A stretch of DNA of 39,031 bases from an uncultured SAR86 cluster bacterium. Its GTDB lineage: Bacteria > Pseudomonadota > Gammaproteobacteria > Magnimaribacterales > D2472. The notes below the pieces were generated by a model. It did not search any database. It was not told where the DNA came from and was given only the letters and a program-made list of their open reading frames with translations. The DNA is taken from positions 1-39,031 of the forward strand of contig CACBGD010000009.1 of assembly GCA_902538705.1 (NCBI GenBank), read 5' to 3'. The first letter of the stretch is position 1; each line of letters starts with the position of its first letter. A program made the translations under genes and the position numbers. This document shows, piece after piece, positions 1 to 39,031 of this stretch.

Positions 1-354
1 ATATCTCATCCAAGTAATTTATTTGATAGAGAATATCTCGTGAGAGCACGAGGTCATTTTGATGAAGAGATTAAGGAAAATATGTTGAGAGGAATAAAGA
101 TAGATAATCAGTTGCTAAGATTAAGCGACATTGTTGATGGGGATAAAACAAATTCAAATAGATGGTATACAGTCTGCCTGCTCACAGGTCGCAACAGAGA
201 AATACGAAAAATATTTGAGTCTCAGGGGCTTCAGGTAAGCAGACTTAAGAGGGTCAGGTTTGGACCAATATTTCTTCCAAAAGGATTAAAGGAAGGAGAC
301 TGGCAGGAGTTAAAATCTAAAGATTTAGAAAAAATGTATTCCTATGGAAAGTGA
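1..354 (+). CDS. RsuA/RluB-family 23S/16S rRNA pseudouridine synthase, C-terminal part
   Basis: The reading frame is open from base 1, so the gene starts left of the window; 117 codons are visible. The segment HPSNLFDREYLVR near the start and the block GRNREIRKIFESQGLQVSRL, followed by R-V-R-F-G-P-I, are typical of the C-terminal half of RsuA/RluB-type synthases, which convert a uridine in rRNA to pseudouridine. The S4 domain and the catalytic aspartate region lie outside the window, so RluB, RluE, RluF and RsuA cannot be told apart; the tail resembles RluB best. The stop overlaps the next gene by 11 bases, which suggests co-transcription. An internal ATG at 334 is not a credible start. Confidence 0.85.
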   Translation: MSHPSNLFDREYLVRARGHFDEEIKENMLRGIKIDNQLLRLSDIVDGDKTNSNRWYTVCLLTGRNREIRKIFESQGLQVSRLKRVRFGPIFLPKGLKEGDWQELKSKDLEKMYSYGK

Positions 355-955
355 AAAAGCCTACAAAGGCCTTCTTATTCTTACTAAGAAATATAAATTT
401 AATGAGCTTCACAGCCACATAAAAAATATTGGCCCACTAAAAATTAAGCTTTCAAAACTCAAATTTGATCATCATTTATGCAAGATAATTGTAGGACAAC
501 AAATCTCTACAAAGGCCGCAGATGCTATCTGGGTAAGAGTAGAAAAAATTTTAAATGAAAAGTTACCTAAGAAACCAACTAAAAATCTTCAAAAAAAATT
601 AAAGGATGCGGGTCTTTCCGAAAGAAAAGTAGATTATATGATTGGAATTATCTATAACGATGAAATTAGAGGCTCTAACAGAAGAAAATTAAAGACTAAA
701 TCAACCGAGGAGTTTTCAAAGCTTCTCCTGTCTATTAAGGGAATTGGTAAGTGGACTGTGGATATGTCGAGAATTTTTTATTTAGGAGATTCCGATGTGA
801 TGCCCTTAACGGACCTAGGAATAATATATGCTCATAAGATTGCATTTCCTAAGAAAAAAATCGAGGAAAAATTTTATAAACAATTCAGCCCATATAATTC
901 CTATTTAAGCTTATTTATGTGGCGTCTTTTGGAAGATGAAAATCTGAGTATTTAA
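344..955 (+). CDS. DNA-3-methyladenine glycosylase (AlkA-like, HhH-GPD family)
   Basis: The 203-residue protein belongs to the HhH-GPD base-excision DNA glycosylases. The helix-hairpin-helix is at about 127-140 with G-I-G at 133-135 (KGIGKWTVDM). The catalytic aspartate is probably Asp157 in MPLTDLGI, the position of AlkA Asp238. The block IVGQQISTKAADAIW (49-63) is the conserved substrate-pocket region. The family removes alkylated bases such as 3-methyladenine from DNA. The protein is shorter than E. coli AlkA (282 residues) and lacks its N-terminal domain, as in many bacterial DNA-3-methyladenine glycosylase II proteins. It overlaps the upstream pseudouridine synthase gene by 11 bases. Its 3' end overlaps the opposite-strand SDR gene by 41 bases. 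Confidence 0.88.
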   Translation: MESEKAYKGLLILTKKYKFNELHSHIKNIGPLKIKLSKLKFDHHLCKIIVGQQISTKAADAIWVRVEKILNEKLPKKPTKNLQKKLKDAGLSERKVDYMIGIIYNDEIRGSNRRKLKTKSTEEFSKLLLSIKGIGKWTVDMSRIFYLGDSDVMPLTDLGIIYAHKIAFPKKKIEEKFYKQFSPYNSYLSLFMWRLLEDENLSI

Positions 956-1661
956 AATGAATATTCTTTGAAATTGAACTTTCATCTGAAAAAAACCATT
1001 CAAAACAATGAATTAAATCTTTTGGATTTTTTACAGAATCCTGATCTTCAGAAGGCCTTGCTGCAAAACGCATTTTTGTTTTTGTTGCTCCAGGATCAAA
1101 ACTAAAAACTTTCATATTTTTATTCACCTCAGTCTCTTCGCTTAGAATCTCAGCCAAACCCCTTTGTGCAAATTTTGATACTGAGTATGCGCCCCAGAAT
1201 GCTTTCCCAATATTTGAAACTCCTGAAGAAACAAAAATAATCCTTGCTTCATTAGAATAAGACACCAACTCTAACAAATGTTTTGTGATTAAAAATGAAG
1301 AGGTCAGATTAACTTGCAAAACATCATCCCAAGTTTTTGATTGGTAGTCTTCAATCCTTGTCAGATTTCCCAAAATAGCTGCGTTATGAATTAAGCCATC
1401 AATATTCTCATAGTATTTCTTTATCTCATCTGAGATCTGAATTGCACCTTTCTCATCTAACTCTCTTAGATCAGATTTGATAATTAGGTTTTTACCACCA
1501 TGAGCTGAAATATCATCATAGAGTTCATCAAGCTTATCTTCATCTTTCCCAAGCATAATAATGTTGGCACCTTTCGATGAAAATGATTTCACGAGCTCGA
1601 GACCAATACCACTTGTTGCTCCTGTTATCATAATATTCTTTGCTTTAACAACTTCAGACAT
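915..1661 (-). CDS. yciK: Short-chain dehydrogenase/reductase, YciK type
   Basis: The 248-residue protein is a classical SDR. The cofactor-binding motif TGATSGIG is at 13-20, the HNAA version of NNAG at 92-95, catalytic Ser at 145/146, and the Y-x-x-x-K pair at Tyr159 and Lys163 (YSVSK). The family oxidises or reduces small carbonyl or alcohol substrates with NAD(P)(H); the substrate of YciK-type members is not established. It lies downstream of ubiG and the phosphatase gene on the same strand, the order seen in Pseudomonas (ubiG-mupP-yciK), which supports the YciK call. Its start overlaps the end of the phosphatase gene by 8 bases (ATG inside the upstream stop region), so translation is probably coupled. 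Confidence 0.85.
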   Translation of the reverse strand: MSEVVKAKNIMITGATSGIGLELVKSFSSKGANIIMLGKDEDKLDELYDDISAHGGKNLIIKSDLRELDEKGAIQISDEIKKYYENIDGLIHNAAILGNLTRIEDYQSKTWDDVLQVNLTSSFLITKHLLELVSYSNEARIIFVSSGVSNIGKAFWGAYSVSKFAQRGLAEILSEETEVNKNMKVFSFDPGATKTKMRFAARPSEDQDSVKNPKDLIHCFEWFFSDESSISKNIHFKYSDFHLPKDAT

Positions 1662-2322
1662 TTCTTTTAATAAAATCTAAGATTTGTAATGGTGATTCAA
1701 AGCTCTCTGCACCGTCAATAATTAATCCTTTTTTAAATCCATAGCCGAAAGTGCATGCACCTGAAATTGTTCCTGCAGCCAAAGAAGCATTTAAATCATT
1801 TTCATGATCTCCAACATAAATACATTTTGAATTTGGGACCCCAAGAATGTTGCATGCATAATTAATTCCTTCTGGATTAGGCTTTGATTTGAAGCCGTCA
1901 TCACAACAGATAACTACTTTAGATTGTCTAAGTAAGCTTGATTTCTTAAGTATGATCTCAGTATATTTTCTTGGCTTATTAGTTACTATTCCATATGGAA
2001 TTTTTTTATCCAATAAAAAGTTGAGTAAGTCAGAAACTCCATGAAATAAGTTTCCATACATTAAAATGTTCTTCTCATATTCGTTTAAGAAGTTTCTTTT
2101 TTGTTCATCAAAGCCTTCATCATCGGCATCTATATCAAAGACAAGTTTAAGAAGTTTTGAGCTTCCATCAGAAACATTTGCTCTAACAATACTCTCATCA
2201 ATTTTTTTTGATGAACTATTTATGTTTATATTTTCCAGAGATACTAAGAAGTCAGGGAAAGAATCAAGCAAAGTTCCATCTAGATCAAATAAAACTGCTT
2301 CTATTTTACTCATTGATTCCAT
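1654..2322 (-). CDS. mupP: HAD-family phosphatase, MupP/Gph type
   Basis: This is a HAD-superfamily phosphatase of about 220 residues. Motif I is DLDGTLLDS near residues 13-21, with Asp nucleophile and acid/base Asp. Motif II is VTNKP. The motif III lysine lies in SKPNPEG and motif IV is VGDHENDL. The usual annotation would be phosphoglycolate phosphatase (gph). The position between ubiG and yciK is that of MupP, which removes phosphate from N-acetylmuramic acid 6-phosphate in the peptidoglycan recycling bypass of Pseudomonas, so I prefer MupP by context. Two starts are possible: ATG at 2322 or ATG at 2313. The latter gives an ATGAGTAA overlap with the ubiG stop and a normal N-terminus (MSKIEAVLFDLDG), so 2313 is probably used. 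Confidence 0.85.
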   Translation of the reverse strand: MESMSKIEAVLFDLDGTLLDSFPDFLVSLENININSSSKKIDESIVRANVSDGSSKLLKLVFDIDADDEGFDEQKRNFLNEYEKNILMYGNLFHGVSDLLNFLLDKKIPYGIVTNKPRKYTEIILKKSSLLRQSKVVICCDDGFKSKPNPEGINYACNILGVPNSKCIYVGDHENDLNASLAAGTISGACTFGYGFKKGLIIDGAESFESPLQILDFIKRNV

Positions 2323-3004
2323 ACATCATGTAATTTACTCCTAAATCATTGTTGAGGGTTACATGATGAGTGACAGGATTATAGAACATGCCTTTGGCTT
2401 CCATAAGTTTCACTGAAGCATTTTCCATATATTTACTGAGCTCAGATGGTTTTATAAATTTTTCAAATTCATGAGTTCCTTTTGGGAGAATACTAAAAAT
2501 ATACTCAGCTCCCACAATTGCCGTTATCCACGACCTGGGATTTCTATTAATCGTAGAAAGAAATAAAAGACCATCTTTTTTGAGCATTTTTGAACATGCC
2601 TCAACCAAAGAGGCTGGACTTGGAACATGTTCTAAAACTTCTAAACAAGTAACCACGTCATAATAACCTTCTTTATCAATGCAAAAATCTTCAGCTTGAG
2701 CTGTTGCATAACTAATTTGCTTATCCTCTCTTTCTGCATGAATCCTAGCAACCTCAATGCCAGGACCGGCAGCATCGATACCGTCGACATCTGCACCAAG
2801 GTCATAAAGTGCCTCAGCTAATAAACCCCCACCACATCCGACATCTAAGACTTTTTTTCCTTTTAAATCTATTTTAGAGGCAATATATTCAGATCTTATT
2901 GGGTTTATATTATGAAGAGGCTTGAAATCCCCAGAGGAATCCCACCACTTATCAGCAAGTTCAGCAAACTTATTTACTTCATTTTGATCTATATTTTTAT
3001 CCAT
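2306..3004 (-). CDS. ubiG: UbiG, 3-demethylubiquinol / 2-polyprenyl-6-hydroxyphenol O-methyltransferase
   Basis: The 232-residue class I SAM-dependent methyltransferase has the full length normal for UbiG. Motif I is VLDVGCGGGLLAE at about 50-62, and the acidic residue after strand 2 is in GIDAAGPGIEVAR. The VTCLEVLEHVPSP block and the N-terminal F-x-x-L-A-x-x-W-W-D segment are typical of UbiG. The enzyme performs both O-methylations of ubiquinone synthesis. It is the first gene of the minus-strand operon ubiG-mupP-yciK, diverging from pntAA across about 105 bases. Ubiquinone synthesis implies an aerobic respiratory chain. Confidence 0.93.
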   Translation of the reverse strand: MDKNIDQNEVNKFAELADKWWDSSGDFKPLHNINPIRSEYIASKIDLKGKKVLDVGCGGGLLAEALYDLGADVDGIDAAGPGIEVARIHAEREDKQISYATAQAEDFCIDKEGYYDVVTCLEVLEHVPSPASLVEACSKMLKKDGLLFLSTINRNPRSWITAIVGAEYIFSILPKGTHEFEKFIKPSELSKYMENASVKLMEAKGMFYNPVTHHVTLNNDLGVNYMMYGINE

Positions 3005-3109
3005 TTTTAAAAAACTAAAAACTAATTTTATTTAAGTCTAATATTGAGTTTATAATCAAAAAACATTATTTTTTATAATAATATCAAAAAGATAAAGAAA
3101 GGGTTTAAA
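3005..3109. promoter_or_regulatory. Divergent intergenic region between ubiG and pntAA
   Basis: This 105-base, very A/T-rich spacer must hold promoters for both directions. On the plus strand TATAAT hexamers occur at 3051-3056 and 3074-3079, but no convincing -35 box stands at 16-18 bases from either, so exact promoters are not assigned. A purine-rich AAAGAAAGGG at 3094-3103 lies 6 bases before the TTG start of pntAA and is a good ribosome-binding site that supports this non-ATG start. Confidence 0.35.
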
Positions 3110-4229
3110 TTGATTATTTCAGCTATTAAATCAAAAGATGTTTTAGACAAAAGATCCGTCTTACATCCTGAAACAATTAAAAATTTAATTTCAAAAGGAA
3201 TAGAAATTATTTTTGAGAGTGGTATTGGCGATGGAATACATGTGGGCGATCAAACTTATATAGATTTAGGAGCAAAACCAGTAAATAGAGAAAGCTGTTT
3301 TTCCGATGCAGAAATAATTTTAACTCCGAGCCCAATTGATGATCATGAAGTTAAACTAATTGGTGCTGGTAAGACCTTAATGGGGATGGTGAACCCATTT
3401 GATAACCAAGACTTGTTAAAAAATTTGTGTGATTTAAATATAAATTTAGTATCTATGGAATTTGTTCCAAGAATTACGCGTGCACAAAAAAATGGATGTT
3501 CTAAGCTCTCAGGCAAACTTAGCTGGCTATGTTGCTGTAATAGAATCTTCATCTTTATTATCAAGTGCTATGCCAATGATGATGACAGCTGCAGGAACTC
3601 TTAAGCCAGCAAGAGTTTTCGTAATCGGGGTTGGTGTGGCTGGCCTTCAAGCAATTGCAACAGCAAAGAGACTCGGAGCAAGAGTAGAGGCATTTGATAC
3701 CAGAGATGTTGTAGAAGAACAAGTTCAGTCATTGGGTGCAAAATTTGTGAAAATCGATTTAGGCGAGACAGGTGAGACTAGTCAAGGATATGCAAAGGAA
3801 TTGACCGATGAGCAGTTGGCCAAACAAAAAGAACTTCAATCAAAAGTTTGTGAAAGATCAGATATTGTTATAACTACAGCTCAACTTTTTGGCAGACCAG
3901 CTCCACGAATAATTGATAATAGCACCATTAGAAAAATGAAGAGAGGTAGTGTAGTTTTAGATATGGCTGTTGAATCTGGTGGAAATGTGGAAGGTTCAAG
4001 AGTTGACGAGATTGTAGAGGTTGATGGAGTTAAGATTGTTGGGATATCTAATCTTGCATCAAAAGTCGCTGGACATGCATCCTATGCATTATCAAATAAC
4101 TTTAATAACTGGCTATTGGAATTTTATGATGAAGAAAGCAAAAACATAACATTTGATTTTGAAGATGAAATTATTTCAAGCAGTGTTTTAGTTTTTGATG
4201 GCGAAGTAAAAAATGAGAGGTTCAAATAA
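3110..4229 (+). CDS. pntAA: NAD(P) transhydrogenase subunit alpha part 1 (PntAA), interrupted by a one-base frameshift
   Basis: PntAA is the soluble NAD(H)-binding component (domain I) of the proton-translocating transhydrogenase, which makes NADPH from NADH using the proton gradient. The protein starts at TTG 3110 with a good ribosome-binding site. The first frame is homologous up to EFVPRITRAQ and then runs into nonsense, stopping at 3604. The second frame continues correctly from MDVLSSQANLAGY (ATG at 3492) through the Rossmann motif GVGVAGLQA to the stop at 4229. The break is a run of seven A at 3486-3492; six A would restore one 372-residue protein of normal length. A sequencing or assembly indel is most likely, with true mutation or slippage as alternatives. 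It overlaps pntAB by one base (TAATG). Confidence 0.88.
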
Positions 4230-4501
4230 TGGAAATATATATTTTGCTTGGGTTTGTTCTTATTCTTTCAATTTATCTTGGTCTTGAATTAATTTCAAAA
4301 GTTCCAAGCACTCTTCATACACCTTTAATGTCTGGTGCTAATGCAATCTCAGGAATTGCACTTGTTGGAGCATTAACCTTGACACAAGATACTTTCCTTC
4401 AAACTGTAATTGCATTTTTAGCTATAACCTTTGCATCAATTAATGTTTTTGGCGGCTATTTGGTTACTAATAGGATGCTGAGTATGTTCAAAAAGAAATA
4501 A
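4229..4501 (+). CDS. pntAB: NAD(P) transhydrogenase subunit alpha part 2 (PntAB)
   Basis: The 90-residue membrane protein corresponds to the C-terminal membrane part of E. coli PntA, here a separate gene as in Rhodospirillum rubrum and many marine bacteria. About three hydrophobic helices are visible: near 2-20, around 35-52 and 57-80. The loop between the first two holds SKVPSTLHTPLMSGANAISG, which is strongly conserved in this subunit. It forms part of domain II, the proton channel, with PntB. It starts on the last base of the pntAA stop and ends one base before the pntB ATG, so the three genes are translationally coupled. Confidence 0.93.
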   Translation: MEIYILLGFVLILSIYLGLELISKVPSTLHTPLMSGANAISGIALVGALTLTQDTFLQTVIAFLAITFASINVFGGYLVTNRMLSMFKKK

Positions 4502-4502
4502 T

Positions 4503-5885
4503 ATGGGAAATTTTGATATAGCACTCTTACAAAACATCGCTTACATACTTGCTGCGATATTGTTCATAACAGGTATCAAAATGCTTGGAAAAGAGGCAAC
4601 AGCTCAGAGAGGTAACGTTATTTCGGCTATTGGTATGTTTATAGCGATTATCGTTACAGCTATTAATATTGTTAATCCTCTTGTTGTACTGGGTGGAATC
4701 TTGCTGGGAGCTTTTATAGGCTCAGTTATCGCAGTGAAAGTTAAAATGACCTCAATACCTGAAATGGTTGCTCTTTTTAATGGCTTTGGAGGATTAGCAA
4801 CTTTCTTCATTGCTTGGTCCGAGATGAGTAATACAAATGACAATCTTTTTCAATATCTATTAGTAATACTAACAGTTTACATTGGTGGAGTAACCTTTTC
4901 AGGAAGTTTGATCGCTTATGGGAAGCTTTCCGAAAGACTCAAAATTGGGAAAGGCCATTTGGTTACAAATTTATTTATCTCTCTCTTCTATTTATCTTTA
5001 ATTTCAATATTGGCAATGCTTATTTTACCAATGATTGGAAGTTTGCCTCTAAATTTTGAAACAATTTTTTATATATATCTTGCATTAGTGATGCTTGGAG
5101 GAGTTGGTTTTGTTCTTCCTATAGGAGGAGGAGACATGCCAGTTGTAATATCATTGCTTAATTCTCTTTCTGGAATTGCTGCTGCATTCGCTGGCTTGAT
5201 TCTTGTTAATAATGTATTAATTGTTGCTGGCTCTCTGGTTGGTGCAAGTGGTTTAATCCTGACCATCATTATGGCAAAAGCTATGAATAGAACTATAGGC
5301 AATATTTTATTTATTGGATATGCTGCCTCAGTTGCCTCTTCAAGCTCTGAACAAGGTGAAGTGAAACCAATCAACGCCGAAGATGCTTTCTTAATTCTTG
5401 AAAATGCCTCATCAGTTTTAATTGTTCCAGGATATGGAATGGCAGTTGCTCAAGCACAGCATGTTGTTAGAGAGCTAGGTGAGCTACTTGAGGAAAATGG
5501 TACAGATGTTAAGTACGGCATTCATCCAGTTGCTGGTAGGATGCCTGGTCATATGAATGTGCTGCTTGCAGAAGCTAATGTTTCTTATGATCTCCTTGCC
5601 GAGCCAGACGATGTAAATCCAATGATGGATACCGTAGATGTTGCAGTTGTAATTGGTGCTAATGATGTTGTTAATCCATCTGCAACTGAAGAGCCAGGAA
5701 GCCCAATTTATGGAATGCCTATTCTTGAAGTAGCAAATGCAAGAACAGTTTTCGTTCTTAAAAGATCAATGTCATCAGGATTTGCAGGCGTCCAAAACCC
5801 TTTATTTTTTAAGGAAAACACCAGAATGCTTTTTGGTGATGCTAAAGAATCAATAAGCGGGTTAGTCTCAGAGTTTAAAGACTAG
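4503..5885 (+). CDS. pntB: NAD(P) transhydrogenase subunit beta (PntB)
   Basis: The 460-residue protein matches the E. coli PntB length. The N-terminal two thirds hold about nine membrane helices (residues about 5-270) that complete the proton channel. The C-terminal domain III binds NADP(H): GYGMAVAQAQH at roughly 316-326 is the nucleotide motif, followed by YGIHPVAGRMPGHMNVLLAE and the GANDVVNP block, all diagnostic for PntB. It is the last gene of the pnt operon; the next gene begins 31 bases after its stop. No terminator-like hairpin is visible behind it. Confidence 0.95.
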   Translation: MGNFDIALLQNIAYILAAILFITGIKMLGKEATAQRGNVISAIGMFIAIIVTAINIVNPLVVLGGILLGAFIGSVIAVKVKMTSIPEMVALFNGFGGLATFFIAWSEMSNTNDNLFQYLLVILTVYIGGVTFSGSLIAYGKLSERLKIGKGHLVTNLFISLFYLSLISILAMLILPMIGSLPLNFETIFYIYLALVMLGGVGFVLPIGGGDMPVVISLLNSLSGIAAAFAGLILVNNVLIVAGSLVGASGLILTIIMAKAMNRTIGNILFIGYAASVASSSSEQGEVKPINAEDAFLILENASSVLIVPGYGMAVAQAQHVVRELGELLEENGTDVKYGIHPVAGRMPGHMNVLLAEANVSYDLLAEPDDVNPMMDTVDVAVVIGANDVVNPSATEEPGSPIYGMPILEVANARTVFVLKRSMSSGFAGVQNPLFFKENTRMLFGDAKESISGLVSEFKD

Positions 5886-5916
5886 TAAAGCCTTTCAATA
5901 TGTTAAAATAATACAC

Positions 5917-6693
5917 ATGAAGATAGTAGTTGTTAGCGGTGGTTTTGATCCAATACATTCAGGTCATATTGCCTATTTTAAGGCTGCAAGATCACATGGG
6001 GATAAATTAGTAATAGCTCTTAATAGCGATGCTTGGCTTGAGAACAAAAAAGGTAAAGCATTTATGCCATTTGATGAGCGAAAAATTATTATTGAAAATT
6101 TAACTTTTGTCGATGAAGTAATTCATTTTGAAGATGATGATCTTGGAAGTTGCATAAAAGGTTTAGAAAAAGTTAAATCCATGTATCCTAATGAAGAGAT
6201 AATTTTTGCTAACGGTGGAGATCGTAATAAAGAAAATATTCCTGAGATGCAGGTGGATGGAATAGAGTTTTTATTTAGCGTAGGTGGAGATGATAAAAAG
6301 AATTCTTCAAGCTGGATTCTTAAAAACTGGCAATACTATAAAGAGGATAGACTATGGGGTACTTTCTATAACTTATTTGAAGATGGTCAGGAAATAAAGG
6401 TTAAGGAATTAATTGTAAGTTCTGGCGAGGGCATGAGTTTTCAAAAACATTTTAAAAGAAACGAAATTTGGTTGGTCAGTAAAGGAAAATGTGTTGTAAA
6501 TTACAGTGATGATACTCCAGAGAATAGAAAAAATATTCAACTTGAAAAGTTTGATGATTATCATGTTCCACTTGGAAAATGGCATCAAATAACAAATCCT
6601 TTTGACGAAACTTGTCACCTTATTGAAATTCAATATGGAGAAGCTTGCATCGAAGAAGATATTGAAAGAGTCGATTACTATAAACCTCAATAA
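5917..6693 (+). CDS. Nucleotidyltransferase-cupin fusion protein
   Basis: The 258-residue protein has two parts. Residues 1-140 are a HIGH-superfamily cytidylyltransferase-like domain with GGFDPIHSGH at 8-17 and a late S-S-S-W-I-L block at 130-135 where family members carry the IS[ST]xxR signature. It resembles the cytidylyltransferase half of HldE and glycerol-3-phosphate cytidylyltransferases. Residues from about 145 on are a cupin domain close to the C-terminal phosphomannose isomerase domain of ManC: WGTFYNLFEDG, GMSFQKHFKRNEIWLVSKG with His178 and Glu183, and His223 in KWHQ. By inference it could activate, and isomerise or bind, a sugar phosphate for an envelope glycan; the substrate is unknown. 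It stands alone between pntB and gyrA, 31 bases from the former and 90 from the latter. Confidence 0.8.
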   Translation: MKIVVVSGGFDPIHSGHIAYFKAARSHGDKLVIALNSDAWLENKKGKAFMPFDERKIIIENLTFVDEVIHFEDDDLGSCIKGLEKVKSMYPNEEIIFANGGDRNKENIPEMQVDGIEFLFSVGGDDKKNSSSWILKNWQYYKEDRLWGTFYNLFEDGQEIKVKELIVSSGEGMSFQKHFKRNEIWLVSKGKCVVNYSDDTPENRKNIQLEKFDDYHVPLGKWHQITNPFDETCHLIEIQYGEACIEEDIERVDYYKPQ

Positions 6694-6734
6694 AAACAGG
6701 CATTTCAAGCCATTTTCGTGGTAAAATAATAATT

Positions 6735-6765
6735 AAAATTCGATCCAAAATTATCGAATTTTTTT
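6735..6765 (+). terminator. A/T-rich inverted repeat with T tract before gyrA
   Basis: Arms AAAATTCGAT (6735-6744) and ATCGAATTTT (6753-6762) are perfectly complementary over 10 pairs with an 8-base loop. A T tract reaches 6765. It could be a weak intrinsic terminator for the nucleotidyltransferase-cupin gene. It lies only 18 bases from the gyrA start, so it would also be in or next to the gyrA leader. The stem has only four G/C bases (two G-C pairs), hence the modest confidence. Confidence 0.4.
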
Positions 6766-6783
6766 ACTTTAAGAATCCAAAAA

Positions 6784-9321
6784 ATGTCAGATTTTGCTAA
6801 AGAAATTCTTCCCGTCAATATTGAGGATGAACTAAAACAATCCTACCTAAGTTATGCCATGAGCGTAATTCATGGCAGGGCGCTTCCAGATGTTCGTGAT
6901 GGCTTAAAACCTGTTCATAGAAGAATACTTTATGCAATGCATGATCTTAAAAATAATTACAACAAACCATATAAAAAATCTGCGAGGGTTGTTGGAGATG
7001 TAATCGGTAAATATCATCCCCATGGAGATTCCGCTGCATATGATGCGATTGTTAGAATGGCCCAAGATTTTTCAATGAGATACATGCTAGTAGAAGGTCA
7101 AGGAAACTTCGGTTCAATAGATGGAGATCCACCTGCTGCCATGAGATACACAGAAGTAAGAATGCAAAAAATTTCTGATGAAATTCTTGCTGATTTGGAA
7201 AAAGAAACTGTCCCTTTTTCAGAAAATTATGATGGCTCTGAACAAATGCCAGATGTAATGCCAACTAAAATTCCAAATCTTCTAATTAATGGATCATCGG
7301 GAATAGCGGTAGGTATGGCAACAAATGTTCCTCCACACAACCTTACCGAAGTTATAAATGGATCCCTAAAACTTCTTGAGAATCCAAAACTATCGATTGA
7401 TAAGATAATAGAGTCTATAAGTGGCCCCGACTTTCCAACTGGAGGTACTATCGATGGGAAAATGGGAATTTATGAAGCATATAAAACAGGAAGAGGAATA
7501 ATTTATTTACGATCTAAATCAAAAGTAGAAGAAAGTAAAACTGGAAGGAAGTCTCTTGTCATTTATGAAATACCTTTCATGGTCAATAAAGCAAGAACTC
7601 TCGAGAAGATAGCAGAGTTAGTCAAAGAGAAAAAACTTGATGGGATAAGTGAAATTAGAGATGAGAGTGATAAAGATGGTCTTAGGATTGTTATCGATGT
7701 TAAAAAAGGGGAGTCGGTCGAAGTATTAGAAAACAACCTTTTTGCTCAGACTCAACTTGAGCAGTCATTTGGAATTAACTTCACTGTTTTGGTAGATGGA
7801 CAACCAAAGGTTCTGAATTTAAAAGAAATCCTTCAAGAATTTTTAAAGCATAGAAAGTACGTTGTTTTAAAAAGAACAAAATTCGAGCTTAGAAAGGCAA
7901 AAGAAAGAGGTCATATTGTAGAAGGCTTAATGGTTGCCATTGCTAATATCGATGAAATCATAAAGATTATTAAAAAATCTAAGGACCCAAAGATAGCAGC
8001 TCAGGAGTTAATCAAAAAGAAATGGAAAGCTGGCCCCGTAGAAGCAATTCTTAAGAAAGTAGGAAAAGATGCATGTAAGCCAAAGGGTGTAGCAAAAGGC
8101 GTTGGGCTAACAGGGAAATCATATAAACTTTCTAATGATCAGGCAAAAGCTATTCTTGAATTAAGGCTTGGAAGACTAACAGGGCTTGAGCAAGATAATC
8201 TATCAAGCGAATTTAATTCTTTGATTGAAAAGATTACCTCACTTCAAAAAATCATCGATGATAAAGGAGTCCTTCAAAAAGTTATAGAAGATGAGCTTAA
8301 TGAAATTAAAGAAACTTATGGTGATGATAGAAGAACAGATATAAATGATACAAGACAAGATATTTCAAATGAAGATTTGATACCAGAGGAAACAAGAGTA
8401 CTAACAATATCAAGAACAGGATACGCAAAAACTCAACCACTTGAAGAATATCGAGAGCAGAGGAGAGGAGGTCAGGGCAAAGCTGCTGCTTCAGTTAAAG
8501 AAGAAGATGTTATTCAAAATCTTTATGTATTAAGCAGTCATTCACAAATGCTTTGTTTTACAACAAAAGGTAAGGTTTATTGGCTGAAGGTCTATGAAGT
8601 CCCTGTAGCAAGCAGAACATCAAAAGGAAGACCTCTTGTTAATATGCTTAATTTAGATGATGATGAAAAGGTGAGTGATATTTTACCTGTTGATGAGTTT
8701 TCAGAGGATAGATATGTTTTCATGGCAACTAGAAAGGGGACAACTAAAAAAACACAACTAAGCTTTTTTGCAAAAAAATATAAATCAGGAATTAAAGCAA
8801 TTAATTTAGATGTCGATGATGAACTTATTGGCTCAGCAATTACAAATGGAGATGATGAAATACTTTTGGCTTCCTCAGCAGGAAAGCTAATAAGATTTTC
8901 AGAGAAGAAAGTAAGACCAATGGGTAGAACAGCTAGAGGCGTAAGAGGAATGCGTATCAAAAAAGATCAACAGATTATTTCTTTAATGGTTGCAGATAAT
9001 GAAAAAGAGATTCTATGTGTTTCTGAAAATGGGTTTGGAAAAAAGACATCAGTTGATGATTTTCCAACACATAATCGAGGAGGTCAGGGTGTAATTTCTA
9101 TAAAAACTAGTGAAAGGAATGGGCTCATGGTTGCATCAACTCTCGTTGATAATAATGACGGAATAATGCTTATAAGCGATAAAGGAACAATGATCAGAAC
9201 CTCTGCTGAACAAATACCAACAATTAGTAGAAATACTCAGGGTGTAAAAATAATTACTCCAAAAGAGGGTGAGAAAATCCTTGAATGTGTAAGGATAGAC
9301 CCTGAAGATGAGGAAGAATGA
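6784..9321 (+). CDS. gyrA: DNA gyrase subunit A
   Basis: The 845-residue GyrA aligns at the N-terminus without gaps to E. coli numbering. Catalytic Tyr122 is in [10 protein letters not shown]. The quinolone-determining positions are Ser83 and Asp87 ([15 protein letters not shown]), the wild-type, susceptible-type residues. The C-terminal DNA-wrapping domain carries the GyrA box as QRRGGQG at 559-565, with Gln in place of the usual Lys. With GyrB it forms the A2B2 enzyme that introduces negative supercoils using ATP. It begins the compact thirteen-gene run and overlaps serC by 4 bases (ATGA). Family length is 840-880, so the protein is complete despite the reduced genome. Confidence 0.97.
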
Positions 9322-10406
9322 GGAAGTGGAATTTTTGTGCTGGCCCTGCCGCAATTCCTGAAGAAGCATTAATAGAAGCGCAAAACGAACTCTTGGAGTG
9401 GGGCCTCTCTGGTTCTTCAGTCATGGAGGTCAGTCATCGGTCTGATTTATTTGCTGAAGTTGCAGCCTCTTCAACTAAAGATATAAAAGCTCTTTTAAAT
9501 ATTGGAGACGACCATGAAGTTCTTTTTCTGCAAGGCGGAGCAACTCTCCAATTTACATCTGTTCCATTAAACTTCACTAAAAAAAGTTCTATTGTAAGCT
9601 ACCTAAATACCGGACTATGGTCAAAAAAAGCTATTAAGGCTGCATCAAAATATGCCTCAGTTAATGTTGTTGCATCTTCAGAAGAATCAAACTATACATA
9701 TGTTCCTACTACTCAAGAATGGAGAGTAGATTCCGATAGCATTTATTTTCATTATGTTATGAATGAGACAATACAGGGGCTTGCAATCCGAGATCCAATC
9801 TCATCTGAGATACCTGTTATTTGTGATATGTCTTCATGCATACTAAGTGAAGAAGTTGATTTTCACAACCTTGATCTTGTATATGCGGGCGCTCAAAAGA
9901 ATATTGGTCCAGCTGGATTAACTCTAGTAATCATAAAAAAAGATTTTCTAGAAAAAGCTAATGAAGATATTCCTGACATTCTTAGTTATAAAAAAAATAG
10001 TCAGGCAGGCTCTATGTTAAACACTCCACCTACTTTTGCATGGTATCTTGCAGGAAAAGTATTTAAATGGCTTTTAAAAAAAGGTGGAGTAAAAAGTATC
10101 CAAAAAGAAAATGAAAAAAAAGCAAAGCTACTATATGACTTTATAGATTCCTCTTCTTTTTACTCAAATCCTGTTGAGAAAGAATATCGATCAATTATGA
10201 ATGTTCCTTTTCTTCTTGATGATCAGAATGCTGATTCTTCATTTCTTGAAAAGGCAGAAATAACAGGCCTCTTAAATCTAAAAGGTCACAGATCAGTTGG
10301 AGGTATGCGTGCAAGTATATATAATGCTACTCCGTTTGAAGCTGTGGAGGATTTAGTTTCTTTCATGAGTGATTTTGAGAGAAGCTATACTGGGAATGGA
10401 AAATAA
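9318..10406 (+). CDS. serC: Phosphoserine aminotransferase
   Basis: The 362-residue class V aminotransferase has the conserved start [15 protein letters not shown]. The PLP-binding Lys194 is in the block [13 protein letters not shown]. The C-terminal motif [15 protein letters not shown] is typical of SerC. The enzyme converts 3-phosphohydroxypyruvate and glutamate to phosphoserine in serine synthesis, and also acts in the DXP-dependent pyridoxal phosphate route. It overlaps gyrA by 4 bases. gyrA-serC-pheA-tyrA-aroA-cmk-rpsA is the arrangement known as the mixed-function supraoperon in Pseudomonas and related bacteria. Confidence 0.97.
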
Positions 10407-11478
10407 AGTAAAAGATCTAAGAGATAAAATAGATGAAATCGATCTCAAAATACTTGATTTAATTCAATCAAGAGCTATTCATGCTTCTAAAATAGGCGAA
10501 ATTAAAAAAGAATCTCCCAATTTCAACGGAATCTTCTATAAACCAGAAAGAGAAAAAGAAATAATTGATAGGCTGACTAAGAAAAATAGCGAGCCTCTAG
10601 GAATTAATAACGTAAAAAATATTTTTAAAGAAATTATTTCTGCGTGTCTTTCGATTGAAGGCGAACTATCAATATCATATTTAGGTCCTGAGGGGAGTTT
10701 TTCAGATTCCGCTAAAAAAGATCATTTTGGAAGTTCTGTTACTTCACAGTCAGAAAATACAATTGAGGGAATTTTCAAGAGTGTCGAGATGGGAACTACA
10801 AATTTTGGCATAGTTCCTTTCGAGAACTCCTCTCAAGGAGTAATAAACACAACTCTAAATTGCTTATCCGACTTCAATATCCAAATTTGTGGAGAGACAA
10901 TCGTTAATATTGAGCATCATCTTGCTGCTAAAAAAAATATTGAAATTTCCCAAATCAAGAAAGTAGTTTCTCACCCGCAAGCTCTTGGTCAGTGTTCAAA
11001 ATGGATTAGTAAAAATTTTAGAGATATTGACCAAGTTCCAATGAACAGCACAGCTGAAGCAGCAAAGTTTGCTAGTAATAACGATAACTGTGTTGCGATT
11101 GTCAGTGATTTAGCTATCGAAAAATATCAATTACATTGTATTGCAAGGTCAATTCAAGATTTTAAAGATAATCAAACTAGATTTCTTGTAATAGGAAATT
11201 TTGAACCTGAAGTTGCAGAAAAAAATAAGTCTAGTTTTTTGATTAGGACTGAAAATAAACCCGGAGCGCTTTTAGAAATATTAAAGCCATTTAATGAATA
11301 CGACATAAATCTTTTCAGGATTGAAACCAGGCCCTCAAGATCTGATAGAGGCTCTCATGATTTCTTTATTGATAGTGAAGGACATATCGATGAAAAAGAA
11401 ATGCAACGAGTTATAAAAAAAGTAAAAGATGTGAGCAGTTTTGTAAAAGTTCTCGGATCATACCCCATGCATTCATGA
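10396..11478 (+). CDS. pheA: Bifunctional chorismate mutase / prephenate dehydratase (P-protein)
   Basis: I chose ATG 10396 ([20 protein letters not shown]), 11 bases inside the serC end, because it gives the normal AroQ chorismate mutase N-terminus; an in-frame ATG at 10369 would add nine unrelated residues. The protein has 360 residues. Residues 1 to about 85 are the mutase domain. About 92-270 are prephenate dehydratase (GPEGSFSD, FGIVPFENSSQG and the catalytic TRF motif in NQTRFLVIGN). The rest is a C-terminal ACT domain with NKPGALLEIL and FRIETRPSR, the latter matching the phenylalanine-binding ESRP motif. It makes phenylpyruvate from chorismate and is probably feedback-inhibited by phenylalanine. 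The hisC-type aminotransferase gene often found after pheA in this supraoperon is missing here. Confidence 0.95.
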   Translation: MENKVKDLRDKIDEIDLKILDLIQSRAIHASKIGEIKKESPNFNGIFYKPEREKEIIDRLTKKNSEPLGINNVKNIFKEIISACLSIEGELSISYLGPEGSFSDSAKKDHFGSSVTSQSENTIEGIFKSVEMGTTNFGIVPFENSSQGVINTTLNCLSDFNIQICGETIVNIEHHLAAKKNIEISQIKKVVSHPQALGQCSKWISKNFRDIDQVPMNSTAEAAKFASNNDNCVAIVSDLAIEKYQLHCIARSIQDFKDNQTRFLVIGNFEPEVAEKNKSSFLIRTENKPGALLEILKPFNEYDINLFRIETRPSRSDRGSHDFFIDSEGHIDEKEMQRVIKKVKDVSSFVKVLGSYPMHS

Positions 11479-12302
11479 AAAGTATTTTAATTTTAGGTTT
11501 AGGTTTAATTGGTGGTTCACTTGCAAAAGCCATAAAAGAGAGTGAGCTTGAATATCGAATCCATGCTTATGATCCAGATCAATTAAGTCTTAAAAATGCA
11601 TTAAATGATAAATCAATTGATGAAGCTATTGATCAAATAGAGACAATATTCCAAATAGAAGATCTGTCATTGATCATGCTTTGTTCATCTATTGATAAAA
11701 CAATTGAAAACTTAAAATTTTTGAAAGCTATAGATGAAAAAACCCTTTTTGTATCTCTAGCAAGCTCCATATCCTCAATAAATGACTTTGTTGAATCAGA
11801 GGGCATTAAAAATATTATATTTACACACCCAATTTCGGGCTCACATAAATCAGGTTATGAAAATGCGTCCCCAAATTTGTTTAATCAAAAAAATGTCATA
11901 AGAGTTAATGTAAACGATCTTCAAGAAAATCAGACTCATGAAATAGAAAAGATTTGGTCTTCTATTGGATCAAATATTATCAATATGCCACTTGATGATC
12001 ATGAAAAATTTTTAATGTTTACCAGTCATTTACCGCATTTAATTGCATACACAACAATGCTTTCAATAGATGACGAGGTAGATATTTCTAAATATTCAGC
12101 TGGAGGCTTAAAAGAATTCTTGAGAATTGCAGAATCTAATCCTGATCTATGGGCAGATATTTTTTCATCAAATTCAAAAAATTTAAAAGTTGGCTCAGAA
12201 ATCTTCATTAAAAATCTGTATAGAATTATTGATTTATTTGAAGACCCTGAAACTCTCAAAGAATTACTAGCTGAAATAAGAAACAAAAAACAAAAATTGT
12301 GA
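11475..12302 (+). CDS. tyrA: Prephenate (or arogenate) dehydrogenase
   Basis: The 275-residue protein has an N-terminal NAD(P)-binding Rossmann motif GLGLIGGS at 8-15. It also has FTHPISGSHKSG with the conserved histidine, and TSHLPHLIAY in the helical dimerisation domain. It catalyses oxidative decarboxylation on the tyrosine branch. No ACT domain and no chorismate mutase domain are present, so it is a minimal TyrA. In Pseudomonas the equivalent is fused to aroA; here the two are separate but overlap through GTGA. Whether prephenate or arogenate is preferred cannot be read from the sequence. It overlaps pheA by 4 bases (ATGA). Confidence 0.93.
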   Translation: MKSILILGLGLIGGSLAKAIKESELEYRIHAYDPDQLSLKNALNDKSIDEAIDQIETIFQIEDLSLIMLCSSIDKTIENLKFLKAIDEKTLFVSLASSISSINDFVESEGIKNIIFTHPISGSHKSGYENASPNLFNQKNVIRVNVNDLQENQTHEIEKIWSSIGSNIINMPLDDHEKFLMFTSHLPHLIAYTTMLSIDDEVDISKYSAGGLKEFLRIAESNPDLWADIFSSNSKNLKVGSEIFIKNLYRIIDLFEDPETLKELLAEIRNKKQKL

Positions 12303-13612
12303 AAGCATCCTCAAAAAGATCAAATAATTTACAAGGTACAGTTACTTGTCCGGGAGATAAGTCTATTTCACAGAGATCTGTGATAATAGGCTCTTTACTT
12401 GACGAAGATATTCAAATAAGCGGGTTTCTATTTGCTGAAGATCCTTTGTCTACCATTGGCGCTTTAAGAAATCTAGGCCATGAAATTGAAGTTGATAATG
12501 ACATAGTTTCAGTTAAGAATTCTAGGAAGGATATTTCAGATCAAAAAGTTTCTTGCAACTTAGGTAACTCTGGAACAGGATTTAGATTAATTTCAGGTTT
12601 GATTGCTGGTCAAGAAATAGATGCCGAACTCACAGGCGATGATTCTTTAAGTAAGCGTCCAATGAACAGGATAATAAAACCTTTAAATGAAATGGGTGCC
12701 AAGATCGAATCTAACAAAGGCTGTGCCCCATTAACTTTTAATAAGAGCCATCTGGTAAAAGAATTCCTATATGAAATGCCAATTGCCAGTGCTCAACTTA
12801 AATCATGTCTTCTGTTAGCAGCTATTTCATCAAACATGAAGTTAACTTTGCATGAGAAAAAAGTTTCTAGAGACCATACCGAAAGGATGCTTAAATATTT
12901 TGGAGCAAATATAGCTACAAAAAAATATGAAGGCGGGCAAGATATCATTCTTGATACCAATAATAAACTCGAAGCAAAAGATTATTCAGTGGTTGGAGAT
13001 TTTTCCTCAGCATCATTTTTAATAGTGGCTGCACTAATAACTAAAGATAGTTCAATTACGATTAAGAATGTTGGAATCAATGAAACAAGATTCACATTAT
13101 TAGAAATCCTCAAAAAAATGGGCTCAAATATTAATATTAAAAACCATTCAATTTGTTGTGGTGAAGAGGTGGCAGATATTGAGGTTTCTTCTTCTGCTTT
13201 GAGCGGTATAAGTATTGACGAGGAGTCTATTCCTAAAATTATTGATGAAATTCCGATTTTATCTATTGCGGCAAGCTTTGCTGAGGGTGAAACATCTATA
13301 ACTGGTGCTGGTGAGTTGAGATTTAAAGAATCTGATAGGCTTATGGCTATTGAAGAGGGATTAAACCAGTTAGGCGTAAGTTATAAATCTTTAAATGACA
13401 ACATTGTAATTATGGGAAATAGAGATCTAAATATCTCAAAAGAAGTCAATATTGACTCTTTTGGTGACCACAGAATTGCTATGAGTTTTTTAATTGCTGG
13501 ATTAAGATTTGATTCAGAAGTGCATGTAAATGATTGCAAAAATATTGATACATCCTTTCCAAGCTTTTTTGAAACCTTTTCGTCTTTAGGAGCAGATATA
13601 AAAACAACATGA
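12299..13612 (+). CDS. aroA: 3-phosphoshikimate 1-carboxyvinyltransferase (EPSP synthase)
   Basis: The 437-residue enzyme joins shikimate-3-phosphate and phosphoenolpyruvate. The start is GTG at 12299 overlapping the tyrA stop (GTGA). Visible motifs: the active-site PGDKSISQRS with Lys21, LGNSGTGFRL at the phosphoenolpyruvate loop, LSKRPMNRI, the SASFL block, FKESDRL and DHRIAMSF. The GNSGT loop resembles Pseudomonas AroA, not the GNAGTAMR of E. coli. Length and motif order are complete. It overlaps cmk by 4 bases. Confidence 0.96.
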   Translation: MKASSKRSNNLQGTVTCPGDKSISQRSVIIGSLLDEDIQISGFLFAEDPLSTIGALRNLGHEIEVDNDIVSVKNSRKDISDQKVSCNLGNSGTGFRLISGLIAGQEIDAELTGDDSLSKRPMNRIIKPLNEMGAKIESNKGCAPLTFNKSHLVKEFLYEMPIASAQLKSCLLLAAISSNMKLTLHEKKVSRDHTERMLKYFGANIATKKYEGGQDIILDTNNKLEAKDYSVVGDFSSASFLIVAALITKDSSITIKNVGINETRFTLLEILKKMGSNINIKNHSICCGEEVADIEVSSSALSGISIDEESIPKIIDEIPILSIAASFAEGETSITGAGELRFKESDRLMAIEEGLNQLGVSYKSLNDNIVIMGNRDLNISKEVNIDSFGDHRIAMSFLIAGLRFDSEVHVNDCKNIDTSFPSFFETFSSLGADIKTT

Positions 13613-14262
13613 ATAAGATAATAACTATTGACGGACCTTCAGCATCAGGAAAAGGTACTTTAGCAATCTTATTGGCAGAAAGATTGAATTGGAAAATACT
13701 TGATAGCGGAGCTCTATATAGAGCTTTTGCATATTTCTCAATAAGCGAAAATGATCAGAGATTAATTGAACAAAATTTAAGGAAGATCAGCTTTAATATA
13801 GCTGATAATAGTATTCAAGTCCTATTTGAAAATGAAGATATCTCAGGGCATCTAAGAACTGAAGAGACAGCCATTCAGGCATCGAAAATAAGCTCTTTGC
13901 CATCAACAAGAGAAATACTTCTTCCTATTCAAAGATTCTTTTCAAAAACAAGTAATCTTATTGCAGATGGAAGAGATATGGGGAGTGTAGTTTTTCCTAA
14001 TGCAAATTTAAAATTTTTCCTTGATGCAGCTCCTGAAGTGAGAGCAAAAAGAAGGTATTTAGAGTTGCAGAAAAGGGGACAAGAAGTTAATATGCACGAC
14101 CTTATAAATGATATTGTTGAAAGAGACAAAAAAGATAGAACAAGAGAATTGTCTCCACTGATTAAAACAGAAGATTCTATATTATTAGATTCTACAAATT
14201 TAAATCAGGAATCTATATTAGCCGAGGCTCTTCAACGTATTAAAGAAAGGAATATTTTATGA
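13609..14262 (+). CDS. cmk: Cytidylate kinase
   Basis: The 217-residue protein starts with ITIDGPSASGKGT, a P-loop at residues 9-17. LDSGALYRAF (CMP-binding region) and DGRDMGSVVFP follow, then the lid region RAKRRYLELQKRG, all standard for Cmk. It phosphorylates CMP and dCMP. Its start overlaps the aroA stop (ATGA) and its stop overlaps the rpsA start by 4 bases. cmk-rpsA-ihfB is a conserved proteobacterial neighbourhood. Confidence 0.96.
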   Translation: MNKIITIDGPSASGKGTLAILLAERLNWKILDSGALYRAFAYFSISENDQRLIEQNLRKISFNIADNSIQVLFENEDISGHLRTEETAIQASKISSLPSTREILLPIQRFFSKTSNLIADGRDMGSVVFPNANLKFFLDAAPEVRAKRRYLELQKRGQEVNMHDLINDIVERDKKDRTRELSPLIKTEDSILLDSTNLNQESILAEALQRIKERNIL

Positions 14263-15566
14263 GTGAATCTTTTGCAGACCTTTTAGATGAAAGCATTGCA
14301 AGTCTTGAAATGCAGCCTGGATCAATAGTCTCCGGCGTTGTTTTGGATATAGATAAAAACTGGGTCACAGTTCATGTTGGTCTCAAATCTGAGGGTGTAA
14401 TCTCAATTGATGAATTTAGAACAAATGATGGCCAGTTAAATATTGAGGTCGGTGATCAAATTGAAGTTGCTTTAGAAGCTGTTGAAGATGGTTATGGTGA
14501 GACAAGAATCTCAAGAGAGAAAGCAAGAAAAATTTCTACTTGGAAAAATCTTGAACATGCTTTAGAAACTGGTGAATTTGTAACTGGTAAAATATTAAAC
14601 CGAGTCAAGGGTGGTTTTGCAGTTGAGGTGGATGTAGTTAAAGCATTCCTTCCAGGATCGCTTGTAGACACTAGACCACTAAAAGAAGCTCCTAATATTG
14701 AAAATACTATTCAAGACTTCAAAGTTATTAAGCTCGATTACAAAAGAAATAATGTTGTTCTATCAAGAAAAGCTGTACTAGAAGAAGCTAATTCTGCTGA
14801 GAAGTTAGAGTTACTTAAAAATTTAGAAGAGGGGCAAATAGTTAAAGGAATAGTTAAGAATATCACTGACTATGGCGCATTTATTGATCTTGGTGGACTC
14901 GATGGATTATTGCATATAACTGACATTTCATGGTCTAGGGTCATCAATCCCGCGGATTCACTAAATCTAGGAGAGGAGATTGAAGTAAAAGTATTGAGCT
15001 TTGATAAAGAAAAGTTAAGAGTATCTCTTGGTTTAAAACAAATACAAAATGATCCTTGGGAAGAAATTGACTCCAAATATAGTTCAGGTGGTATTTATGA
15101 GGCAGTGGTTAGCAATGTCACTGATTATGGTTGCTTTGCAGAGCTTGAACAAGGTATCGAAGGCTTGATTCACTTATCAGAGCTAGACTGGACGTCAAAA
15201 AACATACATCCTTCAAAAGTTGTTTCTCAAGATGAAAAGATTAAAGTAATGATTTTAGAAATTGATAGAGAAAAAAGAAGAATATCTTTAGGTTTAAAGC
15301 AAACTAAACCAAATCCTTGGATTGAGTTTGATAATAAATATAATCTTGGTGACAATGTTGAGGGCGAAATTAAATCTATCACTGATTTTGGTATTTTTGT
15401 TGGCCTTGAGGGCAACATTGATGGTTTAATTCATCTTTCAGATATTTCTGAGGAAGATAATGCAAAGGAAGCTTTAGAAAAATTTTCAAAAGGCGACAAA
15501 ATTACATGCGTTATTTTTGGAATTGATTCTGATAGAGAGAGAATTTCTCTTAAATTGAGTGAATAA
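14259..15566 (+). CDS. rpsA: 30S ribosomal protein S1, five-repeat form
   Basis: At 435 residues this S1 is much shorter than the 557 residues of E. coli. Five S1 (OB-fold) repeats can be placed at about 20-87, 105-171, 191-260, 277-347 and 364-434. Repeats 3-5 carry the RNA-binding consensus TDYGAF/CF or TDFGIF with GL(I/L)H. The sixth repeat of other gammaproteobacteria is absent: the protein ends at the close of repeat 5 and ihfB begins there. S1 binds mRNA leaders and the ribosome and is needed for initiation on weakly structured or SD-poor messages. There is no leader before rpsA (4-base overlap with cmk), so the autogenous leader control known in E. coli is not available in the same form. 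Confidence 0.95.
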   Translation: MSESFADLLDESIASLEMQPGSIVSGVVLDIDKNWVTVHVGLKSEGVISIDEFRTNDGQLNIEVGDQIEVALEAVEDGYGETRISREKARKISTWKNLEHALETGEFVTGKILNRVKGGFAVEVDVVKAFLPGSLVDTRPLKEAPNIENTIQDFKVIKLDYKRNNVVLSRKAVLEEANSAEKLELLKNLEEGQIVKGIVKNITDYGAFIDLGGLDGLLHITDISWSRVINPADSLNLGEEIEVKVLSFDKEKLRVSLGLKQIQNDPWEEIDSKYSSGGIYEAVVSNVTDYGCFAELEQGIEGLIHLSELDWTSKNIHPSKVVSQDEKIKVMILEIDREKRRISLGLKQTKPNPWIEFDNKYNLGDNVEGEIKSITDFGIFVGLEGNIDGLIHLSDISEEDNAKEALEKFSKGDKITCVIFGIDSDRERISLKLSE

Positions 15567-15852
15567 GAAATCAAATAAGCTTAATAGATCCGATATAGAA
15601 GCATATATTCAAAACCAACTTCCTCATATTTCCAACAACCAAATTAAGCTTTCAATAGATCTTATTATCAATCAAATAGTTGAAGCTGTTGCTATGGACG
15701 AAAAAGTAGAGATAAGAGGATTTGGAACATTCTCTAAGAAGTATGTTAAACCTAGAAAATTTGTTAATCCTAAGACAAAAGAGGTTTCATATCTTGGAGA
15801 GACCGAAACAATACATTTTAAACCCTCAAAAAAACTGACGAAGATTTTATGA
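15559..15852 (+). CDS. ihfB: Integration host factor subunit beta
   Basis: The 97-residue HU/IHF-family protein starts at GTG 15559, overlapping the rpsA stop by 8 bases; no ATG fits. RSDIEAYIQNQLPHI is helix 1. The conserved VEIRGFGTFS and the arm region with FVNPKTKE, holding the DNA-intercalating proline, are clear. IHF bends DNA as a heterodimer with IhfA. The position directly after rpsA marks it as the beta subunit. Overlaps pyrF by 4 bases. Confidence 0.93.
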   Translation: MNKKSNKLNRSDIEAYIQNQLPHISNNQIKLSIDLIINQIVEAVAMDEKVEIRGFGTFSKKYVKPRKFVNPKTKEVSYLGETETIHFKPSKKLTKIL

Positions 15853-16499
15853 ATAAGAAATTAATAGTTGCTCTTGATTTTGATAGTGCTGAGTTAGCAT
15901 TAAATTTCTTAGAAAATTTAGACCCACAAAAGTGCTTAGTAAAAGTTGGATTAGAGCTTTTTATCTCGGAAGGATGGAAAGTATTAGACTTAATCTCAGA
16001 AAAAGGATTTGAAATCTTCCTTGATCTTAAGTTACATGATATTCCGAATACAGTGGCAAATTCTATTAGAAAGATTTCCAATTTTAATGTTGCTCTTACC
16101 ACTATTCATCTTAATGGCGGCAAAGATATGATTGAAGCAGCCTCTTCAGAAAAAGGGAATATAAAAATCCTTGGAGTTAGCATACTTACAAGCCTATCTG
16201 AGAATGATATTTTTGAAATAACTCATACAGAATTCGATGCTTATTTTAATAATTTAATATCTATTGCTTCAAACACGAATGTTGATGGAGTAGTTTGTTC
16301 CCCAAATGAACTCGATAAACTGAAGGATTTTAATAAGCTTAAGGTTGTTCCTGGCATAAGAAATGATATTTCAGATGATGATCAGAAAAGAGTGATGAGT
16401 CCTATCGAAGCCTATAAAAAGGGTGCTGATTTTATTGTTGTTGGAAGACCTATAACTAAATCAGAGGACCCAAGAAAAGCTTTGGAGCTTTTCTTATGA
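15849..16499 (+). CDS. pyrF: Orotidine 5'-phosphate decarboxylase
   Basis: The 216-residue TIM-barrel enzyme catalyses the last step of UMP synthesis. The catalytic D-x-K-x-x-D tetrad is FLDLKLHDIPNT with Asp59, Lys61 and Asp64. The phosphate-binding C-terminal segments VPGIRND and DFIVVGRPITKS are present. The length is near the bacterial norm of 230. In E. coli pyrF lies elsewhere, but ihfB-(lapAB)-pyrF proximity is known in gammaproteobacteria; here the LPS-assembly genes lapA and lapB that often lie between them are absent. Overlaps pgi by 4 bases (ATGA). Confidence 0.95.
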   Translation: MNKKLIVALDFDSAELALNFLENLDPQKCLVKVGLELFISEGWKVLDLISEKGFEIFLDLKLHDIPNTVANSIRKISNFNVALTTIHLNGGKDMIEAASSEKGNIKILGVSILTSLSENDIFEITHTEFDAYFNNLISIASNTNVDGVVCSPNELDKLKDFNKLKVVPGIRNDISDDDQKRVMSPIEAYKKGADFIVVGRPITKSEDPRKALELFL

Positions 16500-17812
16500 A
16501 ATTTAACTCATTTATTGAAAGCTTAAAAGAAAAAGGTGACTCTCAATTTACTGACAATCAATTATCTACCGATGTAATTTGTATAAATCAGATTTCTCAC
16601 CCGATAAATAATGATAGAAGGGAGTTATTTTATAAATATGCTGAAGTAAAGGAAGTAATTCAAAAATTTAATAATATTGTTATTGGAGAAATAGCTAACT
16701 TTACAGAAAAAAAATCAGTAACTCATTTTGAATATAAAAAAGGAAATAAAAAAAACTTTTTAGAAGACCAGAGGAATATCTTATCTATAGCAGAAAAAAT
16801 CAGAAGAAATTTTAAAAGAGTTATTATTTTTAGTATCGGTGGGTCGAATCTTGGGCCGTCGTTAATGAATGATATTTTTAATAAGAATGATTTAGAAATC
16901 ATCTTCATAACAGGAAGCGATCCTGATGAATATTCTAGTATCCAAATACAAGAAGATGATGCCCTAGTTATATCTTCAAAGTCTTTTGGGACGCTAGAAA
17001 CACTATCATCATATAAGGAGGTTTGTGGTAATAATTTTTATCATAATACTTTTGCAATTACGGCAAACAAATCTAAAGCCTTAGATTTTGGTATTCATGA
17101 AGAAAATATTGTTTCCTTTGACTCCTCAACAGGGGGAAGATTCTCTATTTGGAGTCCTATAAATTTAGCTTTATGTTTATTGGAGGGAGAAAAAGGATAT
17201 AAAGATTTTTTAAAGGGCGGCAAGGAAATGGATGATGCATGCTTGAAAAGCCCGGAAGATAATCCAGCTTTCCAGCTTTCAGTTCAAGATATTATTTATA
17301 ACAATTTATTAAATGTAGAAACGACCCTTGTAATGAATTATGACTATAAACTTAGAAACTTTATAAGTTTTGCCCAACAGGTTGAAATGGAATCAAATGG
17401 TAAAAGTACTGACTCAAGTAATTGTAAAGTTGATTACCAAACAGGCTCAATTATTTGGGGTGGCTATGGCCCTGAGTCACAACACTCATTCTTCCAACAT
17501 GTATTTCAAGGGACAAAGCAGTCAAATAAATATTTTATTTGCTCAAGGTCCGATAAACTCAATTACAAACAAATGGCTGCTCAAATTGAGTCTTTAGTCC
17601 AAGGGAGTGGACAAGAAACAGATATCCATAAAAAAACAAATATTTCAGGAGTTACTAAAATTGAGTTAAGTGACTTATCTACTTATTCAATAGGACAGCT
17701 ATTATCATTGTGGGAAAATAAAACTATTTTCAATAGCATTTTCTGGAATACAAACGCATTTGACCAATGGGGTGTCGAATTAGGTAAAATTAATACCAAA
17801 AAGCAATTGTAA
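16496..17812 (+). CDS. pgi: Glucose-6-phosphate isomerase
   Basis: The 438-residue protein is a compact phosphoglucose isomerase (E. coli 549). SIS-fold motifs: SIGGSNLGPSL at 113-123, SKSFGTLETL at 161-170 and STGGRFSIWSP at 211-221. Catalytic residues by homology are Glu299 in MESNGKS, His330 in ESQHSFFQ and Lys431 in FDQWGVELGK. It interconverts glucose-6-P and fructose-6-P and feeds sugar nucleotides for the polysaccharide genes downstream. It overlaps pyrF by 4 bases and is followed 3 bases later by uvrC. Confidence 0.95.
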   Translation: MKFNSFIESLKEKGDSQFTDNQLSTDVICINQISHPINNDRRELFYKYAEVKEVIQKFNNIVIGEIANFTEKKSVTHFEYKKGNKKNFLEDQRNILSIAEKIRRNFKRVIIFSIGGSNLGPSLMNDIFNKNDLEIIFITGSDPDEYSSIQIQEDDALVISSKSFGTLETLSSYKEVCGNNFYHNTFAITANKSKALDFGIHEENIVSFDSSTGGRFSIWSPINLALCLLEGEKGYKDFLKGGKEMDDACLKSPEDNPAFQLSVQDIIYNNLLNVETTLVMNYDYKLRNFISFAQQVEMESNGKSTDSSNCKVDYQTGSIIWGGYGPESQHSFFQHVFQGTKQSNKYFICSRSDKLNYKQMAAQIESLVQGSGQETDIHKKTNISGVTKIELSDLSTYSIGQLLSLWENKTIFNSIFWNTNAFDQWGVELGKINTKKQL

Positions 17813-17815
17813 GAT

Positions 17816-19588
17816 TTGAAAGATAAAATTAAGAATATCCCTGAATCACCAGGTGTTTATAAATTTTTTTCTAAAAAAGAACTAATTTATATTGGAAAAG
17901 CAAAAAACCTAAAAAAAAGGACTTCATCCTATTTTGGAAAGTCTCTTAAGGATAGAAAAACAAATCAAATACGAAGACTTACCGATCATATTGAAGTTTT
18001 TATCACTAATAATGAAGTTGAAGCACTATTGCTTGAGCAAAATCTTATAAAGGAAAATAAACCAAAATTTAATATTCTTTTAAGAGATGACAAAACATAT
18101 CCATATATATACTTTTCTCTTGATCAAGAATTCCCAGGAATTTATCTCAAAAGGACAAAAAGTTCTGTCAATAAAAACTATATCGGTCCATTCATAAGTT
18201 CTCAGGCTGTTAAAAACTCAATAAAAGATATCCAGAAAATATTTAGGATCAGAAATTGCTCTGATACAACGTTTAAATCAAGAACCAGGCCATGTATTGA
18301 GTTTCAGATGAAAAGATGTAGTGCGCCGTGTACGAAAAATATTTCAAAAGAAGAATATATGGAAGATATAGAAAAGTCCAAAGATTATCTAACATCCTCA
18401 AAAAGAAATATGGTTTCTAATTTAAAAAAAGCTATGAAGAAAGCTTCTGATGAACTTAACTATGAAAAGGCAGCAGATATAAGAAATAGGATTCATCAAG
18501 TTGAAGTCATTAATGAAAAACAAGCCATAACTCCTAATGGGATTGATGCTGATATTTTCTCAGTTGAAAAGGTAAATAATTATGCAGGAATATGCATAGT
18601 AACCATAAGAGATGGAAAAATACGAGGAACAAAAACCCATTTAGTTAAGGATGCTTTTCTTGAAACCGTAAATAACCTTTATGAGTTAGCAGTTTTTAAT
18701 TTTTACTCAAGTAAAGCTAATTTACCAAAGAAAATATTCTTTGCATCACCTCAAAATGAGCTTGATCTCATTAAAAAATGCATTAGAGATAATATCTCAG
18801 ATGGGGTAATTTTCCCAAAAACAAAAAATTCTTTCATCAAGCCCATAGTCTCGCTTGCAAAGAATAATGCTGCTCAAATTATTAAAAATCATCTAAGTAA
18901 AAAAGAAAAATACGCTTTTGCATACCAAGAACTTTCTGAGAAGCTAGGAATTAAAAAAATTAAAAGAGTAGACGCATTCGATATTAGTCATCAATACATG
19001 CAGCAAGGGGTTGGATCATGTGTAGTATTTTCAGAGAGCGGGCCTTCAAAAAAAGATTACAGACTATTCAACATTCCAAATGATATTACTGGCAATGATG
19101 TTGCATCAATGGAGCATATAATTTCAAGGAGATTAAAATATTATGAGGATCAAAAACCTGACTTGATTTTAATAGATGGGGGAAGAGCCCAATTAAATTT
19201 TACAAATAAGATACTCAAGAATTTTGGCATGGAGAAAATTCTAGTTTTAGGGATTGCAAAGGGCAAGGGAAGAGTAAGGGCCACTGAAACTATATATACA
19301 AATAAAGGTATTTTAGAAATAGATCCTCATTCAGAATCTTTTAAGCTCTTAAATGAAGCAAGAGATGAATCTCATAGATTTGCTATAACTGCATCAAGAA
19401 AAAAAATACGAAAATCAAATAAATATTCTGCATTGGATTCTGTTAAAGGCATTGGTCCAATAACTAAAAAAGCTTTACTTAAGGAGTTTAAGAGTCTCAA
19501 AGGTATAAAAGAAGCTTCGAAGGATGATCTAATGACTATCAAAAATATAAATGAGACAATGGCATTAGAAATTAAACAAAAATTATGA
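17816..19588 (+). CDS. uvrC: UvrABC system protein C (excinuclease subunit C)
   Basis: The 590-residue UvrC makes both incisions in nucleotide excision repair. The start is TTG at 17816, the only start that keeps the conserved SPGVYKF; nothing upstream fits. Domains in order: GIY-YIG nuclease (about 10-90, LIYIGKAKNLKKR), a Cys-rich patch (CIEFQMKRCSAPC), UVR motif (about 203-237, NYEKAADIRNRI), the RNase H-like 5' nuclease with DAFDISH (catalytic Asp389 by alignment), GNDVASM and RDESHRF, then tandem HhH at about 540-590 (VKGIGPITKKALL). Complete. It overlaps pgsA by 4 bases; uvrC-pgsA is a widely conserved pair. Confidence 0.96.
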   Translation: MKDKIKNIPESPGVYKFFSKKELIYIGKAKNLKKRTSSYFGKSLKDRKTNQIRRLTDHIEVFITNNEVEALLLEQNLIKENKPKFNILLRDDKTYPYIYFSLDQEFPGIYLKRTKSSVNKNYIGPFISSQAVKNSIKDIQKIFRIRNCSDTTFKSRTRPCIEFQMKRCSAPCTKNISKEEYMEDIEKSKDYLTSSKRNMVSNLKKAMKKASDELNYEKAADIRNRIHQVEVINEKQAITPNGIDADIFSVEKVNNYAGICIVTIRDGKIRGTKTHLVKDAFLETVNNLYELAVFNFYSSKANLPKKIFFASPQNELDLIKKCIRDNISDGVIFPKTKNSFIKPIVSLAKNNAAQIIKNHLSKKEKYAFAYQELSEKLGIKKIKRVDAFDISHQYMQQGVGSCVVFSESGPSKKDYRLFNIPNDITGNDVASMEHIISRRLKYYEDQKPDLILIDGGRAQLNFTNKILKNFGMEKILVLGIAKGKGRVRATETIYTNKGILEIDPHSESFKLLNEARDESHRFAITASRKKIRKSNKYSALDSVKGIGPITKKALLKEFKSLKGIKEASKDDLMTIKNINETMALEIKQKL

Positions 19589-20124
19589 TTACTAAAATAC
19601 TTAACGTCATAACTCTTTCAAGAATCTTATGTGCAATATTAATTTATTTGATGTTATATTTAGAAAGCAACTACTCTATAGCTTTATTTTTATTTTTTAT
19701 TGCATCTTTTTCTGACTTTCTTGATGGCTATCTTGCAAGAAAAACAAACTCCGAATCCGTATTGGGAGAAATTCTAGATCCTATAGCTGATAAATTATTA
19801 ATTGTATTTGTTCTAATTGGCTTAAGCATAAACCTTGATAGTTTTTTAATTGGCTTTATTGCAGCTGTTATTATTTCTAGAGAGATTTGGGTCGCTGCAC
19901 TGAGAGACATTAACTCAAGAAATAATCAATCTCACAAAACAAAAGTGACTTTTTTAGCAAAGACAAAAACTGCGATGCAGATGTTGTCGATATTAATGTA
20001 TCTATTTGGTCTAATGATTAATAATATGATGGTCCTTTTCTTTGCTGATATTATTCTTATAATCGCCCTTTTAGTTACAATTCAGACAGGTTTTCAATAT
20101 ACAATCTCAACTTTTAAGAAATGA
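19585..20124 (+). CDS. pgsA: CDP-diacylglycerol-glycerol-3-phosphate 3-phosphatidyltransferase
   Basis: The 179-residue inner-membrane enzyme makes phosphatidylglycerol phosphate from CDP-diacylglycerol and glycerol-3-phosphate. The CDP-alcohol phosphatidyltransferase signature D-G-x2-A-R-x8-G-x3-D-x3-D is intact in the segment starting SDFLDGYLARK and ending GEILDPIADK. Four to six hydrophobic helices are visible, including 10-27, 31-46, 73-100 and 130-172. It overlaps uvrC and kdsD by 4 bases each. Confidence 0.94.
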   Translation: MITKILNVITLSRILCAILIYLMLYLESNYSIALFLFFIASFSDFLDGYLARKTNSESVLGEILDPIADKLLIVFVLIGLSINLDSFLIGFIAAVIISREIWVAALRDINSRNNQSHKTKVTFLAKTKTAMQMLSILMYLFGLMINNMMVLFFADIILIIALLVTIQTGFQYTISTFKK

Positions 20125-21086
20125 GTAAAGATAGAAAAACAGTAGATATAGCTAGGCAAGTAATTGACGATGAAGTTGAGGCTCTTATTGGTTTAAAAGA
20201 TTATATTGATGAAAATTTTGAGGAAATTATAAATGTTGTATGTGAATGCAAAGGTCGTCTCATTTTTACTGGCATAGGAAAATCAGGCCATATTAGTAAG
20301 AAAATATCTGCAACCTTATCAAGCACAGGAACAAGCTCTTTTTTTATGCACTCCACGGAGGCTTTTCATGGAGACCTTGGAATGATTCAGAGTGATGATA
20401 TTGTTGTTGCAATAAGTTACTCGGGTGAGACGGAGGATCTCCTAAAAACAATTCCAATTATAAAAAAATTAGGTTGCTTAGTAATAGGCGTTTCAGGAAA
20501 TGATAAATCAACACTATCGAAAATTTCTGACTATCATCAATTGATAAAAGTAGAAAAAGAAGCGTGCCCACTTGATCTTGCTCCAACTTCAAGTGCTACA
20601 GCAACTCTTGTTTGGGGAGATGCGCTGGCAATCTCGTTGATGAACAAAAAAGATTTTAAGCCTGAAGACTTCGCAAAGTCACATCCTGGAGGAACATTAG
20701 GAAAAAAATTACTTCTGTCTGCCAGCGATGTTATGGTTTCCGGAGATGAAATACCAATTATTAATCATGATGAGCTTTCAAAAGATATTATTAAAATAAT
20801 ATCTGAAAAAGGTATGGGAGTAACTTTTGTAAAAGAAAATATGGAAGTTGTTGGTATTATTACTGATGGAGACATAAGGCGCGCAATTGATAAATCAAAT
20901 TACTTTTTTGACATGACAGCTCAAGATTTTATGAGTCAAAACTTCATTTCAGTGGCTCCAGATGATTTAGCATCAAAATGTCTAGACATAATGGCCAAGA
21001 AGAAAATAGGATGCTTGGCTGTTATGCAAGATGATGCCTTGGTTGGTGTTATCAATCAAAAAGATTTAGTTAAATTAGGTATATAA
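20121..21086 (+). CDS. kdsD: Arabinose-5-phosphate isomerase (KdsD/KpsF type)
   Basis: The 321-residue protein has an N-terminal SIS domain (about 35-170; GIGKSGHISKKISATLSSTG, HSTEAFHGDLGMI, SYSGETEDLL) and two CBS domains (about 205-262 and 270-321). It converts ribulose-5-P to arabinose-5-P, the first step toward KDO of lipopolysaccharide. It closes the thirteen-gene run. The next feature, tRNA-Cys, starts 11 bases after its stop, so the tRNA may be transcribed from the same operon. A kpsF/gutQ paralogue is an alternative name, but function would be the same. Confidence 0.94.
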   Translation: MSKDRKTVDIARQVIDDEVEALIGLKDYIDENFEEIINVVCECKGRLIFTGIGKSGHISKKISATLSSTGTSSFFMHSTEAFHGDLGMIQSDDIVVAISYSGETEDLLKTIPIIKKLGCLVIGVSGNDKSTLSKISDYHQLIKVEKEACPLDLAPTSSATATLVWGDALAISLMNKKDFKPEDFAKSHPGGTLGKKLLLSASDVMVSGDEIPIINHDELSKDIIKIISEKGMGVTFVKENMEVVGIITDGDIRRAIDKSNYFFDMTAQDFMSQNFISVAPDDLASKCLDIMAKKKIGCLAVMQDDALVGVINQKDLVKLGI

Positions 21087-21097
21087 TCCTCATAAGC

Positions 21098-21171
21098 GGC
21101 TGGGTGGCAGAGTGGTCATGCAGCGGACTGCAAATCCGTGTACGCCGGTTCGATTCCGGCCTCAGCCTCCA
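21098..21171 (+). tRNA. tRNA-Cys (anticodon GCA)
   Basis: A complete cloverleaf can be folded. The acceptor is GGCTGGG with CTCAGCC (one G-T pair). The anticodon stem GCGGA/TCCGT encloses loop CTGCAAA with anticodon GCA at 21130-21132. The T arm is GCCGG-TTCGATT-CCGGC. Discriminator T is followed by a genome-encoded CCA. A short T run (CTTTTT) follows directly. Confidence 0.96.
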
Positions 21172-21192
21172 CTTTTTAATCTAATAATAAAA

Positions 21193-21222
21193 TTGATTCA
21201 TATTGAAAATTTTCTATATAAT
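21193..21222 (+). promoter_or_regulatory. Sigma-70-like promoter for the kinase cassette
   Basis: TTGATT (21193-21198) and TATAAT (21217-21222) are separated by 18 bases, 25 bases before the kinase start. It would drive the three-gene cassette between the two tRNA genes. Such hexamers arise easily in A/T-rich DNA, but spacing and position are right. Confidence 0.5.
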
Positions 21223-21247
21223 ACGTCTTTTATATGTATATATTTTC

Positions 21248-21661
21248 ATGAAAATTCTTGTTATGGGCCTGCCAGGAAGTGGAAAAACCTATTTAACTGA
21301 AAGACTCCAGCCCCTATTAAAATCTGCTTGGTACAACGCTGATAAAGTAAGGGAAATGGCAAATGACTGGGACTTTTCAGATGAAGGCAGAACAAGACAA
21401 TCAAATAGAATGCGTACATTAGCTGATTTTGAAAAAGAAAATGGCAGATTTGTAATATGTGACTTTGTTTGCCCAACTGTTGAAACTCGAGAAAACTTTA
21501 AAGCTGATATAACAATTTGGATGGATACAATTACAAAAGGTAGATTTGAAGATACTAATAATATTTTTGTAAAGCCAAAAAAAGTTGATTTTCACATAAC
21601 AGAATGGAATGAAAAGAACCACATAAATATTGCACATGATATAAAGGAAAAATATGTTTGA
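21248..21661 (+). CDS. APS-kinase-like P-loop kinase
   Basis: I take ATG 21248 as start (MKILVMGLPGSGKTYL), giving 137 residues. The ATG at 21203 would add 15 hydrophobic residues before the P-loop strand. The Walker A motif GLPGSGKT is at 7-14. NADKVRE, WDFSDEGRTRQSNRM, a GRFVICDF strand and VCPTVETRENF line up in order with the LDGDNVR, LGFSxxDRxxNxRR and ISPYxxxR blocks of adenylylsulfate kinase (CysC). The substrate is therefore probably APS or a similar nucleotide, but the family also contains kinases of unknown substrate, several in marine phages. It overlaps the following nucleotidyltransferase gene by 8 bases. By inference it could supply PAPS for the two sulfotransferases downstream. 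Confidence 0.75.
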   Translation: MKILVMGLPGSGKTYLTERLQPLLKSAWYNADKVREMANDWDFSDEGRTRQSNRMRTLADFEKENGRFVICDFVCPTVETRENFKADITIWMDTITKGRFEDTNNIFVKPKKVDFHITEWNEKNHINIAHDIKEKYV

Positions 21662-22046
21662 TTGGAAAAAACCTACAGTCCAGATGCTTGGAAGATGGCA
21701 ACCATGGCATGATGGTCATCAAGAACTATTTAAAAGATGCTTTGCAAAAACAGGTCAAGTTGCAATTCAAGTTAGAGATGTGCAAGGTGCATCTGGTGGA
21801 GACGGTCAAGAGGATAATCCATTTGACTGGGATCAGGTATGTAAAAATATTGAAATTGGCCTGACCAAAGATGGATTCAGAAGAGGGGTGGAGTATGAAA
21901 TCATGCTTGTTCCAAATATTGTGAATATCACATATGGAAGAGGAGTTGGATATTCATTTGATGAAGAAACTTTTGATGAATCAATTTCATCAATTAGTGC
22001 AACAAAGATAAGAAAAAAGCTTCGTGATGAGGGAAAATTAAAATAA
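21654..22046 (+). CDS. Small HIGH-superfamily nucleotidyltransferase
   Basis: The 130-residue protein has both signatures of the nucleotidylyltransferase alpha/beta-phosphodiesterase superfamily: GRWQPWHDGH at 13-22 (H-x-G-H) and the C-terminal ISATKIR at 114-120. The first resembles the GRFQPFHxGH of nicotinamide-nucleotide adenylyltransferase (NadM) and related small adenylyltransferases. The protein is too short for a full ATP sulfurylase. The ATGTTTGA overlap with the kinase gene indicates coupled synthesis and probably a shared pathway. The transferred nucleotide and acceptor cannot be identified from the sequence. Confidence 0.78.
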   Translation: MFDWKKPTVQMLGRWQPWHDGHQELFKRCFAKTGQVAIQVRDVQGASGGDGQEDNPFDWDQVCKNIEIGLTKDGFRRGVEYEIMLVPNIVNITYGRGVGYSFDEETFDESISSISATKIRKKLRDEGKLK

Positions 22047-22094
22047 TAGTCTTCAATTAGTCTAAAATAGTCATATAAATTTTTAAAATCTTTT

Positions 22095-22940
22095 ATGAAT
22101 GTAGGAATAGTTGGATATGGTTTCGTGGGTAAAGCCCTCGAAAATGGAATAAATGATTCAGTTTCTACCCTTAAAATTGATCCAAAATTAAATACCTCAA
22201 TTAAAGATTTGGTTCCTTTTCAACCAAATATAATTTTTATTTGTGTTCCAACTCCTCTTTGTGAAAATTTATCCCTTGATGCTAGCATCGTTCATTCAGT
22301 TATTGATGAAATTTTGGAACACAACATTGATAGCTTAATAGTCTTAAAAAGCACAATTCTTCCTAACCATTTAATGAAAATAAGCAAAAAGGTAAAAAAC
22401 TTTATATATAATCCAGAATTTTTGCGAGAGAAACATGCTAATGAGGATTTTCTCAAATCAAACTTAATAGTTTTTGGTGGTGAGCAAGAAAATATTAATG
22501 AAATTAAAGATTTTTATATTGAACAAACAAAATGCATTTGCAAAAGTTATGTCGAAACTGATCTTGTCACTGCATCCTTAATTAAATATACAATAAATTC
22601 TTATCTTGCAACAAAGGTATCATTTTTTAATGAGCTAAAAAATGTTTTTGTTAAGGCTAATGCAAATGATTCATGGGATAACTTTATAAGCTATCTCCAG
22701 AAAGACTCACGACTTGGTGATAGCCATATGTCAGTTCCAGGTCATGATGGCAAAGAAGGTTTCGGAGGTGCATGTCTGCCTAAAGATTCCATAGCCTTGC
22801 TTAATTTTTATAAAGAGAATGATTTGGATTTTAAAGTTCTTAAATCTGCGATAGATGTTAACAATATTATTAGAGATAAGTATAATGATGACGCTAGGGA
22901 GCAAGAGCAAAGAATAAATTTTAAAAAAAGGATTACTTAA
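22095..22940 (+). CDS. Short UDP-glucose/GDP-mannose dehydrogenase-family protein
   Basis: The 281-residue protein starts with an NAD-binding motif (VGIVGYGFVGKA, 3-14). It has ICVPTPL, the VLKSTILP strand, IYNPEFLREKHA and, at 222-231, GFGGACLPKD with catalytic Cys227. These are the UDP-glucose 6-dehydrogenase family hallmarks, so oxidation of a nucleotide sugar to a uronate is likely. Normal members have 390-450 residues; this one ends soon after the central helical domain and lacks the C-terminal UDP-binding domain. There is no sign of a frameshift: the stop is followed within 3 bases by tRNA-Leu. It may be a naturally short, phage-type form or a truncated gene. Confidence 0.8.
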   Translation: MNVGIVGYGFVGKALENGINDSVSTLKIDPKLNTSIKDLVPFQPNIIFICVPTPLCENLSLDASIVHSVIDEILEHNIDSLIVLKSTILPNHLMKISKKVKNFIYNPEFLREKHANEDFLKSNLIVFGGEQENINEIKDFYIEQTKCICKSYVETDLVTASLIKYTINSYLATKVSFFNELKNVFVKANANDSWDNFISYLQKDSRLGDSHMSVPGHDGKEGFGGACLPKDSIALLNFYKENDLDFKVLKSAIDVNNIIRDKYNDDAREQEQRINFKKRIT

Positions 22941-22943
22941 TTT

Positions 22944-23031
22944 GCCCAGGTGGTGGAATTGGTAGACACAAGGGATTTAAAATCCCTCGAAGGTTAACTT
23001 CGTGCCGGTTCAAGTCCGGCTCTGGGCACCA
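22944..23031 (+). tRNA. tRNA-Leu (anticodon TAA)
   Basis: The 88-base gene has acceptor GCCCAGG/TCTGGGC (one G-T pair) and anticodon stem AGGGA/TCCCT around loop TTTAAAA with TAA at 22978-22980. It has a long variable arm as expected for leucine tRNA, T arm GCCGG-TTCAAGT-CCGGC, discriminator A and encoded CCA. It starts 3 bases after the dehydrogenase stop and ends 6 bases before the RfaH-like gene. Confidence 0.96.
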
Positions 23032-23037
23032 TATATC

Positions 23038-23517
23038 ATGAAAAAAAATTGGCTTGTCGCAACATATAAAATTAATGAAGTTAGAAAATTAGAAAGTAAT
23101 TTATTAAATCAAAAATTTGAATATTATTTACCAAAAATAATAACAAAAAAGATCAATTCTAATACCAGAGTAGAAGTGCTCTTTCCCGGCTATATTTTTG
23201 TTAATACTAGTTTTAAAAATTACTCAGCACTTAAATATACTTTGGGTATAAGAGATATTATAAAATTTGGAGATAATATCTCCTGCATCTCTGATGAAGA
23301 AATTAAAGCCATGAAAATGGCAGAAGAAGCATCAAAAGTAAATCCAGTAGCTTCAAAAATACAAATAGGGCAAGATGTAATGCTTGCAAAGGGTTCTTTA
23401 ACGGGAAGTATCGTAAAAGTTTGCTCGCTTCCTTCGAAAGAACGAGTTGGCATCCTTCTTTATTTTCTTGGCTCCATGAGAAGAGCCATCATCCAAGAAA
23501 AAGACCTTATCTTTTAA
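23038..23517 (+). CDS. rfaH: RfaH-like (NusG-family) transcription antiterminator
   Basis: The start is ATG 23038 (MKKNWLVATYKINEVRKLE), giving 159 residues; the ATG at 23002 lies within tRNA-Leu. The NGN domain (about 1-95) has W-L-V-A-T-Y-K at the RNA polymerase contact strand, YYLPKI and LFPGYIFVN, the last diagnostic for NusG/RfaH paralogues. The C-terminal KOW-like domain (about 105-159) starts IQIGQDVMLAKGSLTGS. RfaH joins RNA polymerase paused at an ops element and suppresses termination in long surface-polysaccharide operons. Here an ops-like sequence follows 89 bases after its stop, supporting this role over general NusG. The gene is very A/T-rich (8 G or C in bases 23101-23160). Confidence 0.85.
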   Translation: MKKNWLVATYKINEVRKLESNLLNQKFEYYLPKIITKKINSNTRVEVLFPGYIFVNTSFKNYSALKYTLGIRDIIKFGDNISCISDEEIKAMKMAEEASKVNPVASKIQIGQDVMLAKGSLTGSIVKVCSLPSKERVGILLYFLGSMRRAIIQEKDLIF

Positions 23518-23522
23518 AATAA

Positions 23523-23551
23523 TTGACTAAAAAAACACATAATAATACAAT
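23523..23551 (+). promoter_or_regulatory. Sigma-70 promoter of the polysaccharide operon
   Basis: TTGACT (23523-23528) and TACAAT (23546-23551) with exactly 17 bases between them form the best promoter in the window. Transcription would start near 23558-23560, leaving a leader of about 110 bases that holds the ops-like element before the MarR-type gene. Confidence 0.65.
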
Positions 23552-23605
23552 TGTTCACTCATTGAACGGTGATAATTAAAAAAATTATTTTAATTAATAA
23601 TCCGT

Positions 23606-23617
23606 GCGGTAGCTATG
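23606..23617 (+). promoter_or_regulatory. ops-like RfaH recruitment element
   Basis: GCGGTAGCTATG (23606-23617) matches the core of the E. coli ops element (GGCGGTAGCGTG): the seven-base CGGTAGC is identical, preceded by G. It lies about 47 bases into the predicted transcript, upstream of the first gene of a polysaccharide operon and just after an RfaH-like gene, which is where JUMPStart/ops elements occur. An A/T-only inverted repeat (AATTAAAA at 23574-23581, TTTTAATT at 23588-23595) stands just before it. Confidence 0.65.
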
Positions 23618-23671
23618 TAATCCATTTATTTTTTTGATACATAAATCACCACTAAAAGAATTAGCAATCAC

Positions 23672-23983
23672 ATGACAAAAGTTCAAAGTATTACAGAAGA
23701 TCAATTAGATCTTATGCAGATTATTGAAAAAAATGGCAAACTAACTCAAAGAAAAATATCTCAAAACACCGGCTTCAGTATAGGAAAGGTCAATTATTGT
23801 TTTAAGGCATTAATAGATATAGGCTTCATTAAAAAACTAAACGTTAATAATTCAAACAAAAAATCAAAACATTTGTATATTTTAACGCAAAAGGGTATCC
23901 AAGAAAAAACAGCTATTACAAAGCAATTTATTATCAAAAAGAAACAAGAATACGATAAACTTAATTCGTACCTCAATACATAA
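23672..23983 (+). CDS. EPS-associated MarR-family winged-helix regulator
   Basis: The 103-residue protein has a winged helix-turn-helix. KLTQRKISQNTGFSIGKVNY (about 24-43) covers the recognition helix, followed by the wing (FIKKLNVNNSNKKSKHLYILT) and a basic, helical C-terminus. This matches the small MarR-type regulators found at the head of exopolysaccharide clusters. It is the first gene after the ops-like leader and ends 6 bases before wzz. It may control the operon it starts; the binding site is unknown. The family call rests on fold and position. Confidence 0.75.
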   Translation: MTKVQSITEDQLDLMQIIEKNGKLTQRKISQNTGFSIGKVNYCFKALIDIGFIKKLNVNNSNKKSKHLYILTQKGIQEKTAITKQFIIKKKQEYDKLNSYLNT

Positions 23984-23989
23984 TTTTTT

Positions 23990-24937
23990 ATGCAAGAAGA
24001 TCATAGAAATAAACATCCCATCGATTTTCATGATGAAATAGATCTTCGAGAACTTTTTTATGTTCTATTTGAGGGAAAATGGATTATTGTTTCTCTGACA
24101 GCTTTTTTGTCGATCGTTGGAGTCATTTATAGTCTCCTTCTACCTAATATATATGAATCTAAAGCTCTGCTAGTTCCTGTAAATCCATCTAGTGGAATTT
24201 CTGGAGCTCTTGGAAATTATGGAAGCCTTGCAGGGCTTGCTGGTATAAATCTCCCATCTGGTAGTGATGAGGGTAATTCTGCAAAAGCAATACAAAAAAT
24301 TAGCTCTCTGAGTTTTTTTGAAAACAACATACTAACAAATATTTACCTGCCAGATCTTATGGCCGTAAAATCTTGGAATACTGAAACAAATACAATAATC
24401 TTTGATGATAGTATTTTCGATACCGATAGTGAAACCTGGGTTAGGGACTATTCTTATCCTCAGCAGCAAATACCAAGCCCTCAAGAAAGCTTTGAAATAT
24501 TTACAACTGAACACTTAAGTTTAAGTGAAAATAAAGAACTTGGCTTTATCACCCTATCAATTAAACATCAATCACCATATGTTGCCCAGCAATGGGCTGA
24601 GTTAATTGTTAATGAAGTTAACAGTTTTTATAGGCAAAAAGATAAATTAGAATCAGAAAAGGCTTCTAATTATCTTAATGAGCAAATTTTAATGACTAGT
24701 TTATCTGAAATTAAAGAAGCCTTAGCCCAACTTTTGCAGGAAGAAACCAAAAAGTTAACTCTAATTGAAGCCAATCAATACTACGTTTTTGATTACATTG
24801 ACCCTCCTGCGGTAATGGAAGAAGAATCAGAGCCTAATAGGATTTTAATTTGCATCTTAAGCGCAATATTAGGCGGGATACTAAGTGTTTTATTTGTTCT
24901 TATAAGGCACTATGCTTTTAGTAAAAAAACTTCATAA
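23990..24937 (+). CDS. wzz: Polysaccharide chain-length determinant (Wzz family)
   Basis: The 315-residue protein has typical Wzz/PCP1 layout: a short cytoplasmic N-terminus, membrane helix at about 31-51, a large periplasmic domain with a coiled-coil-prone stretch (about 210-265), and a second helix at about 285-305. The segment DYIDPPAVMEEESEPNR before the second helix is the Pro-rich motif of the family. No Walker motifs follow, so it is not a BY-kinase fusion. It sets the modal length of the Wzy-polymerised glycan. It follows the MarR-type gene closely; galE starts 141 bases further on under its own likely promoter. Confidence 0.88.
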   Translation: MQEDHRNKHPIDFHDEIDLRELFYVLFEGKWIIVSLTAFLSIVGVIYSLLLPNIYESKALLVPVNPSSGISGALGNYGSLAGLAGINLPSGSDEGNSAKAIQKISSLSFFENNILTNIYLPDLMAVKSWNTETNTIIFDDSIFDTDSETWVRDYSYPQQQIPSPQESFEIFTTEHLSLSENKELGFITLSIKHQSPYVAQQWAELIVNEVNSFYRQKDKLESEKASNYLNEQILMTSLSEIKEALAQLLQEETKKLTLIEANQYYVFDYIDPPAVMEEESEPNRILICILSAILGGILSVLFVLIRHYAFSKKTS

Positions 24938-25024
24938 TTTTTTAGTTTGTTAATATATAAACAACAAAGAGCTCACTTCAATAAATGCTCTTATTGCATC
25001 TTAAAGGGCAGTTTTCAGATTCTA

Positions 25025-25051
25025 TTGTGACTTAAAAAAAAGAAATATAAT
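25025..25051 (+). promoter_or_regulatory. Possible promoter before galE
   Basis: A consensus TATAAT (25046-25051) lies 27 bases before the galE start, with TTGTGA at 25025-25030. The 15-base spacing is short, so the -35 is doubtful. The 141-base gap also holds the inverted repeat AAGAGC (24967-24972) / GCTCTT (24987-24992), without a T tract. Confidence 0.4.
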
Positions 25052-25078
25052 CTTGTTTAATCGAACAAAAAAATTATT

Positions 25079-26062
25079 ATGAAGTTACTTATTCCAGGTG
25101 GTGCAGGTTATATCGGTTCACACATGGTCAGGTATGCTCAGGAGCATGGCCATGAGGTTGTTGTGCTCGATGACTTTTCAACGGGTCATGATTGGGCGGT
25201 AAGGGATTGTGAAATATTGAATGTGAACCTGCTTGATCATTATAAGCTCTCTCAATTACTTAAGGGGCGCCAATTTGATGGTGTGATTCATTTTGCCGCA
25301 AAGTCACTTGTCGGCGAGTCTGTTAAAAAGCCAGCTATGTACTACCGAAATAATGTGATAGGCACGCTTAACCTTGTCAATGAGATGCTGAACAATGATA
25401 TTAATACCCTGGTGTTCTCATCAACTGCCGCGATTTTTGGACATCCAGTAACAGATAAAATTGCAGAGGATCATCCTAAGAACCCAATCAACCCCTATGG
25501 CCAAAGCAAACTGATGGTTGAGAATATGCTCCAAGATATCTGCTTGGCCAATGATTTTAATGCCACATGCCTTCGCTACTTCAATGCAGCTGGAGCACAT
25601 GAGTCGGGAGAGATAGGGGAGGCTCATGATCCTGAGACGCATCTGATTCCAAATATTTTAAAAGCAGCGCTTTCAAATGAGAGTAACTTAAAGGTATTTG
25701 GTGTTGACTATTCTACACCTGATGGGACCTGTGTGCGCGATTATGTTCATGTCTCAGACCTTGCACAGGCACACCTGTTGGGGTTTGAATATATGCAAAA
25801 ATATAGAGGATTCTCGGCCTTTAATCTTGGAAATGGTGATGGTTTTTCTGTTTTTGATGTGATTAAGGCTGCTGAAAAAGTTGTTGGCAAATCTATCAAA
25901 TATGAAATATCTCCAAAGCGTGATGGTGATCCATCCGTACTTGTAGCTGATAGTTTGAGAGCAGTTTCAATGCTTGGTTGGGTACCAAGCTTTAAAAACC
26001 TAGCTTCGATCATTAAAAGCGCGTCGAACTGGCATAAAAATTTTGAGGATGCAAAAGTATGA
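25079..26062 (+). CDS. galE: UDP-glucose 4-epimerase
   Basis: The 327-residue extended SDR has GGAGYIGSHM at 7-16 for NAD, FSSTAAIFG with the catalytic Ser/Thr around 115-116, and Y-G-Q-S-K with Tyr140 and Lys144. NAAGAHESGEIGE and the C-terminal RDGDPSVLVAD are GalE-specific. It interconverts UDP-glucose and UDP-galactose (or the N-acetyl forms), providing a precursor for the polysaccharide. Base composition is visibly richer in G+C than its left neighbours (27 of 60 in 25081-25140), suggesting a different origin. The stop shares an ATGA with a possible small ORF. Confidence 0.93.
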   Translation: MKLLIPGGAGYIGSHMVRYAQEHGHEVVVLDDFSTGHDWAVRDCEILNVNLLDHYKLSQLLKGRQFDGVIHFAAKSLVGESVKKPAMYYRNNVIGTLNLVNEMLNNDINTLVFSSTAAIFGHPVTDKIAEDHPKNPINPYGQSKLMVENMLQDICLANDFNATCLRYFNAAGAHESGEIGEAHDPETHLIPNILKAALSNESNLKVFGVDYSTPDGTCVRDYVHVSDLAQAHLLGFEYMQKYRGFSAFNLGNGDGFSVFDVIKAAEKVVGKSIKYEISPKRDGDPSVLVADSLRAVSMLGWVPSFKNLASIIKSASNWHKNFEDAKV

Positions 26063-26175
26063 TTAAATATATTTGTTGTGAATATGGTAGGTGGTTTATG
26101 AACAAGATTGTGGCCTCTTTCAAAGTCTGCCCCACACAATGCATTTTTATCACTAAAGGGTCTACAAAGTTTTGA
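26059..26175 (+). CDS. Possible 38-residue Cys-containing small ORF
   Basis: The only gap between galE and the glycosyltransferase gene is filled by a 38-codon ORF. Its ATG overlaps the galE stop (ATGA) and its TGA overlaps the TTG start of the next gene (TTGA). GAGGA stands 9 bases before its ATG. The peptide begins MIKYICCEYGRWFMNKI and has four cysteines. I recognise no family. The double overlap argues for a translated spacer; short length and lack of recognised homology argue for chance or a decayed gene. Confidence 0.3.
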   Translation: MIKYICCEYGRWFMNKIVASFKVCPTQCIFITKGSTKF

Positions 26176-27260
26176 AAGTTGCAATTGTACACTACTGGAT
26201 CTTGCAAATGCGCGGTGGTGAAAAAGTCTTAGAGGCTCTCTGCGAAATGTATCCTGATGCTGATATCTTCACCCATGTATATGATCCTGATAATGTGTCT
26301 GAAATAATAAGATCACATAATGTGTTCACAACATTTATATCAAGATTACCCTTCGCAAAAAAATTATATAAGCTATACCTTCCTTTTATGCCGCTTGCAC
26401 TCGAGCTTTTGGATCTTAATAATTATGATCTGATTATTTCCAGTGAATCTGGGCCAGCTAAGGGTATTATTCCAGGGCCGGGAGCGACGCATATATGCTA
26501 TTGCCACTCTCCAATGCGCTATATCTGGGATCATTATCATGTTTACCATAAGAGTGCTGGGTTTATGTCAAGATTGTTGATGCCTTTGATGTCTCATTAT
26601 TTGCGGCAATGGGATGCGGTAAGCGCTGCGCGAACAGACGTGTTTGTAGCAAACTCTTCGCATGTGGCCAATCGTATCAAGAAATACTACCGACGTAATG
26701 CTGTTGTAATTCACCCTCCAGTTGCAGTTGAGGACTTTAGTAAAGTCGATAAGTCTGAGCTCGGAGATTTTTATCTGTGGGCTGGTGAGTTGGTTGCTTA
26801 CAAAAGACCAGATATTCTTGTTGAGGCTTTCAATCAGTCGGGTAAGAAGCTTGTGGTTATAGGTGATGGACCTGAACTGAAAAAGCTTAAGGTTGTTGCG
26901 AAGGAAAATATTCAATTCCTTGGTAAAGTGGATTTTAATAAGCTGAAGTGGCACTTTTCTAGATGTAAGGCGCTTATTTTTCCCGGTGAAGAAGACTTCG
27001 GCATAATTCCTGTTGAAGTTCTTGCCTCTGGCCGGCCAGTTATTGGGTTGGCTAAAGGTGGGCTTTTGGATATTGTCGATGATCAGGAGGTTGGTCAACT
27101 ATTTCCTGATGCAAGTGTAAGTTGCCTGCAGCATTCTATTGATTTGTTTGAACAAGACTTAAGTAAATTTGAAGATAGGTGCATTCAACGCTCTAAGAAA
27201 TTTACTAAAGATATTTTTGTAAGTAAGTTTTCAGAAGTAGTAAGAAAGGCTATGTCATAG
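26172..27260 (+). CDS. GT4-family glycosyltransferase
   Basis: The 362-residue protein starts at TTG 26172 (MKVAIVHYWILQMRGGEKVL). AAAGGG 10 bases before it is the likely ribosome-binding site. The first half has CYCHSPMRYIWDHY, common in WbaZ/mannosyltransferase-like members. The second half has WAGELVAYKRPDILVEAF, VVIGDGPE and the E-x7-E motif in GEEDFGIIPVEVLASGRPV. It transfers a sugar from a nucleotide donor to the lipid-linked repeat unit at the cytoplasmic face. A mannosyltransferase is a guess; the donor is not readable. The gene shares the higher G+C of galE. Confidence 0.88.
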   Translation: MKVAIVHYWILQMRGGEKVLEALCEMYPDADIFTHVYDPDNVSEIIRSHNVFTTFISRLPFAKKLYKLYLPFMPLALELLDLNNYDLIISSESGPAKGIIPGPGATHICYCHSPMRYIWDHYHVYHKSAGFMSRLLMPLMSHYLRQWDAVSAARTDVFVANSSHVANRIKKYYRRNAVVIHPPVAVEDFSKVDKSELGDFYLWAGELVAYKRPDILVEAFNQSGKKLVVIGDGPELKKLKVVAKENIQFLGKVDFNKLKWHFSRCKALIFPGEEDFGIIPVEVLASGRPVIGLAKGGLLDIVDDQEVGQLFPDASVSCLQHSIDLFEQDLSKFEDRCIQRSKKFTKDIFVSKFSEVVRKAMS

Positions 27261-27292
27261 ATAGGCCTAAATAAATCTTTTATGTTGTAATA

Positions 27293-28636
27293 ATGGAAAT
27301 ATTATCGAAAATTTCTAGTAGCAAGTCTTCTTATAAAATTTTAAAGATGGCATCAAAAGCTCTTATCATAAAGGTGTCTTCAGGCGTCTTAACATTCTTA
27401 ATGTTCCTTGTTGTGGCAAGAGTTTTAACTGCAGAGCAATTTGGATTATTTGGAGTTGGTTTTTCTCTGGCGCTTTTCTCTTCTGTGGTAGGTAGCCTAG
27501 GCCTTGGAACACTTATCATGCGTTTGTGGCCAGAATACATGGTCGGAGGAGAGCAAAAGATAGCAGCACAGGCAATGGTCTGGGCTATAAAAAAGACTTT
27601 ATTTGTCTCGTTGATTCCCGCTGGTTTGATTTTTGTAATTTTCATGATTTTCGACATTACTGAATTAAAAAATCATTATGACTTTAAGTTTGGCTTTTCC
27701 ATTGCAATTTTGACCATTAGCATGTCGATATCAGAATTCTTTTCAGCTGCATTGCGTGCTCAGGGAAAACTAACATTGGCATTGGTTCCAAAAGATATTT
27801 TATGGCGGTTATTTGTAATTTTAGCATTCGGATCTACCTATCTTATTGGTATCCCTCTTGATGCCAGTTTGGTACTGCTTGGCAGTGCAATGATTCTCAT
27901 TTTGGCGACTGTTTTTCAAATTCTTCTCTCTGACCTGAAGGATATCTTGAAGGGTAGCAAAAACGCTACTGGTGAATATAGGGCTGAGTGGTTGAGATTG
28001 ACTAAACCAATTTGGCTTGGTGCTATAGTATTTTCTTTAACAATACATGCTGATATGTTATTGGTTAGTTTTTTTCTTGACGCTGAAACTATTGCTGCCT
28101 ATTTTGCCGCCCTGAAGATTGCCAGCGTCCTAGCATTGCCAATACTAGCAATTAATCAGTTGAGCGGCCCTATGATTTCAAAATATTATCATGCTGGTAA
28201 TATTTCAACTTTACAGCAGAATCTAAGGCTATATTTAGTTTTTTGCACGGTGATTGTCTTGCCAATACTCTTTATTATTATTTTTTATGGCCGATTTTTG
28301 TTGGCGCTCTTTAATCCCATTTTCGTAGATGCTTATTTTGTGCTTGTGGCTCTTTCAGTAGGCTATCTTTTTCACTGCTTAAGCGGTCCTGCGGCTGTTT
28401 TGCTGCAGATGACTGGACGCTCAACCCTGGCTTTAAAAACCTCATTTTCAACCCAAATAATAGCTTTACTTGTATTTCCTCTTGCCGCAACCACATTGGG
28501 TAGTTTTGGAATCGCTTTGGTCCGAATGTTTGAAATGGCATTGCGTAATTCTCTTCAGTCGCTTCATGGATACCGCATCTTTGGCATAAATACTAGCATT
28601 GTTTCGTTTTTCTTTAATAAATCTTTCGAAAAATAA
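27293..28636 (+). CDS. Polysaccharide repeat-unit flippase (Wzx-like, MOP superfamily)
   Basis: The 447-residue integral membrane protein shows about twelve hydrophobic helices. The N-terminal KALIIKVSSGVLTFLMFLVVARVLTAEQFG is typical of PF01943/PF13440-type exporters, with the conserved R near the end of helix 1 and the L-x-x-x-x-F-G motif. It would flip the undecaprenyl-linked repeat unit to the periplasm for Wzy. It lies 32 bases after the glycosyltransferase stop and ends 32 bases before the first sulfotransferase gene. Confidence 0.87.
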   Translation: MEILSKISSSKSSYKILKMASKALIIKVSSGVLTFLMFLVVARVLTAEQFGLFGVGFSLALFSSVVGSLGLGTLIMRLWPEYMVGGEQKIAAQAMVWAIKKTLFVSLIPAGLIFVIFMIFDITELKNHYDFKFGFSIAILTISMSISEFFSAALRAQGKLTLALVPKDILWRLFVILAFGSTYLIGIPLDASLVLLGSAMILILATVFQILLSDLKDILKGSKNATGEYRAEWLRLTKPIWLGAIVFSLTIHADMLLVSFFLDAETIAAYFAALKIASVLALPILAINQLSGPMISKYYHAGNISTLQQNLRLYLVFCTVIVLPILFIIIFYGRFLLALFNPIFVDAYFVLVALSVGYLFHCLSGPAAVLLQMTGRSTLALKTSFSTQIIALLVFPLAATTLGSFGIALVRMFEMALRNSLQSLHGYRIFGINTSIVSFFFNKSFEK

Positions 28637-28668
28637 AAGCTGTTAAATAATTTTATAAGGACTCAGAT

Positions 28669-29496
28669 ATGACAACACCAAATTTCATTTATGTAGGTAC
28701 AGGCAAGGCTGGAAGTACTTGGCTTCATCAGGTTCTTCAAAAGCACCCCGATATTTATGTCACACCTGTGAAAGAGACTAATTATTTTGATCTTAATTAT
28801 GACCGTGGAATTGGTTGGTATGAGAGTTTTTTTCAAGATGCTCAACAAAATCAAATTGTTGGTGAAATTTCTCATCGCTATGTACATAACGACAAAGCAG
28901 TTTCTAGAATTAAGCAAGATCTCGGCGATATAAAGATTTTAGCTTTTTTTAGAGAACCCTCTGGATATTTCTTATCTGATTATTTGTTTACCATTCGTAA
29001 TGGCCGTTTTTCAGGTACGATCGAGGATTATGCGGATAATGGGTTTGATTGGGATGATATATTGTATGCTGATCTTATCAGACCTTATGTAGAAACATTT
29101 TCAAAAGAAAATGTCATGATTGCTAACTTCAAAGATATTGGTGGCGATCCTGAGACTCTTCTCAAAAAAATCTCCAATTTTCTTGCCATATCTGATTTTC
29201 CAAGTGATGCGGTTAATATAGGTAAGGTTAACGCAGCACAAAGACCAAGAAATAAAACTCTTGCAAGAATAGTTAATATCACTTCAAAAGCGCTAAAGAG
29301 AAGAGGTGGACAGCGAATAATTGCTGCCGTTAAGTACAACCGCTTTGTGCAGGGATTGCTGTATAAAAATCTCAATACGAAGCCTGATATTCCATCAGAG
29401 TTAAAAGAAAGAATAATTAGTCATTCACTTGATGATATTAAATGGTTAGACAGTGTTTTTAAAACAAATTTTGAAGAGGTTTGGTTTAAATTATGA
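28669..29496 (+). CDS. PAPS-dependent sulfotransferase (first)
   Basis: The 275-residue protein has the 5'-phosphosulfate-binding loop VGTGKAGSTW at 9-18. The 3'-phosphate motif AFFREPSGYFLSDY follows, with Arg95 and Ser103 in the canonical R-x7-S spacing. KETNYF (35-40) matches the K-E-x-x-Y/F-F block of heparan-sulfate-type carbohydrate sulfotransferases. AAGGA-like TAAGGA precedes the ATG by 9 bases. It probably sulfates a sugar of the repeat unit or polymer; acceptor unknown. No signal peptide is seen, so it acts in the cytoplasm. Confidence 0.87.
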   Translation: MTTPNFIYVGTGKAGSTWLHQVLQKHPDIYVTPVKETNYFDLNYDRGIGWYESFFQDAQQNQIVGEISHRYVHNDKAVSRIKQDLGDIKILAFFREPSGYFLSDYLFTIRNGRFSGTIEDYADNGFDWDDILYADLIRPYVETFSKENVMIANFKDIGGDPETLLKKISNFLAISDFPSDAVNIGKVNAAQRPRNKTLARIVNITSKALKRRGGQRIIAAVKYNRFVQGLLYKNLNTKPDIPSELKERIISHSLDDIKWLDSVFKTNFEEVWFKL

Positions 29497-29519
29497 TAAA
29501 GGAAAATTTAAATCAATAA

Positions 29520-29567
29520 AAAATACCAAATGCCTTTTTAGTTGGAGCTCCAAAATTAAAAAAATAA
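29520..29567 (+). pseudogene. Remnant of a sulfotransferase gene 5' end
   Basis: In the 106-base gap between the first sulfotransferase and the polymerase gene, one frame reads IPNAFLVGAPK (29523-29555), then LKK and a stop. The second sulfotransferase begins M-IPNLFIVGAPK, so nine of eleven residues agree, and 25 of 33 bases match in the codon alignment. A stop (29517-29519) and a lysine codon stand where the start should be. This looks like the end point of a deleted third sulfotransferase gene. Confidence 0.5.
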
Positions 29568-29602
29568 TGCATTTAATAAGAATATTTACTTGAGATAATT
29601 TA

Positions 29603-30739
29603 ATGATATATCTAGCCATCGGTTTATCAGCAGTTGAAAAAATTTCTGGACTTTTTTTGACATATTTTGGTGTGCTTATGGTTATTCCTGCCTTGATGTT
29701 TATTGTTTCAACAGCTAAAACCTATTCTATTTTGAAGCCATTTAATATATTGCTTTTTTTAATTCCTCTAAGTTTTCTCAGTGGAATTGAATATGGTTTA
29801 AAAGTTGAAATTATTTTACGCTCTGTTCAGTTGTCAGTATTAATATTGGCATTCTGTTACATTGCAATATATATAGATCCACTCAAACTTAAGATTGTAT
29901 TTAGCAGTCTAGTATATGTGATGATTGCATGTTTTTGCTTTGAGTTATTTGTGAAACCTGATCTATTGAGTGCCTATTTAAATTTAGACATGGAATACTT
30001 TATTCAAAGTGGGGGGGCTTATCTGTATGATGAAACTCGAGGTAGAAGCTCTGGTCTAACTCTTTTTGCGCAAGGTAATGTTTATGCTGCAACAATTGCT
30101 GGTTTGTGTTTTTTTGTGTGCTTGATGGCTAAAAAACCTTTCTTGGCAATTATCTCACTTTTCTTCGCTTTATCCACAGGAAGTAGAGCATTATTAGTTT
30201 CATTTTTTGCAGTGTTAGTTTTTAGTTACATTTATAAGTACCATTCTCGTTTTTGGATTTTTTCTGTTAGAGCTTTTGTACTAATTTTAGTATTACAGCC
30301 ACTTATATATCAGAATTTGTATTGGCTTTTTTCAGATGAATTTAATGATTTTTTGTATAGCTTGAGTCCAAGATATGTAGCTTTTATTGCACATGCTCAT
30401 ATGGGATTAGATCATATATTTGGGGTGGGTCTATTTCAAGCATCATCATTTCCAGAATATTTCTTTGCTCGATGGCCAATTCCGGCACATAATCAATTTA
30501 TGTCATTTTTTGGTGAACTTGGAATAATAGCCTACCTCACTTGGTGTTTATTTCTCTGGCAATTTACAAAAACGATTGAAAAAAATTACTATGCATCAGT
30601 AGTATTTATTTACACACTTTCAATGTATACATTTATAACTGGATACAATGAATGGTCATTTTGGGTGCCCCTTGCTCTTTCGTATGCAATTACAAGAGCT
30701 GAATTTCCAACAAAAAAACTCAATGCTTCTCTTTCATAA
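29603..30739 (+). CDS. O-antigen/EPS polymerase (Wzy-like)
   Basis: The 378-residue membrane protein has about ten hydrophobic segments and a polar loop near 120-150 (DMEYFIQSGGAYLYDETRG). The O-antigen ligase/polymerase signature elements are present: GRSSGLTLFAQGNVYA, STGSRALLVSFF in a transmembrane context, and PAHNQFMSFFGELGIIAYLTW near the C-terminus. In a locus with Wzx and Wzz it is most likely the Wzy polymerase, joining repeat units in the periplasm. WaaL-type ligase is the alternative, as both share PF04932 features. Confidence 0.82.
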   Translation: MIYLAIGLSAVEKISGLFLTYFGVLMVIPALMFIVSTAKTYSILKPFNILLFLIPLSFLSGIEYGLKVEIILRSVQLSVLILAFCYIAIYIDPLKLKIVFSSLVYVMIACFCFELFVKPDLLSAYLNLDMEYFIQSGGAYLYDETRGRSSGLTLFAQGNVYAATIAGLCFFVCLMAKKPFLAIISLFFALSTGSRALLVSFFAVLVFSYIYKYHSRFWIFSVRAFVLILVLQPLIYQNLYWLFSDEFNDFLYSLSPRYVAFIAHAHMGLDHIFGVGLFQASSFPEYFFARWPIPAHNQFMSFFGELGIIAYLTWCLFLWQFTKTIEKNYYASVVFIYTLSMYTFITGYNEWSFWVPLALSYAITRAEFPTKKLNASLS

Positions 30740-30785
30740 ATCATCATATTTTAAAAATTAATTTTGAAATAGCATAAGAAATATC

Positions 30786-31697
30786 ATGATACCAAATCTT
30801 TTTATTGTGGGTGCGCCAAAATGTGGCACATCTGCCATTGCATATTACTTATCAGAGCATCCAAATGCTTTGATCTCAAGCCCTAAAGAGCCTTTCTTTT
30901 GGAGTGACGACATTAAAGCAAGTGGGCACGAATTGCGCCCATGCTCATTGGATGAATACTTAAATTTGTTTAAGGATGCAAATCCTAAGCAACATTCTAT
31001 CCTTGGTGAGGGTAGCACCAGTTATCTTAGATCTTTGGTAGCAGTTCCGAATATCTTAAAGTTTAATCCTGATGCTAAATTTATTGTAATGCTTCGTAAT
31101 CCTCTTGATGTCGTTCAGGCATATCATATGGAACAAGTTTATCTTATGCGTGAAGACCAGATTGACTTCGCTCAAGCCTGGGCGCTCCAGAAAAAGAGGG
31201 AAGCAGGGTTAAATATTCCTAAAAATGCGAAAGGTTCAGATCATGTTTTATACCGAAAAATTGCTTCATTTCACAACCAAGTTCAGAGACTACTTGAAAT
31301 TGTTCCCAGGGATCAGGTGAAGATAATCATATTTGACGACTTTAAAGAGAATTGTGAAAAAGAGTACAAGTCAGTTTTACGCTTCCTAAATCTTGAAGAT
31401 GACAAAAGAGACAATTTTGAGCCTATAAACTCTGCTCATGCTCAAAGGTGGCCACTCTTTGCTAAGCTCATCCTATACCCACCAAGGCCGCTACAAATTC
31501 CTTTTAGAAAATTAAGAAGATTTCTTATTGATAATGATTTTAAGTTTGTAAATTGGGTCAAGAAAAAGCTAAATGTAAAAAAAAATAGAATATCCATTGA
31601 TGAGGACTTAGAGAGTGAAATTAAAGAATATTTTAAAACTGATATAGATAATCTCGGAACACTTCTCGATAGGGATTTAAGTTATTGGTATAAATGA
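30786..31697 (+). CDS. PAPS-dependent sulfotransferase (second)
   Basis: The 303-residue protein starts IPNLFIVGAPKCGTSAIAY, a clear 5'-phosphosulfate loop (8-16). KEPFFW (34-39) is the usual K-E-x-x-F/Y-F block. The 3'-phosphate motif is MLRNPLDVVQAYHM with Arg104, but the position of the canonical serine eight residues later is Ala112. Activity may thus be altered, or a neighbouring residue may substitute. It resembles heparan-type sulfotransferase domains and is only distantly similar to the first sulfotransferase, so two different positions or substrates are likely. 46 bases separate it from the polymerase gene. Confidence 0.86.
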   Translation: MIPNLFIVGAPKCGTSAIAYYLSEHPNALISSPKEPFFWSDDIKASGHELRPCSLDEYLNLFKDANPKQHSILGEGSTSYLRSLVAVPNILKFNPDAKFIVMLRNPLDVVQAYHMEQVYLMREDQIDFAQAWALQKKREAGLNIPKNAKGSDHVLYRKIASFHNQVQRLLEIVPRDQVKIIIFDDFKENCEKEYKSVLRFLNLEDDKRDNFEPINSAHAQRWPLFAKLILYPPRPLQIPFRKLRRFLIDNDFKFVNWVKKKLNVKKNRISIDEDLESEIKEYFKTDIDNLGTLLDRDLSYWYK

Positions 31698-31731
31698 TAA
31701 TTATGATTAACTTTTTGATAAATATCTTGAA

Positions 31732-32823
31732 ATGAATATTTTACATATTACTGTTCGATCAGGTTTTGGTGGCGGACCTGAGCATGTGTATCAACAGATT
31801 CTCGATCAGGTCGAAAGCCATAATATAAGGGTTTTTCTGGCTTGTCCCAACGATTACCCCTACTACGAGCGTTATTCAAATATAGTTGGATCAGAAAATA
31901 TCGTAATTATTCCCCATAGAAAATTTAATATTTTAAAATTATTTTCGTTAATTAAATTTATTAGGGTTAACAAGATAGATGCTATTCATAGTCATGGTAA
32001 AGGCGCTGGACTTTATGGCAGGCTAATCGCTATTTTAACAGGTACTCCATGCGTTTATACATTTCATGGGTTGCATGTTGGTGAGTACTCAAACTTAAAA
32101 AAACATATCTACATAGCTTTGGAACGGGTTTTGGGGATATTTACGAAGGCAGTCATTTGTGTATCTAATGGCGAGCTAGAAAGTATCAAGTCAGAAGGTA
32201 TAGTCCCTACAAATAAAATGATTCAAATTGATAATGGGGTGAAGGTTCCAAAAAGCATTCATTCTAGAGTACCTCGGTCACCTTTAAAGATACTGAATGT
32301 TAATAGGTTTGATGAGCAAAAAAATCCAGAACTTTTAATTGCTATTGCTGATGGCATCAAGACTTCACACTTATATGGCAAGGTTAAGATTTTAGTGATT
32401 GGCGATGGTGATAAATTTAATCAATGTCAGAAATCGATAGATGACAAAATGCTCAATGATATTCTAACCTTGTTTGGTCAGACGACTAATCCGCGCAGAT
32501 TTATGGCTGAGGCAGATGTTTTTCTCTCGACTTCTCGTTGGGAGGGCATGCCGCTAGCTGTTTTGGAAGCTATGTCTGAGGGTCTTCCTGTTGTTGCTAC
32601 AAAGGTAGTCGGCAATACAGATGTTATGCAAGAGCATATTGAAGGCATTTTTTTTAAAGATGATGATGCCGCGAGTGCACTCTTAGCTCTCGAGAAAATG
32701 TTATCAAATGAGTTTCGATTGAAATGTTCGGATGCAGCACGTAAGTCTGTTGAAGAGAATTATTCTTTATCAAAAATGGTCAACGAGACCGTTCGGGTTT
32801 ATCAAGATATACTAACCAAGTAA
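31732..32823 (+). CDS. GT4-family glycosyltransferase
   Basis: The 363-residue protein has the GT4 N-terminal GFGGGPEHVYQQIL donor/acceptor loop, HSHGKGAGLYGRLIA and YTFHGLHVGE. In the C-terminal Rossmann domain it has LNVNRFDEQKNPELLI, VIGDGDKF and the E-x7-E motif in STSRWEGMPLAVLEAMSEGLPVVAT. It is a retaining nucleotide-sugar glycosyltransferase adding one sugar of the repeat unit. It is not closely similar to the GT4 protein at 26172, so each probably makes a different linkage. 34 bases separate it from the second sulfotransferase gene. Confidence 0.9.
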   Translation: MNILHITVRSGFGGGPEHVYQQILDQVESHNIRVFLACPNDYPYYERYSNIVGSENIVIIPHRKFNILKLFSLIKFIRVNKIDAIHSHGKGAGLYGRLIAILTGTPCVYTFHGLHVGEYSNLKKHIYIALERVLGIFTKAVICVSNGELESIKSEGIVPTNKMIQIDNGVKVPKSIHSRVPRSPLKILNVNRFDEQKNPELLIAIADGIKTSHLYGKVKILVIGDGDKFNQCQKSIDDKMLNDILTLFGQTTNPRRFMAEADVFLSTSRWEGMPLAVLEAMSEGLPVVATKVVGNTDVMQEHIEGIFFKDDDAASALLALEKMLSNEFRLKCSDAARKSVEENYSLSKMVNETVRVYQDILTK

Positions 32824-32917
32824 TGTTTTTTGTAATACTTAAATTTTTTCAGTCATGGTGTTCTGTTTCATTCCAAAATTATTTTTAATTAGTACTTATT
32901 AGAGAGAGGTATCTGTT

Positions 32918-33934
32918 TTGAATTGCGCGGTTATTTTCGGTGGCACAGGTTTTATTGGTACTTTTTTTGCTAGTCATTTGCTTGAAAAAGAAGGTTTTGA
33001 AAAGGTTTACCTTTATGATAACGAACCAGTCTCAGCAAAGAGTTCAAGTTTTAGACGCAAAATGTTAGACGCCTACCCAAATATTCATGAGGTGAATGGA
33101 GACGTTCGTAAGCCGGTCGATTGGACTCCTTCGGAGTCGGTAACACTTATAGCTAATTTTGCTGCAGTTCATCGTGAACCAGGTCATGAAGCCTATGAAT
33201 ACTTCGAATGCAACCTTTTAGGCGCTGAAAATGTGTGTAATTGGGCTGAGTGCGTTGGCTGTAAAAAGATCATATTTTCTAGTTCGATTGCACCTTTCGG
33301 TCCGAGTGAGGAAGTTAAAGATGAACGATCTATTCCAGTCCCAACAACGGCCTATGGGAGTTCCAAGCTAGCTGCAGAAAAAATTCATAAAATATGGCAG
33401 GCAAAAAAAGAGCAGCGACAGCTGGTCATTGTTCGGCCTGGTGTTGTATTTGGTCCTGGCGAGGGCGGCAATGTTTCACGCTTAATCAAAGCTCTTCGCA
33501 AGCGCTATTTTTTCTTTATGGCTAATCGTGATACTCGTAAAGCGGGCATCTATGTAAAAGAATTATGCAGAGCGATGATGTGGGTTCTAAATAGTGAAAA
33601 GGCAAAAGCTGATGGTGTTTCACTGTTTAATATGTCTATGAACCCAGGTCCATCAATTGAGGAATATGTAAATTCCATTGCTCGGATAGCTAAAATGAAG
33701 GTTTGGATCCCAAATGTGCCCAGTTCACTACTCTTTATTGTTGCTTATTTGATTGATTTTATTGCAAAGCCCCTTGGAATAAAGCATCCATTTAGCCCCG
33801 TTAGAATTAGAAAATTAATTCGTTCAAATAATATTCTGCCAACCTACTTGGTGGAAAATGGATATGACTATAAATATACTTTGGATGAGGCATTTGCCGA
33901 TTGGAAAAAAGACTGCCCAGAGGAATGGCACTAA
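32918..33934 (+). CDS. NAD-dependent epimerase/dehydratase (extended SDR)
   Basis: The 338-residue protein starts at TTG 32918; AGAGAGAGG at 32901-32909 is a good ribosome-binding site and the Rossmann motif FGGTGFIG (7-14) begins in the right place. FSSSIAPFG holds the catalytic serine (121-123), and A-Y-G-S-S-K gives Tyr146 and Lys150. RPGVVFGPGEGGN and a C-terminal hydrophobic stretch (SSLLFIVAYLIDFIA) follow. It modifies a nucleotide sugar; the product (epimer, 4-keto or other) is not predictable. The 94-base spacer before it shows no hairpin that I would call a terminator. Confidence 0.85.
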   Translation: MNCAVIFGGTGFIGTFFASHLLEKEGFEKVYLYDNEPVSAKSSSFRRKMLDAYPNIHEVNGDVRKPVDWTPSESVTLIANFAAVHREPGHEAYEYFECNLLGAENVCNWAECVGCKKIIFSSSIAPFGPSEEVKDERSIPVPTTAYGSSKLAAEKIHKIWQAKKEQRQLVIVRPGVVFGPGEGGNVSRLIKALRKRYFFFMANRDTRKAGIYVKELCRAMMWVLNSEKAKADGVSLFNMSMNPGPSIEEYVNSIARIAKMKVWIPNVPSSLLFIVAYLIDFIAKPLGIKHPFSPVRIRKLIRSNNILPTYLVENGYDYKYTLDEAFADWKKDCPEEWH

Positions 33935-33953
33935 TCCTTTATGGAATTGCTTT

Positions 33954-34149
33954 TTAAAATTTTAAAATTACAGATTCAGCTATATCTTCTCCAAAACTCA
34001 CTGAAGCATTTCCATATACAACCCCAATAATAAAATAACATTTGACCTCTATTTTCAGGGATCAAGATTCCCTCAATTAAGCAAGCAATTGTTAGTGAAA
34101 AGAGAAAAGGGAGACCTATTGTAGTTCTATATTTTGGAAATCTCGGTTT
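33954..34149 (-). pseudogene. Minus-strand remnant of a membrane protein, perhaps an O-antigen polymerase/ligase
   Basis: The 239-base gap between the epimerase and methyltransferase genes holds a 57-codon open stretch on the minus strand (34149 down to the stop at 33976-33978) without a proper start. It reads IGLPFLFSLTIACLIEG, then ILIPENRGQMLFYYWG. After YYWG a second frame continues plausibly as VVYGNASVSFGEDIAES and stops at 33954, which suggests a frameshift. The hydrophobic segments and the ENRGQxLFYYWG end resemble C-termini of O-antigen polymerases/ligases. Identity is tentative. Confidence 0.4.
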
Positions 34150-34173
34150 TTATGATGTAATTTAAATAGAAAT

Positions 34174-34776
34174 ATGAAAGTTTTAGACATTGGATGTGGT
34201 GTAAATAAAGTCGAGGGCTCCATTGGTGTTGATGCGGTAAAAATGCCAGGTGTGGATGTTGTCCATGATCTCAGCTTAATACCGTGGCCTTTTGAAGATG
34301 ATGAGTTTAGTACTGTAATTGCTAATCATTTTTTAGAGCATTGTGCTGATGTAGTTTCTATTCTTGGTGAAATTCATCGTATAACAGCTAAAGATGTCGG
34401 AAAAATTCGTATCAGGTGTCCTCATTATTCCTCTTGGAATTATTTTGGTGATTTGACTCACAAAACTCCATTTTCATATAGAAGCTTTAATCACTTTACA
34501 TACAGCGATGATCCAACAGGCTATAACTATTACAGCCCAATTAAATTTAGAATTGAATCTCGAAAACTTTTGTTTGCAGCTCCTGATGCGAAGTTAAATC
34601 CTTGGAAATGGCTTGGTATAGAATACCTTGCAAATAGGTTTCCAAGCCTATATGAGCGTTTGTTTGCCTATATTTTTCCTTGTACGGAAGTTCAATTTTT
34701 ACTAACTCCCATTGAAAATAGGAGTGATTATAATTTTTCTACTAAAGCGAGTGTGAAGCCAGCTTTTTTGGAGTAA
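34174..34776 (+). CDS. SAM-dependent methyltransferase (class I)
   Basis: The 200-residue protein begins with motif I in the form MKVLDIGCGVNKVEGSIGVD, where the second Gly-rich part is replaced, as in the methyltransferases of polysaccharide loci. ANHFLEHCADV corresponds to motifs post-II/III. The region after 95 (RCPHYSSWNYFGDLTHKTPF) contains His and aromatic residues. It probably methylates a sugar, the last gene before the terminator. SAM-dependent methylation is likely but the acceptor is not predictable. Confidence 0.8.
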   Translation: MKVLDIGCGVNKVEGSIGVDAVKMPGVDVVHDLSLIPWPFEDDEFSTVIANHFLEHCADVVSILGEIHRITAKDVGKIRIRCPHYSSWNYFGDLTHKTPFSYRSFNHFTYSDDPTGYNYYSPIKFRIESRKLLFAAPDAKLNPWKWLGIEYLANRFPSLYERLFAYIFPCTEVQFLLTPIENRSDYNFSTKASVKPAFLE

Positions 34777-34842
34777 CGGAATACAAATCTTTTTGTGTGA
34801 TAAATACTCTTATCAACTTATAAAAAAATAAATAGTCTGAAG

Positions 34843-34867
34843 AAGCTGCACAATGCAGCTTTTTTTG
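34843..34867 (+). terminator. Intrinsic terminator of the polysaccharide operon
   Basis: AAGCTGCA (34843-34850), loop CAA, and TGCAGCTT (34854-34861) form a perfect 8-pair stem, with T continuing to 34866. This is the clearest rho-independent terminator in the window. It stands 67 bases after the methyltransferase stop, closing the locus that starts with the ops-like leader. Confidence 0.88.
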
Positions 34868-34939
34868 TTTATACCTTCTTCTTCTTAAAGTTCTTGATTA
34901 GTAATAAGACGTATATAATTAAATTTTGATTTTACTACA

Positions 34940-35536
34940 ATGATTCAATTTAATAACTTAAGTCAAGAAATACCTTATCTACTTTTTAAAGAGAAATATG
35001 ATAAGGCTTTAAATGCAGGCCAAAAAAGTATTGAGGCTATTTCAATTTCTTCTTACAGCAAGGAGATTAAGGAAGTCGATTCTAGATACGTAAATCTTAA
35101 ATTTATTTCAAATAATGAATTTATTTTTTTTAGTAATTATGACTCTCCAAAAGCAGCTGCTTTTAATTCACATAGCCAAATAGCTGCATTAGCATATTGG
35201 GCTAGTATTAATGTTCAGATAAGAATTAAGGCCAAAATTAAAAAAACTTCAAATGAATATAATCAAAAATATTTTTTTGATAGGTTAGAAAAAAAAAATG
35301 CATTAGCTATTTCATCAAATCAATCGAAACCAATAGATTCTTATAGCCTAGTGAAAAAAAATTATAAACAATCACTAGAAAATGACGATTTAAAAAAATG
35401 TCCAGAATATTGGGGAGGCTATTCATTTATCCCATATTATTTTGAATTTTGGGAAGGACATCATTCAAGGCTAAATAAAAGAGATATTTATGAGCTTGAT
35501 GGAAAAGACTGGATTCATAGCATCCTTCAGCCTTAA
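34940..35536 (+). CDS. pdxH: Divergent PdxH-family pyridoxine/pyridoxamine 5'-phosphate oxidase
   Basis: The 198-residue protein matches PdxH in order: DSRYVNLKFISNNEFIFFSNYDSPKA is the FMN region (about 47-72), then AYWASINVQIRIKAKI, YFFDRLEKKNALAISSNQSKPI, and the C-terminal dimer segment CPEYWGGYSFIPYYFEFWEG. PdxH oxidises pyridoxine or pyridoxamine phosphate to pyridoxal phosphate with FMN. Departures: the SRPxxSQ motif is poorly conserved, and the usual RLH pair of active-site residues (E. coli Arg197, His199) is R-L-N here, so the histidine is lost. It may be a slow-evolving-lineage variant or a related flavin enzyme. It stands alone between the polysaccharide terminator and infC. Confidence 0.8.
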   Translation: MIQFNNLSQEIPYLLFKEKYDKALNAGQKSIEAISISSYSKEIKEVDSRYVNLKFISNNEFIFFSNYDSPKAAAFNSHSQIAALAYWASINVQIRIKAKIKKTSNEYNQKYFFDRLEKKNALAISSNQSKPIDSYSLVKKNYKQSLENDDLKKCPEYWGGYSFIPYYFEFWEGHHSRLNKRDIYELDGKDWIHSILQP

Positions 35537-35613
35537 TTTTTAGAAAAAATTTGCGTAATTAATCAATTAGTTTAAAATCATCCAGAATACCATGTTTAGG
35601 ACTACTAGCTACT

Positions 35614-35640
35614 TTAGATTAGATATACTGCCTATATAAT
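35614..35640 (+). promoter_or_regulatory. Likely promoter of infC operon
   Basis: TATAAT (35635-35640) lies 36 bases before the proposed infC start; TTTAGA at 35614-35619 with a 15-base spacer is a weak -35. The 139-base gap between pdxH and the proposed infC start holds no further gene that I can see. Confidence 0.4.
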
Positions 35641-35675
35641 ATTTAAATGCTTATCACTCTCCAAAGGTTATCGTT

Positions 35676-36209
35676 ATAGTTTCTCAGAGTAAAAAAAATA
35701 TACCAATAAATGAAAGAATTAAGGCTTCTAAAGTAATGCTTATTGATCAGAATGGAGAAAAGCAGGGTATAGTTCCTATAGAAGAGGCTTTAAATGCAGC
35801 AAGAGATACAAAATTAGATCTTGTTCAGGTTTCCCCTTCTAATTCTAATCCACTAGTTTGCAAGCTTATGGATTATGGCAAGCATATCTTTACAAAGAAA
35901 AAGAATATTGCATCTGCTAAGGGAAAAACCAAAAAAAATGCTTTGAAGGAGATAAAGTTCAGACCATCAACCGATGTAGGTGATTACAATATAAAATTAA
36001 AAAAAATAAAAAGCTTTATTCTTGGAGGAGATAAGACTAAAATAAGCGTCCGATTTAGAGGAAGAGAAATTCTTAATAGCGATCTAGGGCTTGAGTTACT
36101 TAATAGACTTAAAGAGGAATTGGTTGATATTGCCCAGGTAGATCAAGAAGCCTCTCTTGAAGGAAGACAACTATTGATGGTTCTTTCTCCTCTAAAGAAA
36201 AATAATTAG
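35676..36209 (+). CDS. infC: Translation initiation factor IF-3 with probable ATA start
   Basis: IF-3 prevents premature 50S joining and proofreads the initiator codon. The conserved N-terminal segment NIPINERIKASKVMLIDQNG begins well upstream of the first ATG (35736). The frame is open back to a stop at 35637-35639 and has no ATG, GTG or TTG there. AAAGG (35663-35667) lies 8 bases before ATA at 35676, giving MVSQSKKNIPINER and 177 residues, the normal length. Non-canonical starts (AUU in E. coli) are a known property of infC and allow IF-3 to repress its own synthesis. ATC at 35670 is the other candidate but sits 2 bases from the ribosome-binding site. The C-terminal domain (KEIKFRPSTDVGDYNIKLKK) is complete. 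Confidence 0.9.
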   Translation: MVSQSKKNIPINERIKASKVMLIDQNGEKQGIVPIEEALNAARDTKLDLVQVSPSNSNPLVCKLMDYGKHIFTKKKNIASAKGKTKKNALKEIKFRPSTDVGDYNIKLKKIKSFILGGDKTKISVRFRGREILNSDLGLELLNRLKEELVDIAQVDQEASLEGRQLLMVLSPLKKNN

Positions 36210-36226
36210 TTTTATAGTTTTATAAA

Positions 36227-36421
36227 ATGGGATATAAGTTGAAAACACATTCTGGAGCTTCAAAGCGCTTCAAAAAGACTGCTAAATCTGTAAAAAGCAG
36301 AGGTGCTAACAGAAATCATATACTATCAAAGCAATCTACCAAAAGAAAAAGACATAATAGAGGTTTAAATAAGCTTGAAGGCACAATTTTAAAAATGGCT
36401 TCAAGACTTATTAATAAATAA
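36227..36421 (+). CDS. rpmI: 50S ribosomal protein L35
   Basis: The 64-residue basic protein matches L35: [19 protein letters not shown] at the N-terminus and [16 protein letters not shown] in the middle. It starts 17 bases after infC and ends one base before rplT, in the conserved infC-rpmI-rplT order. In E. coli this operon is repressed by L20 binding to the mRNA; such a structure cannot be judged by eye here. Confidence 0.95.
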
Positions 36422-36422
36422 C

Positions 36423-36770
36423 ATGCCAAGAGTAACAAAAGCAAAAACAGCAAAAGCTAAACATAAAAAAGTTCTTGCCTCTACAAAAGGTCATTATGGT
36501 GCAAGAAGTAGACTCTATAAGACCGCAAAACAGTCTAATATCAAATCAATGCAGTATGCTTTTAGAGACAGAAAGAATAAAAAAAGGTCTTTTAGGTCTT
36601 TATGGATCTCTAGAATTAATGCTGCAGCAGGCAACCTTGGTATTTCATACTCTAAATTAATTCATGGACTAAATAAGAGTAATGTTCTTCTTAACAGGAA
36701 AGTGCTTTCAGATATAGCAATAAACGATCCATCCACGTTTGAGAAGATAGTTAAATCCATATCAAAATGA
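36423..36770 (+). CDS. rplT: 50S ribosomal protein L20
   Basis: The 115-residue protein is full-length L20 (MPRVTKAKTAKAKHKKVLA, then HYGARSRLYKTAKQ, YAFRDRKNKKRSFRSLWI and INAAAGNLGISYSKLIHGL). It organises 23S rRNA early in 50S assembly. It is followed 12 bases later by pheS, leaving no space for the missing N-terminal domain of that gene. Confidence 0.96.
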   Translation: MPRVTKAKTAKAKHKKVLASTKGHYGARSRLYKTAKQSNIKSMQYAFRDRKNKKRSFRSLWISRINAAAGNLGISYSKLIHGLNKSNVLLNRKVLSDIAINDPSTFEKIVKSISK

Positions 36771-36782
36771 ACTAAAAGTTAA

Positions 36783-37508
36783 ATGAATTCATTTAACAAA
36801 ATAGAGCCTCCCGAAATTGGAAAAGATTTAGGAGCAGAACATCCTATAAATAAAGTAACAAATTATTTAGTATCTTTACTTGCCAGCTTTGGATTCAATG
36901 AGGTTATTGGTCCTGAAATTGAATCTGAAAATTACAATTTCGATATGCTTAATATTAAGAAATCCCATCCTGCCAGACAGATGCATGACACTTTCTATCT
37001 TCAAAATAGGAGCAATGTTCTGAGAACGCATACTTCGCCAGTCCAAATTAGGGGCATGTTGAATTCTGAACCTCCAATTGCACTAACTTCTGCAGGAAAA
37101 GTTTATAGAAAAGATGATGACTCAACTCACTTACCTATGTTCCATCAAATTGAAGGCATATATGTTGATAAGGATGTTTCATTTGCAAACCTCAAAGACT
37201 TAATTTATAAAATTGTTCATGAAATGTTTGGAGAAGATACTCAGATCAGATTTAGACCTTCATATTTTCCTTTTACAGAGCCATCAGCTGAGGTGGATAT
37301 ATTATCTGATTCAGGACAGTGGCTTGAGATTCTTGGCTGTGGAATTGTCAATCCTATTGTTTTAGATAATTGTAATATTGATTCTACAAAATTTAGTGGT
37401 CTTGCTTTTGGTCTCGGAGTTGAGAGAATAGCAATGCTTAAGTATGGTGTAAACGATATCCGCGATTTCTATAAGTCTAACCTAGACTTCCTTGATCAAT
37501 TCAAATGA
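36783..37508 (+). CDS. pheS: Phenylalanine-tRNA ligase alpha subunit, lacking the N-terminal coiled-coil domain
   Basis: The 241-residue protein contains the whole class II catalytic core: VIGPEIESENYNFDMLNI, HPARQMHDTFY, motif 2 around VYRKDDDSTHLPMFHQIEG, FRPSYFPFTEPSAEVD, LEILGCG and motif 3 GLAFGLGVERIAMLKYG. Usual PheS has about 327-350 residues; the missing 85-90 residues are the N-terminal coiled coil that contacts tRNA-Phe. The upstream frame does not hold it: rplT ends 12 bases before the ATG. This is a true short form or an internal deletion, not a frameshift. It overlaps pheT by 4 bases. Confidence 0.95.
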   Translation: MNSFNKIEPPEIGKDLGAEHPINKVTNYLVSLLASFGFNEVIGPEIESENYNFDMLNIKKSHPARQMHDTFYLQNRSNVLRTHTSPVQIRGMLNSEPPIALTSAGKVYRKDDDSTHLPMFHQIEGIYVDKDVSFANLKDLIYKIVHEMFGEDTQIRFRPSYFPFTEPSAEVDILSDSGQWLEILGCGIVNPIVLDNCNIDSTKFSGLAFGLGVERIAMLKYGVNDIRDFYKSNLDFLDQFK

Positions 37509-39031
37509 AAGTACTTTACGAAGATATATTAAGGTTTTTAGAAGAGAGGCCAACAAAGGAAGATTTATCCTTAAAATTATTTCAGCTAGGCCACGAACAT
37601 GATATTTCTGGAAGCATTTTTGACATTGAGTTTACTCCAAACAGAGGAGATTGCTTATCTTTATTAGGAATTGCTAGGGATTTAAATGTTTTTTATAAAT
37701 CTTCACTTGAGTTGGATCTTTATGAGGGGAGTATTGATAATCTTGATTTAGAATTTTTAAATAAGTCACCAAATGCTTGTCCAAAGATTTCCTTTTTAGA
37801 AATTGAGATTTCTCATTTACCTGTCAAATATTGCGATTATTTAGAAAATTTTTTTAAAAACTTGGAGATTGGAAAAAATAACTTTTTTACTGATGTCTCT
37901 AATTATTTATCTTATGAGTTAGGCCAACCGACACACTGTTTTGACAGCGATAAGATTGAAGGGAAGATAGTTTTTGAAAATAAAGAATGCTGCGAGAAAT
38001 TCAAGACACTTCTTGGCTCTCAAATTGAGTTAAAAGGCAAAAACAGTGTATTTATCAATAATGATAAGATAATTAGTCTTGCAGGTGTAATGGGCGGTGA
38101 GTCTACATCATGCTCAAAAGAAACTAGGAAAGTTCTTGTTGAATGTGCATATTTTGACCCTGAAGCCATTATTGGCAAGTCTTTGGATTACAACTTAAGT
38201 TCAGAAGCAGCCCATAAATTTGAAAGGGGTGTTGATATCTGTTTTCAAGTTGAGGCCTTAAAAAGGTTTGCAAAGATAGTATCTGACCATACAAGCATAG
38301 ACTCAATTAAGATAATAACTTTTGAAGATAGCCCATTTAAAAAGAACAAATTAGACAAAGATGTTTTGAGAATAAATCAAATTTTAGGCACATCAATTTC
38401 AGCAGAAAAATTTAATGAAATTCTAAATAAACTTGGGTTTGAGATTGAATCACAGATTGTTGTTCCAAGTTATAGAAGAGATATATATTCTCAAAACGAT
38501 TTAGCCGAAGAGATTGCTAGAACAATAGGATATGATGAAATTGAGAATAAGAGCCTTGAAATTAAAAAGTCTCCCAATGAAAGTCCCAGGAAGAGTGTTT
38601 CTACCCTAAAGCATCTATTAAGTATGGAAGGATTCACTGAAGTTATAAATTTTCCTTTTACTAGCATTGAAACAAAAGATATTATTGCTATAGATAATCC
38701 ACTTGATTCAAACAAAAAATTCTTGCGAACATCCCTTAAGGAAAGTTTAATTAATAATCTTTTATACAATGAGAGAAGGCAAAAAGATTCAATAAAAATC
38801 TTTGAAGTTTCAGATCTTTATTTTAATAATGAGGATGAAGAAAAAACTCTTTCTTTAGGAATTATTGCAAGTGGAAGAATTGGTCATAACCATGAAAGTT
38901 TTTCAAAAAATATTGATAAAAAGTATCTTGAAAAAAAGATAAAAACTATATTTCCAGATTCAAATATAGTTTTCGGAACTATACCTAGACAAGATCTAAA
39001 TTCAAAAATAAAAAATGATATTTATTACTTG
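37505..39031 (+). CDS. pheT: Phenylalanine-tRNA ligase beta subunit, lacking the OB-fold domain; 3' end outside window
   Basis: The frame starts at ATG 37505, overlapping the pheS stop (ATGA), and stays open to the window end: 509 codons. After a short first segment (MKVLYEDILRFLEERPTKED, then LFQLGHEHD) it goes straight to FDIEFTPNRGDCLSLLGIARD, which in E. coli lies near residue 155. The EMAP-like OB-fold (about 39-150 in E. coli) is therefore absent. The B3/B4 editing domain is present (ELGQPTHCFD, AGVMGGEST, LVECAYFDPEAI, AAHKFERGVD), then B5 (VPSYRRDIYSQNDLAEEIAR) and the start of the catalytic-like domain. The C-terminal anticodon-binding domain is beyond the window. Confidence 0.94.
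   Translation, partial: MKVLYEDILRFLEERPTKEDLSLKLFQLGHEHDISGSIFDIEFTPNRGDCLSLLGIARDLNVFYKSSLELDLYEGSIDNLDLEFLNKSPNACPKISFLEIEISHLPVKYCDYLENFFKNLEIGKNNFFTDVSNYLSYELGQPTHCFDSDKIEGKIVFENKECCEKFKTLLGSQIELKGKNSVFINNDKIISLAGVMGGESTSCSKETRKVLVECAYFDPEAIIGKSLDYNLSSEAAHKFERGVDICFQVEALKRFAKIVSDHTSIDSIKIITFEDSPFKKNKLDKDVLRINQILGTSISAEKFNEILNKLGFEIESQIVVPSYRRDIYSQNDLAEEIARTIGYDEIENKSLEIKKSPNESPRKSVSTLKHLLSMEGFTEVINFPFTSIETKDIIAIDNPLDSNKKFLRTSLKESLINNLLYNERRQKDSIKIFEVSDLYFNNEDEEKTLSLGIIASGRIGHNHESFSKNIDKKYLEKKIKTIFPDSNIVFGTIPRQDLNSKIKNDIYYL

Follow-up and report, generated by a model that had tools for sequence, protein, structure and literature searches.

Activation of sulfate by an ATP sulfurylase followed by an APS kinase is known from the metazoan PAPS synthases PAPSS1/2 and from the Sat–CysC and CysDN–CysC systems. 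In human PAPSS, the kinase precedes the ATP sulfurylase part, an order that is also encountered in a fused phage form of the proteins described here. Furthermore, flexible genomic islands bordered by tRNA genes are known to carry variable content between conserved tRNAs ahead of a surface-polysaccharide locus. The locus studied here, situated in a stretch of 39,031 nt from a SAR86 bacterium (hereafter the window), resembles both. Judging from sequences and predicted structures, we consider it quite likely that the interval between its tRNA-Cys and tRNA-Leu genes forms an exchange slot, seemingly without an integrase, that borders the surface-polysaccharide locus of SAR86 on the left; that it holds two independent modules, namely an overlapping pair of a kinase and a nucleotidyltransferase (NTase) and a short nucleotide-sugar dehydrogenase; and that the pair represents a miniature two-protein PAPS synthase featuring an unrecognised type of ATP sulfurylase.

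Exactly two tRNA genes, both on the plus strand, were identified in the window by ARAGORN, and the interval from tRNA-Cys to tRNA-Leu is filled by three plus-strand ORFs encoding the kinase, the NTase and the dehydrogenase (Table 1), which agrees with the arrangement given in the preliminary description of this DNA. The length of the kinase is counted from its ATG, the mechanical ORF beginning at TTG 21203; the NTase gene overlaps it by 8 bp, and the dehydrogenase gene ends 3 bp before tRNA-Leu. On the left, 11 bp separate tRNA-Cys from the end of kdsD within the gene order pgi-uvrC-pgsA-kdsD. The kdsD product passed the TIGR00393 cut-off (314 bits, cut-off 203.7) and scored 338 bits with the KdsD equivalog model, below its cut-off of 505. 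The right flank comprises an RfaH/UpxY-like factor (TIGR01955, 67 bits, under the cut-off of 144.5), a wHTH protein, Wzz and polysaccharide genes including two sulfotransferases, followed by infC-rplT-pheS. The promoter of their own that had been proposed for the three genes is represented by one candidate, TTGATT-18-TATAAT, ending 26 bp 5' of the kinase start codon, but the region contains no more promoter-like motifs than shuffled sequences (11 found, 13.6 expected). No integrase was detected among the scanned ORFs, which cover part of the window ORFs, and no direct repeat exceeded 21 nt or linked the tRNA ends. An integrase/att-type element at the tRNA was therefore rejected, in accordance with the earlier remark that neither feature is visible.

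Table 1. Features of the tRNA-Cys/tRNA-Leu interval and its surroundings in the window
Feature	Coordinates	Strand	Role or remark	Basis
kdsD (arabinose-5-phosphate isomerase)	20121-21086	+	Last gene of conserved left flank	SIS+CBS
tRNA-Cys(GCA)	21098-21171	+	Left border of probable exchange slot	ARAGORN
Candidate sigma-70-like promoter	21193-21222	+	Before kinase	Pattern match 10/12
Kinase, 137 aa	21248-21661	+	APS-kinase-type P-loop kinase, shortened lid	PF01583, PDB profile, AF2 model
NTase, 130 aa	21654-22046	+	HxGH adenylyltransferase, proposed minimal ATP sulfurylase	Conserved blocks, fold, PHROG 10255
Short dehydrogenase, 281 aa	22095-22940	+	UDP-glucose/GDP-mannose type; probable independent slot occupant	PF03721+PF00984
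tRNA-Leu(TAA)	22944-23031	+	Right border of probable exchange slot	ARAGORN
RfaH/UpxY-like NusG paralogue	23038-23517	+	First gene of variable polysaccharide locus	PF02357
Sulfotransferase 1	28669-29496	+	Predicted PAPS user	PF00685 38.7 bits, PF13469 32.8 bits, both over cut-off
Sulfotransferase 2	30786-31697	+	Predicted PAPS user	PF13469 53.1 bits, PF00685 39.9 bits, both over cut-off

The interval was compared across 101 genomes of the same order as the SAR86 host, the window's own included. The tRNA-Cys was matched in 74 of them (window's own counted) and the tRNA-Leu in 98, weak matches to other tRNA-Leu genes being counted. Among the 70 genomes in which the two best-matching tRNAs share a contig and a strand, 59 kept the Cys-to-Leu arrangement within 25 kb, indicating that the tRNA bracket is not due to chance. 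These 59 slots, the content of which varied between none and over 10 kb, were empty in 25 cases and contained the short dehydrogenase in 18, the kinase–NTase pair in three, both in four and other content in nine; the slot content is thus swapped among genomes. Since pair and dehydrogenase occur separately, the single three-gene cassette of the preliminary description does not hold. Moreover, similarities of the pair and of a core gene were incongruent: UvrC of the window is 97% identical to that of genome G005, but kinase and NTase share 60% and 65% identity, whereas for G006 the UvrC identity is 64% but the values for kinase and NTase are 86% and 84%. This decoupling supports exchange, and the earlier suggestion of a recombination-driven exchange spot lacking an integrase gains from it; conservation of the same three genes by vertical descent across the clade was not the pattern obtained. 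The swaps may have proceeded by homologous recombination through the tRNAs. Regarding the 69 pair-bearing genomes, the pair was located in the slot in seven and just left of tRNA-Cys in six, the remaining ones carrying it elsewhere or in positions unplaceable relative to the tRNAs.

The term short dehydrogenase denotes here a nucleotide-sugar dehydrogenase without C-terminal domain and not an SDR, as deduced from its Pfam domains: the N-terminal and central domains exceeded their cut-offs (PF03721, 57.3 bits; PF00984, 64.7 bits), and no Pfam match was obtained for a C-terminal domain. The TIGR03026 score (146.4 bits) was below the cut-off of 189.8. Relatives with 39–58% identity reside in or adjoin the slot in 23 other genomes.

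The kinase passed the Pfam cut-off for APS_kinase (PF01583, 32.1 bits, cut-off 21.1), contains the P-loop GLPGSGKT, and its profile matches in the PDB were led by APS kinases and the kinase domains of PAPSS1/2. Its AF2 model (pLDDT 95.8) was superimposed on the APS kinase 7yq0 with Z 18.5 and an rmsd of 1.8 over 135 residues; the APS-kinase domains of human PAPSS achieved Z values of 15.5–17.9. Structural ranks 1–28 (Z 18.5 to 15.8, where gluconate kinase starts) comprise 26 APS-kinase, PAPS-synthetase or Sat/APS-kinase entries and two fungal ATP sulfurylases, which align to the kinase in residues 397–570 only, presumably their APS-kinase-like C-terminal domain. CysC of M. tuberculosis contacts APS via Asp480, Arg483, Phe492 and Arg497, according to a section of PMC4373884. 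Profile alignment and spacing equate these contacts, as given in that section, with D32, R35, F43 and R48 of the kinase, all four of which are shared by each of the 50 kinases aligned. With the NCBIfam apsK equivalog, representing the full-length form, 28.2 bits were obtained (cut-off 138.7). By its sequence, the protein is a shortened APS-kinase relative and not a standard apsK; its fold supports a lid-shortened APS kinase predicted to phosphorylate APS. PF01583 exceeded its cut-off in 68 of the 101 genomes, and in 67 of these the gene matched was the one adjacent to the NTase, as compared by eye.

For the NTase, no Pfam match was obtained, PF01747 included. The blocks GRxQPxHxGH, GRGVGY and ISATKIR were conserved across 73 sequences, and the fold is of the NMNAT/PPAT type (Z 10.6 for NMNAT and 10.8 for PPAT, regarded as tied). 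The nearest PDB profiles were NMN adenylyltransferases (1f9a, E 8.6e-8). Direct homology to Sat was rejected: no Sat was present among the 17 PDB profile matches, and in hhalign comparisons with six Sats only the ISATxxR end aligned (probability 11%). In the Foldseek search, the Aquifex Sat/APSK 2gks took rank 12 (E 0.11, prob 0.69); the best 50 VIA entries contained no Sat chain, which is not evidence against a shared fold.

According to the reading preferred here, the NTase would transfer AMP from ATP onto sulfate, yielding APS and PPi; the kinase would then phosphorylate the 3'-OH of APS, as suggested by its fold and the invariant APS-binding residues; and sulfotransferases, two of them in the adjoining polysaccharide locus, would spend the resulting PAPS on surface glycans, as their families and position suggest. 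The ATP-sulfurylase step is proposed from gene context and the lack of alternatives. Firstly, kinase and NTase genes share a strand and are separated by at most 60 bp in 78 of 80 loci of the genome_contigs set (duplicates included) and in 102 of 147 viral loci, and both isolate phages examined encode them as a fusion. Secondly, the ATP sulfurylase family PF01747 was detected in one of the 101 genomes (one of the 40 with at least 90% completeness), a PF01747 profile search of G000 gave no match, and CysD exceeded its cut-off in none of the 101. Other small-genome marine bacteria carrying relatives of the pair mostly show no sign of the usual first-step enzyme, PF01747 being found in two of 29 pair-bearing SAR11 and alphaproteobacterial genomes of unstated completeness. 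For Ca. P. ubique, AprBA is reported as present and sat and cysDNC as absent in a passage of PMC5069961. Genome G061 possesses a canonical Sat and has kept an NTase, which is unlinked to the kinase. None of the open-access titles and abstract openings returned by literature searches describes a kinase–NTase pair as a sulfate-activating system, and a link to sulfation had not been part of the preliminary description.

The distribution of predicted PAPS users is consistent with this function. The sequences VGTGKAGSTWL and VGAPKCGTSAI lie near the N-termini of sulfotransferases 1 and 2 of the window, respectively, and PF13469 was found in 72 of the 101 genomes, with six matches in the window's own. 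Pair and PF13469 occurred together in 66 genomes, the pair without PF13469 in three, PF13469 without the pair in six and neither in 26 (Fisher OR 95, p 3e-15). This association partly reflects shared ancestry: neither the pair nor PF13469 is present in any of the 13 f3 genomes, and PF13469 is likewise missing from the 13 f4 genomes, 12 of which are also without the pair. The six genomes with PF13469 and no pair include G028 at 92% completeness. A PF13469 match directly adjoins the kinase in 12 of the 13 pair-bearing f2 genomes. In marine Alphaproteobacteria, a family assigned to CysQ (285 bits for its representative, cut-off 228.8) lies directly upstream of the pair in nine of 15 loci and at 3.6 kb in three more, and families of AprA and AprB, whose representatives exceeded their cut-offs, were located within 6 kb of it in 17 of 32 SAR11 and alphaproteobacterial loci. 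G075, the sole pair carrier among the f4 genomes, features in its slot the pair, DUF2061 and a CysQ-like gene (222.7 bits, just short of 228.8), plus a sulfotransferase on the opposite strand (PF00685, 53.4 bits, cut-off 22). Neighbour families were defined as BLAST clusters, one representative of each being checked against Pfam or NCBIfam. Some SAR86 loci of the genome_contigs set lie on the same contigs as the G-numbered genomes, so that locus counts hold duplicates; the f2 count and the 101-genome counts are free of them. In 18 SAR86 loci, some contigs being counted twice, the pair is immediately preceded by a gene of a family without a sulfation link, the representative of which had no Pfam or NCBIfam match and appeared methyltransferase-like by eye.

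Other functions were weighed against these data. A TagD- or HldE-like role, in which the pair would prepare a nucleotide-activated substituent of surface polysaccharide (an alcohol, phosphonate or sugar linked to ADP or CDP), is unlikely in our view. HxGH enzymes of the size of the NTase include cytidylyltransferases, the pair adjoins a polysaccharide locus here, and its viral neighbours include KdsA, a KdsB-like protein, an epimerase, a short dehydrogenase and a carbamoyltransferase. However, in most SAR86 genomes examined the pair lies away from the polysaccharide locus on the tRNA-Leu side, the kinase is of the APS-kinase type, and the links to CysQ, AprBA and sulfotransferases would be left unexplained. 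The same recurrent neighbours make an NAD-salvage unit distinctly unlikely, in which the kinase would act on nicotinamide riboside and the NTase would adenylylate NMN; NadR unites the same two activity types, and profile and fold of the NTase point to NMN adenylyltransferases. On the other hand, its scores are far from the NadM cut-offs (TIGR01527, 20.0 vs. 181.2 bits; NF002243, 22.3 vs. 127 bits), the NMNAT chains among the matches listed exceed it by approximately 40 residues, and fold and sequence of the kinase, with its invariant phosphosulfate-binding arginines, favour APS kinases. It is very unlikely that the kinase uses APS of another origin (for instance an unrecognised sulfurylase, or AprBA operating in the direction of APS) and that the NTase serves some other purpose: the proximity of AprA/AprB and the unlinked genes of G061 would fit, but the linkage and fusion of the two genes and the rarity of PF01747 and CysD in the SAR86 order speak against it. 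A CoA-synthase logic, i.e., a phosphopantetheine adenylyltransferase acting with a ribose 3'-OH kinase, is extremely improbable: CoA and PAPS pathways both adenylylate and then phosphorylate a 3'-OH, and PPAT gave the best structural Z for the NTase, but the kinase matches are APS kinases (dephospho-CoA kinase is absent among the matches listed, which alone excludes nothing), and the NTase was unmatched in 32 of the 101 genomes, among them 18 of the 40 with a completeness of 90% or more, a pattern that does not suit an essential cofactor.

Viral relatives of the pair are numerous, at least 556 of 599 candidate stretches in viral contigs carrying it as confirmed by tblastn, and the earlier statement that the three kinds of protein are present in marine phages proved correct for marine phages or viral contigs. 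A phage source of the present copy, also considered in the preliminary description, was not upheld. In a tree of 206 tips, 75 of 76 SAR86-type sequences (a set defined by locus list and including L099, L104 and L107, titled otherwise) grouped in a single clade (support 0.83) that excluded all of the 99 viral sequences, and the window NTase shares 67% identity with its best viral match, compared to up to 88% with SAR86 NTases; a recent phage donor was therefore rejected. Hence, the exchange spot and the phage occurrence of the preliminary description stand, and the single cassette and the phage source do not. L148, a gammaproteobacterial record, grouped among the viral sequences. A sulfotransferase or PAPS reductase as phage partner was likewise rejected: in 50 viral records with the pair, many being fragments, PF13469 exceeded its cut-off once and PAPS reductase never, leaving the use of PAPS in phages unexplained. 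A motif scan revealed a sulfotransferase-2-like motif in two of 147 viral loci. Canonical Sat had no match in 50,697 phage records.

Returning to the miniature PAPS synthase, we regard it as reasonably likely that the NTase belongs to neither Sat nor CysDN but represents a third ATP sulfurylase type, which forms with the short-lidded kinase a PAPS synthase of 267 residues, and that the pair supplies activated sulfate to streamlined SAR86, SAR11 and marine Alphaproteobacteria as well as many marine T4-like phages. With 267 residues in two proteins, it would be the smallest PAPS synthase known to us. If correct, this reading would explain sulfation of glycans or proteins in streamlined marine bacteria where Sat and CysD were not found, point to a candidate ATP sulfurylase to accompany AprBA in SAR11, where this partner is missing, and give a function to two genes frequently encountered together in marine viral contigs. 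Consisting of two small proteins, the pair can be tested directly. The slot itself illustrates how functions of the SAR86 surface coat are exchanged at a site flanked by tRNA genes, no integrase being visible.

Compared to known systems, the pair shares its proposed activities with PAPSS1/2 and its two-step chemistry with Sat–CysC and CysDN–CysC. However, the PAPSS chain comprises approximately 590–630 residues, whereas the phage-fused form has 230–245 aa and the bacterial pair is encoded by two overlapping genes; by profile, the NTase falls outside the Sat family, and the proteins are much smaller than those of Sat–CysC and CysDN–CysC, whose first-step families were hardly detected in the 101 genomes of the SAR86 order. 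With NadM/NMNAT and PPAT of the HxGH superfamily, the NTase has the fold and the HxGH and ISxTxxR motifs in common, but it is shorter and features its own GRGVGY block, sulfation-related neighbours and an APS-kinase-type partner. The tRNA-bordered islands differ from the SAR86 slot, for which no integrase or att repeat was detected and in which swaps extend from one gene to more than 10 kb. A further counterpart is PHROG 10255, with members in Stenotrophomonas, Xanthomonas and Clavibacter phage records: it contains the same two domains, kinase then NTase, at 35–49% identity by half, the NTase matching its C-terminal half, but fused into one protein that is annotated just as 'kinase', with no substrate given.

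The kinase and nucleotidyltransferase (NTase) genes, hereafter the pair, are located together with a dehydrogenase gene between two tRNA genes on contig C9 of a SAR86-cluster genome of 0.998 Mb that is 80% complete.

Features of the window around the tRNA-Cys to tRNA-Leu slot
Feature	Position	Remark
Left flank of slot		pgi-uvrC-pgsA-kdsD
tRNA-Cys(GCA)	21098-21171	ARAGORN
Kinase, 137 aa	21248-21661	between tRNA-Cys and tRNA-Leu
NTase, 130 aa	21654-22046	8-bp overlap with kinase gene
Dehydrogenase, 281 aa	22095-22940	between NTase gene and tRNA-Leu
tRNA-Leu(TAA)	22944-23031	ARAGORN
Right flank of slot		RfaH/UpxY-like factor, wHTH protein, Wzz, polysaccharide locus; end, infC-rplT-pheS
Sulfotransferase 1	28669-29496	polysaccharide locus
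Sulfotransferase 2	30786-31697	polysaccharide locus

Across 101 genomes from the window's order, both tRNAs, the NTase, and the dehydrogenase were mapped, and 60 stretches from 49 of them were read. The best-matching tRNA-Cys and tRNA-Leu were found on one contig and strand in 70 genomes, 59 of which kept the order Cys to Leu within 25 kb. Among these 59, the slot was empty (300 bp or less between the tRNAs) in 25, contained the dehydrogenase without the pair in 18, the pair alone in three, both in four (the window's genome G000, G002, G006, and G075; ~17 kb apart within the slot of G002), and other content in nine, including galU-like genes recognized by eye (G033 and G062) and an epimerase-like gene (G064). 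The 11.9 kb slot of G020 (locus L045) featured NeuA/NeuB-type sugar genes and reductases (by eye) and a methyltransferase-domain gene, followed by the pair.

Identity values of the pair were incongruent with those of the core protein UvrC. Compared to the window, UvrC, kinase, and NTase were 97%, 60%, and 65% identical in G005, 64%, 86%, and 84% in G006, and 89% (part of the protein), 79%, and 85% in G002, respectively. Within the window's genus, the pair follows tRNA-Cys in four genomes, six carry a divergent pair (58–67% identical to the window's) before tRNA-Cys, directly after kdsD, and no genome held a second NTase match. NTases 74–88% identical to the window's belonged to SAR86 or gammaproteobacterial records, except for loci L099, L104, and L107. 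The tRNA-Cys of G002 is only 89% like that of the window, compared to 99–100% in the remaining nine members of the genus, window included, as if it had been transferred together with the pair. From the variable content, ranging from empty to several gene sets between kdsD-tRNA-Cys and tRNA-Leu, and the incongruence between pair and core gene, it therefore follows that the interval is very probably an exchange slot, which bears out the guess made in the preliminary description. Its content may be swapped by homologous recombination through the tRNAs.

The three genes had also been regarded as a single cassette, which does not hold, since the dehydrogenase and the pair each occupy slots without the other; the dehydrogenase is a separate occupant outside the sulfate module. 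Of the domains of UDP-glucose/GDP-mannose dehydrogenases, it features the NAD-binding and the central one, with no match to the C-terminal one, and it is likely a nucleotide-sugar oxidase for coat polysaccharide. Relatives occupy or adjoin the slot in 18 further genomes (48–58%) and in five more (39–41%), and viral relatives reach 44%.

The occurrence of all three protein types in marine phages had likewise been pointed out. Fused kinase-NTase proteins of phages constitute PHROG 10255, 5 of 50,697 phage records matched each half of the pair, and the NTase is abundant in viral contigs (at least 556 stretches confirmed among 599 candidates). In 147 viral loci, both genes lay within 60 bp in 102 and further apart in 34, and 11 had no kinase. 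Their carriers look T4-like, judging by RecA/UvsX-, helicase-, and ThyX-like neighbours recognized by eye. However, in a midpoint-rooted tree of concatenated kinase and NTase proteins (206 tips), one clade (support 0.83) comprised 75 of the 76 SAR86-type sequences, apart from 99 viral and 26 of 29 SAR11/alphaproteobacterial ones, which speaks against a recent gift from a sampled phage. Three SAR11 sequences paired with isolate phages. The kinase-NTase of L148, a gammaproteobacterial MAG contig (MED685), fell inside the viral clade, either because the MAG includes a viral contig or because the pair was transferred.

The viral neighbours of the pair are sugar genes encoding KdsA, a KdsB-like protein (under its curated cut-offs), an epimerase, a carbamoyltransferase, and a short dehydrogenase (27 of 147 loci). 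Kdo-pathway genes were observed near the pair in marine T4-like contigs (L174–L320), the KdsA representative being over its cut-off. Among 50 viral records, none had a PAPS reductase and one had a PF13469 sulfotransferase over the cut-off. A ~100-aa protein, mostly encoded directly upstream of the kinase gene, occurred in 41 viral loci (e.g., L320, 7287–7586; no Pfam match for the one checked), and a DUF2061 cluster (one protein checked) near the pair in 14 of 147 (e.g., L252, 3798–4040).

The kinase profile matched APS kinases and PAPSS1/2 kinase domains in the PDB. Structural ranks 1–28 for its AlphaFold2 model (pLDDT 95.8) were APS-kinase-type domains (Z 18.5 to 15.8), namely 26 APS-kinase, PAPS-synthetase, or bifunctional entries and two fungal ATP sulfurylases aligned over their C-terminal portion, followed by gluconate kinase (Z 15.8). 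Residues D32, R35, F43, and R48, which are identical across all 50 kinases compared, viral ones included, are the counterparts of residues holding APS in M. tuberculosis CysC, as described in PMC4373884. The lid is shortened, and the kinase stays below the curated apsK cut-off. The NTase (73 sequences) displays the conserved blocks GRxQPxHxGH, GRGVGY, and ISATKIR, and its model (pLDDT 87.6) matches NMNAT and PPAT (Z 10.6–10.8 over 113–117 residues), enzymes transferring AMP from ATP. Profile comparison gave no membership in the ATP sulfurylase (Sat) family.

With controls detected, PF01747 (Sat) matched in a single genome among the 101, which also belongs to the 40 with a completeness of 90% or more, and no genome of the 101 had CysD above the cut-off. 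APS-kinase matches corresponded to this kinase, and in 67 of the 68 genomes with such a match it neighbours the NTase. PF13469 sulfotransferases occurred in 72 of 101 genomes, and the window's genome has six matches. Pair and PF13469 were both present in 66, the pair alone in three (G012, G029, and G075), PF13469 alone in six (G018, G025, G028, G035, G038, and G097), and neither in 26, a strong association, but partly due to shared ancestry. Of the 13 genomes of family f2 with the pair, 12 have a PF13469 match directly adjoining the kinase gene. One of these is G061, which possesses a canonical Sat and in which the NTase gene is located away from the kinase gene. This sole PF01747 match is a 717-aa fusion of a pyruvate kinase barrel (PF00224) with a complete ATP sulfurylase (PF14306+PF01747; L325 on G061:C7, 1451–3604), adjoined by a weak sulfotransferase-like gene (PF00685, 22.1 bits; cut-off 22).

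In marine alphaproteobacteria, a CysQ family (representative over the cut-off) is encoded directly upstream of the pair at 9 of 15 loci, and at three others the distance is 3.6 kb. CysQ removes the PAP that sulfotransferases leave behind. At 17 of 32 SAR11 and alphaproteobacterial loci, AprA and AprB are encoded within 6 kb of the pair, and 27 of the 29 pair-bearing genomes of these groups (unstated completeness) gave no PF01747 match; PMC5069961 reports AprBA, without sat and cysDNC, for Ca. P. ubique. A 116-aa protein is present at 18 SAR11/alphaproteobacterial loci, and at 14 of these its gene lies 5–7 bp past the NTase gene on the opposite strand (e.g., L158, 8397–8744, minus strand; no Pfam match for the one checked). 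In SAR86 genomes, outside the slot, a 367-aa family abuts or overlaps the kinase start at 18 loci, some being duplicates (e.g., L133, 6495–7595); its representative matched neither Pfam nor NCBIfam and appears methyltransferase-like by eye.

In family f4, only G075 (1 of 13 genomes) carries the pair, its slot comprising pair-DUF2061-CysQ-like, then, on the opposite strand, a PF00685 sulfotransferase and a flippase, and after these an epimerase and the dehydrogenase. The adjoining small DUF2061 membrane protein (L065, 8985–9209, minus strand) is possibly part of the sulfate system. In G002, a weak sulfotransferase-like ORF follows the NTase (PF00685, 18.8 bits; under the cut-off of 22). Because of the genome-wide gaps and the sulfotransferase, CysQ, and AprBA neighbours, genomic context argues for sulfate as the putative acceptor of the NTase. 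Taken jointly, a miniature two-protein PAPS synthase residing in an exchange slot is the probable reading. For the sulfated capsule of a marine Vibrio, PMC11641403 calls PAPS genes and sulfotransferases in one cluster a hallmark; the PAPS genes there are cysNDC.
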